Source of the DNA: Solwaraspora sp. WMMD792 | GTDB taxonomy: Bacteria; Actinomycetota; Actinomycetes; Mycobacteriales; Micromonosporaceae | Length of the DNA: 64,000 nucleotides | Assembly (NCBI RefSeq): GCF_029626105.1 | Contig: NZ_JARUBH010000009.1 | Span: 1,550,001-1,614,000 of the forward strand | Direction: 5' to 3' | In this document: positions 1 to 64,000 of the stretch, one piece after another | How the letters are laid out: the number at the start of each line of letters is the position of its first letter | Numbering within the stretch: the stretch's first letter is position 1 | Notes under the pieces: generated by a model | What the model was told of the DNA's origin: nothing | The model's input: only the letters and a program-made list of their open reading frames with translations | Databases searched by the model: none | Program-made: the position numbers and the translations under genes

Positions 1-615
1 GCGGCCGACGGTGCCTCCCGGGCCCAGCGACCCGAGCCCGGCGACGGGGAACCGGCGGCTGCCGCGGCAGTCCAGGCCGCTGAGACCACCGAACCACCGG
101 CCGACCCGGACGTCGCCGCGGCGGAGCCCACCGAGACCGCCGAGCCCGCCCCGGAGCCGACCTCGACCACCGTCGCCCCGGTCGCCGGGCTGTCCCAGGT
201 GCAGATGGACAACGCCACGGCCATCGTCGACGCCGGCCTGGCGTTGCAGCTGCCGCGCCGGGCCATGGTGATCGCGGTGGCCACCGCGATGCAGGAGTCG
301 ACCCTGCTCAACCGGGCCAGCGAGGTGCTGCCGGAGTCCAAGAACTACCCGCACCAGGGCACCGGCTGGGACCACGACTCGGTCGGGCTGTTCCAGCAGC
401 GCACCAGCACCGGCTGGGGCGCGGTGGCCGACCTGATGAACCCCACCTACTCGGCGACCCAGTTCTACCTCGCCCTGCAGCGGGTGGCCGGCTGGGAACA
501 GCTGCCGTTGACCGTCGCCGCCCAGGCGGTGCAGGTCTCGGCGTACCCGGGGCACTACGCCCAGCACGAGGCCGCTGCCGACGCCGTCGTCACCGCGGTG
601 CTCGCGGCCCGCTGA
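1..615 (+). CDS. Secreted lysozyme/transglycosylase-like protein, 5' truncated by window edge
   Basis: Frame 1 is open from the first base, so the N-terminus lies outside the window. The visible N-terminal ~65 residues are an Ala/Pro/Glu/Thr-rich linker of the kind that tethers exported actinobacterial wall proteins. The following ~140 residues form a compact domain with an AVATAMQEST helix followed by SVGLFQQR and GWG segments. That pattern is typical of lysozyme-fold (soluble transglycosylase-like) domains, where the Glu of MQES would be the catalytic acid. Known for the fold: cleavage or binding of peptidoglycan. Inferred: a wall-associated muramidase-like protein. The neighbour downstream is convergent. 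Confidence 0.7.
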   Translation, partial: AADGASRAQRPEPGDGEPAAAAAVQAAETTEPPADPDVAAAEPTETAEPAPEPTSTTVAPVAGLSQVQMDNATAIVDAGLALQLPRRAMVIAVATAMQESTLLNRASEVLPESKNYPHQGTGWDHDSVGLFQQRTSTGWGAVADLMNPTYSATQFYLALQRVAGWEQLPLTVAAQAVQVSAYPGHYAQHEAAADAVVTAVLAAR

Positions 616-680
616 GCACCGCCTGTCCCGTTCCGCCCGCCCCGCCGACCGACCGAACACCGGTCAAGCCCTTCGACGTC

Positions 681-729
681 GTACGCCGCCAGCGGCCCTG
701 GTCACCCGGCCAGGCCGCTGGCGGCGTAC
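681..729. terminator. Perfect inverted repeat, probable terminator of the convergent lipid operon
   Basis: Two 17-nt arms (681-697 and 713-729) are perfectly complementary around a 15-nt loop. The right arm lies inside the last codons of the SGNH hydrolase gene. It sits between two convergent genes and could serve both. Confidence 0.6.
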
Positions 730-1559
730 GCCACCTCGGCCAGCAGGTTCTGTCCGTCGGTGTCCGGGTGGAAGTAGTCCAGCCGGTTCAGTTGATCCAC
801 GGTGAACTGGGTGTCGTGTACCGCTCCGTCGTCGAACCGGCACCGGTCGCCGTACGCCCGGCAGGCCCCGGCCAGCTCGCGGTTGTACGCCGCGACCCGG
901 TCGCGTACCGCCGCCCGGCGCTGTGTCGCGGCCTCGTCGGTCGCTGTGGCGTCGGCCAGCAGCGACGGACACACGCCACGGTCCCAGGCCCGTACCACCC
1001 GCTCCTCGCCGTGCCCGATCTCCCACAGCCGGTACAGGTCGGGGATGCTCAACACCAGGACCTTCGCCTGCGGCAGCCCGTCGCCCAGCACCCGTAGGGC
1101 CCGGTCGACGTCGTCCCGGAACGCCGCCGTCGAGGTCATGTCCTGCGGCGTCGCCCGGCACGCGTCGTTCGCGCCGATCAGCACCGTCACGTACTGGGCC
1201 GAGACGTCCACCGCCGACGCGGCCTGGTCGGCCAACGCCGCCGCCCGGGCCCCTGGCACCGAGAAGTCGTGCTCCTGCCCCTCCATAGCGGGATTGATCT
1301 CGGCGATCCGCTGGTACAGGCTCTCCACCCGGAATCCGTCGCCGGTGGACCACGAGTTGCGCCGGCAACTGGTCAGTACGACGCAGGAGCCGTACCCGGC
1401 GGTGATCGAGTCGCCGAGCGCCGCCATCGACGACGGCAGATCGGTGCCAGGTGGCGGCGGTGCCGGCGTGCCCGGCCCGTCGCCGTCCTCGCCAGCTTCG
1501 CAGGCCAGCGCCACGAGGGCGCAGACAGCGGCGGCGCCGGCCACCCAACGTCGGTGCAT
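702..1559 (-). CDS. SGNH/GDSL-family hydrolase, probable lipoprotein
   Basis: 285 aa. An Arg-rich start and a hydrophobic stretch end at Cys20 (VALAC), a somewhat non-canonical lipobox, so the protein is probably exported and perhaps lipid-anchored. SGNH blocks are clear: GDSITAGYG (block I, nucleophile Ser), a GAND block (III) and DYFHPDTDGQ near the C-terminus (Asp/His of block V). The family hydrolyses esters of lipids, acylated sugars or polymers. The start is chosen at the ATG preceded by a GGAGG site; longer reading upstream would overlap the previous gene. It starts 38 bp after the epimerase gene on the same strand, so it probably belongs to the upstream lipid-type operon, and may release or edit its product outside the cell (inference). 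Confidence 0.85.
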   Translation of the reverse strand: MHRRWVAGAAAVCALVALACEAGEDGDGPGTPAPPPPGTDLPSSMAALGDSITAGYGSCVVLTSCRRNSWSTGDGFRVESLYQRIAEINPAMEGQEHDFSVPGARAAALADQAASAVDVSAQYVTVLIGANDACRATPQDMTSTAAFRDDVDRALRVLGDGLPQAKVLVLSIPDLYRLWEIGHGEERVVRAWDRGVCPSLLADATATDEAATQRRAAVRDRVAAYNRELAGACRAYGDRCRFDDGAVHDTQFTVDQLNRLDYFHPDTDGQNLLAEVAYAASGLAG

Positions 1560-1597
1560 CCGGACCTCCAGCGAGACGGAAAGCGACGGAAGGGTAA

Positions 1598-2566
1598 CTA
1601 TATGCGTCGGCGTGGATCTGGCGACACCCACCGGGCCGGACCGGTCGACAGCTCCGCCAGGAAGTCGGGCAGGGTCCGCCGGGGCGCCCACCCCTGGGCG
1701 TACGCCCGACCCAGATCCAGCACCGTGCCGTACGCCAACTGCTCCACCGCGTACCGGGTCAGCCGCCCGGTGCCCGGCACCCCGAGCCGGGTCGCGCCGC
1801 TGGCCAGCGCCGCCGCGCCCAGCGCGACCGGCACCGGCACCCGCAACGGCCGCGCCGGTCGGCCGGCCGCCGCCAGCACGCCGGTGACCACCGCGTCGCG
1901 CGAGTACGGCGTCGCGTCGGCCACGTTGTACGGTCCCGGTGGCCAGCGCAGCGCCGCCAGGCAGGCGTCGGCCAGGTTCTCCACCGCCGTCAGGCTCATC
2001 GCCACGTCCGGACCGGGCACCGGCACCCGACCCCGCCGGACCGCGGCCAGCAACCGGGGCAGCAGATGCGGGTCGCCGGCCCCGTACACCGCCCGGGGCC
2101 GCAGCACCACCGCACCGGCCGCCAACGCCAGCCGCTCCCCGGCGGCCTTGGTCCGCCCGTACCCGGTGCGCTGGCCGTCGGTCGGGTGATCCTCCCGGAT
2201 CGCGACGCTGTGCCGACCCGGCCGGTAGACGCTGGCGCTGCTCACCCAGACCACCGGCCGGTCGGCCGCCGCCCGCAGCAGTCGGGCGGTGCCCGCCACG
2301 TTCACCGCGTGGTACGCGGCCTCCGCCGCCGCGCCGGCCGGTGGATCCCCGACCGCCGCCGCCAGATGCACGACGACGTCGACGCCCCGCAGGTCCGGTA
2401 GCTCCCGGCCGGCGTCCCACGGCACGTGCCGGCCCACCGGGCCGGGCCGGCGGCCTACCGCCACCACCTCGGCACCGGCCGTGGCGGCTGCCCGCGCCAC
2501 CGCCGACCCGCAGAAGCCGCTGGCCCCGGTCACCGCGACCCGCAGCCCGGTCAGCCGGGTGTTCAC
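1598..2566 (-). CDS. NAD-dependent epimerase/dehydratase, OleD-like dehydrogenase candidate
   Basis: 322 aa extended SDR. The Rossmann motif TGASGFCG is at residues 13-20, and VSSASVY is followed by the catalytic pair Tyr136-x3-Lys140. The GTG start overlaps the P450 stop as GTGA (2563-2566), so the two genes are translationally coupled. By sequence alone it could act on a nucleotide sugar or reduce a keto group of a lipid. The context (OleA-like ketosynthase and AMP ligase in the same operon) favours an OleD-type role: NADPH reduction of a 2-alkyl-3-keto acid to the hydroxy acid. The substrate is inferred, not shown. Confidence 0.8.
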   Translation of the reverse strand: MNTRLTGLRVAVTGASGFCGSAVARAAATAGAEVVAVGRRPGPVGRHVPWDAGRELPDLRGVDVVVHLAAAVGDPPAGAAAEAAYHAVNVAGTARLLRAAADRPVVWVSSASVYRPGRHSVAIREDHPTDGQRTGYGRTKAAGERLALAAGAVVLRPRAVYGAGDPHLLPRLLAAVRRGRVPVPGPDVAMSLTAVENLADACLAALRWPPGPYNVADATPYSRDAVVTGVLAAAGRPARPLRVPVPVALGAAALASGATRLGVPGTGRLTRYAVEQLAYGTVLDLGRAYAQGWAPRRTLPDFLAELSTGPARWVSPDPRRRI

Positions 2567-3693
2567 CGGGTCGCCCGGACCGTCAGCCGGGCCCAGCCCG
2601 GCAGCGCCGACCGCCGGTCCACCCGCGCCCCGGTCACCACCGGCCGGTACGGCGCCAGCGCGGCGAGCACGTCGTCGAGCTGGGCGTGGGCCAGCCGGGC
2701 ACCGGGGCAGTGGTGCGGGCCGGTGCCGAACACCAGATGCCCGACCGCCGCCGGCACCGGCGCGTCCGGATCCGGGTGCGGCGCACCGGCGCGGGCCGCG
2801 TGCCGGGCGACCAGCAGCAGCCGGTCGCCGGCCCGCAGCCGGGTACCGGCGCGCAACCGGCTGCCGGCCAGTTCGGCGGTGCCGGCCACCACCCGGGGCA
2901 GCACCGGGCTCGGCGCGGTCACCCGTAGCAGCTCCGCCACCAGCACCGTCCGCGAATCGGCGCGGTCCGCCGCCGGCCACAGCCGGTCGTCGGCGCACCA
3001 GGCGACGGCCCGAGGGATCGCCGCCACCGTCGTGTTGATCGAGGCGACGGCCAGCATGCCGGCCCGGGCCGCCTCGTCCGCCGGCCCGCCGAGCAGCCGG
3101 GTCAGCTCGGCGGCGGCCGACGCGGTGGCGGCGCGGTCCCGGCGGGCCCGGCCCGGCCAGCGCAGCCCGGGCAGATGCCCCCGGGCGGCGAGCGCCGCAG
3201 CGGACCGGGCCGCGGCGGTCAACGCGTACGCCGGCACCGACACGTCCAGCATCGCGGCGGTGCTCGCCCCGGACAGCTCGGCGACCAGGTCGACGACATC
3301 CACCTCGGCCCCGTCGCCCAGCGGTGCCAGCCGCCGCCGCAGTACCTCCAACCAGACCGGCCGCAGCCGGGCGACCCCGTCGGCGCCGAACACCGACGCG
3401 GCACCCCGGCGGGTCTGTCGGTGCCCGGCACCGTCCTGGTCGAACAGGAATCCGTCGCCGCCGGTGGCCCGGCGCGCCGCCCCGGCGGTGGTCCGCTCGG
3501 CCGAGCGGTCCAACGGGACCCGACGCAGCGCGTCGGCGAACGGCGCCGCGTCGTGCACCAGCACGATGCGGCCGATCCGGCGCACCGGCGCGCGTCGGGT
3601 CGCCGCCAACAGAGCGAACAGCACCGGATGGCTGCCCAGGTAGACCCGCCGGTCCCGGCGGCGGCCCCGCCGGGCCGGGCGCGGCTCAACCAT
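2563..3693 (-). CDS. Cytochrome P450
   Basis: 376 aa, slightly shorter than typical bacterial CYPs (~400). The heme-binding loop FGTGPHHCPG is present, with the thiolate ligand at Cys329, and an ExxR motif (ELLR) marks the K helix. The I-helix segment reads ASINTT, so the usual acidic residue before Thr is Asn. This occurs in some biosynthetic P450s with altered proton delivery. It overlaps the upstream ligase by 8 bp and the downstream epimerase by 4 bp, placing it firmly inside the operon. Expected role: hydroxylation, epoxidation or desaturation of the lipid made by the neighbours. No dedicated ferredoxin gene is adjacent. Confidence 0.9.
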   Translation of the reverse strand: MVEPRPARRGRRRDRRVYLGSHPVLFALLAATRRAPVRRIGRIVLVHDAAPFADALRRVPLDRSAERTTAGAARRATGGDGFLFDQDGAGHRQTRRGAASVFGADGVARLRPVWLEVLRRRLAPLGDGAEVDVVDLVAELSGASTAAMLDVSVPAYALTAAARSAAALAARGHLPGLRWPGRARRDRAATASAAAELTRLLGGPADEAARAGMLAVASINTTVAAIPRAVAWCADDRLWPAADRADSRTVLVAELLRVTAPSPVLPRVVAGTAELAGSRLRAGTRLRAGDRLLLVARHAARAGAPHPDPDAPVPAAVGHLVFGTGPHHCPGARLAHAQLDDVLAALAPYRPVVTGARVDRRSALPGWARLTVRATR

Positions 3694-5176
3694 CGCCGGC
3701 CACCTGCGCCGCAGCTCGCGCCGTCACCTGCGCTGCGACCTGCGCCGCCGCCTGCCGGTCCGGCTTACGGGACCGCCCGGCCAGCGGAACCCGGGCGAAC
3801 ACCACCCGGTCCGGGCGGGCCGACCCCATCCGGTCCAGCACCGGCCGCAGCGCGGCCCGCAGCCGGGCCCGGTCGGTGCCCGGCTCCGGCTGCACCACTG
3901 CTACCAGCTGCTCGTCACCGTCGTCGGCGGGCACGCCGATCAGTACCGCCAGCGCCACCCCGGGTACGTGCAGAGCCGGCTCGTACAGCCCCGGGTAGAT
4001 GTTCTCCGCCGCCCGCAGCACCATGTCCTTGCACCGGCCGGCGAGCACCAGCCGGTCGCCGTCGAGCCGGCCGACGTCGCCGGTGGCCACCTCGGCCATC
4101 GGCGGTTCACCGAGGTACCGGTCCGCCTGCCCCGGACCGGACAGCCAGACCTGCCCGGTGTCGTCGACCCGGGCGGCCACCCCCGGAAGTGGCCGGCCCA
4201 CCAGGTCCCCGTCGGCGGCGTACCCGCGCTTGTCGGCCTCCTCCACGGCGGCGGCCGGGAACAGTTCGGTGAGCGCGTACACCCCGTACGCCCGGTCCGC
4301 GCCGGCCCGGCGGACCCGGCCCAGCAGGGCGGCGCTGACCGGGGCTGAGCCGCTGAACACCTGCCCGGTCAGCCGGGGCGAGTGGTCGAGCACCGCGCGC
4401 AGCTGCGGCGGTGTCAGGTACGTCGCCTGCGGCCGCAGCCGGGTCAGCTGCCGGGCCAGCAGCGCCGGCGACCGGGCCGGCAACGCCACCGGCGCGCCGG
4501 CCGCCAACGCCGGCACCAGCACGAAGAACGTGCCGCCCAGCACCGGCACGTCGGGCTGCGGGCCGACCAGCCCGGTCACCGCCCGCATCCCGGCGGCCAG
4601 CCCGGCCCGGGTGTGCACCACCGCCCGGGGGCGGCTGGTCGTCCCCGAGGTGAAGACGATCACCGCGTCACCGTCACCGTCGAACGGCGTCGGCAGCGGG
4701 CCGACGCCCGCCGGCAGCGTCGGCGCGCAGCCGGGCAACCGGCGCCCGACCGTACGGACCGGGGCGATCCGGGTCAGGTCCGGCAACGCCAGGTGCGCGC
4801 GGCGGGCCAGCGGGCCGGCCCAACCGGCCACCGCCTGCGCCGCCGAGTCGGCCAGCACCAACGCCGGCTCGGCCACGGCGAGCCGGGCGGTCAGCACATC
4901 CGGGCCGGCCGTCGGGTCCAGCACCGCCACCCGCACGCCCAGGTGGTACGCGGCCAGCAGCACCGCCAGCGACCGGGGGCCCGGGCGTACCGCCAGAGCG
5001 AGGGTGTCCCCGGCGGCGAGCCCGTGCCGGGCCAGCGCGGCGGTGTACCGGTCGGTGAGATTGGTCAGGTCACCGGCGGTGGCCCGGACCCGGGACCGAC
5101 CGGTCAGCGCCGTGGCGGTCAGCACCGCCGGGCGGTGCGGGTCGGCGCGCAGTACCGTGGCGAGGCGGTCCAGCAT
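3686..5176 (-). CDS. AMP-dependent acyl ligase, OleC/beta-lactone-synthetase-like candidate
   Basis: 496 aa ANL-superfamily enzyme. The P-loop FTSGTTSRPRA lies near residue 175; the usual Lys is Arg. GSAPVSAALL and YALTELFP follow in the positions of OleC-like GAPV and TEALP motifs, then a GR.KD hinge. A C-terminal SRKPDR carries the catalytic Lys region. The last ~25 residues are an Ala/Gln repeat. In the Ole pathway OleC adenylates a beta-hydroxy acid and closes it to a beta-lactone. A plain fatty-acyl-CoA/AMP ligase is the alternative, and the GRCKDM hinge looks more like that class. It starts 28 bp after the GT2 gene. Confidence 0.85.
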   Translation of the reverse strand: MLDRLATVLRADPHRPAVLTATALTGRSRVRATAGDLTNLTDRYTAALARHGLAAGDTLALAVRPGPRSLAVLLAAYHLGVRVAVLDPTAGPDVLTARLAVAEPALVLADSAAQAVAGWAGPLARRAHLALPDLTRIAPVRTVGRRLPGCAPTLPAGVGPLPTPFDGDGDAVIVFTSGTTSRPRAVVHTRAGLAAGMRAVTGLVGPQPDVPVLGGTFFVLVPALAAGAPVALPARSPALLARQLTRLRPQATYLTPPQLRAVLDHSPRLTGQVFSGSAPVSAALLGRVRRAGADRAYGVYALTELFPAAAVEEADKRGYAADGDLVGRPLPGVAARVDDTGQVWLSGPGQADRYLGEPPMAEVATGDVGRLDGDRLVLAGRCKDMVLRAAENIYPGLYEPALHVPGVALAVLIGVPADDGDEQLVAVVQPEPGTDRARLRAALRPVLDRMGSARPDRVVFARVPLAGRSRKPDRQAAAQVAAQVTARAAAQVAGDG

Positions 5177-5204
5177 CAGCCGTGGTCCTTCCCGGTCGGC
5201 GGAG

Positions 5205-5993
5205 TCACCGCGGATCCTCGGTCAACGGGCCGGCACCCCAGTCCAGGTACCAGGCGGCGGTGCGGCGCAGGCCGTACGCCCGCAGCCGCCGGGTCGAGTT
5301 CTCCACCACCATGTCCCGGCGGTGGGTGATCGCCGACGTGGTGCGGCGTACCCGGTTCAGGAAGGCCCGGTCGGTCGGCGACGGCCGGCGCGGCATGCCG
5401 CCGCACGCCTGGTACAGCTCGGCGGTGACCGCCATGTTGTTGCCGGCGTGCATCCGGTACGGCGCCAGGTAGCCGCCGGTGCGTCGGTGCGCCGGGCGCA
5501 GCCGCCCGAACGTCGCGGCGAGCAGCACCAGCATCCGGAATCCGGCCCTGCCGACCGGGCCGTGCTCGTCGCGGCGGGCCCGGATCGCACCGCAGACCAG
5601 CCCGGCCCCGTCGGCCAGGCCGGCACGTGCCGCCGCCACCCAGCCGGGACGCGGCAGACAGTCCGCGTCGGTACGGGCCAGCCACCGAGCGCCGTGCGTG
5701 ATGGCGTACCGGAAACCGGTGTCGACCGCAGCCCCGACGCCCTTCTGCGGTTCCCGCAGCAGCCGGACCGGAAACGGCGCGGCCCCGGCGAACCGCTCGA
5801 CCACGGCGACGGTGCCGTCGGTGGAGTTGTTGTCGACCACGACCAGGGTGAAGTCCCGGTCGGTCTGGGCGGCCAGCGCGGCCAGTGTGGCACCGATGCG
5901 GGCCTGCTCCTGGTACGCCGGCACCACCACCCACAGCGGTCCGTCACCGACCGCCGCCGGTGCGGCGGGTGGCTGCTCGACCGCCCGGGTCAC
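5205..5993 (-). CDS. Glycosyltransferase family 2
   Basis: 262 aa. GT-A fold signatures are VVPAYQEQARIG near residue 25, VVDNNSTDGT near residue 55, and a metal-binding DADC (DxD) near residue 113. No transmembrane segment is obvious, so it is probably cytosolic or peripheral. Its GTG/ATG region overlaps the ketosynthase stop by 4 bp (5990-5993), indicating coupling. GT2 enzymes transfer sugars from nucleotide donors. Here the acceptor is plausibly the lipid product of the operon, which would make a glycolipid (inference). The C-terminal ~60 residues are Arg-rich. Confidence 0.9.
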   Translation of the reverse strand: MTRAVEQPPAAPAAVGDGPLWVVVPAYQEQARIGATLAALAAQTDRDFTLVVVDNNSTDGTVAVVERFAGAAPFPVRLLREPQKGVGAAVDTGFRYAITHGARWLARTDADCLPRPGWVAAARAGLADGAGLVCGAIRARRDEHGPVGRAGFRMLVLLAATFGRLRPAHRRTGGYLAPYRMHAGNNMAVTAELYQACGGMPRRPSPTDRAFLNRVRRTTSAITHRRDMVVENSTRRLRAYGLRRTAAWYLDWGAGPLTEDPR

Positions 5994-7018
5994 GGCTTCT
6001 CCCAGACCATCGTCATCACGCTGACCCCGCCACCCAGACCGATCGCCAGCACCCGGTCACCGCTGCGCAGCCCGGCGTCGACCCGGGCCAGCTGTACGCC
6101 GAGCGTGGCGCTGGCCAGGTTGCCCAACTCGTCGACGGTGACCTCCAGCTTCTCCTTCGGCACTCCGGTGACCTCGATGAAGCGTTCCAGGTACGGCACG
6201 CTGACCTGGTGCACCAGGACGCGCTCGTAGTCGACCCAGTCCCAGCCGGTGCGCCGCCGCACCCGGTCGAGGATGTCGGTGCCGATCCGTTCGAAGACCG
6301 ACCGCAGGGCGTGCCCGTCGCCGTGGAAGTAGGTGTGCTCGTCACCGCGCGGATGTCGGGAGCCACCGCCGAAGATGCCACCGACCGACCAGTGCCCGGA
6401 GCGGGTTTCGGTGTCGACGTCGACGATCCCGCCGCGCCGGACCGGCTCGACCAGCACCGCCGCCCCGCCGTCGCCGAACGTGTAGCCGGCGAACGACGAC
6501 CGGGCCTGCGCCATGCTCTCCAGCCGGGGACGCATCACCCGGGTCGGGGTCTCGCCGGTGACGACCAGCGCCCGCCGCGCCCGACCGGCGACGATCATCG
6601 ACCGGGCCAGGTCGATGCCGTTGATGAAGCTGTTGCAGGCGTTGCTGACGTCGACCGCGTGCGCCGAGCCGCCCAGCTCGGCCTGGACGATGTGCGCGGT
6701 CGCCGGCTCGACCAGGTCCCGGCTGGCCGAGGCGAACAGCAGCAGGTCGACGTCGTCGGGGGTGTGCCCGGCGGCGGCGAGCGCCCGCTGGGCGGCCCGC
6801 ACCGCGAAGGTCGAGGCGTACTCGTCGTCCGCGGCGACCCGACGCTGTCCGATCCCGGTCATCGTGGCGAACAGGCCGGGCGGCAGCACGATGTCGCTGG
6901 CGGCAGCGATCCGGTCCTGCAGGTCGGCGGTGGCGAGGGTACGGTCGGGCAGGCTGACGCCGACCCCGGTGATCCCGACCCGGGGTACGGGCCACTCCGG
7001 TGGCGACGGAACGTTCAT
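5990..7018 (-). CDS. 3-oxoacyl-ACP synthase III family, OleA-like acyl-CoA condensing enzyme
   Basis: 342 aa thiolase-fold enzyme with catalytic Cys128 (VSNAC), His270 (LVHQ) and Asn300 (ELGN). Glu104 lies in the sequence EPATA. In OleA of Xanthomonas campestris the equivalent Glu117, 26 residues before Cys143, is the general base for head-to-head Claisen condensation of two acyl-CoAs, and FabH proteins lack it. Here the spacing is 24. This favours an OleA-type (non-decarboxylating) rather than FabH role. It is the first gene of the six-gene operon running to 702. A 14-bp palindrome lies just upstream of its start. Confidence 0.88.
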   Translation of the reverse strand: MNVPSPPEWPVPRVGITGVGVSLPDRTLATADLQDRIAAASDIVLPPGLFATMTGIGQRRVAADDEYASTFAVRAAQRALAAAGHTPDDVDLLLFASASRDLVEPATAHIVQAELGGSAHAVDVSNACNSFINGIDLARSMIVAGRARRALVVTGETPTRVMRPRLESMAQARSSFAGYTFGDGGAAVLVEPVRRGGIVDVDTETRSGHWSVGGIFGGGSRHPRGDEHTYFHGDGHALRSVFERIGTDILDRVRRRTGWDWVDYERVLVHQVSVPYLERFIEVTGVPKEKLEVTVDELGNLASATLGVQLARVDAGLRSGDRVLAIGLGGGVSVMTMVWEKP

Positions 7019-7038
7019 CTGCTCAGCTTCCTGCCGGA

Positions 7039-7052
7039 CCGGACCGGTCCGG
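7039..7052. promoter_or_regulatory. 14-bp perfect palindrome upstream of the lipid operon
   Basis: CCGGACCGGTCCGG is centred about 27 bp upstream of the ketosynthase start and within the gap to the divergent small gene. A palindrome at this position could be a repressor site, but GC-rich palindromes are common by chance in this genome. Confidence 0.25.
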
Positions 7053-7141
7053 ATGAGTAGGGGTGCTCAGCTCGACCTGGTGGTGCGGGCCGGCGTCGGT
7101 GGCGAGGTTACGGCCCGGTGTCTGCCGGGTACAGCCCGGGG

Positions 7142-7408
7142 ATGGCCACAAAGTCGCAGCCCAAGGGGGCCCGGGGGACCGTCGGTCACGCCTACAGCGC
7201 GTTGAATCTGCGACTGGCGATGGCCGGTTTCGGGCTGGTCTTCTGCACCGTGCTCGGGGTGCTCGCCTGGCGGGCCGAACTGACCGCTGGCGCGATCGTG
7301 CTGTGGCTGCTGGCCGTGATCGCTGTGGTCGACCTGGTCGTCGTGCAGCGTCGCCGCCGGGCCCGCCGGCGGGAGCAACCGGGCGTACGGCATTCACTCT
7401 TCGAGTAA
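7142..7408 (+). CDS. Small two-helix membrane protein (possibly DUF6343-like)
   Basis: 88 aa from the ATG at 7142; an in-frame GTG at 7118 would add eight residues. A polar N-terminus with SALNLRLAMAGFG is followed by two hydrophobic segments (roughly residues 26-46 and 50-68) and a very basic tail (RRRRARRRE). The pattern fits small actinobacterial inner-membrane proteins of the DUF6343 type, recalled from memory and not checked. It is divergent from the lipid operon. Function unknown. Confidence 0.65.
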   Translation: MATKSQPKGARGTVGHAYSALNLRLAMAGFGLVFCTVLGVLAWRAELTAGAIVLWLLAVIAVVDLVVVQRRRRARRREQPGVRHSLFE

Positions 7409-7638
7409 GCCTTCACGAGCCGTCTGTCGGTGAATATTGCCCGACAGATGCGATGTCACCCTTCCGCGTGGGGGTACCTCACTGGCGGCCGGTTACGTAC
7501 AACTGCGCCGTACCACGGAACAGACATATTACCCAAAGAGGTTGTACGGCCACCTGCTGCGGAAGGAAGTATCGAGCGGATGGCCGATGATTGACCTTAC
7601 CGGAATCCTGCCCCGGGGAACTGCGAGGTCGACAACCC

Positions 7639-8373
7639 ATGCCACGCAAGAAAATTGCGCTCGCTCTCACCCTCAGCGCTCTGATCGCCGGCACCCTGGG
7701 CGGCTGCGGCGTAGCCTCCACCACCCCCACCGGCGTCCCCTGCACCTTGCAGGGAGTCCACTGCCGATACTTTCTCGTGGACGGCAAGCCGGTTCCATGC
7801 GATCCGCCCCAGAACCACGTCTGCGGCAACTCTCCCGGGGAGTTCTACGTCTATGTCACGTCCACCGACACGACCCTCCGTTGTGATGAGTCGTCCTGTG
7901 CGGAGGCGGCCGCACCTGTCGACTGCACCGGGAGCGTCAACTACGACGATCTGAAAGACCACGGCATTGCCTGGAAGGTCGTCAGCCAGGAGCACAACGA
8001 GAACGCGACAGGCAGCCCGGTCGAGGTCACATTCACCTCGACCAAGTCCGAGACCGTAGAGGTGAACACGGAACTCAGCTTCGAGGCAAAGGGCGATGCG
8101 GTCGTGGCCGCCGTTCGAGCCGAGATCAACAGAGCGGTGAGCGAATCCGTGACCACGAGCATCGGCAACAGCACAACCATGACTATCGAAGCGGGGCAGA
8201 CCGGGTACGCGATCTACGGGGTGCGGATGCAGGTTACGGAGGGCCGGATGCGCAACGTCAACGTGTGCACCGATGCCAGCGAGGACCTGGGGCAGGTGAC
8301 GACGTACGTGCCGATATCGTCCGGTTGGTGCCTCTGGACCAGCGACCAACCGCCGTGCCGGACCATCGACTGA
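7639..8373 (+). CDS. Cys-rich lipoprotein with amphipathic beta-strand domain, unknown function
   Basis: 244 aa. The signal peptide ends in an ideal lipobox (LGGC), and a GAGG site precedes the ATG. About ten further Cys residues suggest several disulfides in the exported form. The C-terminal half alternates Ser/Thr with hydrophobics: SKSETVEVNTELSF, then an Ala/Val-rich RAEINRAVSESVTTS, then TTMTIEAGQ. This resembles the pre-insertion strands of ETX/MTX2 (aerolysin-type) proteins, but I cannot assign the family from sequence alone. Base composition is clearly less GC-rich than the neighbours, and a 230-bp AT-richer promoter region precedes it; both hint at acquisition. Confidence 0.8.
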   Translation: MPRKKIALALTLSALIAGTLGGCGVASTTPTGVPCTLQGVHCRYFLVDGKPVPCDPPQNHVCGNSPGEFYVYVTSTDTTLRCDESSCAEAAAPVDCTGSVNYDDLKDHGIAWKVVSQEHNENATGSPVEVTFTSTKSETVEVNTELSFEAKGDAVVAAVRAEINRAVSESVTTSIGNSTTMTIEAGQTGYAIYGVRMQVTEGRMRNVNVCTDASEDLGQVTTYVPISSGWCLWTSDQPPCRTID

Positions 8374-8425
8374 CCTGGGTACCGGCCGGGAGAGCCTGCA
8401 CCCGTCCGGCCGAAGGGCACGCTGC

Positions 8426-8475
8426 CAGTCTCAACGTGGGCTGAGGCCGGCAGTCTCAACGTGGGCTGAGGCCGG
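8426..8475 (+). repeat. Perfect 25-bp tandem duplication
   Basis: Two identical 25-bp copies (8426-8450, 8451-8475) beginning CAGTCTCAACGTGGG lie end to end between the lipoprotein gene and the EF-Tu leader. They contain no visible hairpin and no reading frame of note. Confidence 0.95.
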
Positions 8476-8778
8476 CCGGAATTCGGTGGCCCCGCCCGGC
8501 GTTCAGGGCTAGCGTGACCGCCATGTTCGGCACCGTCGGCGCTGTGCGGCCCGCAGGTCTTCACCTGCCGGGCGCCGCCGTCGTGTGCGCGTGGCTGGCT
8601 GATACCCGAGGCTGACCCTCCTCCCGCTGCGGCAGAACCACGGAGGAGGGTGGCCCGGTCCTTCCGGCGCCGCCCGTCACTGGGTGCGCCGGGCGGCGTG
8701 GTTCTGACGCGGTCGGGCGGTCTGGCACCCGCCCGCGTTCGTCGTCCGCCAGCTCGTTTCCCACTCTGGAAGATCATC
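8476..8778 (+). promoter_or_regulatory. Structured leader of the divergent EF-Tu gene with possible leader peptide
   Basis: This 300-bp stretch before the EF-Tu gene holds a 30-codon open frame (ATG 8523, TGA 8613-8615). Its stop falls at the base of a 10-bp hairpin (8615-8624 pairing with 8642-8651), and a second 9-bp hairpin follows (8668-8676 with 8690-8698). A short frame ending inside a stem that hides a GGAGGAGGG tract is the layout of a translation-coupled attenuator, but this is inference. An in-frame GTG at 8650 would extend EF-Tu by 43 residues. It is rejected because the canonical EF-Tu N-terminus begins at 8779. Confidence 0.45.
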
Positions 8779-9966
8779 ATGGCCAAGAGTCAGTTCGTGC
8801 GGGCGAAGCCGCACCTCAACATCGGCACCATGGGTCACGTCGACCACGGCAAGACCACCCTGACCGCCGCGATCACCAAGGTTCTCGCCGACCGGGACCC
8901 GGCGGCCAACCGGTTCGTGTCCTTCGACGGCATCGACCGGGCGCCGGAGGAGGTCTCGCGGGGCATCACCATCAACATCTCGCACGTCGAGTACGAGACC
9001 GCGACCCGGCACTACGCCCACGTGGACATGCCCGGCCACGCCGATTTCGTGAAGAACATGATCACGGGGGCGGCGCAGGTGGACGGGGCGATCCTGGTCG
9101 TCTCCGCGCTCGACGGAGCGATGCCGCAGACCCGCGAGCACGTGCTGCTGGCCCGTCGGGTCGGGGTGCCGTACCTGGTGGTGGCGATGAACAAGGCCGA
9201 CGCGGTCGACGACCCGGAACTGCTCGACCTGGTCGAGCTCGAGGTCCGCGACCTCGTCACCGAGTACGGGTTCCCCGGTGAGCAGGTGCCGGTGGTCCGG
9301 GTGTCGGCGCTGCGGGCGCTGGAGGGCGACCCGCGCTGGGTGGACTCCATTGTGGAGCTGCTCGACGCGGTCGACCGGTACGTCCCGGTGCCGCCCCGCG
9401 AGTTGGGTGAGCCGTTCCTGATGCCGATCGAGAACGTGCTGACCATCTCCGGCCGGGGCACCGTGGTGACCGGCGCGGTCGAGCGGGGCACCCTGCGGCT
9501 CGGCGACCCGGTGGAGGTGGTCGGCCTCGGTCCGACCCTGTCGACCGTGGCGACCGGGCTGGAGACGTTCGGCAAATCGTTGGACATCGCCGAGGCCGGC
9601 GACAACGCCGCCGTACTGCTGCGCGGGGTCAAGCGCGACCAGGTGCAGCGGGGCCAGGTGGTGGCGGTGCCCGGCAGCGTCACCGGGCACCAACGGTTCC
9701 GGGCCCGGCTGTACGTCCTGACCACCGCTGAGGGCGGCCGGCACACGCCGTTCTTCGCGAACTACCGGCCGCAGTTCTACTTCCGTACCACGGACGTTGT
9801 CGGGTCGGTGCGGCTCGCCGACGGCGAGATGGCCATGCCGGGCGACACCGTCGAGGTGACGGTGGAGCTGGGCAAGCCGGTCGCGATGGACGTCGGGCTC
9901 GGCTTCGCGGTCCGTGAGGGCGGCCGTACGGTGGCCGCCGGCACGGTGGCCGAACTGCTCGACTGA
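8779..9966 (+). CDS. tuf3: Divergent elongation factor Tu (EF-Tu3 type)
   Basis: 395 aa, full length. It has all GTPase motifs: GHVDHGKT (19-26), DMPGH (83-87), NKAD, and SALRALEG. The sequence differs from the main actinobacterial EF-Tu throughout, matching in style the second EF-Tu (tuf3) of Streptomyces ([37 protein letters not shown]). In Streptomyces coelicolor tuf3 is inessential and reported to be under positive stringent control. Residue Arg127 aligns with E. coli Gln124 (mature numbering), where Lys/Arg substitutions give kirromycin resistance. The positions equivalent to L120, Y160, G316, Q329 and A375 look unchanged. It stands alone, with no str operon genes, between a structured leader and a strong terminator. 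Confidence 0.93.
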
Positions 9967-9971
9967 GACCC

Positions 9972-10008
9972 GGGTACGGCCCTTCGGTCCGACCGAAGGG
10001 CCGTACCC
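9972..10008 (+). terminator. Strong intrinsic-type terminator after EF-Tu
   Basis: A 17-bp perfect stem (9972-9988 with 9992-10008) closes a 3-nt loop six bases after the EF-Tu stop. No U-tract follows, as is usual in high-GC actinomycetes. Confidence 0.85.
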
Positions 10009-10134
10009 ACAGTGGATGGCCGCCGACGGCTTTCTGCTCACAGCAGATCTCCTGTCAGCAGAAAGGGCCGCGGTTCGGTCCGTCACCGGTCGATGCTGGT
10101 AGCCATCATCACCGTGATCGAGAGGGCGTCACTG

Positions 10135-10749
10135 ATGCGGCACACCAGTCCCGCGATGGCTGCGGACGGCGCGACCACCGGCTTCGGCGACCAGGTCTTC
10201 CAACAGCTACTCAAGGAGCGGGTGATCTTTCTCGGCACCCAGGTGGACGACACCTCGGCCAACACGATCTGCGCGCAGATGCTGCTGTTGGCGGCCGAGG
10301 ACAGCGAGCGCGACATATTCCTTTACATCAATTCGCCGGGCGGTGTGATCAGCGCCGGCATGGCCGTCTACGACACGATGCACTACATCGGAAACGACGT
10401 GGCGACCGTCGGCCTCGGTCTCGCCGGGTCGATGGGCCAGTTCCTGCTCTGCGCCGGTGCGCCCGGCAAGCGGTACGCCCTGCCGCACACCCGGATCATG
10501 ATGCACCAGCTGTCCGGCGGGATGGGCGGCACCGCCGCCGACATCGCCATCCAGGCCGAGAACATGCTGCACATCAAGCGGACGACGATCGAGCGGATCG
10601 CGTTCCATACCGGACGCACTCGCGAGGAGATCGAGCGGGACTCCGACCGGGACCGGTGGTTCACCGCCGAGCAGGCCCGCGAGTACGGCATCATCGACCA
10701 GGTGATCGCCACCACGGCACAGCTGTCCACCGGTGGCGTCCCCAGCTGA
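10135..10749 (+). CDS. clpP: ClpP-family serine protease subunit (paralogue)
   Basis: 204 aa. The catalytic triad is intact: Ser99 (GLAGSMGQ), His124 (IMMHQ) and Asp173 (DRDRW). SPGG and GKRYALPHTRIMMHQ motifs are typical of ATP-dependent Clp proteolytic subunits. The ATG at 10135 is chosen because GAGAGG precedes it at good spacing and the family N-terminus aligns; the longer frame upstream crosses promoter sequence. It is followed 27 bp later by a ClgR/PopR-type regulator, the arrangement seen with the regulated clpP3P4-popR locus of Streptomyces. No second clpP or clpX is adjacent, so it is an accessory rather than the housekeeping copy. Confidence 0.92.
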   Translation: MRHTSPAMAADGATTGFGDQVFQQLLKERVIFLGTQVDDTSANTICAQMLLLAAEDSERDIFLYINSPGGVISAGMAVYDTMHYIGNDVATVGLGLAGSMGQFLLCAGAPGKRYALPHTRIMMHQLSGGMGGTAADIAIQAENMLHIKRTTIERIAFHTGRTREEIERDSDRDRWFTAEQAREYGIIDQVIATTAQLSTGGVPS

Positions 10750-10776
10750 CCGGGCGAGCCTGGACGGAGACTTTCG

Positions 10777-11211
10777 ATGCTGCTGCGACAGGTCATCGGG
10801 CGGGTGCTGCGTCGGCTCCGGCAGGACCAGGGCCGCACCCTGCAGGACGTCGCCCGAGCCGCTGGCCTGTCAACGGCGTACCTGTCGGAGCTGGAGCGGG
10901 GACGCAAGGAACCGTCGTCGGAGATGTTGGCGTCGATCTGCCGGGCGCTCGGCGTCGCGCTGGATGAGCTGTTGGCGCAGGCGATGCAGGAGTTGACCCG
11001 CAGCCGTCCGATGGCCACCGTCCGCTGGCGACGATCCGTCCGGCCCTCGGGCGGCCCTGCGGCGGCCGCCCGAGGGCGACGGGGACGGGCGGGCCCGTCC
11101 GCCGGCCGGCCCGGCGAGCGGCGGGCCGGCCGACTGATGGCCGGCCCGCCGCTCGCGGCGCAGCAGCGGGCCAGCCACCAGCACATGTTCAGGAGCAGGC
11201 CACCCCGTTGA
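10777..11211 (+). CDS. XRE-family regulator of ClgR/PopR type
   Basis: The first ~75 residues are a clean helix-turn-helix of the ClgR/PopR kind ([15 protein letters not shown], then [20 protein letters not shown], then [20 protein letters not shown]). These proteins activate clp protease genes in actinobacteria. It lies 27 bp after clpP with a GGAG site, so the pair is probably co-transcribed and autoregulated. The C-terminal ~65 residues (Arg/Gly/Pro-rich) are encoded by DNA that folds into perfect hairpins, including the terminator at 11114-11156. The frame also runs 23 bp into the convergent cellulase gene. The natural C-terminus may therefore differ, for instance by a frameshift or by early transcript ending. 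Confidence 0.8.
11114..11156. terminator. Bidirectional terminator hairpin between regulator and GH9 gene
   Basis: A perfect 18-bp stem (11114-11131 with 11139-11156) encloses a 7-nt loop. A second perfect 13-bp stem lies just before it (11044-11056 with 11064-11076). Both fall within the open frame of the XRE regulator. Confidence 0.75.
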
Positions 11212-14200
11212 CGGTGATCAGCTCTGGTGCCGGGTTGGCCCCGCCGGCGGTGGTGGCGTTCAGCCCGAACATTGCCGTCTCGCCGGGCTCCAGCTGGCCG
11301 TTGTAGGTCTCGTTGCGGGCCGTCACCGTCGCCCCGCTCTGACTGACCTCGGCCATCCACGCCTCCCGGAGCCGCTGGTCACCGGTGAACGCGAAGCGGA
11401 CCGTCCAGCCGTCGACCGTGGCGTCCCCGGTGTTGGTGATGTCGACCTGGGCGGTGAAGCCTCCGCCGCCGGCCCACTCGCCGTAGTTGACGTACTCGGC
11501 CCGGCAGCTCAACGGCGCCGGTGCCGGCACCGCGTCGCCCTGGTCGGCCAGGAAGGAGGCGATCCAGCTCAACGCCGAGTTCCAGTTGATCGCCACCTCG
11601 TTGGTCGCGTACGACTCGATGTCGTCGACGTAGCAGAACATCGGCGCGCAGCCTTCCAGCAGGTCCCGGACGAACGGGTCGTCCAGGCCGGCGTTGGCGC
11701 CGCCGGCGATCGACCCGGCCGGCGGGATCGGCAGGTCCGGGTCGAGTTGGTTGCCGAAGATGCGGCTGTGCTGGTTGCGCGGGTACACCGAACCCCAGCC
11801 GGTGACGTAGGAGTGGTTCAGCGCGTTGCGGCCGAAGATGTAGTCCATCGCCTGCACGGCACCGTCGCGGTACCCGCTGTCCCCGGTCATGTCGTAGGCC
11901 GTGGCGAGCACCACCGCGTTGTTGATGATGTTGCTGTTGGCACCCCAGAAGTAGGCGCCCCGGTTGCCCGGCATCGGCAACCCGTACGCCTGGTCGGCCA
12001 GGGTGGCGAGGTAGGAGTCGGCGGCGGCCACCACCGAGGCGCGGATCCGGTCCCGCTCCTGCGGGGCGAGCCCGTTCGGCACGGTGGCCAGGTCGAGCCG
12101 GCCGAGCGCGGCGGTGGAGCCCCAGCCGAAGCCGGTCGCGTCGAAGACGTCCCGGGTGTGGTGCGGCGAGGCGGTGACGTCGTCGAGGTAGCTCTGCTCG
12201 CCGGTGGTCAGGTACATCTCGGCCGCCGCCCAGTAGAACTCGTCGCTGACGTCACCGTCGCTGTAGGCGCCGCCGCCGTTGCCGTCGGCCGGGTCGGCGA
12301 GCCGGTCCGGGTTGGCCTTGGCCGCCGCGTACGCCGTCGTCGCCGCCGTCCGGCACTGGTCGGCGAACGCGGTGTCGTACGGGGCGTACAGCCGGGCGCA
12401 CTGGGCGGTGACGGCCGCCAGGTTCAGCGTGGCTGCGGTCGACGGCGGGTGCAGCTCCCGCAGCTCCGGGTCGTCCTCCGGCTGCAGCGGCAGGCCGGTC
12501 CAGTTCCGGTCGTGGATCTTGTGGTGCGCCATTCCGGCGAGCGGTTCACCGGCCGGCACCTGCATCCGCATCAGGAACTCCAGCTCCCAGCGGGCCTCGT
12601 CGAGGATGTCCGGCACGCCGTTGTCCCGTTCGGGCACCCGCAGGGTGCCGTCGCCCAGCCCGGCCCCGCCGTCGGCGCTGGGCGCGGTCTTGGTCCGCTC
12701 GAATGCGCTGAGCAGCTGGTAGGTGGCGATGCCGCCGTTGACCACGTACTTGCCGTGGTCGCCGGCGTCGTACCAGCCGCCGCGCACGTCGAGCCGGTAG
12801 TCGCAGACACCGGGCTGGCACGGTACGTCGATGTCGCCCTGGTTGGGGGCGACGCCGACGTGGCCGGCCGGGCGGGCGTACTCCTCGCCGACCAGGTCGC
12901 CGTCGATGGCGATGCCGCTGCGCTGGATGTAGAAGAACTGCAGCGCGTCGGAGCGCAGCTGCTGGTAGATGTCGCCGGAGATGGCGAACGGGTAGCTGGT
13001 CTCGCCGTCGGCGACCAGGGTGAACCCGGTGCCGGTGCCCCGGTACGCGGAGAAGTCGATGCTGTGCGTCTGCTCGCCGGAGGCACTGTCCAGCCCGCGT
13101 ACGGTGCTGGTGCCGCTGGCCACGACGGCCCCGTCGGCGTCGTGCAGCTGCCAGTCGAGCGGCTCGGTGGCGTCGGTGACGACGGTGGCGTTCTTGGGTC
13201 CGCCGGGCAGGTAACCGACCTGGTTGACCCGCACCCGTGGGCCGGTGTCCGGCACGTACGGCGGCTCCTCCTCGCCGCCGCGCAGCGAGACGTCGTCCAG
13301 GCAGAAGGTGTACTCGTCGGCGTTGCCACCGACCTGGAAGGCGAACTGGGCCCGTTCGGTGTCCTCGCTGGCGACGAAGGTCGCCTCGACCCGCGACGGT
13401 TCGGCGGTCAGTGCCAGGTCGCGGCCGAAGTAGCCGGTGTACGGGTCGGCGCCGAGCTGGACAACCGCCCGTACGGCGGCGGCCGGTTCGGCGGACGCCG
13501 TGAAGCCGATGGTGTACTCCTCGCCGGCGATCAGCGGCAGGCCCTCCTGCAGGATGCCGGCGTCCCACGGATTGGCCAGCCCGGTCGGGACGGTGGCGCA
13601 GAGCTGTCCGTCGACCACCCCGGTGCTGCTGGTGCCGTAGCTGATCCAGCCGTCGGTGCCGTTGCTGAAGTCGCCGTTGGTGATCTGCTCCGGCCCGCCG
13701 GGCGGAGGGCCGGCGCTGTCGTCGCTGATCAGCGACACGTCGTCCAGGCACAGGGTGTAGTCGGCGGCACCGCCGCCGAGTTGGAAGGTGAGGGTGCCGT
13801 CGGGTGAGTCGAGGTTCGCGGTGAACTCGTAGGTGACCGTCTCGCCGTCCGGCCCGAGGTCCAGCTCGCGGCTGAGCACGGTGGTGTAGGGCTCCGCGTT
13901 GAGCTGGACGTTCGCCCGTACGGTCGCGGGGACGTCGCTGGCGGCTGTGAAGGCCAGGCGGTACGCGGCACCGTCGATGAGTTCGATGCCGTTGTGTCCG
14001 ATGCTGGCGTCCCACGGGTTGGTGGTGCCGCCGGGCACGCTGGCGCATAGTTGACCGTCGGTGGCGGCCAGGGCGACGTTCTCGGTGCCCCACCAGGGGG
14101 CTGTTCCGTCGTCGAAGGTGCCGTTGACGATATGTTCGCGTTCCTCGGCGTACGCCGTCGTCACGGTCAGGGTGGTCAACGCCAGGACGCTGGCACTGGT

Positions 14201-14245
14201 GCCGGCGAGCAGCGCGACCGTCCGGCGTCGTCTGGATCGGGTCAC
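11189..14245 (-). CDS. Secreted GH9 cellulase, CBM4/9-CBM4/9-Ig-GH9-CBM2
   Basis: 1018 aa. Signal peptide about residues 1-33 (ending AYA). Two related beta-sandwich modules follow (about 38-175 and 185-325), each opening with a G.F and closing with [16 protein letters not shown], as in CBM4/9. An Ig-like CelD_N module follows (RVNQVGYLP, about 340-430), then the GH9 catalytic domain with [12 protein letters not shown] (catalytic Asp near 495) and [10 protein letters not shown] (proton-donor Glu near 883). A C-terminal CBM2 runs from about 912 to 1018. The layout matches processive or endo-cellulases such as Cellulomonas CenC. It is transcribed behind a CelR/CebR-type operator, so induction by cellobiose is expected. 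Confidence 0.95.
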
Positions 14246-14342
14246 GGGGTTCCTTCCGCGCGTGGGTCGGGCTGCCCGGGCCGGGGCGTCCGAGGACCGG
14301 ACCTGACGTCGGTCCTCCCCGGGCCGCGCCGGAGGGCAGAAT

Positions 14343-14356
14343 TGGGAGCGCTCCCA
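14343..14356. promoter_or_regulatory. CelR/CebR-type cellulase operator
   Basis: TGGGAGCGCTCCCA, a perfect 14-bp palindrome about 100 bp upstream of the GH9 start. It is identical to the box bound by the LacI-family repressor CelR of Thermobifida fusca, which is released by cellobiose. Confidence 0.92.
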
Positions 14357-14559
14357 TTGATCTGAGACGATGTTGCCAGGGCGTTACCGGGGTGTCAATC
14401 ACGTCATGCGCGGCGGGCCGTGCGACCGGCGTCGGACGTCTGATTTGCGGCGTTTTTCAGCTTATGTCCGTCCTCTGACCGCAATTCTCCATGATCTTTA
14501 ACATCTGCATGCTGATCTACTAGAGACATTTCGGCCCTGTTCCTGGCAGGCTGCCAGCC
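14357..14559. other. Divergent intergenic region between GH9 and PP2C genes
   Basis: About 200 bp that becomes noticeably AT-richer at 14440-14530, just before the PP2C phosphatase gene, and probably holds its promoter. I see no small gene, repeat or further operator in it. Confidence 0.4.
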
Positions 14560-15303
14560 ATGACCCTGAAGCTGCGTTCCGCGGCGGTGACCGACCGCGG
14601 CCTGATCCGGAGCGGGAACCAGGACGCCGTGCACGCCGGCGACTGGCTCGTCGCCGTCGCCGACGGCATGGGCGGGATGGCCGCCGGGGATCTGGCGAGC
14701 AAGATCGCGATCGAGGCGATCGCACCGCTCGATGCGGCCGTCGCGGACGATGAACTGGTACCGAGGCTGCAGGCGGCGGTCGAGACCGCCAGCGCCGGGA
14801 TTCGTCAGGCGATAGCCGAGGATCCGGCGCGGGAGGGGATGGGAACGACACTGACCGCCCTGCTCTTCGCCAGGTCCGGCGCGGCGATCGCCCTGGCCCA
14901 CATCGGCGACTCGCGGGCGTACCTGCTGCGGGGCGGCGCGCTGGAGCAGGTCACCCGGGACGACACGTTCGTGCAGATGCTGGTCGACGAGGGCGTCATC
15001 ACTGCGGAGCAGGCCGCCAGCCATCCGCGTCGGGCGGTAGTCACCCAGGCGCTGCAAGGGGAGAACGTCAACCCCGCCTACCAGGTCTTCGAGCCGCAGA
15101 CCGGCGACCGTTGGCTGCTGTGCAGCGACGGGCTGTCAAACGTGGTACGGGCGGAGAGCATCGCCGAGGTCCTGGCCACCTACGCGGACCCGCAGGCGGG
15201 CGCGCAGCGGCTGGTCGACCTGGCGATCCGGGCCGGTGGTCCGGACAACATCACCGTGGTCATCGGCGACATCACCGAGGTCACCGGCGACATCACCGGG
15301 TAA
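14560..15303 (+). CDS. PP2C-family serine/threonine protein phosphatase
   Basis: 247 aa, single-domain soluble PP2C. All metal-binding blocks are present: RSGNQDA near residue 20, DGMGGMAAGD near 33-42, GMGTTL, HIGDSRAYLLR near 110, CSDGLS near 188, and GGPDNITVV near 226. There is no membrane anchor, unlike PstP. It dephosphorylates Ser/Thr phosphoproteins made by Hanks-type kinases, none of which is in the window. It is convergent with the sigma-factor gene and shares a terminator with it. A link to sigma-factor control is possible from position only. Confidence 0.93.
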   Translation: MTLKLRSAAVTDRGLIRSGNQDAVHAGDWLVAVADGMGGMAAGDLASKIAIEAIAPLDAAVADDELVPRLQAAVETASAGIRQAIAEDPAREGMGTTLTALLFARSGAAIALAHIGDSRAYLLRGGALEQVTRDDTFVQMLVDEGVITAEQAASHPRRAVVTQALQGENVNPAYQVFEPQTGDRWLLCSDGLSNVVRAESIAEVLATYADPQAGAQRLVDLAIRAGGPDNITVVIGDITEVTGDITG

Positions 15304-15317
15304 CGGTCGCCGAGCCG

Positions 15318-15360
15318 CCGGCTGCGGCCGGCCCGGGAGGTCGGGGCCGGCCGCAGCCGG
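15318..15360. terminator. Bidirectional terminator between PP2C and sigma factor
   Basis: Perfect 16-bp stem (15318-15333 with 15345-15360) and an 11-nt loop in the gap between two convergent genes. Confidence 0.85.
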
Positions 15361-15428
15361 TGGGAAGCCTGCAGCGTGGGTCGCAACCGGCGGCCGGGCA
15401 ACGCGGCCCGACCCACCGATCGGCCCGA

Positions 15429-16316
15429 TCAGTACGTCGACTGCAACTGTCCGCGGAGCTTGGTCAGTGCCCTGGCGAGCAACCGCGACACGTGCATCTG
15501 GGACACGCCGATCTGATCGGCGATCTGCGACTGGGTCAGGTTGCCGTAGAAGCGCAGGGTGAGGATGCGCTGCTCGCGTTCGTCGAGGGTGGCCAGCGCC
15601 GGGCCGAGCGCGACCCGCAGCTCCGCCAGCTCGTACTCGCGGTCCTCGGCGCCGAGCATGTCGGCCAACTCGGTGGCGCGCTCGCCGTCGCCGGTCGGCG
15701 TGGACAGCGACACCGCGTTGTACGCGCGGGCACCTTCCAGGCCTTCGAGCACCTCCTCCTCGGTGATCCGCAGGTGTGCGGCGATGTCGGCGACCGTCGG
15801 CGACCGGCCCAGCGTCTGCAGCAGGGTGCTGTTCGCCTCCGAGATGCTCAGCCGTAGCTCCTGCAGCCGGCGGGGCACCCGGATGTCCCAGGTCCGGTCC
15901 CGGAAGTGCCGCTTCAGCTCACCGATGATCGTCGGGATCGCGTAGCCGGCGAAGTCGACGCCGCGCGCGGGGTCGAACTTGTCGATGGCCTTGATCAGGC
16001 CGACGGCCGCGGTCTGCGCGAGGTCGTCGGTCGGCTCACCCCGGCCGCTGTAACGCTGGGCGAGGTGCTGGGCCAGCGGGAGCCACGCCTCGATGGCCCG
16101 GTCGCGCAGTGCCTCCCGGGACGGGTGCCCGGTCGGCAGCGCCGCCATCGCGGCCAGCAGCTCGGTCGCGCTGTCCTCCGGCGCGGTCGTCCGCTGGTCC
16201 AGTGTGGCCGGCGTGGTCACCGCCCGGTCCACTGTCCTGGTCCGGTCCACTGTATTCAGTTCGGCTACTGTCGTCGGCTCGGTCACCGTGCGGTGTCCGG
16301 TCAGTGTCGCGGTCAT
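15429..16316 (-). CDS. RNA polymerase sigma factor, SigB/SigF stress family
   Basis: 295 aa from an ATG preceded by GGGAGG at eight bases. A Thr/Val-rich N-terminal ~55 residues is non-conserved. Region 2 follows (DDLAQTAAVGLIKAIDKFDP, FAGYAIPTIIGELKRHFRD), then region 3 (LQTLGRSPTVADIAAHL), then region 4 (LDEREQRILTLRFYGNLTQ with SQMHVSRLL). The family directs general stress, osmotic and development genes and is usually held by an anti-sigma/anti-anti-sigma pair. None is adjacent, although a SpoIIE/ATPase protein lies at 23.6-25.8 kb. The upstream 200 bp is unusually AT-rich for this region, consistent with a regulated promoter. Confidence 0.92.
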   Translation of the reverse strand: MTATLTGHRTVTEPTTVAELNTVDRTRTVDRAVTTPATLDQRTTAPEDSATELLAAMAALPTGHPSREALRDRAIEAWLPLAQHLAQRYSGRGEPTDDLAQTAAVGLIKAIDKFDPARGVDFAGYAIPTIIGELKRHFRDRTWDIRVPRRLQELRLSISEANSTLLQTLGRSPTVADIAAHLRITEEEVLEGLEGARAYNAVSLSTPTGDGERATELADMLGAEDREYELAELRVALGPALATLDEREQRILTLRFYGNLTQSQIADQIGVSQMHVSRLLARALTKLRGQLQSTY

Positions 16317-16522
16317 GGTGGTCCTCCCTGCACCTCGTCCGCGGATATGGAAAGTGGTGCGTCTTGATGCGTCCGCTAGGGTCTTTCGGCCTCCAACACT
16401 AACCTGGTCGGTCAATCAAAAGCTAGCCGAAAGTACGATGTATTTATCGCCCATAATAGATGAAGTCGGACATTTTTCCGCCTGTGAGCACCGTTTCCAG
16501 CCGTCGGTTACCCCGTCCACGG

Positions 16523-17362
16523 TCAATGAAGCGTCACCAGCGCCTCATGATCGTCGACCGGTAGGTCGCCCGGGGCGACCGCGAAGACGGACATCCCGGT
16601 CAGCTCCGACACGCCGTCAAGGGTGGTCGCGAAGGCGACATCCGCCGCGTCCCGGCCGGTCGCGATCCGTACCATGCTGGGCCGGGGCGCCAGCCGGGTC
16701 GCGTCCCAGACGTACCACCGGTCACCGACGGCGGCCTCGGCGACCAGATGGAAGTCCATCGGAGCCAGGCCGGGTGCGTAGACCGCGACCACCCGCGCCG
16801 GGATGTCGACGGCCCGGCAGAGCGCCACCGTCAGATGCGCGTAGTCGCGGCAGACGCCCGCCCCGCTCAGCAACGTCTCGGCGGCGTCGGTGCCGGGCCC
16901 GCTCGCCCCGGCCGTGTACGAGGTCCGGCTGTGTACGTAGTCGCAGATCGCCCGGACGCCGTCCGCGTCGCTGCGGTAGCCGGCGAACCGTGCGGTCGCG
17001 AATCCCGCCATCCGGTCCGACGGGCAGTACCGGCTCGGCCGGGTGTAGGTGATGCGCTCCAGTTGACTGACCGCCGACCCGGCCGCCGCCGGGGCCGGGC
17101 GTGGCGGCATGGTCGCGCGGTACGAGATCGTGAGGTCTCCGACCGGTGCCCGGACCAGATGCTGACGGCCGCCGTCGGCCCAACTCCCGTCGATCTCCGT
17201 CACGGCAACGTCGTCGCCGTCCGCGGTACCCGCCACCAACCGGGGCGGCGGTGCCGGCCGGTACGCCGTGACCTGTAGTACCAGTGTGGCTGCCGCCTCG
17301 ACGCGGTAGCTGAGCCGGCAGCCGATCTCTCCTGCCGCCGGGGTCGTCCTCTGGTCACCCAT
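16523..17362 (-). CDS. Transglutaminase-like cysteine protease-fold protein
   Basis: 279 aa. A papain-like transglutaminase core has catalytic Cys171 (GAGVCRDYAHL), His205 (MDFHLVAEA) and Asp220 (VWDATRL). The N-terminal half is a beta-rich domain typical of bacterial transglutaminase-like proteins. No signal peptide or membrane segment is seen. The family includes peptidases and amide-forming enzymes; the substrate cannot be told. It stands alone on the minus strand between AT-rich promoter regions. Confidence 0.88.
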   Translation of the reverse strand: MGDQRTTPAAGEIGCRLSYRVEAAATLVLQVTAYRPAPPPRLVAGTADGDDVAVTEIDGSWADGGRQHLVRAPVGDLTISYRATMPPRPAPAAAGSAVSQLERITYTRPSRYCPSDRMAGFATARFAGYRSDADGVRAICDYVHSRTSYTAGASGPGTDAAETLLSGAGVCRDYAHLTVALCRAVDIPARVVAVYAPGLAPMDFHLVAEAAVGDRWYVWDATRLAPRPSMVRIATGRDAADVAFATTLDGVSELTGMSVFAVAPGDLPVDDHEALVTLH

Positions 17363-17557
17363 TGCCCATTGGTACCCGTCGGACGCAATCGTCGCACCGG
17401 CCGCCGAGGGCGACCCCCGTCACGTCCGGCAGATGGTTGAACCCTTGATCAGAGCGTACGCTGCAACCGGTGACCTGGTCGGGGTCGGTGACCACCACAC
17501 ACCCACCCCACCTACCGGCAGAGCCACGTGTACCGCAGTTTGGAATCGAGGACCCCG

Positions 17558-18547
17558 ATGCCCGCCATCACCGTCGACGACGTACTCGTGCTGCCCCGGG
17601 TGCCGGCCCACGACCCGGCCACCGGCACGATCCGGCCGGTACGCCGGGTCACCACCGCCCCCAGCGGCTTCGAGGGCGAAGGGTTCCCCGTGCGTCGGGC
17701 ATTCGCTGGTGTGTCGATGACCGAGCTCGACCCGTTCCTGCATCTGGACCAGATGGGTGAGGTGGAGTACGCGCCGGGCGAGCCGAAGGGCACCGCCTGG
17801 CACCCGCACCGCGGCTTCGAGACAGTCACGTACATCATCGACGGGATCTTCGACCATCAGGACTCGCACGGTGGTGGCGGCACGATCACCGACGGGGACA
17901 CCCAGTGGATGACCGCCGGTTCCGGACTGCTGCACATCGAGGCGCCACCGGAACACCTGGTGGCCAGCGGCGGACTCTTCCACGGCCTCCAACTGTGGGT
18001 CAACCTGCCCCGGTCGAAGAAGTTCGCACCGCCCCGCTACCAGGACATCCGAGGCGACCAGGTCGCCCTGCTCACCACCTCGGACGGCGGAGCACTGATC
18101 CGGGTGATCTCCGGCTCGGTCGCCGGGCACGAAGGTCCCGGCTCCACCCACACCCCGATCACCATCAGCCACCTGACCGTGCAGCCGGGGGCGCAGGTGG
18201 ACCTGCCGTGGCGGGCCGACTTCAACGCTCTGGCGTACGTCCTGGGCGGCCGGGGGTCCGTCGGCCCGGATCGGCGGCCCGTGCGCACCGGCCAACTGGC
18301 TGTCCACGGGCCGGGCGACACGCTGCGGATCGCAGCCGACGCCCGGCAGGACAACCGCGCACCGCAGCTCGACGTGTACGTCATGGGCGGTCGGCCGATT
18401 CGGGAACCCATCGCCCGGTACGGGCCGTTCGTGATGAACACCCGGGCGGAGCTGCTCGCCGCGTTCGAGGACTACCAGGCGGGCCGGCTGGGGGTGGTGC
18501 CGGCGGCAGACGTTCCGCACGGCGCCGGCCAGCAGCCGCCACGTTGA
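17558..18547 (+). CDS. Pirin family protein
   Basis: 329 aa bicupin. The metal site is recognisable: WHPHRGFETV near residue 90 supplies two His, and LLHIEAPPEH near 128 supplies His and Glu. The start is the ATG preceded by GAGGA. Pirins bind iron; some oxidise quercetin and others act as redox-sensing co-regulators. The gene is alone, in a block rich in stress functions. Confidence 0.92.
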   Translation: MPAITVDDVLVLPRVPAHDPATGTIRPVRRVTTAPSGFEGEGFPVRRAFAGVSMTELDPFLHLDQMGEVEYAPGEPKGTAWHPHRGFETVTYIIDGIFDHQDSHGGGGTITDGDTQWMTAGSGLLHIEAPPEHLVASGGLFHGLQLWVNLPRSKKFAPPRYQDIRGDQVALLTTSDGGALIRVISGSVAGHEGPGSTHTPITISHLTVQPGAQVDLPWRADFNALAYVLGGRGSVGPDRRPVRTGQLAVHGPGDTLRIAADARQDNRAPQLDVYVMGGRPIREPIARYGPFVMNTRAELLAAFEDYQAGRLGVVPAADVPHGAGQQPPR

Positions 18548-18582
18548 GCCTCGTCGACGTGCTGCCGGCCGGGCACGGCGGG

Positions 18583-18717
18583 TCAGGAGACCAGGAACAC
18601 CCCGAGCACCCCCAGCACCACCATCACCAGGACCGCGAGGAGCAGTCCTTGTTCACTCTGGATGGTCTGGTCGGAGTAGGTTTGCTGGGGATCCGGGGTG
18701 ACGATCTCGGTGCTCAT
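18583..18717 (-). CDS. 44-aa single-pass membrane peptide
   Basis: A short gene with a strong GAGGAGG site six bases before its ATG. The product starts with a polar segment containing PDPQQTYSDQ and ends in a ~20-residue hydrophobic helix rich in Leu, Val and Gly that runs almost to the C-terminus (GVFLVS). It is convergent with the pirin gene (35 bp apart). No family is recognised. The clear ribosome site and the sharp polar/hydrophobic division support it as real. Confidence 0.65.
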   Translation of the reverse strand: MSTEIVTPDPQQTYSDQTIQSEQGLLLAVLVMVVLGVLGVFLVS

Positions 18718-18874
18718 CGTGCCTCCTCAGCCTGCTGCCCTGGCATCTTGACAATGACGGTAGGCAGCAGATCTCGTCCGTGAATCCCGGAGCCGTGCCA
18801 CCTACGGGTGTCGCCGCAGCAACCGGGTACCCGGCCGGCCCCGCCCAAACACCCTCTGGGAAGAGCAAAGTGAT

Positions 18875-18945
18875 GGGTGCCGGAGGCACGGGCAGGTGAA
18901 TGGGGTGCCGGAGGCGCCGGCAGGTAACGGGGTGCCGCAGCGTGG
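18875..18945. repeat. Imperfect ~27-bp tandem repeat, 2.5 copies
   Basis: Copies start at 18875, 18903 and 18930, each with GGGTGCCG. The first two continue through GGAGGC and GGCAGGT in register. They lie immediately before a terminator hairpin. Confidence 0.75.
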
Positions 18946-18984
18946 CGGGGCGGGACAGCACCCAGGGTGCTGTCCCGCCCCGCC
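18944..18984. terminator. Terminator of the stress-protein gene
   Basis: Perfect 17-bp stem (18944-18960 with 18968-18984), 7-nt loop, 33 bp beyond the stop of the minus-strand stress gene. Confidence 0.8.
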
Positions 18985-19016
18985 GCTCATGATCTCCCTG
19001 CTGGGGCCGGTCCTCG

Positions 19017-19619
19017 TCAACGGGATGGGTGTCCGGCCGGCTGGGTCGACTCCCGTAGCACCTGGTGGGCCCGGTCGGCGTATTCGGCGTCGACCGTCAC
19101 ACCGTACTGGCTGGCCTGTAGCAGGCTGCGGGAGGAGAAGTCCCGCCGGCCACCGGTCATGGCGTGCGCTACCGCACCGAACACGGCACCCCAGACCGCA
19201 CCGATCACCACGGCGGTGACGATGATGCCCAGCCAGTTCACCACCGCGAAGATGCCGATCAGCAGGCCGATGAACAGCCCGAACCAGGCACCGGTTCCCG
19301 CGCCGGCCAACGCCGCCCGGCCGGTGGTGAGTCGGCCGGTGACCTCCTCCACCAGCCGGAGATTGGTGCCGACGATGGCGGTGCGTTCCACCGGGAACCG
19401 GTTGTCCGACAGCCGGTCGACGGCGCGCTGCGCGGAGGCGTAGTCCGGATAGCTGGCGACGGTCACGCTGGTCCGCCCGGGACCGCCGTCCTGCGGCGCG
19501 GCGCCGGGCGCGGTGGCTGGTCCGGCTGGTCCGGCCGGCAGGTTGCTGGCCGGGAAGTTGGCGGTGTCGCCGAACATGCCCGGCGACGGATTATCCGTAC
19601 GCGTCGTGGATCTGGTCAT
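19017..19619 (-). CDS. General stress protein, YflT/17M-like, with membrane region
   Basis: 200 aa. A Pro/Gly/Ala-rich N-terminus is followed by a ferredoxin-like segment (TSVTVASYPDYASAQRAVDRLSD, written here in part: VASYPDYASAQ; then FPVERTAIVGTNL) as in Bacillus YflT/GspM-type proteins. Two hydrophobic helices with many Gly lie near residues 105-155. The start is the ATG preceded by GGAAGGAA. The tnpB element lies only about 20 bp upstream of the start codon, so the native promoter has probably been separated from the gene. Confidence 0.85.
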   Translation of the reverse strand: MTRSTTRTDNPSPGMFGDTANFPASNLPAGPAGPATAPGAAPQDGGPGRTSVTVASYPDYASAQRAVDRLSDNRFPVERTAIVGTNLRLVEEVTGRLTTGRAALAGAGTGAWFGLFIGLLIGIFAVVNWLGIIVTAVVIGAVWGAVFGAVAHAMTGGRRDFSSRSLLQASQYGVTVDAEYADRAHQVLRESTQPAGHPSR

Positions 19620-19774
19620 CGGATTCCTTCCGTGGATACTCCGGCCTTCAGGCCGGGGAGGAAATGGAACTCCTGCGGAGCAGGGCAGGGAAAGCCGACC
19701 TGCCGCCAGGGCGGATCGGCGTCCACCGCACACGCGACCCCACGGCTCACGACCGAATCGCTAGACTGTGGACT

Positions 19775-20986
19775 GTGTCCACGGCCGTGAAGCGGGCGTT
19801 CAAGTACCGCTTCTACCCCACCCCCGGGCAGGCCGCCGAGCTCGCCCGGACGTTCGGCTGTGTCCGGCTGGTCTACAACATGGCGCTGGCCGCCCGCAGC
19901 GAGGCGTGGACCCAACACCGGCAACGGATCACCTACAACGCCACGTCGGCGATGCTCACCGGGTGGAAGAAGACCGACGACCTGGCGTTCCTCAACGACG
20001 TCTCCTGCGTCCCTCTGCAGCAGGCGCTGCGGCACCTGCAGACCGCGTTCACCAACTTCTGGGCCAAACGGGCCCGGTACCCGACGTTCAAGTCGAGGAA
20101 GCGGTCGCGGCGGTCGGCGGAGTACACCGCCAGCGCGTTCCGCTGGCGCGACGGCCGCCTCACCCTCGCCAAGATGTCCGAACCGTTGGACATCGTGTGG
20201 TCCCGACCGTTGCCGGAGGGTGCGGCGCCGTCGACGGTGACGGTGTCGCAGGACCCGGCGGGCCGCTGGTTCGTCTCCCTGCTCTGCGAGGACCGGATCG
20301 AACCGGCCCCGGCGTCGGGTGCCGTGGTGGGGGTCGACGCCGGCCTCGACAGCCTGTTCACCCTGTCCACCGGGGAGAAGATCCCCAACCCGAGACATGA
20401 ACGCCGTGACCGCGATCGGCTGGCCCGCGCCCAGCGGAACCTCGCACGCAAGGCCAAAGGCTCGGCGAACCGGGCCAAGGCCCGGCTGGCGGTGGCCCGG
20501 GTTCATGCCCGGATCGCCGACCGCCGCCGCGACCACCTGCACAAGTTGACCACTCGGCTCGTTCGTGAAAGCCAAACGATCGTGATCGAGGATCTGACCG
20601 TCGGCAACATGATGGCCAATCACAGTCTGGCCCGCGCCATCTCCGACGCGGCCTGGCGGCAGTTCCGCACCATGCTGGAGTACAAGACGCGCTGGTACGG
20701 CCGCGATCTGGTGGTCGTGGACCGCTGGTTCCCGTCGACCCGACTGTGCTCCGCGTGTGGCGTACTGGCTGAACACCTGCCGTTGGCGGTCCGGTCGTGG
20801 ACCTGCCGATGCGGGCAGGCCCATGACCGGGATGTCAACGCGGCCCGGAACATTCTCGCGGAGGGGCTCTCCGTGACTGCCTGTGGAGGCGGTGTAAGAC
20901 CTCACCGGGAGTCCTCCTCTCGGACGGGGCGGTCGTCGGCGAAGCAGGAACCCCCTGGGGCGACCCAGGGAATCCCCGTCCCTTAG
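19775..20986 (+). CDS. tnpB: RNA-guided endonuclease TnpB
   Basis: 403 aa from the GTG at 19775 (a second GTG lies at 19787). It has the N-terminal motif FKYRFYPTPGQ and a helical REC-like region. The RuvC domain has Asp188 (VVGVDAG), Glu272 (VIEDL) and Asp351/353 (HDRDVNAARN), with a zinc finger (C325-x2-C328 and C344-x-C346) inserted before the third motif. All catalytic residues are present, so the nuclease may be active. TnpB proteins are programmed by an omega-RNA made from the element's right end and cut double-stranded DNA next to a TAM. The stop codon TAG falls inside the right-end hairpin, as expected for a TnpB/omega-RNA overlap. Confidence 0.93.
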   Translation: MSTAVKRAFKYRFYPTPGQAAELARTFGCVRLVYNMALAARSEAWTQHRQRITYNATSAMLTGWKKTDDLAFLNDVSCVPLQQALRHLQTAFTNFWAKRARYPTFKSRKRSRRSAEYTASAFRWRDGRLTLAKMSEPLDIVWSRPLPEGAAPSTVTVSQDPAGRWFVSLLCEDRIEPAPASGAVVGVDAGLDSLFTLSTGEKIPNPRHERRDRDRLARAQRNLARKAKGSANRAKARLAVARVHARIADRRRDHLHKLTTRLVRESQTIVIEDLTVGNMMANHSLARAISDAAWRQFRTMLEYKTRWYGRDLVVVDRWFPSTRLCSACGVLAEHLPLAVRSWTCRCGQAHDRDVNAARNILAEGLSVTACGGGVRPHRESSSRTGRSSAKQEPPGATQGIPVP

Positions 20987-21004
20987 GGCGGGGAGGATTG
21001 TCAA
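20880..21004 (+). ncRNA. Putative omega-RNA scaffold of the TnpB element
   Basis: Position and folds suggest the guide RNA: a 7-bp stem with GCGA tetraloop (20953-20970) and a GC-rich stem (20974-20993) just before the right end. By analogy with ISDra2, the guide would be the flanking sequence from 21005 on. The 5' limit is a guess. Confidence 0.35.
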
Positions 21005-21071
21005 GTCTGGCCTCCTCTCCCCCCGGTAGGAGTGCCCGGTGAGCCGTCCGGGTAACCCGGTCCCCGCACGG

Positions 21072-21107
21072 ACTTCGGCCCCGCCCGGTACCGGGCGGGG
21101 CCGAAGT
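21072..21107. terminator. Terminator of the GH6 cellulase gene
   Basis: Perfect 36-bp palindrome (18 + 18, centre GGTACC) about 30 bp after the GH6 stop on the minus strand. Confidence 0.8.
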
Positions 21108-21135
21108 GTGCCTGCGGATCCTGATTCGGAGTGCG

Positions 21136-22569
<1,434 letters not shown>

Positions 22570-22573
22570 TCAG

Positions 22574-22587
22574 TGGAAGCGCTCCCA
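22574..22587. promoter_or_regulatory. CelR/CebR-type operator of the GH6 gene
   Basis: TGGAAGCGCTCCCA differs at one base from the box before the GH9 gene and lies 44-57 bp upstream of the start. A degenerate second copy (TGAGAGCGTTC) abuts it at 22561. Confidence 0.88.
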
Positions 22588-22695
22588 TGGATATCGACCA
22601 CCGTACGGGGATGTTGCTGATATGTGAAGAGCCTGTGACGCCAATCGTTCCAAAGGTGGCATAAAGTGAAATATCTGACCCGGTGGTAGCCCGGG

Positions 22696-23478
22696 TCAGT
22701 CCAGCGGCGTGCGGAACTCCGGACGCACCGCGATGATCCCGAACGCGGCACCGAACGGGTCGGTCAACTGGGCGTAGGCGCCCGGACCGGCCTGGTACGG
22801 ACCGAAGGAGACCGTCCCGCCGAGCGCCTGACAGCGCTGCACAGCCGCCTCGCAGTCGTCGACCTCGAAGGTCGTCCGCCAGTGCGCTGGGACCTGCGGC
22901 GGGTACATCTCGCCCATCTCGATCAGCCCGGCCACCTCGCTGGTCTCCCGCAACCACTCCTGATATCCGGACCCTTCGCTGTAGATGCTGGGTCGCGTGG
23001 TCCACCCGAACACCGAGCCGTAGAAGGACGCGGCGCCGGCCACGTCCCGGGTGGCGAGTTCGTTCCAGCAGGTAGCGCCGGGCTCACCGGTCACCTGTGC
23101 GCCGGGGAAGGCACCCCGCTGCCAGAGCCCGAACACGGCGCCCTGCGGATCGGCGATCAGGGCACAGTGGCCCCGTTCGGCGACCTGGGCGGGCGGCGAG
23201 AGTGTCGATCCGGCGGCCCGGTGCACACTCTCGACCGTCGTGGCCAGGTTGTCCGAAGCGAGGTAGGTCAGCCAGGCCGCCGGCTGGCCTGCGGCGAGGG
23301 CCGGGGCGAGCCCGGCGACGGCCATGTCTCGCAGGTGGAACTCGGCGCCGGTGCTGTTCGGCAGGTCGACCGGCTTCCAACCGAACAGTTCGTGGTAGAA
23401 GTCGCTCGAACCCGCGGTGTCGCTGGTGCGTAGTTCGGACCAGCAGGGGGTTCCCGTGGCGTAGCCTCTGATTCGCAC
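22696..23478 (-). CDS. VOC-superfamily protein with two glyoxalase-like domains
   Basis: 260 aa made of two vicinal-oxygen-chelate repeats. Each begins with CW.EL (PCWSELRTSD near residue 11, TCWNELATRD near 135) and contains FY..LFGW/FY.SVFGW and a late DP.GA.FG motif. This two-domain type is common in actinomycetes (sometimes called CFP32/hydroxylase-like). The catalytic activity is unknown. It stands alone, 165 bp from the GH6 gene. Confidence 0.88.
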   Translation of the reverse strand: MRIRGYATGTPCWSELRTSDTAGSSDFYHELFGWKPVDLPNSTGAEFHLRDMAVAGLAPALAAGQPAAWLTYLASDNLATTVESVHRAAGSTLSPPAQVAERGHCALIADPQGAVFGLWQRGAFPGAQVTGEPGATCWNELATRDVAGAASFYGSVFGWTTRPSIYSEGSGYQEWLRETSEVAGLIEMGEMYPPQVPAHWRTTFEVDDCEAAVQRCQALGGTVSFGPYQAGPGAYAQLTDPFGAAFGIIAVRPEFRTPLD

Positions 23479-23599
23479 CGCTTTGTACCTCTTCGCGTCG
23501 TTTATCCTATTGGCGTAGTCAGTTACCGTACGCCACTGAGACGCCCGCCGCGACTCGGCCGAATGGCCTAATTGAGATCACTATGGGTAAACATCGGGG

Positions 23600-25753
23600 T
23601 TACGAGTTGATCGGCAACATGATCTCGAACCACACGGTTGAACCGCGTACCGAGGGGTCGGTGCCCCAGGTGTCGCTCAACTGCTCGATCAGACCCAGAC
23701 CCCGGCCACGGCTACTCAACGTGTCGATATGTGCCCGACTGACCGTGCCCCGGGTGCCACTGTCAGCTACCGAGACGAGCAGTCGCTCCTGACTGAGATC
23801 GATCTCCACCCGCGCCTCGGTGCCGGCATGCAGCAGGGCGTTCGTGGTCAGCTCGCTGGCGCAGAGCACCGCCGGACCGATCACCGATTCCGGAACCTGC
23901 CACCCGGCCAGCTGGTCGGCCAACCAGTGCCGCACCCGGCTCGGTGCGATCGGCTCGGCAGGAACCAGCAACCCCGCTGACCGGCTCGGCGCGGCCGCGT
24001 GCTCCACCGCGAGCACCGCCACGTCGTCGTCAGTGGTGCCCGGCACCGCCGCACTGGCCACCGCGCAGAGGTTGCGTGGATCGCTGGTGCTGGTCTCGGC
24101 GACGGCTGCGGCCAGCGCGGACATCCCGATGCCGAGATCCTGACCGCGTCGTTCCACCACGCCGTCACTGAACATCAGCAGCGTGTCGCCGGGGCGCAGC
24201 TCGACCCGGGTCGGCCGCCGTGGCCCGGCCAGACCAAGCGGCGGTCCGGGCGGCACCGGGACGAACTCGGCGTTCGCCGTGGTCGACGACCAGCGTCGGA
24301 TCAGCGGAGCGGGATGACCAGCGCTGGCCACCGTCAACCTGCCGGTCGCCGGATCCAGCACCCCGTACAGCACGGTCACGAACAGCTCCTCGTTCCGGCT
24401 CTCCGCGCCCAGGCTGTGCACCAGCCGGTCCAGCCCGTTCAGCACCGCCGTCGGCTCCGGTTCGGCCAGCGCGAGCCCGCGCAGCGCGGCCCGGACCTGA
24501 CCCATCAGCGCCGCTGCCCGCACGTCGTGCCCGACGACATCGCCGAGCACCACGGCCAGCCCGCCGTCGGGCAGCCGGAACGCGTCGTAGAAGTCCCCGC
24601 CGGCCGAGTTTCCGTCCACCCCCGGGTCGTAACGTGCGGCCAGCCGCAGCAGCGGCAGGTCCGGCAGTTGCTCCGGCAGCATGCTGCGCTGCAGCAGCTG
24701 AGCCGTACCATGCTGGGTCTCGAACCGCCGGGCCCGCTCGGCCGCCTGAGTGACCAGCTCGGCGACCGCCGAAAGCAGCGCCCGCTCGGCCGGCGCCCAC
24801 GAATGTGGCTCGCGGTACCCGAAGGTGATCCCACCGCGCAGCGATCCGGCCCGCAGCGGTAGGGCGGCGAGCGCCGTCACCAGCTCGTCGTGCCGGTCCG
24901 TGGCGTACCGGGCGAGCGGCCGGCCCTCCCCGGCGAACCGGGGGACACCGGTGCCGGCGACGGTGGCCAACGGGGTGGGAGCGTCCCGGGGGATCCGGCG
25001 CCACACCGGCGGCAGTCGCTCGTCGGCTTCGTCGAGCAGTTCACCGCGGACCCGGCGGACCACCCGCCATCCGCCGCCGTCGTCGATGCCGAGCGCCACC
25101 TGGTCGACGTCGAGCGAGGCCAGACCGTACCGCAGCGCGACCCGGGCGACGTCGTCGAGGGTGAGCGTGCCGGCCAACGCCGAGGTCAGCTCGCTGAGGC
25201 TCTGCAGCCGGTGGGTGATGGTGCCGGTCTCGGTCGCGACCGAGAGCATTCCGACGATCCGCCCGTCGCTGTCCCGCACTGCGGAGTAGCCACGGGTGAA
25301 GGCTGTGCCGCCGAACGGGCCTGACTCGCCGGTGCCGAACGGCGCCACGGCCTCCGACTCGAGGAACGGCTCGCCGGTGCGGTAGACCCGTTCGACCACG
25401 TCGCCGACGCCCGGCCGGTGCCACGCGTCGGCGAACACCGCAGCCGCGGGCTGGGCGAACGCCTCCGGGTGCTTGGCACCGAGCAGCTCCGCGTAGGCGT
25501 CGTTGTAGATCATCAGGAAGTCGTCGCCGTAGGCCAGGGCCATCGGCACCGGTGAAGCGAGCACCAGCTCGACCGCTGCCCGTACCGCCGGATCCCAACC
25601 ATTCAGCGGACCGAGCGGCGTGCCCGCCCAGTCGTGCCGGTCGACGAGTCCGGCCGGTACGGCGCTGTCCGGGTTGGTGCCGGCCGGGGTGGCTGAACGC
25701 GCAGCCGGCACCCCCGACGGGGTGTCCCGGGTCTGCCCGGCGGTGCCTGCCAT
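23600..25753 (-). CDS. PAS-GAF-SpoIIE phosphatase-HATPase multidomain regulator
   Basis: 717 aa. A PAS-like domain (about 50-160, with MIYNDAYAELLG) is followed by a GAF domain (about 170-320), a SpoIIE/PP2C_2 phosphatase (about 340-545, NSAGGDFYDAF, LGDVVGHD, SDGVVERR) and a C-terminal HATPase_c of anti-sigma kinase type (ASELTTNALLHA, RGRGLGLI). Such proteins respond to small-molecule or light signals and control anti-sigma/anti-anti-sigma partners of SigB/F-type sigma factors. One of these is encoded at 15.4-16.3 kb. The start is the first ATG after the divergent promoter; its ribosome site is weak. Confidence 0.9.
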   Translation of the reverse strand: MAGTAGQTRDTPSGVPAARSATPAGTNPDSAVPAGLVDRHDWAGTPLGPLNGWDPAVRAAVELVLASPVPMALAYGDDFLMIYNDAYAELLGAKHPEAFAQPAAAVFADAWHRPGVGDVVERVYRTGEPFLESEAVAPFGTGESGPFGGTAFTRGYSAVRDSDGRIVGMLSVATETGTITHRLQSLSELTSALAGTLTLDDVARVALRYGLASLDVDQVALGIDDGGGWRVVRRVRGELLDEADERLPPVWRRIPRDAPTPLATVAGTGVPRFAGEGRPLARYATDRHDELVTALAALPLRAGSLRGGITFGYREPHSWAPAERALLSAVAELVTQAAERARRFETQHGTAQLLQRSMLPEQLPDLPLLRLAARYDPGVDGNSAGGDFYDAFRLPDGGLAVVLGDVVGHDVRAAALMGQVRAALRGLALAEPEPTAVLNGLDRLVHSLGAESRNEELFVTVLYGVLDPATGRLTVASAGHPAPLIRRWSSTTANAEFVPVPPGPPLGLAGPRRPTRVELRPGDTLLMFSDGVVERRGQDLGIGMSALAAAVAETSTSDPRNLCAVASAAVPGTTDDDVAVLAVEHAAAPSRSAGLLVPAEPIAPSRVRHWLADQLAGWQVPESVIGPAVLCASELTTNALLHAGTEARVEIDLSQERLLVSVADSGTRGTVSRAHIDTLSSRGRGLGLIEQLSDTWGTDPSVRGSTVWFEIMLPINS

Positions 25754-25897
25754 GGGTGGCAGCCTATCCGGGGGCTGCTGTCGGCGGGTGGCGTGGACCG
25801 GCGCTAGGTGGGTATGCGGGCCGGCGGTAGGCGATGCAGCGCGTCCGTACGACAACGAGGCGACGCATCGGTAGATGAGCCGGAAAGGGGGGACCGG

Positions 25898-26785
25898 ATG
25901 TCCTCGACGTACGCGTCGGCGCAGGTCGACATCGGCAACGCGCTGACTGACATGTGGCGGTCCGTGATACTTTTCGTGCCCCGGGCCATCGCGTTCATCG
26001 CGATTCTGGTGGTCGGATGGTTGATCGCACGGGCAGTGCTGAAGGGCGTCGACAAGGCGCTCGAACGGGTCGGGTTCGACCGGGCGGTGGAGCGCGGCGG
26101 CATCGGCAAGGCCCTGGAACGGACCCGGTACGACGCCAGTGACATCCTGGCCCGGTTGGCGTACTACGCGGTGCTGCTGTTCACCCTGCAGTTCGCGTTC
26201 GGAGTCTGGGGACCGAACCCGATCAGCGACCTGATCAGCGCGGTCGTGGCGTGGCTGCCACGGGCGTTCGTCGCGATCGTCATCGTGGTCGTCGCCGCTG
26301 CCATCGCGACCGCGGTACGTGACCTGGTGTCGGGCGCGCTCGGTGGGCTCTCCTACGGCCGCCTGCTGGCCACCGCCGCGTCGGTGTTCATCGTCGCGCT
26401 CGGCGTCATCGCCGCGCTGAACCAGGTCGGCATCGCCACCACGGTCACCACCCCGGTGCTGATCGCGGTGCTCGCCACCATCGCCGGCGTGCTGATCGTC
26501 GGGGTCGGCGGTGGCCTGGTCCGACCCATGCAGCAACGGTGGGAGGGCTGGCTCACCCGGATGGCGGAGGAATCGCAGGCGGTGCGGGACAGTGCCCAGG
26601 CGTACCAGGCCGGCCGGGACGACGCCGGTGGCCGGATGAACGAACCGACGCAGGCGATCCCGCAGACCCAGCAGGCGCCGGCGATGTCCGGTGGTCGTGA
26701 GGCGGCCAGCGGCCGGGGCACGGCCGGGCCGGGTGCCAACCGGCCGGGGGGCATGACCGGACCGGGCGGGACCTCCCGCGGCTGA
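25898..26785 (+). CDS. Membrane protein of the MscS-like TM-helix-repeat family
   Basis: 295 aa, ATG preceded by AAGGGGG. There are four or five hydrophobic helices: VPRAIAFIAILVVGWLI near residue 30, YYAVLLFTLQFAF near 85, RAFVAIVIVVVAA near 125, then two more to about 210. They are joined by amphipathic loops (LERVGFDRAVERGG), matching the conserved TM-helix repeat found in small MscS-related proteins. The C-terminal ~80 residues are polar, Gln/Gly/Pro-rich and probably cytoplasmic. A channel or scaffold role is inferred. It is divergent from the SpoIIE gene. Confidence 0.82.
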   Translation: MSSTYASAQVDIGNALTDMWRSVILFVPRAIAFIAILVVGWLIARAVLKGVDKALERVGFDRAVERGGIGKALERTRYDASDILARLAYYAVLLFTLQFAFGVWGPNPISDLISAVVAWLPRAFVAIVIVVVAAAIATAVRDLVSGALGGLSYGRLLATAASVFIVALGVIAALNQVGIATTVTTPVLIAVLATIAGVLIVGVGGGLVRPMQQRWEGWLTRMAEESQAVRDSAQAYQAGRDDAGGRMNEPTQAIPQTQQAPAMSGGREAASGRGTAGPGANRPGGMTGPGGTSRG

Positions 26786-26828
26786 TCCGTCCAAGCGGGT
26801 CGAGCAAGCCGCCAGTACGGGGCCGGGG

Positions 26829-27206
26829 TCAGCGCGGGGCCGCGCCGCTGATCCCGGCCAGCTGGCAGACGGCGACCAGCCGCAACGTCACCCAGTCGAC
26901 CGTCGTCCACTGGGTGGTCGGCCCGACCACCGGGGGGCGCCAGCCGGCCTCGGTGGCCGCGTCGCGCACCCCGTCGGCGTACCGGGCCAACGTCACCGGG
27001 CTGAGCGGACGCAGATCCGCGAACAGCCGGTCCCGGACCGCTGCGGCGTGCTGATCCAGCTCGGCCAGCAGGCCGGGCAGGACCGCGGCGGCGGCCAGGC
27101 CGGCCGCACCGAGCGAGGCGTGCAAATCGGCCAACGAGGTCTGCGCCGCCCTTCGGGCGGCCGGGGCGGCCAGCAGGCCGTGCGGGGCAGCGGGAAACGG
27201 ACTCAT
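26829..27206 (-). CDS. Hypothetical Ala/Leu-rich helical protein
   Basis: 125 aa, mainly helical, with LADLHASLGAAGLAAAA near residue 26 and a C-terminal WTTVDWVTLRLVAVCQ segment. No signal peptide or known motif is visible. Coding character is good and the frame lies 17 bp after the small membrane gene at 27224-27445, suggesting a two-gene unit. I do not recognise the family with confidence. Confidence 0.6.
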   Translation of the reverse strand: MSPFPAAPHGLLAAPAARRAAQTSLADLHASLGAAGLAAAAVLPGLLAELDQHAAAVRDRLFADLRPLSPVTLARYADGVRDAATEAGWRPPVVGPTTQWTTVDWVTLRLVAVCQLAGISGAAPR

Positions 27207-27223
27207 GTACTGTGCCCGCCCGG

Positions 27224-27445
27224 CTACTCGACGCGTCGGTTGTCGGCCGGGGCCGGGCGGCGGCGGGCCGCGTCGTCGGCGATGATCACCGTGGCGACCA
27301 TCAGCGCCACGCAGACGCTGAACAACCAGGAGCCGTCCGGCAGCAGGTAGGCGGAGACCGGCGCCTGGATCGCGGTCAGCAGGAAGCCGAGCCAGGCCCA
27401 GCGTCGCTGGCGCGGCGTGAGGAATCCGGGGGCGGTGGGGCGCAT
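27224..27445 (-). CDS. Small two-helix membrane protein
   Basis: 73 aa from the ATG at 27445; longer starts run through non-coding-like sequence. After PRQRRWAW there are two hydrophobic helices (WLGFLLTAIQAPVSAYLL and SWLFSVCVALMVATVII) separated by a DG turn, and a basic tail. Likely co-transcribed with the gene below. Function unknown. Confidence 0.6.
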   Translation of the reverse strand: MRPTAPGFLTPRQRRWAWLGFLLTAIQAPVSAYLLPDGSWLFSVCVALMVATVIIADDAARRRPAPADNRRVE

Positions 27446-27582
27446 CCGAAAAGTCTCGCTCGGATGATCCCCACCGCCGTCAGCCGATCGGCCGAGGATG
27501 GCTGACCGATGCGTCAGCGACCGGTCCGGCCGCACTCCGCGACCAGCCGTGGCCGTCGTCCGTCTGTCGTCCCGGGGGCCCG

Positions 27583-27837
27583 TCAGTGCGGACCGGTCCG
27601 GCCGGTGGTCGACGGCCGGTACGGCCGCTCGGGGTCCGTCGTCGCCGGTCCGCCCGGGCGGCCTGCGGTACGGTCCACCGCTTCCGCGCCGTGACCGAAC
27701 TCCTCCTCGGCCGCGGCGTCGTTGCCGGTCATGTCGTCGACCTCACCGTCGCCCGCCGGTGCGGCGACCGCCCGCTCCAGCTCACGGACCGGCAGCCGGT
27801 CCTCGTCGCGCCAGACGTCGTCTGCGGAATTAGTCAT
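27583..27837 (-). CDS. Small acidic hypothetical protein
   Basis: 84 aa from the ATG at 27837. It is very acidic in the first two thirds (DDVWRDEDRLPVRELER, EVDDMTGNDAAAEEEFG), then Pro/Arg-rich and probably disordered. There is no clear ribosome site and no recognised domain. Retained because it is an uninterrupted frame in an otherwise empty stretch. Confidence 0.4.
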   Translation of the reverse strand: MTNSADDVWRDEDRLPVRELERAVAAPAGDGEVDDMTGNDAAAEEEFGHGAEAVDRTAGRPGGPATTDPERPYRPSTTGRTGPH

Positions 27838-27905
27838 ACCGGCCGGGTTACCCGACCGGGCCACCGCCAAACAGGGGCCTGCGGCTGAGCGGGACCGGCG
27901 GACGC

Positions 27906-27947
27906 GGCCGGGGCGGGTGGGCCGGTTTCGGCCCACCCGCCCCGGCC
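27906..27947. terminator. Terminator after the SRPBCC gene
   Basis: Perfect 18-bp stem (27906-27923 with 27930-27947), 6-nt loop containing TTT, 84 bp beyond the stop of the minus-strand SRPBCC gene. Probable end of the operon that starts near 31356. Confidence 0.8.
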
Positions 27948-28030
27948 GTCAGGCCCACCGGTCGGCCGGCTCGGGAGGATTCACCGCCGGCCGGCGGGCG
28001 CTGTTCGAGGTTCGGTGGTCGGTTGAACTG

Positions 28031-28495
28031 TCACGGCTGCGGCCGGGGGACCTCGCCACGCCAGGCACCGGTCTCCACGCCGTGCCGGCTCTCGATGAAG
28101 TCCTTGAAGCGCTTCATGTCGCCCTTGACCCGGCGGTCCACGATGCCGAGCTTGTCGCCGGCCTGCTCCGCCGCCCCCTCCGGGTCGAACTCCATCTGTG
28201 CGGTCACCCGGGTGTGGGCGTCGTCCAGGCGGTGGAAGGTGATCACACCGGCCTGCTTCACCCCACCAGTCGCGGTCCAGGCGACCCGCTCGTCGGGAAT
28301 CTGCTCGGTGATCTTCGCGTCGAACTCGCGCGACACCCCGGCGATCTCGGTCGTCCAGTGCGTCAACGTGTCAGACACCTGGGTCACCTCGGAGACACCC
28401 TCCATGAACTGGGGGAACTCCTCGAACTGCGTCCACTGGTTGTACGCGGCGCGTACCGGCACCGCGACGTCGACGTACTCGGTCACTGCTCCCAT
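28031..28495 (-). CDS. SRPBCC-fold cyclase/dehydrase-like protein
   Basis: 154 aa, ATG preceded by GGAGGGA. The helix-grip START-like fold is indicated by VDVAVPVRAAYNQWTQFEEFP at the start and a long C-terminal helix (VKGDMKRFKDFIESR). This polyketide-cyclase-like family binds hydrophobic ligands in a cavity; the specific activity is unknown. It lies 43 bp after the DUF2795 gene on the same strand, probably in one transcript. Confidence 0.88.
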   Translation of the reverse strand: MGAVTEYVDVAVPVRAAYNQWTQFEEFPQFMEGVSEVTQVSDTLTHWTTEIAGVSREFDAKITEQIPDERVAWTATGGVKQAGVITFHRLDDAHTRVTAQMEFDPEGAAEQAGDKLGIVDRRVKGDMKRFKDFIESRHGVETGAWRGEVPRPQP

Positions 28496-28538
28496 CTGAA
28501 GTCCCTCCTTGAATTCCGCTGGGCCGCAGGCGGCGCGG

Positions 28539-28949
28539 TCACCAGCGGGTTGTCTCGTTGGCATGGCCGAGCTCGGCCCACACCTCGGACACCGTCTGGA
28601 ACGTGCGACCCGGCGGCAGCTGATCGATCTCGTCGAGCACGTCGTCGGGTGCCTCGTTCTCCAGCGCGCTGTTGCGCAGCGTGCTGCGGTCCCCGGGCAG
28701 CGCCGAGAGGTTGATGTAGCGGCCCAGCCTGCTCCGCTGCTCGACCTCCTCGCTGGTCATGCCCTGCGGCGTACCGGAGCGGTTGTCGCCGGCCGGAATC
28801 GCGGCCGGCTCCGGCTGGTCCTCGCCCGGGGGCTCCGCCTCGTGCCACTCCTCCGCCCGGCCTCCGGTGGTGCCCTGCGTGGTCCCACGGGTGTCGTGGG
28901 CCATGCTGTCGTCCACTCGGGGACTGTGCTTGCTGTTGCCGCGTTCCAT
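28539..28949 (-). CDS. DUF2795 domain protein
   Basis: 136 aa (or 121 from Met16). A disordered, acidic N-terminal ~60 residues precedes a DUF2795 core: an alanine/leucine segment followed by LENEAPDDVLDEIDQLPPG, ending with FQTVSEVWAELG. The core is a small helical domain widespread in actinobacteria, often beside stress genes. Its role is unknown. It is co-directional with the SRPBCC gene below and lies 29 bp after the YihY gene. Confidence 0.75.
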   Translation of the reverse strand: MERGNSKHSPRVDDSMAHDTRGTTQGTTGGRAEEWHEAEPPGEDQPEPAAIPAGDNRSGTPQGMTSEEVEQRSRLGRYINLSALPGDRSTLRNSALENEAPDDVLDEIDQLPPGRTFQTVSEVWAELGHANETTRW

Positions 28950-28978
28950 AGCTGTTCGACTACCCGTGACCGGCGTGG

Positions 28979-29917
28979 CTAAACCGGCGTACGTGGCGGC
29001 AGCACCGGGTCGGCCGGTTCCGACTCACCGGCCTGGGCGGCCCGGCCGCGCTGCACCGCCGCGTTGATCTCGACGCCCAGCATCACCGCCAGGTTGGTCA
29101 GGTAGAGCCAGACCAGGAACGCGATCACCGCGCCGAGGCTGCCGTAGGTCACGTCGTATGAACCGAAGTACGCGACGTAGGTGCCGAATCCGGCGGAAGC
29201 CAGCGCCGCCAGCAGCAGGGTCACCATGCCGCCGACGGCCAGCCAGCGGAGCTTCGGCTGGCGGACGTTGGGGGCGAACCAGTACAGAAGGGACAAGAGT
29301 GTCGTGACGATGGCGATCAGCACCGGCCATTTGAGCAGGCTCCAGGCGGTACGCGGGGCCTGGCCCAGGCCGAGTCGGTCACCGAGCGCGTCGGTGACCG
29401 GGCCGCTGACGATCAGCATCACAGCGACCAGCGCGAGCAGTACCAGCCCGGCGGCGGTCAGCCCGAGCTGCTGCGGCTGCAACCGGTAGAAGGGGCGACC
29501 TTCGGCCACCCCGTAGATGGCGTTGGCAGCTCGGGTGAACGCCCGTACATAGCCCGACGCCGACCACAGCGCGGCCACCAGACCGAAACTGAGCAGCACA
29601 CCGGCGGAGCTGCGCTGGTCGACCACCCCGTCGATGATGTCGACGAAACCCTCGTCGCCCACCACCGCCCCGGCTCCGAGCTCCTCGGCCAGGCCGACCA
29701 CGGTGTCCACCGTGCGCTCACCCTCCGAGACCAGACCGACCAGCGCGACGACCACGATCAACGAGGGGAACAACGCGAGCACCCCGTAGTAGGTCAACGC
29801 GGCGGCCCAGTCCACGCAGTTGTCCCGGACGAACCGGCGTCCGCTGCCGACCAGCACGGCGCGCCACGTGGTCAACCGGATCTCGCGTAACCGCGCCGGC
29901 CGGGCCGGACCGCTCAC
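28979..29917 (-). CDS. YihY/virulence-factor-BrkB family membrane protein
   Basis: 312 aa with about six transmembrane helices. Family marks are DWAAALTYYGVLALFPSLI near residue 36 and the late YGSLGAVIAFLVWLYLTNLAVMLG. The C-terminus is polar. These inner-membrane proteins are suspected transporters or envelope factors. The start overlaps the aldehyde dehydrogenase stop by 4 bp (29914-29917), so the two are translationally coupled. Confidence 0.9.
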   Translation of the reverse strand: MSGPARPARLREIRLTTWRAVLVGSGRRFVRDNCVDWAAALTYYGVLALFPSLIVVVALVGLVSEGERTVDTVVGLAEELGAGAVVGDEGFVDIIDGVVDQRSSAGVLLSFGLVAALWSASGYVRAFTRAANAIYGVAEGRPFYRLQPQQLGLTAAGLVLLALVAVMLIVSGPVTDALGDRLGLGQAPRTAWSLLKWPVLIAIVTTLLSLLYWFAPNVRQPKLRWLAVGGMVTLLLAALASAGFGTYVAYFGSYDVTYGSLGAVIAFLVWLYLTNLAVMLGVEINAAVQRGRAAQAGESEPADPVLPPRTPV

Positions 29918-31356
29918 CAGCGGCCGTCCGGTCCACCCGGAGCCTGCAGATGCAGCACCTTGACGACGGTCATCTCGTCGAGCAGTTCCGGCCCGAATCC
30001 GAGGCCCTCCCCGCTGCCGCGCCGGGGGTGCGCGGCACCGCCCGGCGCTCCGCCGAACACCGAGTTGATCTTCACGGTGCCCACCGGCAGTTCACGCCAG
30101 GCCCGCTGCGCGTGGCCCATGGAACGGGTCAGCACGGTCGCCGACAGACCGTACGGGGAAGCCGCCGCCCGGGACAACGCCTCGTCGAACGACCCCACCG
30201 TCATCACCGGGGCGACCGGGCCGAACGTCTCCTGCCGCATCACCGCCATGTCGTCGGTGCACCCGGTCAGCACCGTCGGCGGGTAGAAGGCACCGGGCCC
30301 GTCCGGGATCCGGCCGCCGCACCGCGCCGTCGCCCCGGCCGCCAGCGCCGCCGAGACCTGGGCGTGCACCCGGTCGCGGTGTCGGCGGTCCACCAACGGA
30401 CCCAGCTCGGTGTACGGGTCACGGGCCGGCCCCAACCGCATCCCCGAGCAGTGCCCGGTGAGTTCCTCGACGAACGGCTCCGCCATCGTGCTGTGCACGT
30501 AGATCCGCTCCACGCTCACACACACCTGGCCCGAGTTGGCCAACGCGCCGGACGCCGCCTGCTGCGCGGCCCACCGCGGATCGACGCCCTCGTCGACGAT
30601 CAGCGCGTCGCTGCCGCCGTTCTCCCGCAGCACCTTGGCCCCGGTCCGGGCGCACGCCTCGGCGACCGCCCGCCCGGCGTCGGTCGACCCGACATGGGCG
30701 ACCAGGTCCACCCCGTCGGAGGCGGCGATCCGGGCACCGACGCCCCCATCGCCGGTCAGCAGGGCGAAGACCCCGTCGGGAACCTCGTCGGCGACCATCC
30801 GGGCGAGCAGCGCGCCGGTCGCCGGGCAGCGTTCACTCGGCTTGTGCACCACCGTGTTGCCGGTGACCAGCGCCGCGCCGAGCAGCCCGCAAGCCACCGC
30901 CACCGGGTCGTTCCACGGTGTCAGCACCGCCACCACCCCACGCGGCACGTACGCCATCAGATCCAGGGCGGCCGGGTCGCCGGCCAGCGCCCTACCCCGG
31001 TGCACCGGACCCAGTTCGGCGTACTGCCGCAGGGTCGCGACGCCGGCGGCGATCCCGGCTCGAGCCCCGGCCAACGGCTTGCCCATCTCCGCGCTCTGCG
31101 CCTCGGCCACCTGGTCGGTGGCGGCGGCCAGAGCGTCCGCGATTCGCCGCAGCGCGGCGGCCCGTTCCGCCGCCGGTGTCGCAGCCCACCCCGGTGCCGC
31201 CTCGCGGGCCGACTTCACCGCGGTGCCGATGTTCGCCTCGGTGGCGACCGGGCTGCGGCTGACCGGGGTGCCCTCGGACGGGTCCTCGACGACGATCTCG
31301 GCACCGTCGCCGAACCGCCCCCACACGCCGTCGATGAACTGCTCCACGTCGTACAT
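29914..31356 (-). CDS. NAD(P)-dependent aldehyde dehydrogenase
   Basis: 480 aa, full length. PWNDPVAVAC and VHKPSE are the nucleotide-site motifs. The general-base Glu lies in LRENGG (ELGG in most relatives) and the catalytic Cys in SGQVCVS, near residue 285. FGPVAPV and the C-terminal oligomerisation region are present. It oxidises an aldehyde to the acid; the substrate cannot be inferred. It shares a 69-bp divergent promoter region with the FAD oxidoreductase. Confidence 0.93.
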   Translation of the reverse strand: MYDVEQFIDGVWGRFGDGAEIVVEDPSEGTPVSRSPVATEANIGTAVKSAREAAPGWAATPAAERAAALRRIADALAAATDQVAEAQSAEMGKPLAGARAGIAAGVATLRQYAELGPVHRGRALAGDPAALDLMAYVPRGVVAVLTPWNDPVAVACGLLGAALVTGNTVVHKPSERCPATGALLARMVADEVPDGVFALLTGDGGVGARIAASDGVDLVAHVGSTDAGRAVAEACARTGAKVLRENGGSDALIVDEGVDPRWAAQQAASGALANSGQVCVSVERIYVHSTMAEPFVEELTGHCSGMRLGPARDPYTELGPLVDRRHRDRVHAQVSAALAAGATARCGGRIPDGPGAFYPPTVLTGCTDDMAVMRQETFGPVAPVMTVGSFDEALSRAAASPYGLSATVLTRSMGHAQRAWRELPVGTVKINSVFGGAPGGAAHPRRGSGEGLGFGPELLDEMTVVKVLHLQAPGGPDGRW

Positions 31357-31425
31357 CCGGCAGTCGTTCCCGAAGGCCGCGCCGGTAAACGTTTGGTCGC
31401 GCCCGGCCGGGGTAGCCGCGCGGAG

Positions 31426-33030
31426 ATGACAGACACGGATGTGGAGACGGCGGACGCCGTCGTCATCGGCGCCGGACACAACGGCCTGGTCGCCGCCAAC
31501 CTGCTCGCCGACGCCGGTTGGGACGTGCTGGTGCTGGAGGCGGCCGGGGCGCCGGGCGGCGCGGTCCGGTCCGCCGAGGTGACCGCTCCCGGCTATCTCA
31601 GTGACCTGTACAGCTCGTTCTATCCGCTCGGATTCGCTTCGCCGGTGCTGCGGGAGCTGCGGCTGGCCGAGTTCGGGCTGCGCTGGCGGCACGCTCCGGA
31701 CGTCTTCGCTCATCTGCTTCCGGACGACCGGGCTGCGGTGGTCAACCTGGACCCCCGGCGGACCGCCGAGTCGCTGGAGACATTCGCCGACGGCGACGGC
31801 GAACGCTGGCTGTCGGCGTACGCCGAGTGGCGGGCCGTGTCGGCACCGCTGATCGACGCGCTGTTCACCCCGTTCCCGCCGGTGCGGGCCGGCGCCGCGC
31901 TGCTGCGCCGGCTCCGGAGCGCCGGATCGCTGCGGCTGGCCCGGCGCCTGTTACTGCCGGTCCGCCAGCTCGGCCGGGAGACCTTCGCCGGTGCCGGCGG
32001 TCCGGCACTGCTCGCCGGTTGCGCGCTGCACACCGACCTGGCCCCCGACGATGTCGCGTCCGGCGTGTACGGCTGGCTGCTGACCATGCTCGGTCAGGAG
32101 ATCGGCTGGCCGGTGCCGGCGGGCGGCGCGCAACGGATCACCGACGCGCTGGTCGGCCGGCTGCGTTCCCGGGGCGGGCGGTTGGTCACCGGCGCCGCCG
32201 CCGACCGGGTGCTGATCGCCCGCAGCCGGGCGGTCGGCGTGCGTACCGTCGACGGCCGGCTGTGGCAGGCGCGGCGGGCGGTGCTCGCCGACGTTCCCGC
32301 TCCGGCGCTGCTGCTCGACCTGGTCGGTGACCGGTGGCTGCCCACCAGGATGGTCGACGACCTGCGCCGGTTCCGGTGGGACGGGTCGACGGTGAAGGTC
32401 GACTGGGCGCTCGCCGGCCCGATGCCGTGGCGCAATCCGGCGGTCGCCGGGGCCGGCACCGTGCACCTCGGGGCCGATTTGGACGGCCTGACCCGGTACG
32501 CCGCCGCGCTGGCCTGCGACGAGGTGCCCCGCGACCCGTTCCTGCTGCTTGGTCAGCTCACCACCGCCGACCCGCAGCGGTCACCGGCGGGCACCGAGTC
32601 GCTGTGGGCGTACACGCACCTGCCGCACCGCACCACGTGGCAGGCCGAGGAGATCCTCGAACACGTCGCGCGGATGGAGGCGGTGCTGCACCGGCAGGCA
32701 CCGGGCTTCGGTGCCCTGGTCCGGGCCCGTCACGTTGCCGGTCCGGTGGACCTGCAGGAGCACAACCCGAGCCTGGTCGGGGGAGCGGTCGGTGGCGGCA
32801 CCTCGGCCGCGTACCAGCAGCTGTTCTTCCGGCCGGTGCCCGGCCTGGGCCGTGCGGACACCCCGGTCGACCGGCTCTTTCTCGCCTCGGCGTCGGCGCA
32901 CCCCGGCGGCGGGGTGCACGGCGCGCCCGGGTCGAACGCCGCGCGGGCGGCGCTGGCCCGCGACCGCGCGGTGACCGGGCGGATGTACGGGGCCGTGGTG
33001 TCGGCGGCGCAGCGCGCGGTCTACCGCTGA
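31426..33030 (+). CDS. FAD-dependent oxidoreductase, phytoene-desaturase (CrtI)-like
   Basis: 534 aa. The N-terminal dinucleotide-binding motif VVIGAGHNGLVAANLLADAG (residues 12-31) is followed by LVLEAAGAPGGAVRSAE. A central region and a C-terminal HPGGGVHGAPG are typical of CrtI-like/NAD(P)/FAD proteins. The family desaturates, isomerises or oxidises polyenes and other lipids. No crtE/B genes are nearby, so a carotenoid role is not supported by context. It is divergent from the aldehyde dehydrogenase, with which it may be co-regulated. Confidence 0.88.
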   Translation: MTDTDVETADAVVIGAGHNGLVAANLLADAGWDVLVLEAAGAPGGAVRSAEVTAPGYLSDLYSSFYPLGFASPVLRELRLAEFGLRWRHAPDVFAHLLPDDRAAVVNLDPRRTAESLETFADGDGERWLSAYAEWRAVSAPLIDALFTPFPPVRAGAALLRRLRSAGSLRLARRLLLPVRQLGRETFAGAGGPALLAGCALHTDLAPDDVASGVYGWLLTMLGQEIGWPVPAGGAQRITDALVGRLRSRGGRLVTGAAADRVLIARSRAVGVRTVDGRLWQARRAVLADVPAPALLLDLVGDRWLPTRMVDDLRRFRWDGSTVKVDWALAGPMPWRNPAVAGAGTVHLGADLDGLTRYAAALACDEVPRDPFLLLGQLTTADPQRSPAGTESLWAYTHLPHRTTWQAEEILEHVARMEAVLHRQAPGFGALVRARHVAGPVDLQEHNPSLVGGAVGGGTSAAYQQLFFRPVPGLGRADTPVDRLFLASASAHPGGGVHGAPGSNAARAALARDRAVTGRMYGAVVSAAQRAVYR

Positions 33031-33059
33031 GCCGCTGGCCGAATCGAGTGGCCGACCGG

Positions 33060-33545
33060 TCAGTCGATGACCATCCGGGCCCGGCCACGCCGGGTTGGTT
33101 GTGCCGGCACCGGTGGGGGACCGGATGGGGCCGGCGCCGCCGGTACTGGGTCGACCGAGCCGGGCAGCAGACCCCACCCGGTGGTGTCCTGCTCCGCGGC
33201 GGCGCTCTGCTGGATCGACAGGTGGACATGTCCGGTGTGCGGGTTGCTTCCGGTGTACCGCCGTCGGCTCCAACCGGTGGCCCGGTTGGCGATCTGCCGA
33301 TCGAAGATCCAATACTGAGCGGCGGGGTGTGTCTGGAACGCGGCCAGGAGCGTCGGTACGTCGATGCCGTCACGGTCGACGTCGATCGCGTCGACACTGC
33401 CCCGCGCGTTGGGATTGTGGTCCGAGGTCCGGGCCGCGTGCGCGGCGTCGCCGATCCAGCCGTCGGACCTGCGGTCCCGGTCCGGCCACCGGGCGTCGAT
33501 CTCACTCCGCAGCATTCGTAGCGACGGTGCCAGGTAGTACGCCAT
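33060..33545 (-). CDS. M15/VanY-like zinc peptidase fold protein
   Basis: 161 aa. Zinc-ligand candidates are spaced as in D-Ala-D-Ala carboxypeptidase/endolysin-like M15 folds: His in TSDHNP near residue 43, Asp in DAIDVDRDG near 54, and HVHLS near 106. The C-terminal ~40 residues are Pro-rich. There is no signal peptide, so it may act as an autolysin released by other means or be intracellular. Similar short proteins occur in phages and actinobacteria. Confidence 0.7.
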   Translation of the reverse strand: MAYYLAPSLRMLRSEIDARWPDRDRRSDGWIGDAAHAARTSDHNPNARGSVDAIDVDRDGIDVPTLLAAFQTHPAAQYWIFDRQIANRATGWSRRRYTGSNPHTGHVHLSIQQSAAAEQDTTGWGLLPGSVDPVPAAPAPSGPPPVPAQPTRRGRARMVID

Positions 33546-33684
33546 CTGCCCTCCCGCTCGCCGGGCGGTCGGCGACGACCGACCCTGTCCGCGTCTGACT
33601 ACCTAGAGTAATCGGGCGGGTCGCCCTGCACGACGCGGACAGGTCCCGGGGCGGGTGTCGGATCTCCGGCTGGAACCCTCGGGG

Positions 33685-35115
33685 TCACTGGCCGGGGGGA
33701 CGCGGCCAGGACTCCTCGACCGGTGTCGGGGTCGGTGCCGGAGCTGCCGGTGCGCGGGTCGCCGACGGTGGTGGTGACGCTGTTGCTGTCGACGGTGGTG
33801 GTGACGCTGTTGCTGTCGACGGTGTCGCCGGCTCGGTCGCCGGTGCGACAGCGGGCGTGACAGCGGGCGTGGCGGACTGGTCCCGACCGGTCGGCGCGAC
33901 GTCGGTCGGCGCGACCCACAGCGGGGCCTTTGGCAGCAGCGACCGGAAGTCGAACGAGCACTTGTTGCAGGACCGCAGTGCTGACTCCGTACACCGGTCG
34001 CCGCACTGCCGGCAGAAGGTCACCACCGACTCGTCGGCTGACAGACCCTGGCAGCGTGGGCAGGCGAAGGCCGGACCCTTGGTCTGGGCCAGCCGCCCGG
34101 CCAGCACGAACGGACTGATCACCGCGCTCACCGTGGTCGCCAGGTCCCGGGTACGGCGGTTGCGTTCCTGTAGTCGCTCCAGTTCGGGGTTGACGATCTT
34201 TTCCAGCTTGCAGGTCGTGCAGATCAACAGCGTCCGAACCGGCAGCATCTCCCGTAGCTGGGCCTGCTGATGCAGGAACGTCACGACCGGCACGTCGGCC
34301 GGGTCCACGGTGAACCGGAACGGCGTCGAAGCGCCGGCCGGGGCGGCTGCCGCCGCGATGTACTCCTCGACCCGGTACACCAGCCCCTGGATCTGGGTGA
34401 CCAGATTCGCCGGCATCTGTCCGGGCCGGCTGGTGATCAGGGTGCCGACGGTCAGCATCCCGTCGGCGAGCTGGGTCGGCACCTCGGCGACCGTATCCGC
34501 AGCGACGAAGGTGAACGTGCCCGCCCCGGTCCGGCTCACCGGGGCACCCTTTGCCGGGTCGGACCCGTCGAGGAACCGGGTGGTGTGGCGGGAGATCAAC
34601 GAGCCGGCCTGGGCCGCCCACCCGGCGGCGTTCTGCATGGCGGCGACGTCTCCGGTCCCGGTGTTGCGCCACCAGCCGGCGAAGCCGCCGGCGGCCGCCG
34701 GGTCGAGCCGGGCCAGAGCGGCGTCGACGGTGGCCAGGACGGACCCGAAGACGTCCTGGTAGACAGCGGTCGCACCCCAGTTACGGCCGACCTTGGCCGG
34801 CCAGCGGTCGCTCACCTGGACGGTGACCCGGCAGGCGGCCGGGTCGGCCTCTAGGCCGATCTGCAACTGCACCGGCATCCGGGCCGGTTGCAAGGTGACC
34901 GCACCGAGCTTGGAACCGCGTACCGCCTGGATGACGGTGAGCTGCTCGGCGGTGAGCTGGAAACCCAGGTTCCGTACGACGGCGAGAAGATGCTGCCGCA
35001 CGACGGCGAGTGGCGCGGCGACGGTCCGCTCCGCTCCGGCGGCGAGCTGCCCGGCCTGCCGATCATCGCCGCTGCCGCTGGCCGGCGCCCTGCCGTTGCT
35101 GTCTGCCCAGGTCAT
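33685..35115 (-). CDS. Zinc-ribbon protein with Pro-rich tail, unknown function
   Basis: 476 aa. Residues 1-300 are a mixed alpha/beta region opening with a ~110-residue segment (AAPLAVVRQHLLAVVRNLGF) that looks like a helix-grip-type module. Then come several Cys pairs: LICTTCKLEK near 295, ACPRCQG near 345, and FCRQCGDRC followed by SCNKCSFDF, at least two zinc ribbons. The tail (about 400-476) is Thr/Pro/Ala-rich and contains a duplicated STATASPPP unit. The start codon overlaps the stop of the acidic gene upstream (ATGA, 35112-35115). I do not recognise the family. Confidence 0.8.
   Translation of the reverse strand: MTWADSNGRAPASGSGDDRQAGQLAAGAERTVAAPLAVVRQHLLAVVRNLGFQLTAEQLTVIQAVRGSKLGAVTLQPARMPVQLQIGLEADPAACRVTVQVSDRWPAKVGRNWGATAVYQDVFGSVLATVDAALARLDPAAAGGFAGWWRNTGTGDVAAMQNAAGWAAQAGSLISRHTTRFLDGSDPAKGAPVSRTGAGTFTFVAADTVAEVPTQLADGMLTVGTLITSRPGQMPANLVTQIQGLVYRVEEYIAAAAAPAGASTPFRFTVDPADVPVVTFLHQQAQLREMLPVRTLLICTTCKLEKIVNPELERLQERNRRTRDLATTVSAVISPFVLAGRLAQTKGPAFACPRCQGLSADESVVTFCRQCGDRCTESALRSCNKCSFDFRSLLPKAPLWVAPTDVAPTGRDQSATPAVTPAVAPATEPATPSTATASPPPSTATASPPPSATRAPAAPAPTPTPVEESWPRPPGQ
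33764..33817 (-). repeat. 27-bp perfect tandem repeat in the Pro-rich tail
   Basis: Two identical 27-bp copies (33764-33790, 33791-33817) encode the repeated STATASPPP segment of the zinc-ribbon protein; a third copy begins and decays at 33818. Confidence 0.95.
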
Positions 35116-35567
35116 TCCGCGCCGAATCCGGTGTCGAAGCTGCTGCCGGTGTCGAAGCTGCTGCCGGTGTCGTAACCGCTGGTGCTGTCGTACGCGCTGA
35201 TCTCGGCGGCTGCGGCGTCGACGCTGTAGTCCGTCGCGGCCGCGTAGTCGCTCGCCGTACCGGCCTCGTCGGCCGCCAGCGAGTACTGCCGGTCGGCCGC
35301 CTCGAGTGAGGCGGTCGGGTCGAAGCCGGCGGCGACGCTGTCCGCCGCGTCCTGCAGGTGACCGTCGGCGGACTGGCTCCACGAGTCGCTTACGTCGGCA
35401 TGCCAGTCCGACCACTCCTGATCGGCCACGGCCTGGTCCAGATTGGTCTCCACCGCGGCGGCGACCGGCTCGGGCAGCGTGGTCGAGCTACCCGCGAAAT
35501 CCGTCGTGCCGGTGTCGGCGCTGGTGTCGCTGGTCAGGTAGTCGTCCCAGCTCGAATCGGTTGTCAT
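35112..35567 (-). CDS. Acidic Ser/Ala/Asp-rich hypothetical protein
   Basis: 151 aa with a very strong GGAGG site before the ATG. It is almost devoid of Lys and Arg and rich in Asp, Ser, Thr, Ala and Trp (EWSDWHADVSDSW). It ends in tandem GSSFDT units. Predicted disordered with helical parts. It is translationally coupled to the zinc-ribbon protein gene by ATGA overlap, so the two products probably act together. No family recognised. Confidence 0.72.
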   Translation of the reverse strand: MTTDSSWDDYLTSDTSADTGTTDFAGSSTTLPEPVAAAVETNLDQAVADQEWSDWHADVSDSWSQSADGHLQDAADSVAAGFDPTASLEAADRQYSLAADEAGTASDYAAATDYSVDAAAAEISAYDSTSGYDTGSSFDTGSSFDTGFGAE

Positions 35568-35734
35568 CGACCGCCACCTCCTGGTTGGGTGCGACGGTCG
35601 CCGCCGCCCCATGATCGTCATCTGCGATCGATGATGCATCGGTGGGCGGGCGGGCTGTATCCCCCTTGTGTGCCACGGCCGCCGGTTCGACGGCGGCGAC
35701 CGGCGGCCCAACGGGCGGCGATGGTGTCAGACAG

Positions 35735-36787
35735 TCACGCCGCCCGCCCGACCGGTCGACGGACCGCTGCCCACAGCCGGGCCGGCCCGTTGCCGACCAT
35801 CGCCCGAGCGGTGCCGAGCGCGGCGGCCAGGACCGCGGCGGTGGCGGTCTGCTTGTGCGTCACGGCCCACAGTGCCAGCGACCGCCGACGTGCCTGGTCG
35901 TCGAAGGCGCCGTGCGCGCCGTGATCGACCTCGGCATCGGCCGGGGCGTCCACGTTGTCCCGCCAGCGGGACCGGTCGATGACCTCGTCGGTCTGTTGGG
36001 AGTCGAAGCCGACCTGCCGGATCGCCAGTAGCCGGTCGAGCAGCCCGGGGGCGATGACGTCGGCGAGCCGAGCCCGCAGGGTGGGGCCACCGACGTTGAC
36101 CTCCCGCTTGCCGTTGTCGGCGGCCCAGCAGATCGCCGCCGCGGCCACCTCGGGTTGGAAGATCGGCGGTACCGGTTGCGGGTGTCGGGGCAGGTGGGTG
36201 CGCACCCAGGAGAACTGCGGTGTGTTCACCGCCGGCAGCTGGACCATCGACAGCTTGATCTCGGGGCTGGCCTGGAGCAGTTCGGCCCGTAGCGAGTCGT
36301 TGAATCCCTGGATGGCGTGCTTGCTGGCGCAGTACGCCGACTGCAGCGGGATGCCCCGGTACGCCAGCGCCGACCCGACCTGCACGATCGTGCCGATTCC
36401 GGCCGGGCGCATCTGTCGCAGCGCCGCCAGCGTGCCGTGCACCGTGCCGAGGTAGTTGACCTCGGTGACCCGTCGGAACTCGTCGGCGCTGATCTCCCAG
36501 GTCGGGGCGAAGACCGACACCATCGCGTTGTTGATCCACACGTCCAGGCCGCCGTTGCGTCGGTGCAGGTCGTCGGCGGCCTCGTCGACCGCTGCGGCGT
36601 CGGCGACGTCCACCTGGTACGTGGCCACCGCCTCGGCGCCCAGCTCACGGCACTGCGCGGCGGCTGCGGCCAGGCCGGCCGATCCTCGGGCGAGCAACCC
36701 GAGCCGGGCGCCGCGGCGCGCGTACCGCTGGGCGGTGGCGCGTCCGATGCCGGCGCTCGCGCCAGTGATCATCACGGTCTGGCTCAT
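35735..36787 (-). CDS. Short-chain dehydrogenase/reductase with extended C-terminus
   Basis: 350 aa; ATG preceded by GGGAGG. Classical SDR motifs: TGASAGIGRA (residues 9-18), INNAM, Ser in VQVGSALAYRG, and the active-site SAYCASKHA (Tyr-x3-Lys). The last ~100 residues exceed the usual SDR length and include a hydrophobic segment (TATAAVLAAALG), as in the membrane-associated SDRs common in actinobacteria. Substrate unknown; it stands alone. Confidence 0.9.
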   Translation of the reverse strand: MSQTVMITGASAGIGRATAQRYARRGARLGLLARGSAGLAAAAAQCRELGAEAVATYQVDVADAAAVDEAADDLHRRNGGLDVWINNAMVSVFAPTWEISADEFRRVTEVNYLGTVHGTLAALRQMRPAGIGTIVQVGSALAYRGIPLQSAYCASKHAIQGFNDSLRAELLQASPEIKLSMVQLPAVNTPQFSWVRTHLPRHPQPVPPIFQPEVAAAAICWAADNGKREVNVGGPTLRARLADVIAPGLLDRLLAIRQVGFDSQQTDEVIDRSRWRDNVDAPADAEVDHGAHGAFDDQARRRSLALWAVTHKQTATAAVLAAALGTARAMVGNGPARLWAAVRRPVGRAA

Positions 36788-36911
36788 CCCGATCACCTCC
36801 CTGCGGGTGCCGTCCGGCACCCGTCCACTGACCTGCCCAGGCAGGGCCTGCCCTGACTGGGCCCTGCTGCCGTGGACCCGTCCGTCGGGCCCAGGCCGTG
36901 GCGTGCCGGCG

Positions 36912-37397
36912 TCACCCGACGGTCTGCCGGGTGGCGATGTCGGACAGCCGGCGCAGCGTCTCCCGGTTGCGGTGGTGCAGGACCAGATCGTCGAGCTTCG
37001 TACGGATCCAATGCAGCGGCCCTCCGGTGAACGACTCGGCGATGGTGACCCGGGTGCCGTTGCCCGGGGTCGGTGCGAGCCGGAACACGATCGTCGCCTC
37101 GCCCAGCGGCCACAGCCCGGCCCGTAACGTCAGCTCGTCACCCGGCTGGCAGGAAATCACCGTGGAGGTGTCGGACAACGACAGCGGCCAGGGACCGGCC
37201 GTGTGGTGCAGCCGGGCCCCGGACTGCGGCCAGTGCTCGTCGACGTCGCGGATGTGCACGGTGCCGACCACCCAGTCGCTGTACGACCAGCCGTTCGCCA
37301 GCACGGCGAACACCTGGTCCGGCGGGGCGGGGATCACCCGCTGCACGACAGCCACGATCAGCCGGGTACCCCGCGGGCGGCGCGCTAACCCGGCCAC
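36912..37397 (-). CDS. SRPBCC family protein
   Basis: 161 aa from the GTG at 37395-37397; an internal GTG at 37353-37355 (giving VAVVQRVIPAPP) would yield 147 aa and aligns better with the family start. Marks of the START-like fold are IPAPPDQVFAVLANG near residue 23, VISCQPGDELTL, and a C-terminal amphipathic helix (LDDLVLHHRNRETLRRL). Expected to bind a hydrophobic ligand. It is divergent from the heptose cluster across 71 bp. Confidence 0.82.
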   Translation of the reverse strand: MAGLARRPRGTRLIVAVVQRVIPAPPDQVFAVLANGWSYSDWVVGTVHIRDVDEHWPQSGARLHHTAGPWPLSLSDTSTVISCQPGDELTLRAGLWPLGEATIVFRLAPTPGNGTRVTIAESFTGGPLHWIRTKLDDLVLHHRNRETLRRLSDIATRQTVG

Positions 37398-37468
37398 CGG
37401 CGAAATGGTGCGGACCGGACGAACGCCGTGGTTGGTTTACTCGCCCCGCACCCGGGAAACGGAGCCAG

Positions 37469-39088
37469 GTGCGAAGCGAACTGATCAGTCGGGGCCGCGG
37501 GCTGTTCGACGCGGTGCTCTTCGACCGTGACGGGACGCTCGTGCACGACGTGCCGTACAACGGCGACCCGGACCTGGTCCGCCCGGTGCGCGGTGCCCGC
37601 GCCGCGCTTGACCGGCTCCGCGCCGCCGGCCTGCGGCTCGGTGTCGTCACCAACCAGTCCGGCCTGGCCCGCGGCCACTTCACCGCGCACGACATGCGTC
37701 GGGTGCACGACCGGATCGAGGAACTCCTCGGCCCGTTCGACACCTGGCAGATCTGCCCGCACGACGACGGCGACGGCTGCCGGTGCCGCAAACCGGCACC
37801 GGGCATGGTCCTGGCCGCCGCCCGGGAACTGGGCACCACCGCCGGGCGGTGCGTCGTGGTCGGCGACATCGGCCGGGACATCGTCGCCGCCGGCGCCGCC
37901 GGCGCGACCGGCATCCTGGTACCCACCGAGACGACCCGACCGCAGGAGACGGCCGCCGCTCCCGCCGTCGCTGGTGACCTGGCCGGTGCCGCCGATCTCA
38001 TCCTGCGTCGGCACCGGGCGACCGCCCCCGACGGGCCCGACCCGCGCGGCGGCCGGGTCCTGGTCGTGCGCTCCGACTCGGTCGGCGACGTACTGGTCAC
38101 CGGGCCGGCGATCCGCGCCGTGGCGGCCGGGGCGGACGAGGTGGTCATGCTCTGCGGTCCGCGGGGCCGGGCCGCCGCCGAACTGCTGCCCGGTGTCGGC
38201 GAGCTGATCGAGTGGCCGCTGCCGTGGATCGACCCGGATCCCGGTCCGGTGGATCCGGCCGACCTGACCCGGTTGACGGACCGGCTGGCCGAGGTCGGTG
38301 CCGACGAGGCGATCATCTTCACCTCCTTCCACCAGTCGCCGCTGCCGCTGGCGCTGCTCCTGCGGCAGGCCGGGGTGGACCGGATCGCGGCGATCAGTGA
38401 CGACTACCCCGGCTCGCTGCTCGACGTGCGCCACCGGGTGCCGCCGGGCGTACCGGAGCCGGAACGCGCGTTGTCGCTGGCCGCCGCCGCCGGGTTCGCG
38501 CTGCCCGGCGACGACGAACCGGTGCTGCGGCTACGCCCGGGCTGTCTGCGGCCGGCCGCCGGGCCGACACCCCGGTCGGGACCGGACCGGGCCGGACCAC
38601 CGGGCTATGTCGTGGTGCACCCGGGATCCTCCGTCGAGTCCCGCGCCTGCCCGCCGGAGCGGTGTGCCGCGTTCGTCGACGCGCTGCACGCCGCCGGGCA
38701 CCGGGTGGTGGTCACCGGCGGACCCGGGGAGCAGGCGTTGAGCCGCCGGGTGGCCGGTCGGTCCGGTGTCGACCTCGGCGGTCAGACCTCGCTGGCCCGG
38801 CTCGCCGCAATCATCGCGCAGGCCGGTGCGCTGGTCGTCGGCAACACCGGGCCCGCACACCTCGCGGCGGCGGTCGGCACCCCGGTGGTCAGCCTGTTCG
38901 CGCCGACGGTGCCGTTCGGCCAGTGGGGCCCCTACCGGGTGCCCTGGGTCCGGCTCGGCGACCCGGTCGCCGGCTGCCGCAACACCCGGGCCGCCCGTTG
39001 CCCGGTGCCCGGCCATCCGTGTCTGTCGACGGTCTCCCCGGACAGCGTCGTCGAGGCCGTCGAACTGATCTGCGGGACGGCCGGATGA
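37469..39088 (+). CDS. Fusion of GmhB-type heptose bisphosphate phosphatase and GT9 heptosyltransferase
   Basis: 539 aa from a GTG preceded by GGAG. Residues 1-180 are a HAD phosphatase: LFDRDGTLV (nucleophile Asp), TNQSG, the zinc-binding C-x-H and C-x-C set in CPHDDGDGCRC, KPAPGM and VVGDIGRD. This zinc site is characteristic of GmhB, which removes the 7-phosphate of heptose 1,7-bisphosphate. Residues ~195-539 are GT9: RSDSVGDVLVTGPAIRA near 197 and VGNTGPAHLAAAVGTP near 455. Fusion of both steps in one chain is unusual. It is the first gene of the cluster and its stop overlaps the next start (ATGA). Confidence 0.9.
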   Translation: MRSELISRGRGLFDAVLFDRDGTLVHDVPYNGDPDLVRPVRGARAALDRLRAAGLRLGVVTNQSGLARGHFTAHDMRRVHDRIEELLGPFDTWQICPHDDGDGCRCRKPAPGMVLAAARELGTTAGRCVVVGDIGRDIVAAGAAGATGILVPTETTRPQETAAAPAVAGDLAGAADLILRRHRATAPDGPDPRGGRVLVVRSDSVGDVLVTGPAIRAVAAGADEVVMLCGPRGRAAAELLPGVGELIEWPLPWIDPDPGPVDPADLTRLTDRLAEVGADEAIIFTSFHQSPLPLALLLRQAGVDRIAAISDDYPGSLLDVRHRVPPGVPEPERALSLAAAAGFALPGDDEPVLRLRPGCLRPAAGPTPRSGPDRAGPPGYVVVHPGSSVESRACPPERCAAFVDALHAAGHRVVVTGGPGEQALSRRVAGRSGVDLGGQTSLARLAAIIAQAGALVVGNTGPAHLAAAVGTPVVSLFAPTVPFGQWGPYRVPWVRLGDPVAGCRNTRAARCPVPGHPCLSTVSPDSVVEAVELICGTAG

Positions 39089-40062
39089 ACATCTTCCTCT
39101 GGCACGTCCACGGGTCGTGGACCACCGCGTTCGTCCACGGCAAGCACCACTACCTGGTGCCGGTCACCCCGGACCGGGGGCCGTACGGGCTGGGCCGGGC
39201 GCGCACCTACCCGTGGCCGGACGGCGTCACCGAGATCCGCCCCGGGCAGCTCGCCGCCGCCGAGGTCGACCTGGTGATCCTGCAACGCCCCGAGGAGCTC
39301 GACCTGGCCACCAGCTGGCTCGGCCGTACCGTCGGTCGGGACGTGCCGGCGGTCTACGTCGAGCACAACACGCCAAAGGGTGACGTGCCGACCAGCCGGC
39401 ATCCGATGGCCGACCGTGACGACCTCACCGTGGTCCACGTCACCCACTTCAACGACCTGTTCTGGGACACCGGCGGCACCCGGACCCGGGTGATAGAGCA
39501 CGGCATCGTCGCCCCGGCCGCCCGCTACAGCGGCGAACTCGACCGGCTCGCTGTGGTCACCAATGAGCCGGTACGCCGCCAACGGGTCACCGGCACCGAC
39601 CTGATGCCCCGGTTCGCCCGGGTCGCCCCGCTGGACGTGTACGGGATGGGAGTCGCCGGGCTGCCCGAGGTTCTCGGCGGGCTGGCCGCCGGGCAGTTGG
39701 CCGTCCACGACGACGTGCCGCAGTCGGCGATGCACGCCGAGGTGGCCCGCCGCCGCGCGTACCTGCATCTGTGTCGGTGGACCTCACTCGGCCTGAGCCT
39801 GATCGAGGCGATGGCGATGGGCACGCCGGTGGTCGTCCTCGGCACCACCGAGGCGGTCGCCGCGGTACCGCCGTCGGCCGGGGTGCTCGCCACCCGGGTG
39901 CAGACCCTGGTCGACGCCGCCCAGTGGCTGATCGACGAGCCGGACGCGGCCCGCCGGCTCGGCGACGGCGCGCGGCGCGCGGCGCAGGACCGATACGGAC
40001 TGGACCGGTTCCTCGCGGACTGGGACGAGCTGCTGGAGGAGGCGCTATGCGCATCGCGATGA
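39085..40062 (+). CDS. Glycosyltransferase (GT4/GT1-like), heptose cluster
   Basis: 325 aa. It begins MNIFLWHVHGSWTTAFVHG. A central YVEHNTP segment, where donor/acceptor residues usually lie, is followed by a C-terminal SLGLSLIEAMAMGTPVVVLG, the EX7E-type nucleotide-sugar motif of GT-B retaining enzymes. It is coupled to the gene before by ATGA overlap and overlaps the next by 16 bp. It probably adds one sugar during assembly of the heptose-containing glycan. Confidence 0.85.
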   Translation: MNIFLWHVHGSWTTAFVHGKHHYLVPVTPDRGPYGLGRARTYPWPDGVTEIRPGQLAAAEVDLVILQRPEELDLATSWLGRTVGRDVPAVYVEHNTPKGDVPTSRHPMADRDDLTVVHVTHFNDLFWDTGGTRTRVIEHGIVAPAARYSGELDRLAVVTNEPVRRQRVTGTDLMPRFARVAPLDVYGMGVAGLPEVLGGLAAGQLAVHDDVPQSAMHAEVARRRAYLHLCRWTSLGLSLIEAMAMGTPVVVLGTTEAVAAVPPSAGVLATRVQTLVDAAQWLIDEPDAARRLGDGARRAAQDRYGLDRFLADWDELLEEALCASR

Positions 40063-41261
40063 TCTCGGAGCACGCCAGCCCGCTCGCCGCGCTCGGCGGG
40101 GTGGACGCCGGCGGCCAGAACACGCACGTCGCGGAGCTGTCCACCGCGCTCGCCGCCGACGGCCACGAGGTCCGGGTGTTCACCCGCCGGGACGCTGTGG
40201 ACCTGCCGGAACTGGTGCAGTTGGACAACGGGGTCGCGGTGGTGCACGTGCCGGCCGGCCCGGCCGAGCACATCGCAAAGGACGACCTGCTGCCGCACAT
40301 GGCGCAGTTCAGTCGGTGGCTGGCCGGACAGTGGAGCCACGACTGGACCCCGGCGGTCGCGCACGCGCACTTCTGGATGAGCGGGCTCGCCGCCGTGCAC
40401 GCCGGCCGGCTGACCGGGGTGCCGGTGGTGCAGACCTACCATGCGCTGGGCACGGTCAAGCGTCGCCACCAGGGCGCGATGGACACCAGTCCGCCCCGCC
40501 GCATCGGCTACGAGCGGGCGTTGGGCCGCAGCGTCGACCGGGTGGTCGCGCAGTCCCAGGACGAGGTCGCCGAGCTGATCAGGATGGGGGTGCCCCGGGG
40601 CCGGCTCTCGGTGGTGCCGTCCGGCGTCAACGAGCAGACCTTCGCCCCCGACGGACCGGCCGTGCCGCGTGACGAGGGCCGGCTGCGGGTGCTGACCGTT
40701 GGCCGGCTGGTCGCCCGCAAGGGTTTCCAGGACGTCGTACGGGCCATGCAACTCGTACCGAACGCGGAGTGCGTCGTCGTGGGTGGCCCGCCGGCCGCCG
40801 AACTGGACACCGACCCGCAGGCCCGGCAGCTGCGCCAGCTGGCCGAGTCGTGCGGGGTGGGTGACCGGGTCAGGCTGGTCGGCGGGGTGCCCCGGGAACA
40901 GATGCCGTCCTGGTACCGGTCGGCGGACGTGCTGGTCGCCGCCCCGTGGTACGAGCCGTTCGGGCTCACCCCGCTGGAGGCGATGGCCTGCGGCGTGCCG
41001 GTGGTCGGCACCGCCGTGGGCGGGCTGACCGACACCGTCGTCGACGGCCTCACCGGCGATCTGGTGCCGCCCCGGGACCCCCGGGCGCTCGGTATGGCAC
41101 TGCGCCGGTTGCTCAACGACCGGGTCCGGCGGTTCGCCTACGCCACCGCCGCGCTGGACCGGGCGCGGCAGTGCTACTCGTGGCAGCGCGCCGCGGCGCA
41201 GCTGACCGCGATCTACGGCACGGTCAGCGGGGTGCGGCAGCCGAGCCGGGTGGTGGCCTGA
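40047..41261 (+). CDS. GT4-family glycosyltransferase
   Basis: 404 aa; GGAGGAGG precedes the ATG inside the previous gene. Full GT-B enzyme: GGVDAGGQNTHVAELSTALA (18-37), a TVGRLVARKGF donor-site start near 218, and PFGLTPLEAMACGVPVV near 310 with the EX7E pattern. It resembles the sucrose-synthase/glycogen-synthase-like GT4 group. The exact sugar is unknown. It sits in the middle of the coupled heptose cluster; one base separates it from gmhA. Confidence 0.9.
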   Translation: MRIAMISEHASPLAALGGVDAGGQNTHVAELSTALAADGHEVRVFTRRDAVDLPELVQLDNGVAVVHVPAGPAEHIAKDDLLPHMAQFSRWLAGQWSHDWTPAVAHAHFWMSGLAAVHAGRLTGVPVVQTYHALGTVKRRHQGAMDTSPPRRIGYERALGRSVDRVVAQSQDEVAELIRMGVPRGRLSVVPSGVNEQTFAPDGPAVPRDEGRLRVLTVGRLVARKGFQDVVRAMQLVPNAECVVVGGPPAAELDTDPQARQLRQLAESCGVGDRVRLVGGVPREQMPSWYRSADVLVAAPWYEPFGLTPLEAMACGVPVVGTAVGGLTDTVVDGLTGDLVPPRDPRALGMALRRLLNDRVRRFAYATAALDRARQCYSWQRAAAQLTAIYGTVSGVRQPSRVVA

Positions 41262-41262
41262 G

Positions 41263-42000
41263 ATGTCCGACGTGAACTCGCTCATCGACACCCACCTCGC
41301 CGGGCTGGCTGAGGCGCTGTTGCCGTACCGCCAGGTGGCCAACCGGCTGGGTCGCTGGGGTGCCGAGCTGGCCTGGACGCTCGGTCACGGCGGCCGGCTG
41401 CTGATCGCCGGCAACGGCGGCAGCGCCGCCGAGGCCCAGCACCTCGCCGCCGAGCTGGTCGGCAAGCTGCGTGACGACCGGACGCCGCTGTCCGCGATCG
41501 CGTTGACCGCCGAAACCTCCTCACTCACCGCGATCAGCAACGACTTCGGCTTCGACGAGGTCTTCGCCCGGCAGGTACGGGCCCACGGCCGCCCCGGCGA
41601 CATCCTGCTGCTGCTGTCCACGAGTGGACGTAGCGGCAACCTGCTCGCCGCGGCCCGGGCTGGCCGTGATGTCGGGCTGCGCTGCTGGGCGTGCACCGGT
41701 CCGGTGCCGAACCCGCTGGCCGAGGCGTGTGCCGAGGTGCTGGCGGTGCCGGCGGCCGATCCGCAGGTGGTGCAGGAGCTGCATCTGGTCACCGCGCACC
41801 TGCTGTGCGCCTACGTCGACCAGACACTGCCCGGCGTGCTCGGTCTCGCCGGCACGGTCGACGCCGTCGCCGGCACGGTCGACGTCCCCGCCGATGCGGT
41901 CGACGTCCCCGCCGATGCGGTCGACCTCCCCGCCGGTGCGTCCCCGGCGCCTGCCGTGACGGCCGGTCTGCCGGTGGACGTCCGCGGCGGTGTCCGGTGA
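41263..42000 (+). CDS. gmhA: Sedoheptulose-7-phosphate isomerase with repeat-expanded tail
   Basis: 245 aa. The SIS domain has GNGGSAAEAQHLAAELVGK near residue 50, STSGRSGN near 118 and QELHLVTAHLLC near 170, diagnostic of GmhA. GmhA converts sedoheptulose 7-phosphate to D-glycero-D-manno-heptose 7-phosphate. The core ends near residue 190. The last ~50 residues are a low-complexity tail built from repeated VPADAVD units and absent from typical GmhA (~195 aa). The stop overlaps the hldE GTG (GTGA). Confidence 0.9.
   Translation: MSDVNSLIDTHLAGLAEALLPYRQVANRLGRWGAELAWTLGHGGRLLIAGNGGSAAEAQHLAAELVGKLRDDRTPLSAIALTAETSSLTAISNDFGFDEVFARQVRAHGRPGDILLLLSTSGRSGNLLAAARAGRDVGLRCWACTGPVPNPLAEACAEVLAVPAADPQVVQELHLVTAHLLCAYVDQTLPGVLGLAGTVDAVAGTVDVPADAVDVPADAVDLPAGASPAPAVTAGLPVDVRGGVR
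41881..41922 (+). repeat. 21-bp tandem repeat in the gmhA tail
   Basis: Two identical 21-bp units (41881-41901, 41902-41922) and a diverged third encode VPADAVD/LPAGAS. Related GTVDA units precede them. Confidence 0.95.
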
Positions 42001-43472
42001 CCGCCGGCCCGATCGTGGTGGTCGGCGACACCCTGCTCGACCGGGACGTCGACGGTGCGGTGACCCGGGTCTGCCCGGACGCCGCCGCGCCGGTGCTCGA
42101 CGAGCGGTACGTCACCGACCGGCCCGGTGGCGCCGGGCTGGCCGCGGCGCTCGCCGCCGGGCAGGGACACCCGGTGGTGCTGGTCAGCGCGCTCGCCGCC
42201 GACCCGGCCGGTTGTCGGCTCGCGGCGCTGCTCGCTGCGGCCGGCGTGGACCTGCATCCGCTGCCGTTGGGTGGCGCGACCGCCGAGAAGATCCGGCTGC
42301 GTACCCGGGGTCAGGTGCTGCTGCGGCTGGACCGGGGCGGGGACGGCCGGGTGCACGGCGATCTGCCGCCGGCCACCGCCGAGGTGCTCGCGGCGGCTGC
42401 GGCGGTGGTGGTCAGCGACTACGGCCGGGGAGTGGCGCGGCTGCCGGGCCTGCGGGCGGCGCTGGCGGCGACCGGCGCACCGGTGGTGTGGGACCCGCAC
42501 CCGCGCGGCCCGGCGGCGGTCGCCGGTGCCCGGCTGATCACCCCCAACGAGGCCGAGGTCCGCCAGTTGACCGGGCAGCCGGTCGGGGACACCCGGGTGG
42601 CCACCGCCGCGCGGGGCGCCGACGAGCTGCGACGCCGCTGGCGGGCCGGGGCGGTCGCGGTGACGATGGGCGGCGACGGAGCGCTGCTGTGCCACGCCGG
42701 GAGCGTGCCGCTGATGGTGCCGACGCCGATCAGCACCGACGGGGACACCTGCGGCGCGGGGGACCGGTTCGCCACCGCTGCGGCGACGGCGCTGGCCGCC
42801 GGAGCCGTGGTGTCCGAGGCGGTCCAGGCGGCGGTCGCCGAGGCGTCCCGGTACGTCGCCGACGGCGGTACGGCTGGGCTGCGGCGGCTGCTGGCCGGGT
42901 CCGACCAGGCCGCGGTGCCGGTGGAGACCGGGGCACTGGCTGCGGCGTCGGCGGAGCAGGTCGGTCCGCGCGCCGCTGGGGCGCTGGCCGCCCGGGTACG
43001 GTCCGCCGGGGGCACCGTGGTGGCCACCGGCGGCTGCTTCGACCTGCTGCACGCCGGGCACGTGTCGGCGCTACAGGCCGCCCGCCAGCTGGGCGACTGC
43101 CTGATCGTCTGCCTGAACTCCGACGCCAGCGTGGCCCGACTGAAAGGGCCGCAGCGGCCGGTGGTCGGCGAGCACGACCGGGCCCGGCTGCTCGTGGCGC
43201 TGGGCTGCGTGGACGCGGTGGTCGTCTTCGACGAGGACACCCCGCACGCGGTGCTCAGCTGGCTGCGGCCGGACATCTGGGTCAAAGGTGGCGACTACGC
43301 CGGTGGCGGCACCGCCGAGCCGGACCTGCCCGAGGCCGAAGTGGTACGCCGATGGGGCGGGCAGACGGCGATCGTGCCGTACCTCGACGGACGCTCCACC
43401 ACCGGCATGATCGCCGCCGCCCGTGCCGGGCGGCCCGTTCCGTCGACCACCACTGTGGAGGAATCATCGTGA
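41997..43472 (+). CDS. hldE: Bifunctional heptose-7-phosphate kinase / heptose-1-phosphate adenylyltransferase
   Basis: 491 aa. Residues 1-~315 are a PfkB/ribokinase-type kinase with DTCGAGDRF near 250, which phosphorylates C1 of heptose 7-phosphate. Residues ~335-480 are a nucleotidyltransferase with GGCFDLLHAGHVSALQAAR near 345 (HxGH), which makes ADP-heptose. The two-domain layout equals Gram-negative HldE (RfaE). Some family motifs in the kinase half are Ala-rich variants. It starts at a GTG within GTGA of the gmhA stop and ends in GTGA with the SDR. Confidence 0.93.
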   Translation: MTAGPIVVVGDTLLDRDVDGAVTRVCPDAAAPVLDERYVTDRPGGAGLAAALAAGQGHPVVLVSALAADPAGCRLAALLAAAGVDLHPLPLGGATAEKIRLRTRGQVLLRLDRGGDGRVHGDLPPATAEVLAAAAAVVVSDYGRGVARLPGLRAALAATGAPVVWDPHPRGPAAVAGARLITPNEAEVRQLTGQPVGDTRVATAARGADELRRRWRAGAVAVTMGGDGALLCHAGSVPLMVPTPISTDGDTCGAGDRFATAAATALAAGAVVSEAVQAAVAEASRYVADGGTAGLRRLLAGSDQAAVPVETGALAAASAEQVGPRAAGALAARVRSAGGTVVATGGCFDLLHAGHVSALQAARQLGDCLIVCLNSDASVARLKGPQRPVVGEHDRARLLVALGCVDAVVVFDEDTPHAVLSWLRPDIWVKGGDYAGGGTAEPDLPEAEVVRRWGGQTAIVPYLDGRSTTGMIAAARAGRPVPSTTTVEESS

Positions 43473-44164
43473 CGAACCATCCCGGCAGCCCGGCGGTGCT
43501 GGTCACCGGCGGCGCGAGCGGTCTCGGCGCAGCCGTCGTCGACCTGCTGGCCAAGTCCGGCTACCGGCCATGCGTCATCGACCGGCAGCCGCCAGCGGAC
43601 GGAGTGCCCTGGCTCGACTGCGACCTGGCCGACACCCGGGCAGCCGAGGCCGCCACCCACCGGCTCGCCGAGCAGACCGGCGGGCTGAGCGCGGTGGTCA
43701 CCGCGGCCGGGATGGACGTGCCGGGCCGCCTCGCCGACACCCCCGCGCAGGTGTGGGAACGGGTCGTCACGGTCGACCTGCTGGCCACCGCGGCGGTGAT
43801 CCGGGCGGCGCTGCCCTGGCTGACCTCGGCCGGCGGTTCGGTGGTGACGATCGCCTCCACCCTGGGAGTGAAGGCGGTCGGTGACGCCACCGCGTACTGC
43901 GCGGCCAAGTTCGGGGTGGTCGGGTTCACCCGGGCGTTGGCGGCCGAACTCGCCGGCACCGTCGGCGTCACCCTGCTGGTGCCCGGCGGGATGCGGACCG
44001 CGTTCTTCGACGAGCGCGAGGCCCGGTACCGGCCGGCGGCCGACGCCGCGCTCAACGACCCCGGCAACGTGGCGGCGGCGGTGCTGTTCGCGCTGCAGCA
44101 GCCGGCCGGCTGCGCGGTGCGCGAAATGGTGATCTGCGCGGACCGGGAGACGTCCTACCCGTGA
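43469..44164 (+). CDS. Short-chain dehydrogenase in the heptose cluster
   Basis: 231 aa, GTG start with GGAGG at good spacing. Classical SDR: TGGASGLGAA (14-23), IAST, and TAYCAAKFG (Tyr-x3-Lys). It is not HldD (GmhD), which belongs to the extended SDRs and has a different active-site context. It may oxidise, reduce or epimerise the sugar, or act on a later product; the place in the pathway is inferred from coupling on both sides. Confidence 0.88.
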   Translation: MTNHPGSPAVLVTGGASGLGAAVVDLLAKSGYRPCVIDRQPPADGVPWLDCDLADTRAAEAATHRLAEQTGGLSAVVTAAGMDVPGRLADTPAQVWERVVTVDLLATAAVIRAALPWLTSAGGSVVTIASTLGVKAVGDATAYCAAKFGVVGFTRALAAELAGTVGVTLLVPGGMRTAFFDEREARYRPAADAALNDPGNVAAAVLFALQQPAGCAVREMVICADRETSYP

Positions 44165-45177
44165 TCCTGGTGCTGCGCGCCCTCGGCATCGGTGACCTGG
44201 CCACCGCCGTGCCGGCGCTGCGTGGGCTGCGGGCCGCCTACCCGGCCGAGACGATCGCCCTGGCCGCGCCGGCCTGGCTCGCCCCGCTGGCCGGCCTGAC
44301 CGGCGCGGTGGACCGGCTAGTGCCGCTGTCCGGGCTGGACGCGGTGCCGCTGCTCGACAGCGGCCCGGACTGGGCGGTCAACCTGCACGGCCGTGGCCCG
44401 CAGTCGCACCGGCTGCTCGCCGCGACGCGGCCGGGCCGGTTGTGGGCGTACCGGTGTCCGGCGGCGGCGCACCACGACGGCCCACCGTGGCGCGACGACG
44501 AGCACGAGGTGGCGCGGTGGTGCCGGCTGCTCACCTGGTACGGCGTCGACTGTGACCCCACCGACCTGCTGCTGCCCCGTCCGGTACCGGACCGGGTGCC
44601 GGTCGGGGTGACCGTACTGCACCCCGGTGCGGCGGCGCCGCGCCGCCGATGGCCGGTCGACCGGTTCGCCGAGCTGGCCGGTCGGCTGACCGCCGCTGGA
44701 CACCGGGTGGTGGTGACCGGGTCGGCACCCGAGCGTCCGCTGGCTGAGGCGGTCGCTGCCGGTGCCGGGCTGCCCGGCACCGCGGTCTGCGCCGGGCGGA
44801 TGGACCTGTACCAGTTCGCCGCCCTGCTGGCGCACGCCCGTCTGCTGGTCGCCGCCGACACCGGCGCGGGGCACCTGGCAACGGCCTTCGGCGTACCGTC
44901 GGTGCTGCTGTTCGGTCCCACGTCGCCGGCCCGCTGGGGCCCACCGGTGCACCGGACCCGGCACCGGGTGGTCCACTATCCGCTGCTGTCCGCCGGGGTC
45001 GAGGAGCCGGCTGCCGTCCCCGCAGCTGCCGACTCCGCAGCCGGCGACCCGCCAGCCGCCGACGGACCCGCCGATGGACCGGTGGCCGACTGGCACCCGG
45101 CGATGGTCGCCATCTGTGTCGACGAGGTGCTCGCCGCGATCGGCGAGGTGGAACGCGATGCGGTTGCGGCGCAGTGA
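44161..45177 (+). CDS. GT9-family heptosyltransferase-like protein
   Basis: 338 aa, GTG start in GTGA overlap. The N-terminal LRALGIGDLATAVPALRGLRA and the later LVAADTGAGHLATAFGVPS with LFGPTSPARWGP are GT9 signatures known from LPS heptosyltransferases (WaaC/F). A Pro/Ala/Asp-rich insertion (about 283-308) lies before the last helix. It is the second GT9 of the cluster, so at least two heptose-type additions are possible. Overlaps the topoisomerase gene by 20 bp. Confidence 0.9.
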   Translation: MILVLRALGIGDLATAVPALRGLRAAYPAETIALAAPAWLAPLAGLTGAVDRLVPLSGLDAVPLLDSGPDWAVNLHGRGPQSHRLLAATRPGRLWAYRCPAAAHHDGPPWRDDEHEVARWCRLLTWYGVDCDPTDLLLPRPVPDRVPVGVTVLHPGAAAPRRRWPVDRFAELAGRLTAAGHRVVVTGSAPERPLAEAVAAGAGLPGTAVCAGRMDLYQFAALLAHARLLVAADTGAGHLATAFGVPSVLLFGPTSPARWGPPVHRTRHRVVHYPLLSAGVEEPAAVPAAADSAAGDPPAADGPADGPVADWHPAMVAICVDEVLAAIGEVERDAVAAQ

Positions 45178-46144
45178 CCCGCACCGGCCGGGATACCGGC
45201 GCCGGCGCCGGGGTCGGGGGACTGCCTTCCTCGACACCCGGGGCCAGCCGGTCACCGACCCGGCGGAGCTGAAGCGGCTGCGTGCGCTGGTGATCCCACC
45301 CGCCTGGCGGGACGTGTGGATCTGTCCGCACCCGTCCGGTCACATCCAGGCCGTCGGCGTGGACGCGGCCGGCCGGCGGCAGTACCTCTACCACCCCCAG
45401 TGGCGGGTCCGTCGGGACGTCGCCAAGTTCCAGCACGTGCGGCGGGTCGCGGACCGGCTGCCCCGGCTGCGGAACCGGGTCGACGCCGATCTGCGTGGCC
45501 GGGGTCTCGACCGGCAACGGGTGCTGGCCGCCCTGGTGCGCCTGCTGGATCTGGGGATGTTCCGGATCGGCAACGACCAGTACGCCGCCGGCGACGAGCC
45601 CACGTTCGGGGTGGCGACGCTGCGGCCCGGACACGCCCGGCTCGAGCGGGGTTGCGTGGTCCTCGAGTTCCCGGCCAAGGGCGGCGTCGCCCAGGTCCGG
45701 CGGATCGACGACGCGCAGGTGTGTGCCGTGCTGCGGGCACTGCGTCGTCGTCGGCACGACGGGCAGCGGCTGTTCTGCTACTGGGACGGGCGGCGCTGGC
45801 GGGACGTGCACAGCGACGAAATCAACGAGTATCTGCGTCAGGCCAGCGGCACCGAGATGACGGCAAAGGACTTCCGTACCTGGCATGCCACCGTGCTCGC
45901 CGCGACCCGGCTGGCGGCCGCCGGGGTACCGCGATCGGCGGCGGCCCGGCGGCGGACGGTGGCCGCGGTGATGCGGGAGGTCGCGGAGCTGCTCGGCAAC
46001 ACACCCACGGTCGCCCGCGCCTCCTACGTCGACCCGCGGGTGGTCGAGTCGTTCCACCGGGGTCGGGTGGCCCGGCTCGGCACCGGCGAGCCCAGCCGGC
46101 CGGCCGCCGAGCAGGCGGTCCGCCGACTGCTCCCGTTACGCTGA
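45158..46144 (+). CDS. DNA topoisomerase IB (poxvirus-type)
   Basis: 328 aa. The N-terminal domain opens with IPPAWRDVWICPHPSGHIQAVG, a standard bacterial TopIB start. The catalytic domain has KGG near 175, DFRTWHATVLA near 245 and the nucleophile Tyr near 290 (ASYVDPRVV). It relaxes supercoils by a 3'-phosphotyrosyl nick. Its first bases overlap the GT9 gene by 20 bp; this is probably gene packing rather than a shared pathway. The 3' end overlaps the convergent terC-like gene by 9 bp. Confidence 0.92.
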   Translation: MRLRRSDPHRPGYRRRRRGRGTAFLDTRGQPVTDPAELKRLRALVIPPAWRDVWICPHPSGHIQAVGVDAAGRRQYLYHPQWRVRRDVAKFQHVRRVADRLPRLRNRVDADLRGRGLDRQRVLAALVRLLDLGMFRIGNDQYAAGDEPTFGVATLRPGHARLERGCVVLEFPAKGGVAQVRRIDDAQVCAVLRALRRRRHDGQRLFCYWDGRRWRDVHSDEINEYLRQASGTEMTAKDFRTWHATVLAATRLAAAGVPRSAAARRRTVAAVMREVAELLGNTPTVARASYVDPRVVESFHRGRVARLGTGEPSRPAAEQAVRRLLPLR

Positions 46145-46933
46145 GTCGGTCCGGTCGGCGCTGTCCGTACCGCCGGCCGCCGCCGGCTGCTCCTTGACGA
46201 ACGTCGGGTGCAGGCTGACCGGTGCCGCCGCCTGCTTGCGCGACCGTAGCCGCAGGTTGAGGAACTCCACGAAGACGGAGAACGCGATCGGCCCGTACAC
46301 GTACCCCTTGGGGATGTGGTGGCCGAGCCCTTCGGCGATCAGGCTGCCACCGATCAGCAGCAGGAACGACAGGGCCAGCATCTTCACCGTCGGATGCTGG
46401 TTGACGAACCCGCTGACCGCCCCGGCCGACACCAGCATGATGACGATCGCGACCACCACGGCGGCGACCATGATGAACAGCTGGTCGACCATGCCCACCG
46501 CAGTGATCACCGAGTCGAGCGAGAACACCACGTCCAGCACCAGGATCTGGGCGATCACTCCGGCGAACGACGCGGTCTTACCACTGCGCCCGTGGTCCGC
46601 GCCCTCCAGGTGCTCGTGGATCTCGTAGGTCGCCTTGACCAGCAGGAAGCCCCCACCGAGCAGCAGGATCAGGTCACGTCCGGATATCTCCTGCCCGAAC
46701 ACCTCGAACAGCGGTGCGGTCAGCCCGATCACCCAGGACAACGAGGCGAGCAGCAGCAGCCGGGTGACCAGGGCCAGCGACAGCCCGATGGTGCGGGCCC
46801 TGGCCTGCTGGTGCTCGGGCAGCCGACCGGCGAGGATCGAGATGAACACGACGTTGTCGATGCCCAGCACGACTTCCAGCAGTAGCAGGGTCGCGAACGC
46901 GATCCACAACTCGGGGCTGGTCAGAAGCTCCAT
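46136..46933 (-). CDS. TerC-family integral membrane protein
   Basis: 265 aa with seven or more transmembrane helices. Conserved acidic motifs in membrane segments: LLEVVLGIDNVVFISI near residue 19 and LDVVFSLDSVITAVG near 135. TerC/Alx/MeeF-type proteins export Mn2+ or assist metal-dependent enzyme loading, and some give tellurite resistance. The C-terminus is polar. The start is the ATG with CGGGAG upstream. Confidence 0.93.
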   Translation of the reverse strand: MELLTSPELWIAFATLLLLEVVLGIDNVVFISILAGRLPEHQQARARTIGLSLALVTRLLLLASLSWVIGLTAPLFEVFGQEISGRDLILLLGGGFLLVKATYEIHEHLEGADHGRSGKTASFAGVIAQILVLDVVFSLDSVITAVGMVDQLFIMVAAVVVAIVIMLVSAGAVSGFVNQHPTVKMLALSFLLLIGGSLIAEGLGHHIPKGYVYGPIAFSVFVEFLNLRLRSRKQAAAPVSLHPTFVKEQPAAAGGTDSADRTDSA

Positions 46934-47033
46934 CGATGCTCCCGGGAGAGGGGTGTCCACCGGGCCGGTGCGGCCCGCGATCCCAGACCGTACTGGCGGT
47001 GGTCAACCGCCCGCACACCGGGAGCCCTCCCGT

Positions 47034-47537
47034 TCAGTCGTTGAGCACGTGGGCGAGCCGGTCGCGGAACCGCCGCTCCGACTCGGTCACCGTCTCGCCG
47101 CCGATGCCCAGCACCCCGCCGGTGCTCGCGGCGCCGACCACCTGTTCGGCGATGCCGACCAGCCAGTGCTTGTACGCCCCGGCCTCACCGTCGTCCACCC
47201 GGTCGGCGAGCAGTCGGGCCGCCGCACCCGCCCGGGCCAGTACGTCGGCGATCAGCGCCTGCGGGTCGGCCGGCTCGATCACCGGCAACTCCTCGCCGGT
47301 CTCCGGATCGCCGACCCGGCTGACCAGTTCCCCGGCGACCGCGGCGACCAGCGGGCTGGCCGACTCCCGGCCGGCGCTGATCGTCTCCAGCCCGGCGGCG
47401 TTCTCCGCCCGGGTCCGCCGTCCACCGTCGGACTCGGCCGCGCTGGCCGCGTTCAGCACCGCCTGCGGCAGCCCGACCAGCAGCCCCCATTCCTCGTCGG
47501 AGAACCCGAGTTCGGTGTACACCGGCAGTTCCGTCAC
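47034..47537 (-). CDS. Hypothetical helical protein
   Basis: 167 aa, GTG start preceded by GAGGGG. An all-helical, soluble-looking protein with FSDEEWGLLVGLPQAVLNAAS near residue 11 and many Ala, Glu and Val in heptad-like runs. A Gly-rich GGVLGIGG lies before the C-terminal helix. The ending SERRFRDRLAHVLND is charged. I do not recognise the family. It lies 56 bp after the RecQ gene on the same strand. Confidence 0.72.
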   Translation of the reverse strand: MTELPVYTELGFSDEEWGLLVGLPQAVLNAASAAESDGGRRTRAENAAGLETISAGRESASPLVAAVAGELVSRVGDPETGEELPVIEPADPQALIADVLARAGAAARLLADRVDDGEAGAYKHWLVGIAEQVVGAASTGGVLGIGGETVTESERRFRDRLAHVLND

Positions 47538-47593
47538 GCTCTTGCCCCTCTCAACCTGCTGCCCGTCGGACCGGCGTCCGACGGTGGCGATCC

Positions 47594-49231
47594 TCAGCGC
47601 TGCTCGGCGGCCAGCAGACCCTGGTCGCTGACCACCGGCACCGACAACGTCTTGTAGCCGACACCGTCGAAGAGGACCGTCATCCGGTCCTGTTCGTACC
47701 CGAGTACCAGGCCGGCCCCCCATTCCGCGTGTCGCACCATACTGTGTACCGGGAACGGGCCGGCGGCGCCGTTGTCGGCGGTGCTGGTCCCGGCGTGGCA
47801 ACTGTCGCAATGGCCACAGACGTCCGCCACATGCTCCCCGAAGTAGGCAAGCAGCGCCCGGGTGCGGCAACCGGTCGCCTCGGCGAAGGCCCGCATCATG
47901 TCGGTACGGGAGCGCTGCACGGTCTGGCGACGTCCGGCCGCCGCCACCGCGTCGGCGGCGGCCCGCGCCGGGTCCGGCGCGTAGAACGGACGAACGGTCT
48001 GGGTGCCGGCGACGGTACGGGCCGCGCCCACCTCCTCCAACAGGGCGAGCAGTTGGCTCAGTTTGCGGGCGCCAAGCCCGGTGCGGCGGCGCAGCTCGGC
48101 GCGGGTGGCCGGCTCGACGTCCAGCACCTCGGCGACGCCGCGCAACTCGTCATGATCAGGCGGGCTGGTGGTGAAGTACCGCTGCAGACCGATGTCCTCG
48201 GCCCGCCACAACAGCAGCGCGCGGGCCGGCCGGCCGTCCCGGCCGCCGCGCCCGATCTCCTGCAGATAGCTGTCGGGCGAGTCCGGCAGCGCGGTGTGCG
48301 CCACCCACCGTACGTCCGGTTTGTCGATGCCCATGCCGAACGCGGACGTCGCCACCATGACCGGCACCTGCCCGGCGAGGAACTCGTCGTGCAACTGCTG
48401 CCGGGCGGTGGCCGACATACCGGCGTGGTAGCAGCGGGCCGGGTAGCCGGCGGCGGCGAGCTGACCGGCCAGCTCCGTCGCGGCCCGCCGGGTCGGCACG
48501 TAGACGATGCCGGGCGGCTGTTCCACGTCGAGCAGGGCGACCAGCCGGCGCCACCGGTAGTCCTCGGTCGGACAGTGGGCGACCTCGAGGAACAGGTTGC
48601 CCCGGTCGAGTCCGGCCACCACCAGGTGCGGATCGGTCAGCCCGAGCCGGTGGACGATGTCGTCGCGCACCGGTGGCGAGGCGGTGGCGGTCAACGCCAC
48701 CACGGCAGGGCGGCCCAACTGCTCCACCAGGTGGCCGACGGCCAGGTAGTCGGGTCGGAAGTCGTGCCCCCAGGCCGAGACGCAGTGCGCCTCGTCGACC
48801 GCGACCAGCGCCGGGGACAGCTGTCGTACCTCGGCCAGCCGGTCCGGGTCGCACAGCTGTTCCGGTGTGGTGAACAGGAACCTGGCCCGACCCGCACGGA
48901 CGTCGTCGAGCGCCGCCCGTCGCTGGGCCGGGCTCTCCGCGGAGCTGATCCGTACCGCCCGCAGCTCGGCCTGGCCGCGCTGGTTGAGCGCGGCGATCTG
49001 GTCCTGCTGCAGCGCGAGCAGCGGAGAGATCACCACGGTCGGGCCGGGCAGCATGGTGGCCGGGATCTGGTAGACGGCCGATTTTCCGGCGCCGGTGGGC
49101 AGCACCACCAGGGCGTCGCGGCCCTTCAGCAGGGCCCGCATCGCGCCGAGTTGGCCGGGCCGCAATGCCGACCAGCCGAAGCGTTGGCGCGCCGCGCGGC
49201 GCAGCCGGGGCGAGTGCAGGGGCAGCTTCAT
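47594..49231 (-). CDS. recQ: RecQ-family ATP-dependent DNA helicase
   Basis: 545 aa. Walker A PTGAGKS near residue 45, DEAHC near 144, TATA motif III, FGMGIDKPDVRWV and QEIGRGGRDG (motif VI) are all present. A zinc-binding region with CGHCDSC near 475 is followed by a small SH3-like C-terminal domain instead of HRDC, as in the short actinobacterial RecQ. It unwinds 3'-tailed DNA in repair and recombination. A second, full RecQ elsewhere cannot be excluded. Confidence 0.93.
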   Translation of the reverse strand: MKLPLHSPRLRRAARQRFGWSALRPGQLGAMRALLKGRDALVVLPTGAGKSAVYQIPATMLPGPTVVISPLLALQQDQIAALNQRGQAELRAVRISSAESPAQRRAALDDVRAGRARFLFTTPEQLCDPDRLAEVRQLSPALVAVDEAHCVSAWGHDFRPDYLAVGHLVEQLGRPAVVALTATASPPVRDDIVHRLGLTDPHLVVAGLDRGNLFLEVAHCPTEDYRWRRLVALLDVEQPPGIVYVPTRRAATELAGQLAAAGYPARCYHAGMSATARQQLHDEFLAGQVPVMVATSAFGMGIDKPDVRWVAHTALPDSPDSYLQEIGRGGRDGRPARALLLWRAEDIGLQRYFTTSPPDHDELRGVAEVLDVEPATRAELRRRTGLGARKLSQLLALLEEVGAARTVAGTQTVRPFYAPDPARAAADAVAAAGRRQTVQRSRTDMMRAFAEATGCRTRALLAYFGEHVADVCGHCDSCHAGTSTADNGAAGPFPVHSMVRHAEWGAGLVLGYEQDRMTVLFDGVGYKTLSVPVVSDQGLLAAEQR

Positions 49232-49328
49232 CGGAAATCGTGGTTACCCGGCGCCGACCACCGCCAAACGGGCCGGGCGCTCCGGCGACCTGTCCGGCCG
49301 ACCGGTCGGGGCGCTCGCCGGGCCGCGC

Positions 49329-49463
49329 TCACCGCCCTTTGCCGAACATCGCCCGTAGCGCGGCGATCAGGAGCAGGATGCCGAGGACGGCACCGACCAC
49401 CTGGACACCGGGGATGTCCTGCCAGCTGGTCTCCTCGGCGGCGTACTGGACGAACGGATCCAC
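49329..49463 (-). CDS. 44-aa membrane peptide
   Basis: Reading from a GTG at 49461-49463, the product begins DPFVQYAAEETSWQD and then has one hydrophobic helix (VVGAVLGILLLIAALRAMF) and a basic end FGKGR. The composition is that of a real single-pass peptide. The ribosome site is weak, however, and no homology is known to me. It lies 97 bp upstream of recQ on the same strand. Confidence 0.5.
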   Translation of the reverse strand: MDPFVQYAAEETSWQDIPGVQVVGAVLGILLLIAALRAMFGKGR

Positions 49464-49545
49464 TTACGCACTGTGCCACACCGGGGCCGCCCGGCGACAG
49501 ACGGTGCCGTACGGCGCCGGCGTCGTCGCCGCAGGGCGGTCCCGG

Positions 49546-49569
49546 TTAATAGGAAGGTTTATTGACTAA
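49546..49569. promoter_or_regulatory. AT-rich imperfect palindrome upstream of the GH3 gene
   Basis: A 24-bp element starting TTAATAGGAAGG and ending TTGACTAA stands out in GC-rich surroundings. AGGAA...TTT...TAA elements of this kind occur upstream of sugar-utilisation genes in actinomycetes and may bind ROK-type repressors; that assignment is tentative. A TTG at 49562 with AGGAAGG upstream could instead be a start codon of the GH3 gene. Confidence 0.35.
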
Positions 49570-49588
49570 AACTATCCGTGATGTGAAC

Positions 49589-51358
49589 ATGAGCCGCATG
49601 GTCGATTCCAGTCCCAGTGTGCGGCGGATGGCGGCCACCGTGCTGCAGCCCGGGTTCATCGGCACCAGCCCACCGGACTGGGTGCGCCGGTGGGTCGCCG
49701 ACGGGTTGGGTGCCGTGGTGCTGTTCGCCCGGAACGTCCGCGACCCCGAACAGGTCGCCGCGCTCACCGCCGCGCTGCGCGCCGAACGGCCGGACGTGCT
49801 GGTCGCCATCGACGAGGAAGCGGGTGACGTGACCCGGATCGAATCCGGACACGGCAGCTCCCGACCCGGCAACCTGGCCCTCGGTGCGGTCGACGACCCG
49901 GAACTGACCCGGAGGGTCGCCCACGATCTCGGTCTGGAGCTGGCCGGCGCGGGAGTCACCGTCAACTACGCCCCGGTTGCCGACGTCAACTCCAATCCGG
50001 ACAACCCGGTGATCGGGGTACGCGCGTTCGGCGACGATCCGCACCTGGTGGCCCGGCACACGGCCGCCTGGATCCGCGGGCTGCAGGACGCCGGAGTCGC
50101 CGCCTGCGCCAAACACTTCCCCGGACACGGCGACACCAACGTGGACTCGCACGCCGCCGTACCGCGCATCGACGCCGACCGGATCCGGCTGGACGCGGTG
50201 GAGCTGACCCCGTTCCGGGCCGCCATCGCCGCCGGCACCCGGACGATCATGACCGGACACCTGCTCGTCCCGGCGATCGACCCGGCCAACCTGGCCACCC
50301 TCAGCCGTGCGGTCCTGGTCGACCTGCTGCGGGACCGGCTCGGGTTCACCGGCGCGGTGATCACCGACGGAATCGAGATGCGGGCGGTGACCCGGCGCTT
50401 CGGTCTGGCCGGCGCGACCGTCCGGGCGCTCGCCGCCGGGGTCGACGCCGTCTGCGTGGGCGGCGAACACGCCGACGAGGAGACCGTCCGGCGACTGACC
50501 GACGGGATCGTCGACGCGGTCGTCACCGGACAGCTGCCGGCCCAGCGGCTGGCCGAGGCGGCGGAACGGATCCGGCAGCTGGCGGACTGGTCGGTGCGGC
50601 ACCGCCGACCGGACGGAATCGGACCCGTACCGGGTGGTAGCGGACCCGTACCGGGTGGCAGCGGGTCCGACACGCTGGCGTCCGCCGGACCGCCGCCCGG
50701 CCCGGTGCGGTCCGCCGTCGGGCTCGCCGCCGCCCGGCGCGCGCTGCGGATCCGGGCTGCGACCCGGCTGCCGCTGACCCGACCCGCGTACGTGGTGGAG
50801 TTCGCGCCGCCGCACAACATCGCCATCGGGGCCGAGACCCCGTGGGGCATCGGCCAGGCCCTGGCCACGCTGCGGCCCGGGACGCTCACCGTCCGACTGA
50901 CCGAGCGGGATCTCGACGCGTCGGCGGGTCCGTCAACGGCAGCCGACGTTCCTGGCCGACCGGTTGAGCCGCTGGACACCGCGCTGCTCGCCGCCCGTCA
51001 CCACGCCCTCGTCCTGGTGGTCCGCGACCTGCACCGGCATCGGTGGATGTCGGTGGCGGTCGACCGCGCGCTCGCCGTCCGACCCGACGCCGTCGTGGTC
51101 GAGATGGGGGTACCGGTGCGGGTCGCCGGTGACGTCCACCTGTCGACCTACGGGGCGAGCTGGGCGAACAGCCGGGCCGCCGCCGAGTGGCTGGCCGGTT
51201 GGCAGACGCCGGTGGCCAGGACCGGCACGCCGGGTCCGACCGGGTCGGGTCCAACGGTGCCAGGTCCGACGGTGCTGCCCGGCCCGACCGGGCCGGACCC
51301 TACGGCGGACCGGTCAGCCGCTGATCCGCAGGATCCGGTCGTCGTCGCCGGTGGGTGA
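49589..51358 (+). CDS. Glycoside hydrolase family 3, NagZ-like beta-N-acetylglucosaminidase
   Basis: 589 aa from ATG 49589 (ATG 49598 and TTG 49562 are alternatives). The GH3 domain contains AIDEEAGDVTRIE near 78 and KHFPGHGDTNVDSH near 174, the His/Asp-containing acid/base loop of NagZ-type enzymes. VITDGIEMRAV near 262 carries the nucleophile Asp. There is no signal peptide, so it is probably cytosolic and active in peptidoglycan or chitin recycling. A linker with duplicated GPVPGGS (21-bp DNA repeat, 50621-50662) precedes a C-terminal domain. The 3' end overlaps the convergent gene by 45 bp. Confidence 0.9.
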   Translation: MSRMVDSSPSVRRMAATVLQPGFIGTSPPDWVRRWVADGLGAVVLFARNVRDPEQVAALTAALRAERPDVLVAIDEEAGDVTRIESGHGSSRPGNLALGAVDDPELTRRVAHDLGLELAGAGVTVNYAPVADVNSNPDNPVIGVRAFGDDPHLVARHTAAWIRGLQDAGVAACAKHFPGHGDTNVDSHAAVPRIDADRIRLDAVELTPFRAAIAAGTRTIMTGHLLVPAIDPANLATLSRAVLVDLLRDRLGFTGAVITDGIEMRAVTRRFGLAGATVRALAAGVDAVCVGGEHADEETVRRLTDGIVDAVVTGQLPAQRLAEAAERIRQLADWSVRHRRPDGIGPVPGGSGPVPGGSGSDTLASAGPPPGPVRSAVGLAAARRALRIRAATRLPLTRPAYVVEFAPPHNIAIGAETPWGIGQALATLRPGTLTVRLTERDLDASAGPSTAADVPGRPVEPLDTALLAARHHALVLVVRDLHRHRWMSVAVDRALAVRPDAVVVEMGVPVRVAGDVHLSTYGASWANSRAAAEWLAGWQTPVARTGTPGPTGSGPTVPGPTVLPGPTGPDPTADRSAADPQDPVVVAGG

Positions 51359-52408
51359 ACCGCGCCCGTCCCGGTTCGAGGTGAGCACCCACAGGCTGCC
51401 GTCCGGCGCCACCGCCGCGTGCCGCAGCCGGCCGTACTCGCCACTGAGCAACGTCTCGGCGTCGGTGCCGTCCGGGGCGACCCGGTACAGCCGCTGGCCA
51501 CGCAGGCACGCCAGCCAGAGCCGGCCCTGGTGGTGGGCGAGACCGCTGGGGGAGGCGTCCCGGGGGGCCCAGGTGGCCACCGGATCGATGAACTCCGCCC
51601 GGTCGGCCACCCCCTCGACCTCCGGCCAGCCGTAGTTCCCGCCGGCCTCGATTCGGTTCAGTTCGTCGTGCCGGTTCTGCCCGAACTCGCTGGCGTACAG
51701 CTGCCCGGCCGGATCCCAGGCCAGTCCCTGCACGTTGCGGTGGCCGAAACTGAACACCGGTGATCCCGCTAGCGGGTTGTCTGCCGGTACGGTTCCGTCC
51801 GGCTGCACCCGCAGGATCTTGCCGGCCAGCCCGGTTGGGTCCTGCGCGGCTCCCCGCTCGCCAGCGTCGCCGGTGCCGACGTACAGCATCCCGTCCGGAC
51901 CGAAAGCGATCCGGCCGCCGTTGTGGGTCGGTGCCCGGGGAATCCCGGTCAGCACCGGCTCAGGGGGCGTCGTCGGGCCGTCGGGCCCGAGCTGGAACCG
52001 GACGACCCGGTTGTCAGCGGTGCCGGTGTAGTAGAGGTAGACCCAGCCGTCGGCGGCGTGCTGCGGGGACACCGCCACGCCGAGCAGGCCGCCCTCCCCG
52101 TCCGGGACGACCTCGTCGACCCGGGTGATCTCCCGGGTGCTGCCCTGCGCGTCTACGGCCAGCAACCGGGCGGTGTCCCGCTCCGTCACCAGTGCGGTGC
52201 CGTCCGGCAGGAACGCGAGGTCCCACGGCGCGGCGAGTCCGGTCGCGACGACGTCGACGTCGGTCGACGCCTCGGGCGCGTCGGAGATCGTCGGGTCGCT
52301 GAACCAGCCGAGCCAGCCGCCCGCCGCCACCACCGTGGCGGCCAGCACGAGCACGCCGACCACCGCGACCGCCGTACGCGCCCTGCCGGGCCAGCGCCGC
52401 TCAGTCAC
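51314..52408 (-). CDS. PQQ-dependent (soluble aldose) sugar dehydrogenase-like protein, membrane-anchored
   Basis: 364 aa from GTG 52408. One N-terminal hydrophobic helix (AVVGVLVLAATVVAAGGWL) is likely an uncleaved anchor or signal. The remainder is a six-bladed propeller: GLAAPWDLAFLPDG, TERDTARLL, HNGGRIAFGPDGMLYVGTGD and GHRNVQGLAWDPAGQLYASEFGQ are typical of Asd/YliI-type glucose/sorbosone dehydrogenases. It oxidises aldoses outside the membrane using PQQ. The start overlaps the GNAT stop by 8 bp. Confidence 0.9.
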   Translation of the reverse strand: MTERRWPGRARTAVAVVGVLVLAATVVAAGGWLGWFSDPTISDAPEASTDVDVVATGLAAPWDLAFLPDGTALVTERDTARLLAVDAQGSTREITRVDEVVPDGEGGLLGVAVSPQHAADGWVYLYYTGTADNRVVRFQLGPDGPTTPPEPVLTGIPRAPTHNGGRIAFGPDGMLYVGTGDAGERGAAQDPTGLAGKILRVQPDGTVPADNPLAGSPVFSFGHRNVQGLAWDPAGQLYASEFGQNRHDELNRIEAGGNYGWPEVEGVADRAEFIDPVATWAPRDASPSGLAHHQGRLWLACLRGQRLYRVAPDGTDAETLLSGEYGRLRHAAVAPDGSLWVLTSNRDGRGSPTGDDDRILRISG

Positions 52409-52685
52409 CGGCGACCAGCTCGGCGAACTCCGGATGCCGGTCGATGTACGCGGCGATGAACGAGCACTGGGGAACCACCCGTTCGCCCCGGTCGCGGAGC
52501 TCGCTGAGCAGGCCGTGGGCGAGGGCGTCACCGGCACCCCGTCCCCGGTACGCGGGATCGATCTCGGTGTGCGTCACGGTCACCGCCGCCGGGCCCGGCC
52601 GGTAGCTGGCGAACCCGGCCAGGCCGTCGTCGATCAGGATCTCGAACCGGTTCCGCGCCGGGTTGTCCTCCACCAGCACTGTCAC
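52401..52685 (-). CDS. Small GNAT-family N-acetyltransferase
   Basis: 94 aa, the short YjdJ-like type. The acetyl-CoA loop is PAYRGRGAGDALAHGLL near residue 43, and C-terminal QCSFIAAYIDRHPEF is characteristic of the subfamily. The acceptor is unknown. It is upstream of, and overlaps by 8 bp, the sugar dehydrogenase gene, suggesting co-expression. Confidence 0.92.
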   Translation of the reverse strand: MTVLVEDNPARNRFEILIDDGLAGFASYRPGPAAVTVTHTEIDPAYRGRGAGDALAHGLLSELRDRGERVVPQCSFIAAYIDRHPEFAELVAGD

Positions 52686-52781
52686 GGTCGGACACCTCCT
52701 CGGTCAGGGGCCGACTTGGTCAGGCCGACTCATCGGCAGGCCGGCACGGCTTCGAGCCTAACCGTCGGCCCGCCGGCGGGC

Positions 52782-52825
52782 GCGGCGGCAGGCCGGCGGC
52801 GGTGCGGCGGCAGGCCGGCGGCGGG
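52782..52825 (+). repeat. 22-bp tandem repeat in intergenic DNA
   Basis: Two copies (52782-52803, 52804-52825) of a GC-only-like unit starting GCGGCGGCAGGCCGG, differing at the last base, lie between the GNAT and lipoprotein genes. Confidence 0.9.
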
Positions 52826-52870
52826 CCGATGCTCCGGGGCACCGTCACGAGCGCCAAGTACGCTTGTCCG

Positions 52871-53272
52871 GTGACCATCGCACCCCTGCTGTCATCGGCT
52901 TCCCGCGCCTCCCGATCCACCAGATCCGGCCGGCGGGCCGGCGCCATCTCCCGCGTCGCCGGTCTGGCCGCCGGGTTGCTGTTCGGCGCGGCGCTGCTCG
53001 CCGGTTGCAGCTCCGAGGGTGCCAGCACCGACTGTGGGCTGGACGCCTGCACGGTGACTTTCTCCCGGGGAGTCGAGGCCAGCGCCAGCTTTCTCGGCGT
53101 CGAAGCCCGGTTGATCGGGGCCGAGGGCGACCGGGTCACTGTCGAGGTGGCCGGCGAGCAGGTCACCCTGACCGTCGGCGAGCAGGCCACCGAGGTCGGC
53201 GGATTCGACGTGAGCCTCGAGCGGGTGACCGACTCGGAGGTGGCGATCCGGGTCGCCCGGCAGCTGGGCTGA
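52871..53272 (+). CDS. Putative lipoprotein with small beta domain
   Basis: 133 aa from a GTG. An unusually long, Ser/Arg-rich N-region precedes the hydrophobic core GLAAGLLFGAALLAGC, an ideal lipobox ending at about residue 46. The mature part (about 85 aa) has a CGLDACTVTF disulfide candidate and alternating hydrophobic strands (RVTVEVAGEQVTLTVGEQ). It looks like a small wall-facing beta sandwich. Function unknown. Confidence 0.75.
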   Translation: MTIAPLLSSASRASRSTRSGRRAGAISRVAGLAAGLLFGAALLAGCSSEGASTDCGLDACTVTFSRGVEASASFLGVEARLIGAEGDRVTVEVAGEQVTLTVGEQATEVGGFDVSLERVTDSEVAIRVARQLG

Positions 53273-53323
53273 CCACCGGTCGGGCACGTTTGGCGGTGGC
53301 GCTGACCGGTCATATGGAGCGCC

Positions 53324-54145
53324 ATGCCGAACACCAGGGATGCGCAGCGCACCGCTCATCAGGTTGGTAACAGTCGATCGTTGGAGCTGCTCGCCAGAGC
53401 CGGTTTCCTCGGGTACGGCCTGGTCCACCTGCTGGTGGCCTGGCTGGCGTTGCAGATCGCCTTCGGCCGCCCGGCCGCTGACGGGGACCAGTCCGGCGCG
53501 TTGCGTACCCTCGCCGCGCAGCCGCTCGGCGGGGTGCTGCTGATCGCCGTCGCGGTCGGGTTGGCCGCGATGGCGGTGTGGCAGGGCATCGAGGCCGCCG
53601 TGGGGCACCGTACCGAGCGGGGTAACAAGCGGACGTTCGAGCGGGTCCTGTCGGTCGGTCGGACCGTGGTCTACCTGTCCTTCGCCTGGACCGCCGTCCA
53701 GGTGTTCCGTGACGCCAACGCCGACACCGCCGACCAGCAGCAGGCGCTGAGCGAACGGGTGATGTCCGCTCCCGGCGGTCGGTGGCTGGTCGGGTTCGTC
53801 GGCGTGGTGGTGGTCGGCATCGGTGTCGGGATGGTCGTCAACGGCGTCACCCGGCGGTTCGCCGAACAGCTGCGGACCGGGGCGATGAGTGCCCGGGTGC
53901 GGACGGTGGTCTGTCGGCTGGGTACGGCCGGCTACGTCGCCAAGGGCATCGCATACGGCACCGCCGGGGCACTGGTGGTGACCGCTGCCGTCCAGTTCGA
54001 CCCGGAGCAGGCCCGGGGCCTGGACGCAGCCCTGCACACCCTGCGCGAGCAGGCGTTCGGGTCTGTCCTGTTGGCACTGGTGGCGGCCGGCTTCGCGGCC
54101 TTCGGTGTCTACTGCTTCGCCCAGTCCCGCTACCGAAAGGTGTGA
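53324..54145 (+). CDS. DUF1206 family membrane protein
   Basis: 273 aa with six transmembrane helices in three repeated pairs. Each pair starts with a motif like LARAGFLGYGLVHLLVAWLA, VLSVGRTVVYLSFAWTA or RLGTAGYVAKGIAYGTAGAL. This threefold R.G...YG repeat is characteristic of DUF1206. Function unknown. It precedes an MscS-like gene by 85 bp on the same strand. Confidence 0.92.
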   Translation: MPNTRDAQRTAHQVGNSRSLELLARAGFLGYGLVHLLVAWLALQIAFGRPAADGDQSGALRTLAAQPLGGVLLIAVAVGLAAMAVWQGIEAAVGHRTERGNKRTFERVLSVGRTVVYLSFAWTAVQVFRDANADTADQQQALSERVMSAPGGRWLVGFVGVVVVGIGVGMVVNGVTRRFAEQLRTGAMSARVRTVVCRLGTAGYVAKGIAYGTAGALVVTAAVQFDPEQARGLDAALHTLREQAFGSVLLALVAAGFAAFGVYCFAQSRYRKV

Positions 54146-54230
54146 CATACCGCCCATGGCAGGACCCGCCTTCACGCGGCATCATTGACGTTTTGTCACT
54201 GTTGATGGCGATGTGAAGGAGGATCCTTTC

Positions 54231-55484
54231 GTGCATCCGGTTGTCTGGACGGTGCTCGTCACGGTCGCGGCGGCGCTACTCGCGGTGACCGTGGTGGCGA
54301 TCGGCCACCGGGTCGTCCGGCGTCTCGGCCGACGTTCCGTACTGCTCGCCGAGGTCTCGACCCACGCGCACCGGGCGACGCTGGTGGCCGCCACGGTGAC
54401 GGCCATCCAGCTCGCGGTCCGGTTCTCGACCGGCTACGGGGTCGGTGAGCCGTGGCGGCGTACCACCTTGCACTTGCTGGTCCTCGCGATGATCGCGGCG
54501 TGCGCCTGGCTGGTCGGGGCGCTGCTGCTGGCCATGGAGGACACCACGCTGGCCCGGTTCCGCACCGACGTGCCGGACAACCGGCACGCCCGCCGGTTGC
54601 ACACCCAGGTGGTGATGCTGCGCCGGGTCACCATCGCGGTGATCGTCATCCTCACCGTCGGGGTGATGCTGATGACCTTCCCGGCGGTACGCGGTGTCGG
54701 CGCGAGCCTGCTCGCCTCCGCCGGGGTGATCGGTGTGGTCGGCGCGCTGGCCGCGCAGAGCCTGCTGAGCAACGTCATCGCCGGCCTGCAGTTGGCCTTC
54801 AGCGACGCGGTACGCATCGACGACGTCGTGGTGGTCGAGGGCGAGTGGGGCCGGATCGAGGAGTTGACGCTCAGCTACGTGGTGGTGCACATCTGGGACG
54901 ACCGGCGACTGATCCTGCCCACCTCGTACTTCACCACCACGCCGTTCCAGAACTGGACCCGGACCAGGGCCGCGGTGCTCGGCACCGCCGAGTTCGACCT
55001 GGACTGGTCGGTCCCCGTCCAGGCCATGCGCGAGGAACTGCGCCGGCTGGTGGAGGGAACCGAGCTGTGGGACGGCCGGGTCTGCGTGTTGCAGGTGACC
55101 GAGGCGACCGGCGGCACGGTCCGGCTGCGGGCACTGGTCAGCGCCGCTGACTCGCCGAGTCTGTGGGATCTGCGGTGCCAGGTCCGCGAACACCTGGTCA
55201 GGTGGGTCCGCGAACACCGACCGACCGCACTGCCCCGGTGGCGGGCCGAGGTCGGCGACGGGGACAGTCTGCTGGACTGGCTGGACGTGCGGCGCCGGTC
55301 GGCCACCGGCGGGCAGCGCAACGGCCGTCACCCGGTCGCGCCGGTCATGACCACCGCTGCCGGCGGGCACGAGGTACCCGACGACGCCCGGCTGTTCGGC
55401 GGTGACGCCGAGGGCGACGCCCGCGCGTCGGTCTTCGTCGGACCCGAGGAACCCGTCGTTGCTGATCGCCGCCAGCAGGATTGA
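54231..55484 (+). CDS. MscS-family mechanosensitive channel
   Basis: 417 aa. The GTG at 54231 is chosen because AAGGAGGAT (54216-54224) sits just upstream; the GTG at 54213 precedes that site. Three or four transmembrane helices lead into the pore-lining TM3 equivalent (GVGASLLASAGVIGVVGALAAQSLLSN) and a beta domain (DAVRIDDVVVVEGEWGRIEELTLSYVV, given here only by its start DAVRIDDVVVVEG). A polar C-terminal extension of ~70 aa follows. It releases solutes on osmotic downshock. Confidence 0.9.
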   Translation: MHPVVWTVLVTVAAALLAVTVVAIGHRVVRRLGRRSVLLAEVSTHAHRATLVAATVTAIQLAVRFSTGYGVGEPWRRTTLHLLVLAMIAACAWLVGALLLAMEDTTLARFRTDVPDNRHARRLHTQVVMLRRVTIAVIVILTVGVMLMTFPAVRGVGASLLASAGVIGVVGALAAQSLLSNVIAGLQLAFSDAVRIDDVVVVEGEWGRIEELTLSYVVVHIWDDRRLILPTSYFTTTPFQNWTRTRAAVLGTAEFDLDWSVPVQAMREELRRLVEGTELWDGRVCVLQVTEATGGTVRLRALVSAADSPSLWDLRCQVREHLVRWVREHRPTALPRWRAEVGDGDSLLDWLDVRRRSATGGQRNGRHPVAPVMTTAAGGHEVPDDARLFGGDAEGDARASVFVGPEEPVVADRRQQD

Positions 55485-55534
55485 CCGAGGTCCGGGCCGG
55501 GCATAGAGCGGCGAACAGCGGGAAAGGAGGCACC

Positions 55535-55957
55535 ATGGCCGACACTTTGCACCGGCCGCCGGCCGAGCGGTCCACCGCGGAACTCGTGCAGCAGGCCGGT
55601 GAGCAGATATCGCGACTGGTGCGCGACGAACTCGCACTCGCCCGTGCCGAACTGACCGAGAAGGGCAAGCACGCCGGACTTGGTATCGGGCTTTTCGGCG
55701 GTGGCGGGGTCGTCGCGCTCTACGGCCTCGGTGTGCTGATCGCCGCCGGCGTGCTGCTGCTCGCCCAGGCCTGGCCGCCGTGGCTGGCCGCCCTGGCCGT
55801 CGCGGTGCTGCTGTTCCTGGTCGCGGGCGTGCTGGCGCTCGCCGGGCGACGACAGGTCCGTCAGGCGGCGCCGCCGGTGCCGACGGCGGCGGCGGACAGC
55901 GTACGGGCGGACGTGACAGTTCTCGGCGCGGCGATGAAGCGGGGGCGGCAGTCGTGA
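55535..55957 (+). CDS. Phage-holin-like family protein (Phage_holin_3_6 / DUF1469 type)
   Basis: 140 aa, GGAAAGGAGG before the ATG. A helix ELVQQAGEQISRLVRDELALARAE is followed by KGKHAGLGIGLFGGGGV and two hydrophobic helices (about 50-72, 80-102). This family is chromosomal in actinobacteria and is not evidence of a prophage. It starts a coupled set with the DUF3618 and DUF4235 genes. Confidence 0.92.
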   Translation: MADTLHRPPAERSTAELVQQAGEQISRLVRDELALARAELTEKGKHAGLGIGLFGGGGVVALYGLGVLIAAGVLLLAQAWPPWLAALAVAVLLFLVAGVLALAGRRQVRQAAPPVPTAAADSVRADVTVLGAAMKRGRQS

Positions 55958-56262
55958 CATCGCACAACGGCAGGTCCGGCAACGGCACCGGCGATCTCGA
56001 CCTGCTCCGGGCCGAGATCCGGCAGACCCGGGCCGAACTGGGCCAGACGGTGCAGGCGCTGGCTGCGAAGACCGACGTGAAGAGCCGGCTGCGGCTGGGG
56101 GCCGACCGGGCCCGGCTGCGGCTGCGGGATTCGGCCCGTCAGGCGGCGGCCACGGCGCGCCGGCCCGACCGGCGTACCGTCGCGGTCCCGGCACTGGTGG
56201 TGGCCGGCACGGTGGTGACGGTGGTATTGGTGTGGTTGACGAGGAGAGGGAGGCGCGGGTGA
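55954..56262 (+). CDS. DUF3618 family protein
   Basis: 102 aa, GTG start within GTGA of the previous stop. The conserved block DLLRAEIRQTRAELGQTV and AALAAKTDVK-like segment (ALAAKTDVKSRL) define DUF3618. A single hydrophobic helix (VPALVVAGTVVTVVLVWL) sits near the C-terminus. It typically accompanies holin-like and DUF4235 genes. Confidence 0.9.
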   Translation: MTSHNGRSGNGTGDLDLLRAEIRQTRAELGQTVQALAAKTDVKSRLRLGADRARLRLRDSARQAAATARRPDRRTVAVPALVVAGTVVTVVLVWLTRRGRRG

Positions 56263-56531
56263 GCAAACCGGTCAACAAGTTGGCCTACCGACCGGTCGGC
56301 CTGGTGCTCGGCCTGGCGGCGGGTGCCCTGGCCGGGGCGATATTCCGGCAGGTGTGGAAGCTTGCCGCCGGCGACGACGAGGCGCCCAACGCCATCGACG
56401 AGGAGCGTGGTTGGGGCGAGGTGCTGGCCGCGGCCGCACTGCAGGGGGCGATCTTCTCAGTTGTCCGGGCCGCTGTGGACCGCGGCGGCGCGACCGGGGT
56501 GCGCCGGCTCACCGGCCGTTGGCCGTCGTGA
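56259..56531 (+). CDS. DUF4235 family membrane protein
   Basis: 90 aa, GTG start in GTGA overlap with GAGGGAGG upstream. A hydrophobic helix GLVLGLAAGALAGAIFRQVWK and the conserved ERGWGEVLAAAALQGAIF followed by VRAAVDRGGA identify DUF4235. Third gene of the holin-like/DUF3618/DUF4235 operon, which is widespread in actinobacteria and of unknown function. Confidence 0.9.
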   Translation: MSKPVNKLAYRPVGLVLGLAAGALAGAIFRQVWKLAAGDDEAPNAIDEERGWGEVLAAAALQGAIFSVVRAAVDRGGATGVRRLTGRWPS

Positions 56532-56656
56532 GCGCCACCGCTGGTCAGAGGCGCGACGACCCGGCCGGACCGGGCCCGGGCGACGACCAGATTCGGGCAC
56601 GCCACGAGGGCGTGAACGGCGTCTCAGGTCACATGTCGGAGACGTTCGTCAGGTAG
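56528..56656 (+). CDS. Possible 42-aa peptide coupled to the DUF4235 gene
   Basis: A GTG in GTGA overlap with the DUF4235 stop opens a 42-codon frame (VSATAGQRRDDPAGPG...). The product is hydrophilic with no motif. Only the overlap geometry supports it; it could equally be the untranslated end of the operon. Confidence 0.22.
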   Translation: MSATAGQRRDDPAGPGPGDDQIRARHEGVNGVSGHMSETFVR

Positions 56657-56821
56657 GCTGTGCGAAGTTTTTGCGTACGTGGTTTGCTGTCCACGCTGTT
56701 GCGAGACAGCGTGGGTTGAGAGAAGTCCTCCTTCACCGGGGGCCACCTCAGGCGCCGCTGCTCGAAAACGGCCAACCGGCCGCACGGCGTGCTTGGCCGC
56801 CAGTTTCAGAAGGAGATACAC
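56657..56821 (+). promoter_or_regulatory. Promoter and structured 5' leader of the cold-shock gene
   Basis: A TTTTTGCG tract and AT-richer DNA (56665-56690) mark the promoter zone. A perfect 9-bp hairpin (56691-56699 with 56706-56714) follows, and the start codon is more than 100 bp further on, behind AAGGAG. Long folded leaders control cold-shock mRNAs in other bacteria; here the role is inferred. Confidence 0.5.
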
Positions 56822-57025
56822 ATGGCGCAGGGAACCGTGAAGTGGTTCAACGCAGACAAGGGCTTCGGCTTCATCACCGTCGACGGCGGGGGTGCTGACG
56901 TGTTCGTCCACTTCTCGGCCATCCAGACCAGCGGCTACCGCACGCTGGAGGAGAACCAGCGGGTCGAGTTCGAGATCGCCCAGGGCCAGAAGGGTCCGCA
57001 GGCCGAGCAGGTCCGCCCGATCTGA
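56822..57025 (+). CDS. Cold-shock domain protein (CspA family)
   Basis: 67 aa OB-fold. RNP1 KGFGFITV (14-21) and RNP2 VFVHFSAI (27-34) are intact, and the start is fixed by AAGGAG nine bases upstream. It binds single-stranded RNA/DNA as an RNA chaperone. Followed by a very strong terminator. Confidence 0.97.
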
Positions 57026-57082
57026 CCTCGGTCGCCGGTGCCGTCCGGCGGTCGGGCTGGCACCGACCCGCGAAGGTCGTGA

Positions 57083-57122
57083 CGAGGGCCCCGTTGTTCC
57101 GGCCGGAACAACGGGGCCCTCG
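57083..57122 (+). terminator. Strong terminator after the cold-shock gene
   Basis: A 20-bp perfect palindromic stem (57083-57102 with 57103-57122), AT-containing centre GTTGTTCCGGCCGGAACAAC. It also lies between two convergent genes. Confidence 0.88.
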
Positions 57123-57175
57123 CTCGTGCGCGACTGGGCCCCTGCCCCTGCCCGTGCGCAGCGCCGGGCGGCGGG

Positions 57176-58159
57176 TCACCACCGGTGGTGCACCTGCGGC
57201 CGGACCAGGTCGTCGTAGACCTCCCGCACCGCCCGCTGGGTGGCGTCGTCCAGCGGGGTGAGCTCCGCGGCCGCCGCGTTCCCTTTCGCCTGGGCCGGGT
57301 TGCGGGCACCGGGGATCGCCACCGTCACCCCGGGCTGGTCCAGGATCCAGCGCAACGCGAACTGGGCCATGGTGGCCTGCGGCGGTACCAGCGGGGCGAG
57401 CCGACGCACGGCGGCCAACCCGGTGTGGAAATCGACCCCGGAGAACGTCTCACCGACGTCGAAGGCCGAGCCGTCCCGGTTGAAGGTGCGGTGGTCGTCG
57501 GCGGCGAAGCTGGTGTTCTCGTCGTACCGGCCGGAGAGCAGGCCACTGGCCAGCGGTACCCGGGCGATGATCCCGACCCCGGCGGCGGCAGCGGCCGGCA
57601 GCACCCGCTCCAGGGGCTTGAGCCGCAACGCGTTGAGGATGATCTGCACGCTGGCCACGCCCGGCCGGGCGATCGCGGCCAGTGCCTCGTCGACCGTCTC
57701 CACGCTCACGCCGTACGCGGCGATCCGCTGCTCGGCGACGAGGGTGTCCAGCGCGTCGTAGACCGCGTCGGTGCGCAGCACCTCGGTCGGCGGGCAGTGC
57801 AGCTGGACCAGGTCGAGGCGGTCCACCCCGAGGTTCGCCCGGGACCGGTCGGTCCAGGCCCGGAAGTTGTCCAGCACGTACGCGGACGGGTGCTGCGCTA
57901 CCCGACGTCCCATCTTGGTGGCGACGAACAGATCGTCGCCGGCCGACTCCCGCAAGAACCGGCCGATGATCCGTTCGCTGCGCCCGTCGCCGTACACGTC
58001 GGCGGTGTCCAGGAAGGTGGTGCCGGCCTCGACGGCGGCGGTGAGCGTCGCCGCCGCCTCGTCCTCGGTGACCGTCCCCCAGTCGGCGCCGAGCTGCCAG
58101 GCACCCAGACCGATTGCCCCTACCGTGCGGCCGAGCCGCGGAAACGTACGCTTGTCCAC
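57176..58159 (-). CDS. Aldo/keto reductase
   Basis: 327 aa, GTG start. The (alpha/beta)8 AKR tetrad is visible: Asp and Tyr in FLDTADVYGDGRSE (near 49-55), Lys in VATKMGRR near 81, His in LVQLHCPP near 120. AIPGARNPAQA near 285 holds the NADPH phosphate. It reduces carbonyls; the subgroup resembles YghZ/Tas-like general AKRs. It is divergent from the adenosine deaminase gene. Confidence 0.93.
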   Translation of the reverse strand: MDKRTFPRLGRTVGAIGLGAWQLGADWGTVTEDEAAATLTAAVEAGTTFLDTADVYGDGRSERIIGRFLRESAGDDLFVATKMGRRVAQHPSAYVLDNFRAWTDRSRANLGVDRLDLVQLHCPPTEVLRTDAVYDALDTLVAEQRIAAYGVSVETVDEALAAIARPGVASVQIILNALRLKPLERVLPAAAAAGVGIIARVPLASGLLSGRYDENTSFAADDHRTFNRDGSAFDVGETFSGVDFHTGLAAVRRLAPLVPPQATMAQFALRWILDQPGVTVAIPGARNPAQAKGNAAAAELTPLDDATQRAVREVYDDLVRPQVHHRW

Positions 58160-58252
58160 CGGGCGAGCCTAGACGACCGCCCGAACGGTACGCTCGGCGC
58201 AGCCGGGCCCCCGCCGGGGATGTCCGTTTCCCCGAGGAGGTCGAACGCCACG

Positions 58253-59317
58253 GTGAGCCAGCAACCGTCGTCTCCGCCCACGCTGTCGGAGGCTCCGCCC
58301 GTACTGTCGGACTTCATCGCCGGGCTGCCGAAAGTCGAGTTGCACGTGCACCATGTCGGGTCGGCGTCGCCGCGGATCGTCGCCGAGCTGGCCCAGCGGC
58401 ACGAGGGGCGGTCCCCGGTCCCCGCCGACGAGGCCGCGTTGGCCGACTACTTCGTGTTCCGCGACTTCGCCCATTTCGTCGAGATCTACCTGAGCGTGGT
58501 CGATCTGGTCCGCGACGACGAGGATGTCTGGGTGCTCACCCACGAGGTGGCCCGCGAGTTGGCCGCCCAGCAGGTCCGGTACGCCGAGCTGACGGTGACG
58601 CCGTACTCGCACGTACGGCGCGGCATTCCCGCGCCCGCGTTCTGCGCGGCGATCGAGGACGCCCGGCGACGGGCCCGCGCCGACTTCGGCATCGAGCTGC
58701 GCTGGTGTTTCGACATACCGGGGGAGGCAGGGCTGCCGGCGGCCGAGGAGACGCTGCGGATCTGCCTCGACGAGGCCCCGGACGGTCTGATCAGTTTCGG
58801 TCTGGGTGGGCCGGAGATCGGCGTCCCCCGGCCCCAGTTCAAGCCGTACTTCGACCAGGCCCGGGCGGCCGGGCTGCATTCGGTGCCGCACGCTGGCGAG
58901 ACCACCGGGCCGGAGACGGTCTGGGACGCGCTGCGCGAGCTGGGCGCCGAACGGATCGGCCACGGCACGTCCAGCGTGCGGGACCCGGAGCTGATGGCGT
59001 TCCTGGCGGAGCGGCGGATTCCGCTGGAGGTGTGCCCGACGTCCAACCTGCGCACCGGTGCGGTGCCGCAACTGTCCGCGCACCCGCTCGCCGACATGGT
59101 CGCCGCCGGCCTGCTGGTGACGATCAACTCCGACGACCCACCGATGTTCGGCACCAGCCTCAACCAGGAGTACGCGGTGGCCGCGTCCCTGCTGCAGGCC
59201 GGCCCGCAGCAACTCGCCGGCCTGGCCCGCGACGCGGTGACCGCCTCGTTCCTGCCCGCCACCGAGCAGCGGCGGCTGCGGGACGAGATCGACGGCTACC
59301 TGGCGTCGGCCGGCTGA
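58253..59317 (+). CDS. add: Adenosine deaminase
   Basis: 354 aa from GTG 58253, chosen for GAGGAGG 13 bases upstream; an ATG at 58220 precedes that site. The metal-dependent amidohydrolase barrel has HVHHVGSASP near residue 30 (HxH), HAGET near 214, GHGTS near 240 and NSDDPPMFG near 290 (the metal Asp). VGSASP instead of DGSL/GCL marks the actinobacterial Add/Adal-like subgroup. It deaminates adenosine or a modified adenosine. Confidence 0.9.
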   Translation: MSQQPSSPPTLSEAPPVLSDFIAGLPKVELHVHHVGSASPRIVAELAQRHEGRSPVPADEAALADYFVFRDFAHFVEIYLSVVDLVRDDEDVWVLTHEVARELAAQQVRYAELTVTPYSHVRRGIPAPAFCAAIEDARRRARADFGIELRWCFDIPGEAGLPAAEETLRICLDEAPDGLISFGLGGPEIGVPRPQFKPYFDQARAAGLHSVPHAGETTGPETVWDALRELGAERIGHGTSSVRDPELMAFLAERRIPLEVCPTSNLRTGAVPQLSAHPLADMVAAGLLVTINSDDPPMFGTSLNQEYAVAASLLQAGPQQLAGLARDAVTASFLPATEQRRLRDEIDGYLASAG

Positions 59318-59335
59318 GCCGCCGCCTGCGCCGGG

Positions 59336-59713
59336 CTATCTACTGGCGCAGGTCGCGTAGCCCGGGTCCTGCCAGCAGGCGAGGACCGCGACCACCAGCG
59401 CGGCGATCACCGCCACCCAGCGCAGCACCTGCCGCGCGGTGATCGGCGTGGCTCCGTCCTCGTCGACGGTGGGTGACCCAGCTGGCGGTGACCCGACGGC
59501 GTACGTACCCGACGGTGGCTCAGCGGCCGGCGGTGGCGCAGCGGCTGACGGTGACACGTCGACCTGCCTCTGTCCAGGGTGGGCGCGCGGCGGGACATCG
59601 GTGTTGGGGGACCGGGCCCCGCCGCGCGCAAGCGTCCCTGGACTGGGGATTCGGGACGGTACTGCGGGTGAGTCGTCCAGGAACGCCGATGGGTTCGGAG
59701 CAGATGCTGCCAT
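59336..59713 (-). CDS. Pro-rich single-pass membrane protein
   Basis: 125 aa. The first ~85 residues are Pro/Ser/Ala/Gly-rich and disordered. A transmembrane helix (VLRWVAVIAALVVAVLACW) is followed by a short Cys-containing end (DPGYATCASR), giving two Cys on the far side. The coding character is good but the ribosome site is weak. It resembles many tail-anchored actinobacterial proteins of unknown role. Confidence 0.6.
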   Translation of the reverse strand: MAASAPNPSAFLDDSPAVPSRIPSPGTLARGGARSPNTDVPPRAHPGQRQVDVSPSAAAPPPAAEPPSGTYAVGSPPAGSPTVDEDGATPITARQVLRWVAVIAALVVAVLACWQDPGYATCASR

Positions 59714-59794
59714 CCGGCGCGGGGCGCGCGGAACGACGTTAACCCAGACCTAAGGAATACTTGTGCCGGCGAAGACCCGGCCGTGATCTGCCGG

Positions 59795-61219
59795 TCAGCG
59801 CGGCGTAGGCCGGCGACGGGTGCGGCCCCGCTCCCGCTCCCGGTCGCGTTCCCGGGCCAGCCGGCCGACCAGCCCGAACCGGCTCACCGGGCGGGGCGGG
59901 GCGGCCTCGGCGTCGGCGAGCAGCATCACCACGCTCGCCCCACCGAGCCGCGCCCGGTCCAGGCTGACCGACCCGTTCGCCTGCAACGCCACCCGGCGGG
60001 CGATGTCCAGGCCGAGTCCGGTGGAGCCCTGGTCGCTGGCCCCGCGCCGCAGCGCCCGGTCCGGGTTGGCGATGCCCGGCCCGGCGTCGTCGACCCGGAT
60101 CGCCACGTACCCGTCCCGGCGGGACACCGCCACCTCGAACGCGGTGCCCTGCGGCGTGTACCGGAACACGTTGCCGAGCACCGCGTCGAGCGCGGCCGCC
60201 AGCTCGGCCCGGGGCACCGGCACCGGGGTCCGCAGCTGCGCGCCGATCACGTTGTACGGCCGGTTCTGGTCGCCGGCCAACGCCGACCAGAAGACCATCC
60301 GGTCGCGAACCACCTCGGCGACGTCGCAGCTGCCCTGGCCGACCTCCTGGGTGACCGTCTTGCGGGTCGTGTTGATCAGAACGTCGACCTCGCCCTCCAG
60401 GGTGACGATCGCCTGACGGATCCGGCGGATCGTCCGTCGCCGGTCCAGCTCGGCCTCACTGAACGAGCCGACGCTGGTGTCGTCGGAGTCGAGCGCGTCG
60501 GCGTCCAGCCGCAGTACGGTCAGCGGGGTGCGTAGCCGGTGGGACAGGTCGGCGACGAGTTCACGTTCGTCGGTACGGGAGGTGACCAGCCGGTCCGCCA
60601 TCCGGTTGAAGGCGTACCCGGCCTCGGCCAGCTCGCGTGGCCCGTCCGGCTGGATGCGTACCGCCAGATCTCCGTCACCGACCGCCATCGCCGCGTCGAC
60701 CAGCCCTTTCGCCGCGGCGACGGCGCGCGCGGCGATCCGGTCCACGACGATGACCGAGCAGACGACCAGACCCGCGGCGATGCCGCCCAGCAGCAGCCAG
60801 GTGCCGGCCGCACCCCGGTTGAGCTCGCCGTCGGCGACGAAGACCTCGACGACGGTGACCGCGTCACCGACCGTGACCGGCTCCAGGTGCAGCACCCCGC
60901 CGTCGGTCGCCACCACCGTCGGCCCGGTGCCGGCGGCGGCCTCGGTGACCTGCTGGCTGGTCGCCCGTACGGTGCCGGCCAGTTCGAGCCCGTGCACCAC
61001 CGGCTGCCGGTCGGCGCTCTCGCCGAGACCGGCCACGGCCCGGCGGACCCCCTCCGGGTCGTTGCTGACCGCCAACGCGCCGCGCACCACCGCGGCACGC
61101 CGGGCCGCGTCGGCCAGTGCCTGCTCGCGGGTCTCCCGCTGCAGCTGCAGGCCGAGCGGGATCAGGAAGACCAACGCGATGATCGATGCCATGCCGGCCC
61201 CGAGGTAGGCCAGCGCCAA
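59795..61219 (-). CDS. Sensor histidine kinase
   Basis: 474 aa from a TTG three bases after the response-regulator stop; ATG 61192 is a shorter option. TM1 (about 8-25), an extracytoplasmic region, TM2 (about 141-162), then a HAMP region. The H-box SHRLRTPL has phosphorylated His227. An insert with cysteine lies between H and N boxes, then LGNVFRYTP (N box), DDAGPGI (G1) and STGLGLDIAR (G2). The C-terminal ~35 residues are a strikingly Arg/Glu-rich run. It partners the adjacent regulator. Confidence 0.9.
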   Translation of the reverse strand: MALAYLGAGMASIIALVFLIPLGLQLQRETREQALADAARRAAVVRGALAVSNDPEGVRRAVAGLGESADRQPVVHGLELAGTVRATSQQVTEAAAGTGPTVVATDGGVLHLEPVTVGDAVTVVEVFVADGELNRGAAGTWLLLGGIAAGLVVCSVIVVDRIAARAVAAAKGLVDAAMAVGDGDLAVRIQPDGPRELAEAGYAFNRMADRLVTSRTDERELVADLSHRLRTPLTVLRLDADALDSDDTSVGSFSEAELDRRRTIRRIRQAIVTLEGEVDVLINTTRKTVTQEVGQGSCDVAEVVRDRMVFWSALAGDQNRPYNVIGAQLRTPVPVPRAELAAALDAVLGNVFRYTPQGTAFEVAVSRRDGYVAIRVDDAGPGIANPDRALRRGASDQGSTGLGLDIARRVALQANGSVSLDRARLGGASVVMLLADAEAAPPRPVSRFGLVGRLARERDRERERGRTRRRPTPR

Positions 61220-61221
61220 CC

Positions 61222-61911
61222 TCAGTCCGGTACCACCAGCCGGAAGCCGACCCCCCGCACGGTGCGCAGGTAGCGCGGCTTCGCTGCGGATTCGCCCATT
61301 TTGCGGCGAAGCCAGTAAAGATGCACGTCGATGGTCTGGTCCTCGCCGACCGACGGCTGCCGCCATACCTCCTCCAACAGCTCCCGGCGGGACACTACCC
61401 GACCTGGGCGGGCGGCCAGATAGGCCAGCAGGTCGAACTCCTTGCGGGTCAGCGCCAGGGCCTCGCCGTCCAGCGTGGCGCTGCGTTCGCCGACGTCGAC
61501 CCGCAGCCCACCCACCTGGTGCACGGCGGGCGGCACCGACCGGCTCGCCCGGCCGGCCCGGCGCAGCACCGTGGTGATCCGGGCGTCCAGATGCGCACCG
61601 GTGAACGGCTTGACCATGTAGTCGTCGGCACCGGCCCGCAGCAGCCGGACGATCGCCTGCTCGTCGTCGCGGGCGGTGGCGATGATGATCGGCACGTCGG
61701 TGATGCCGCGCAGCATCCGCAACGCGTCCGACCCGTCCAGGTCCGGCAGACCCAGGTCGAGAACCACCAGGTCGGGGGTTTCCGCGGCGACCCGGCGTAA
61801 CGCGTCCAGGGCGGTGCCGACCGCATGGACCGCGTGCCCGCGGTCGGCCAGCGAGCGCAACATGGCGCCGCGCACAACGTGGTCGTCTTCGACCAGGAGC
61901 ACCGTAGCCAC
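61222..61911 (-). CDS. OmpR/PhoB-family response regulator
   Basis: 229 aa. The receiver domain has VEDD at 8-10, the phospho-acceptor Asp52 (VVLDLGLPD), Thr/Ser in IIIATARDD and Lys in YMVKPF. The C-terminal winged helix (about 130-229) has the RRELLEEVW and VHLYWLRRKMG recognition segments. Co-transcribed with the histidine kinase downstream. No target site could be identified in the window. Confidence 0.95.
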   Translation of the reverse strand: MATVLLVEDDHVVRGAMLRSLADRGHAVHAVGTALDALRRVAAETPDLVVLDLGLPDLDGSDALRMLRGITDVPIIIATARDDEQAIVRLLRAGADDYMVKPFTGAHLDARITTVLRRAGRASRSVPPAVHQVGGLRVDVGERSATLDGEALALTRKEFDLLAYLAARPGRVVSRRELLEEVWRQPSVGEDQTIDVHLYWLRRKMGESAAKPRYLRTVRGVGFRLVVPD

Positions 61912-62034
61912 CTCACGACCGTACTGCCCCTGGCAAGTCGGTGGTGACCGCGGCCACCGCGCACGGTGGCGCAGTCCGACGTACGCCGCGGTCCGGTCGA
62001 CGCCGATCGCTGAGTCGCCGCTGCCGACGATGAC

Positions 62035-63177
62035 TCAGGGCAGCCGCAACACCCAGCGGTACGCCTGCACCAGCCCGGTGTCGAAGCCGGCCGCCGACCC
62101 CCACAGGAAGATCCGGAACCGCCGGTACATCGGCTCCCCCCAGCGCTGCACCACCTCGTCCCGGGCGAGGTCCAGCCGCCGGGCCCATTCCCGGCAGGTC
62201 AGGTAGTAGTTGTGCCGGTCGTCGGCGATGCTGCACAGCTCGAACGGGGAGCGGGCGACGTGCCGCAGGTACTGGTGCAGCAGCAGCGGCGCCGACCGGC
62301 CCGGATAGATGTAGCGCTTCATGAACGCCGACGCGACGTGCTTGCGCCGCATCGCCAGCGCGTCGAGGTAGACCCGCCCGCCGGGCCTGAGCAGCTCCGC
62401 GTACTTGCGCAGGCTGCGGCGGTAGTCCGGCAGGTGCTCGGTCACCCCCATGTTGACGATCGCGTCGTAGCGACGCTCGTCGGTGAAGCCGAAGATGTGC
62501 TGCCGCACCACCCGTACGTCGAGTTGTTCCCGCTCGAACAGGTCGACGAGGTAGCGTTCCGACTCCTTGGACAGGGTCGTGGTGGTCACCTCGATGCCGT
62601 GCCTGGCCGCGTGTTCGGCGAACGCACCCCAGCCACCGCCGACCTCCAGCACCCGGTCACCCGGCTTGACCCCGATCGCCTCCAGTGCCAGGTCCATCTT
62701 GCGGGTCATCGCGTCCTCGAGCGGCTCGTCGTCGGCGGCGAACACCCCCTCCGTGTAGCAGCGGTGCCGGGTGTCGAGGAAGGTCAGGAAGAACTCCGAC
62801 TCCGAGTCGTAGTGGTGGGAGATCGCCCGCCGGTCGTCCTCCCGCCGGCCGCGCAGCAGCCCGGTGAAGACGCCGGAGAACCGGGCCACCGGATGCAGAT
62901 CGGTGAAGAACGCCCGCATCCGCAGCGCGGCGGACAGGTCACCCTCGACGTCCAGCCAGCCCTGCAGGTACGCCACGGCGACCGCGAACTGGTCCAACGC
63001 GGCCAGCGCTCGGGCGCCACGGGGGTGGCGTACGGCGATGGTGAACTGCGGATCGCCCGGGCCGAAGCGGTGCTCTATCCCGGCGACGTCCAGTACGGCG
63101 AACGGCACCGGCCGCCGGCTGGCGAAGAATGAGTCGTATCGGCGCCGCAGAGCGCCGACCATGTCGGTGGCAGCCAC
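62035..63177 (-). CDS. Cyclopropane-fatty-acid synthase-like SAM methyltransferase
   Basis: 380 aa from GTG 63177 (ATG 63162 is an alternative). The family start FTIAVRHPRGARAL and ISHHYDSESEFFLTFLD near 120 precede the SAM site VLEVGGGWGAFAEHAA near 175. NMGVTEHLPD replaces the usual SVGMFEH/E motif, and LHQYLRHVARSPFEL is further down. CFA-type enzymes methylate or cyclopropanate unsaturated acyl chains of phospholipids; the altered active-site stretch leaves the exact reaction open. Confidence 0.85.
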   Translation of the reverse strand: MAATDMVGALRRRYDSFFASRRPVPFAVLDVAGIEHRFGPGDPQFTIAVRHPRGARALAALDQFAVAVAYLQGWLDVEGDLSAALRMRAFFTDLHPVARFSGVFTGLLRGRREDDRRAISHHYDSESEFFLTFLDTRHRCYTEGVFAADDEPLEDAMTRKMDLALEAIGVKPGDRVLEVGGGWGAFAEHAARHGIEVTTTTLSKESERYLVDLFEREQLDVRVVRQHIFGFTDERRYDAIVNMGVTEHLPDYRRSLRKYAELLRPGGRVYLDALAMRRKHVASAFMKRYIYPGRSAPLLLHQYLRHVARSPFELCSIADDRHNYYLTCREWARRLDLARDEVVQRWGEPMYRRFRIFLWGSAAGFDTGLVQAYRWVLRLP

Positions 63178-63375
63178 GGCGTCAATCTAACGCCGGAACC
63201 GGGTTGACGTCAGGCGTTGCAACAGGACCGACACCCGGTCACGCCGACGGGGGGCGATAGCATCATGGCCGGCCGGGCCCGCCCCGGCTACCGGAGCACC
63301 GTCGCCGGCCCGTGCCGGACCACCGATCCACCGAGCCACCGTACGTACCGATTCATCGACCGTGAGGAGTCCGTC

Positions 63376-64000
63376 GTGTCCGCAAGCGCAGCCAGTCCCC
63401 AGGCCGAACCCGTCGTGGTCCCGGCCGGGACCACGGCCGCGGACGCGATCGCCGCCGCCGGTCTGCCGGTGAACGGCCCGAAGGCGATCGTCGTGGTCCG
63501 CGACCCCGACGGCACCCTGCGCGACCTGGACTGGTCGCCGGACGCCGACACCGGTGTCGAGCCGGTGGCCCTGGACTCCCCGGACGGGCTCGCGGTGCTG
63601 CGCCACTCCACCGCGCACGTGCTGGCCCAGGCGGTGCAGGATCTGTTCCCGGAGGCCAAGCTGGGTATCGGCCCGCCGATCACCAACGGCTTCTACTACG
63701 ACTTCGACGTCGCCCAGCCGTTCCAGCCCGAGGACCTGGACAAGCTGGAAAAGCGGATGCAGGAGATCATCAAGTCCGGGCAGCGGTTCCGGCGGCGGCG
63801 GTTCGCCGACCTCGACGCCGCCCGGGCGGAACTCGCCGACGAGCCGTACAAACTCGAGCTGGTCGACGTCAAGGGCACCGCCGACTTCGACGCCAGCGAG
63901 GTGATGGAGGTCGGCGGCGGCGAGCTGACCATCTACGACAACCTCGACCCGAGCTCCGGTAAGACCTGCTGGTCGGACCTGTGCCGGGGCCCGCACCTGC
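63376..64000 (+). CDS. thrS: Threonyl-tRNA synthetase, 5' part (cut by window end)
   Basis: 208 residues visible from a GTG preceded by GAGGAG. An N-terminal TGS domain (about 10-70, [16 protein letters not shown]) is followed by the tRNA_SAD editing domain with [18 protein letters not shown] near 76 (HxxxH-type zinc/editing His) and GFYYDFDV near 105. The catalytic core lies beyond the window. It charges tRNA-Thr. The ~195 bp upstream shows no T-box antiterminator that I can recognise. Confidence 0.95.

Follow-up and report, generated by a model that had tools for sequence, protein, structure and literature searches.

A conserved actinobacterial operon combining an OleA-type condensing enzyme, a glycosyltransferase and a canonical-A8 ligase is a candidate pathway to a glycosylated condensed lipid

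The closest described system is a gene cluster of Actinoplanes atraurantiacus, which is printed in PMC7064751 (2020) in the order OleA-GT-OleC-P450-OleD without oleB, and for which the passages on this cluster predict a glycosylated beta-lactone. According to the enzyme data given there, the OleA of this species, the only purified relative, was active on p-nitrophenyl hexanoate and, with little protein recovered, condensed none of the acyl-CoAs tested (C8-C16). Among the open-licence papers listed by the literature searches, none showed a product for such operons.

The window, the whole analysed stretch of 64,000 nucleotides from Solwaraspora sp. WMMD792, carries at 702..7018 six minus-strand genes in the order KAS, GT2, AMP ligase, P450, SDR, and SGNH. 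Their coordinates give overlaps of 4, 8, and 4 bp and gaps of 28 and 38 bp, all as the original prediction had described them, and the residues it had named in the KAS, Glu104 (in EPATA), Cys128, His270, and Asn300, were found at those positions. The features are as follows.

5990..7018, minus strand: OleA-type KAS III, 342 aa, with catalytic Cys128, His270, and Asn300 and the Glu104 base
6707..6709, minus strand: Glu104 codon, within EPATAH; the residue is Glu in 94/94 loci
5205..5993, minus strand: family 2 glycosyltransferase, 262 aa, GTG start, DAD motif at residues 109-111 in 89/89
3686..5176, minus strand: adenylate-forming (ANL) ligase, 496 aa, forming a separate lineage next to OleC
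3977..4039, minus strand: ligase A8 motif GRCKDMVLRAAENIYPGLYEP, of the canonical type that is not kept in OleC
4613..4651, minus strand: ligase phosphate loop TSGTTSRPRAVVH, with Arg184 where Lys is usual
2563..3693, minus strand: cytochrome P450, 376 aa, ExxR and haem Cys conserved
1598..2566, minus strand: extended SDR, OleD-like, 322 aa, GTG start, Tyr136/Lys140 in 79/79
702..1559, minus strand: SGNH esterase, 285 aa, with an N-terminal signal-like stretch, a positional neighbour outside the conserved unit

Pfam matches above cut-off for the window genes were ACP_syn_III_C, Glycos_transf_2, AMP-binding, Epimerase, and Lipase_GDSL. Compared by printed architecture, the Actinoplanes cluster contains the same five protein kinds in the same order, in a genome of the same family (Micromonosporaceae) for which the source likewise gives no oleB, and the window differs from it by the extra SGNH gene. 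The original prediction thus has a precedent, since both the architecture and the glycosylated beta-lactone had already been printed in 2020 (PMC7064751).

The complete core of five genes (KAS, GT2, ligase, P450, and SDR) was found in 73 of the 94 loci fetched, a set that includes four contigs fetched twice (L049/L058, L050/L082, L051/L086, and L054/L085) and thus holds 90 distinct loci; 12 of the 21 incomplete loci reach a contig end. The observed arrangement is therefore more than chance. The hosts of the five-gene unit include Micromonospora, Actinoplanes, Streptomyces, Kitasatospora, and others, with 10 genus names among 80 named loci, and a KAS of the operon type occurred in 13 of the 296 genomes sampled from the class. 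The SGNH gene was found in only 9 of the 94 loci, which belong to the genus of the window and to one neighbour (L058 being a repeat of L049). It lies outside the core unit, and the earlier proposal that it serves the pathway in export-side processing or self-protection is unsupported. Two GT2-matching frames were present in 33/91 loci. Reading the gene neighbourhoods of 18 OleC loci (L260-L264, L266, and L298-L309) gave no GT2 match. The pairing of ligase and GT2 has an exception in L052, where the canonical ligase was present and GT2 was not found.

Residues E104, P105, C128, H270, and N300 of the KAS were invariant in all 94 loci. In a quick tree with SH-aLRT support only, no bootstrap, and long-branch warnings on L006 and L008, the operon type fell into a clade of 30 rows (SH-aLRT 96) together with six OleA proteins whose loci also encode OleB, OleC, and OleD, and four other KAS of the window genome fell outside it. 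On the basis of this clade and the invariant Glu, Cys, His, and Asn, the KAS is of the OleA type, as originally proposed, and the clade and the Glu base rule out FabH. The KAS reached 178.8 bits on NF006720 (PRK09258), below the cut-off of 285. This cut-off seems to mark the classic OleA clade only, since the genomes with the second OleA type (G218, G075, G145, and G198) were also absent from the 34 of 296 genomes with an NF006720 match at E <= 1e-60.

A phmmer search with the KAS scored a PQS biosynthetic enzyme (113.3 bits) about as high as 3s21/3row (113.0 bits), which we take to be the OleA of Xanthomonas, and also hit CorB at 77.7 bits. The PpyS, CorB, and MxnB families form pyrones or condense two carrier-bound 3-oxoacyl chains, and Glu bases are not confined to OleA. 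Accordingly, the KAS might form such a different bond, with the remaining enzymes decorating the product, but its clade in common with the OleA of OleB/OleC/OleD loci and the OleD-like reductase in the unit make this quite improbable.

The SDR resembles OleD by its sequence, in agreement with the original prediction: the OleD model was the best match in all 24 members scanned (of 79), with 88 bits for the window protein against a cut-off of 580, and Tyr-x3-Lys (Y136/K140) was found in 79/79. An unrooted tree, in which L276 stood out as a stray long branch, split three ways into the operon SDRs, OleD, and the remaining SDRs. With the operon-SDR profile, OleD scored 74-172 bits and the genome's other SDRs 34-105 bits, ranges that overlap, as the OleD of L305 (74) lay below the other SDR L275 (105). 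The P450 scored 20.7 bits on Pfam p450, slightly below the cut-off of 22.8; its orthologues retained ExxR (E254 and R257) in 77/77 and the haem Cys329 in 76/77. In the I-helix, Asn220 occupied the usual-acid position in 72 of the 77 orthologues, next to Thr221 in all of them. The GT2 kept its DAD motif throughout (89/89, residues 109-111).

We propose that the five core genes constitute a small lipid pathway. Its product, to which we give about an even chance, would be a 2-alkyl-3-hydroxy fatty acid that is oxidised and glycosylated and has its carboxyl group activated in the conventional manner. An acyl group would be loaded on Cys128 of the OleA-type KAS, and Glu104 of the partner subunit, as in OleA, would aid a head-to-head attack on a second acyl-CoA to give a 2-alkyl-3-oxo acid, a condensation suggested by the KAS clade and residues. 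The OleD-like SDR would probably reduce this compound to a 2-alkyl-3-hydroxy acid, which would be like a small mycolic acid. The P450 would hydroxylate one chain and GT2 would then add a sugar there, a site suggested by the conserved P450-GT2 pairing. The AMP ligase would activate the carboxyl group or an acyl precursor for transfer, by the two-step route typical of ANL enzymes, to CoA or a different acceptor, and the end product would be a head-to-head condensed lipid, oxidised and glycosylated. The lack of acyl-CoA condensation by the purified Actinoplanes OleA speaks against this reading.

The main rival to this reading is a glycosylated beta-lactone, for which OleA condensation, OleD reduction, P450 hydroxylation, and glycosylation would be joined by an OleC-like ring closure by the ligase, with the lactone persisting without OleB. 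It agrees with the printed prediction for the same architecture (PMC7064751), and, in line with the original prediction, the window genome yielded no close OleB, nor did the 94 loci (best match 44 bits). We nevertheless consider it possible but rather doubtful, because the window ligase scored far under the cut-offs, with 49.1 bits on NF045786 (olefin beta-lactone synthetase; cut-off 900) and 76.1 bits on PRK09274 (cut-off 478), and because of its A8 motif. Elsewhere in the window genome, the best PRK09274 match was 178 bits, also under the cut-off. At E <= 1e-10, PRK09274 matched 22 and the OleC model 16 of 23 ligase members, which counts against the favoured reading. The general CoA ligase models PRK06187 and menE matched all 23 scanned.

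The canonical A8 motif (GRx[KR]D, N[ILV]YPG) was found in 83/83 GT-operon ligases, a count that leaves out L077, a true OleC, and in 12/12 from the class sample. It was found in 0/32 OleC proteins, including those of the OleB-less loci L308, L309 (lipstatin-like), L074, and L077, and 28 of these 32 carried R[HN]NxK at A10; this OleC criterion (no canonical A8; R[HN]NxK at A10) is a pattern derived here and not a published definition. In ANL ligases, Gly is expected near the pantetheine, and the operon family had Ala390 at this place in 82/84 (a count that includes L077), a difference that weighs against the favoured two-step chemistry. From the canonical A8 motif we infer that the operon ligase does not close a beta-lactone, with the A8 contrast serving as correlative evidence on its chemistry. 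Consequently, the published beta-lactone prediction appears open to doubt, since the ligase differs from the motif pattern common to the presumed ring-closing enzymes, and the A8 of the window family argues against the name OleC given to the Actinoplanes ligase in the cluster as printed (PMC7064751). The original assignment of the window ligase as OleC finds no support in the same scores and motif.

In the ANL tree, the operon ligases formed a separate clade (100/100) beside OleC and not inside it, on the OleC side of the tree (100/99), a placement that leaves sisterhood to OleC unproved since the trees are unrooted and three clean groups cannot show two sisters. The early trees were made without L074 and L077; a later tree deliberately included L074, whose OleC grouped 100/100 with those of L308 and L309 (two KAS genes, no OleB). 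The outcome that the original prediction had set against itself, a ligase among plain acyl-CoA ligases, was not obtained, as grouping with nine acyl-CoA-ligase-like rows was rejected (p-AU 0.0097). Because of this rejection and the OleC-side placement, the operon ligase may share chemistry with OleC, a point for the beta-lactone. An apparent result with OleC as the closest by profile (138-249 bits, versus <=132 bits for other ligases in the genome) was discarded, as the profile contained the true OleC L077. After removal of L077, OleC scored 46-113 bits and the genome's other ligases 27-96 bits; since these ranges overlap, OleC is not the clear nearest relative, which weighs against ring closure. 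Of the original interpretation as a whole, the OleA-type KAS, the OleD-like SDR, and the lack of a close OleB thus stood, and the OleC ligase and the SGNH role did not.

The oleABCD olefin loci, comprising L298-L307 (an oleBC fusion in nine, separate genes in L303) and a second type (L260-L264 and L266), share with the window an OleA-type KAS with a Glu-Pro base, an OleD-like SDR, and an ANL ligase, whereas the window is without OleB, has a canonical-A8 ligase in place of OleC, and adds GT2 and P450. L309 and L308, which by gene content we take to be of the lipstatin and nocardiolactone types, respectively, also have an OleA-like KAS, an SDR, and an ANL ligase without OleB, but contain two KAS genes and OleC without canonical A8, in contrast to the single KAS, GT2, and P450 of the window; L309 additionally encodes an NRPS-like protein. 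L074 and L077 (Micromonospora musae MS1-9 and Micromonospora sp. 15K316) have a KAS 68% and a P450 58% identical to those of the window and an SDR only 31-34% identical. They have no GT2, and a true OleC (545 and 551 bits) and an NRPS-like protein stand there instead of the canonical-A8 ligase. This exchange of GT2 and ligase speaks for the favoured reading, and the pairing of the same KAS and P450 with a true OleC speaks for the beta-lactone.

The canonical A8 motif and the PRK06187 and menE matches in 23/23 would also suit a ligase that acts first and converts an unusual free acid into the CoA thioester for the KAS, the remaining steps being as favoured above. We regard this order as unlikely, since the substrates of OleA normally come from the acyl-CoA pool of the cell and the ligase gene sits between KAS and SDR, as OleC does in L260-L264 and L266.

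The A8 contrast makes the published beta-lactone guess a yes-or-no experiment, for which L074/L077, where a true OleC accompanies a related KAS and P450, provide a natural control. Among actinobacteria, which include many antibiotic producers, the unit is not rare. These operons could, as we tentatively suggest, represent a third branch of the ole family, next to those for olefins and beta-lactones, making glycosylated mycolate-like 2-alkyl-3-hydroxy lipids in actinobacteria such as Streptomyces and Micromonospora, genera not known to make mycolic acids. In this third branch, a canonical ANL ligase would stand in OleC's stead and a P450-made hydroxyl would bear the sugar, while the same KAS and P450 would serve an NRPS in a sister locus of the lipstatin-like kind.

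The six-gene set predicted on the minus strand at 702-7018 was recovered on contig C9 of the 7.4-Mb host genome; adjacent genes overlap by 4, 8, and 4 bp or are separated by 28 and 38 bp. Pfam backed the assignments (KAS, GT2, AMP ligase, P450, SDR, and SGNH esterase), with the P450 slightly below its cut-off. Despite this score, the P450 orthologues retain both residues of ExxR as well as the haem Cys. In the I-helix (window 2563-3693, residue 220), Asn replaces the usual conserved acid in 72 of 77 orthologues, the adjoining Thr is present in all 77, and the Asn may alter the oxygen chemistry of the enzyme. By eye, a divergent small membrane protein was seen on the plus strand within 7019-7397, apparently just upstream of the KAS, and this frame would leave a short promoter region common to both genes. 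A plus-strand row of EF-Tu-like (8650-9966), ClpP-like (10012-10749), and small helix-turn-helix regulator (10777-11211) genes was also seen by eye; these are possibly paralogues of housekeeping genes.

The KAS carries Glu104, Cys128, His270, and Asn300 as predicted, and its identification as an OleA-type condensing enzyme was borne out. Its top NCBIfam match was PRK09258 (178.8 bits against a cut-off of 285). In a 50-row tree built by a quick method, with SH-aLRT as the sole support measure, it fell into a 30-row clade (SH-aLRT 96) that includes six KAS from loci with OleC, OleD, and OleB (L260-L264, L266) and has the Glu-Pro base and catalytic Cys in all 30 rows. Ten classic OleA rows, with four relatives, and four other KAS of the host genome lay outside; two rows sat on very long branches, and the deep order is uncertain. 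PMC7064751 describes two distinct actinobacterial OleA clades, with the Glu-Pro pair in every OleA of that study except two.

The predicted absence of OleB was confirmed in the sense that no close OleB was found by genome searches, profiles, or the reading of 94 loci. The OleB of L260, a locus of the second OleA type, gave only partial matches in the host genome (best 50 bits over 110 residues). A profile built from fusion OleB only scored the second-type OleB, absent from its build, at 144-220 bits and host-genome candidates at no more than 45 bits, while the profile of all 20 OleB gave 67.6 bits for the best host candidate versus 301-486 for the members themselves. The best OleB score in the 94 loci was 44 bits, and neither PRK09258 nor PRK09274 matched above cut-off anywhere in the host genome. 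The assignment of the SDR as OleD held in part: OleD models ranked first in all 24 members scanned, but with scores far below the cut-offs. With the family SDR profile, OleD proteins scored 74-172 bits versus 34-105 for other SDRs of the genome, with one overlap, and the SDR tree gave no resolution of OleD placement.

In a search of 61 genomes, the KAS was present at 84-96% identity in all six congeneric genomes and at 47-76% in seven additional members of the family. Among named genomes there were 143 KAS relatives, and the best 80 of these carried 10 genus names, including Micromonospora, Actinoplanes, Paractinoplanes, Virgisporangium, Streptomyces, and Kitasatospora. The 94 fetched loci (90 distinct, since four contigs were present twice) yielded KAS in 94, GT2 in 89, AMP ligase in 84 (83 without L077, whose ligase is a true OleC), P450 in 77, SDR in 79, and SGNH in 9. 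The five-gene core was complete in 73 of the 94, and 12 of the 21 incomplete loci reached a contig end. Since the flanking genes vary from locus to locus, as judged from rough gene calls, the five genes form the unit, and the SGNH esterase, proposed as a pathway member, is a local addition. Two GT2-matching frames occurred in 33 of 91 loci having a GT2 match; in the loci inspected (L072, L085, L132), the second was complete and lay between the ligase and P450 genes, and in a few others (e.g., L111, L130) it may result from a break in the first gene. In two Kitasatospora loci (L128:11765-13941, L119:11738-13191), the rough gene calls placed the ligase in two overlapping frames, which points to a split gene or else to a frameshift. 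In an even class-wide sample of 296 genomes, a KAS relative was present in 35 (E ≤ 1e-40); 13 of the 35, own genome counted, scored as operon type (at least 334 bits). Around the KAS genes of the remaining 12 (L248-L259; L248 is probably the same record as L118), GT2 and ligase were present in all 12, P450 in 11, SDR in 9, and OleB in none.

The ligase did not prove to be the OleC of the original prediction. Against the olefin beta-lactone synthetase model it reached 49 bits and against PRK09274 76 bits; its top models were menE and general CoA ligases. Among the 23 of 84 ligase members scanned, PRK06187 and menE matched at E ≤ 1e-10 in 23, PRK09274 in 22, and the OleC model in 16. On a profile of the operon ligases, the ranges for OleC (46-113 bits) and for other ligases of the genome (27-96 bits) overlap and do not settle the affinity. 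In the trees, the operon ligases formed a clade of their own next to OleC, and the genome's other ligases lay on the opposite side. Constraining them with nine acyl-CoA-ligase-like rows, a group picked after the tree was seen and checked by NCBIfam for seven of the nine, was rejected (p-AU 0.0097). The ligase may thus share a common origin with OleC, yet it falls outside the OleC clade and differs from an ordinary OleC.

The A8 motif of ANL enzymes bears the hinge on which the C-terminal domain rotates between adenylation and the second half-reaction. GRx[KR]D together with N[ILV]YPG was present in 83/83 ligases of such glycosyltransferase-containing operons (GT-operons; four contigs counted twice) and in 12/12 of L248-L259, and neither motif occurred in any of 32 distinct OleC proteins, counted over the whole domain. 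This OleC set comprised 25 of a 27-locus set (two gave no row) plus L264, L266, L305, L306, L307, L074, and L077; it spans oleBC fusions, separate OleC with OleB, L308/L309, and L074/L077, and includes three proteins (L168, L176, L177) taken without reading the locus surroundings. For L193, L176, L167, L183, and L188, the printed stretch shows a different GR pair, and the whole-domain counts are unaffected. The OleC of L074 and L077 keep an Asp at the hinge but lack the remainder of the motif, and 28 of the 32 OleC have their A10 Lys within R[HN]NxK. In the GT-operon ligases, Arg replaces the Lys of the phosphate loop (PRAVVH in 83/83), and Ala precedes the A8 Glu (A390 in 82/84, L077 counted). 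In our reading of these motifs, OleC would have lost the usual second half-reaction in favour of ring closure, and the GT-operon ligases would have retained it.

Two Micromonospora loci, from M. musae MS1-9 (L074) and Micromonospora sp. 15K316 (L077), combine the KAS and P450 with different partners:

L074:9899-17845, KAS, P450, true OleC, SDR, and NRPS-like protein in a row
L077:9899-17848, KAS, P450, true OleC, SDR, and NRPS-like protein in a row

Their KAS is 68% identical to that of the window and is followed directly by a P450 of 58% identity; their OleC score 545 and 551 bits, no GT2 was found in either, and the large protein has an adenylation match and, as judged by eye, begins with a condensation-like region. 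In the ligase tree, the L074 OleC clusters (100/100) with its counterparts from L308 and L309, loci with two KAS genes and no OleB; L309 additionally encodes an NRPS-like protein, as in lipstatin, and L308 is by gene content of the nocardiolactone type. L074 and L077 can be described as lipstatin-like operons that include a P450 and have both this gene and the KAS in common with the window operon. No GT2 match occurred in the 18 OleC loci read. The exception to the pairing of canonical ligase with GT2 was L052, in which GT2 was not found; its P450 matches form two non-adjoining blocks within a single frame (6385-8190), and it is a rearranged member of the GT-operon family. One genome (G239) holds both L309 and a GT-type operon (L251), and another (G305) holds a classic oleA-oleBC locus (L305, contig C4) and a distant GT-type operon (L258, contig C5); therefore, the systems coexist. 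Every catalytic step and the product of the pathway are deduced, and in the simplest reading the P450 would make the hydroxyl on which a GT2 places a sugar or an NRPS an amino acid, with the carboxyl end handled differently in the two kinds of locus.

PMC7064751 describes an Actinoplanes atraurantiacus cluster of OleA, glycosyltransferase, OleC, P450, and OleD, reports no candidate oleB in that genome, and proposes that the product is a beta-lactone that is both hydroxylated and glycosylated. According to the same paper, this OleA acted on p-nitrophenyl esters, and the scant soluble protein gave no reaction with any acyl-CoA tested. PMC7158056 retains OleA hits only where OleBCD neighbours support them. 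Among the open-licence papers listed by literature searches, none published since deals with this type of locus. New here are the spread of the operon, the second GT2, the SGNH outside the core, the contrast in ligase motifs, and the loci in which KAS and P450 are swapped into another setting. Gene content, conservation, clades, and motifs were observed directly, and the five-gene set is judged to be a real, conserved, and uncharacterised lipid pathway, the outline of which was already known.
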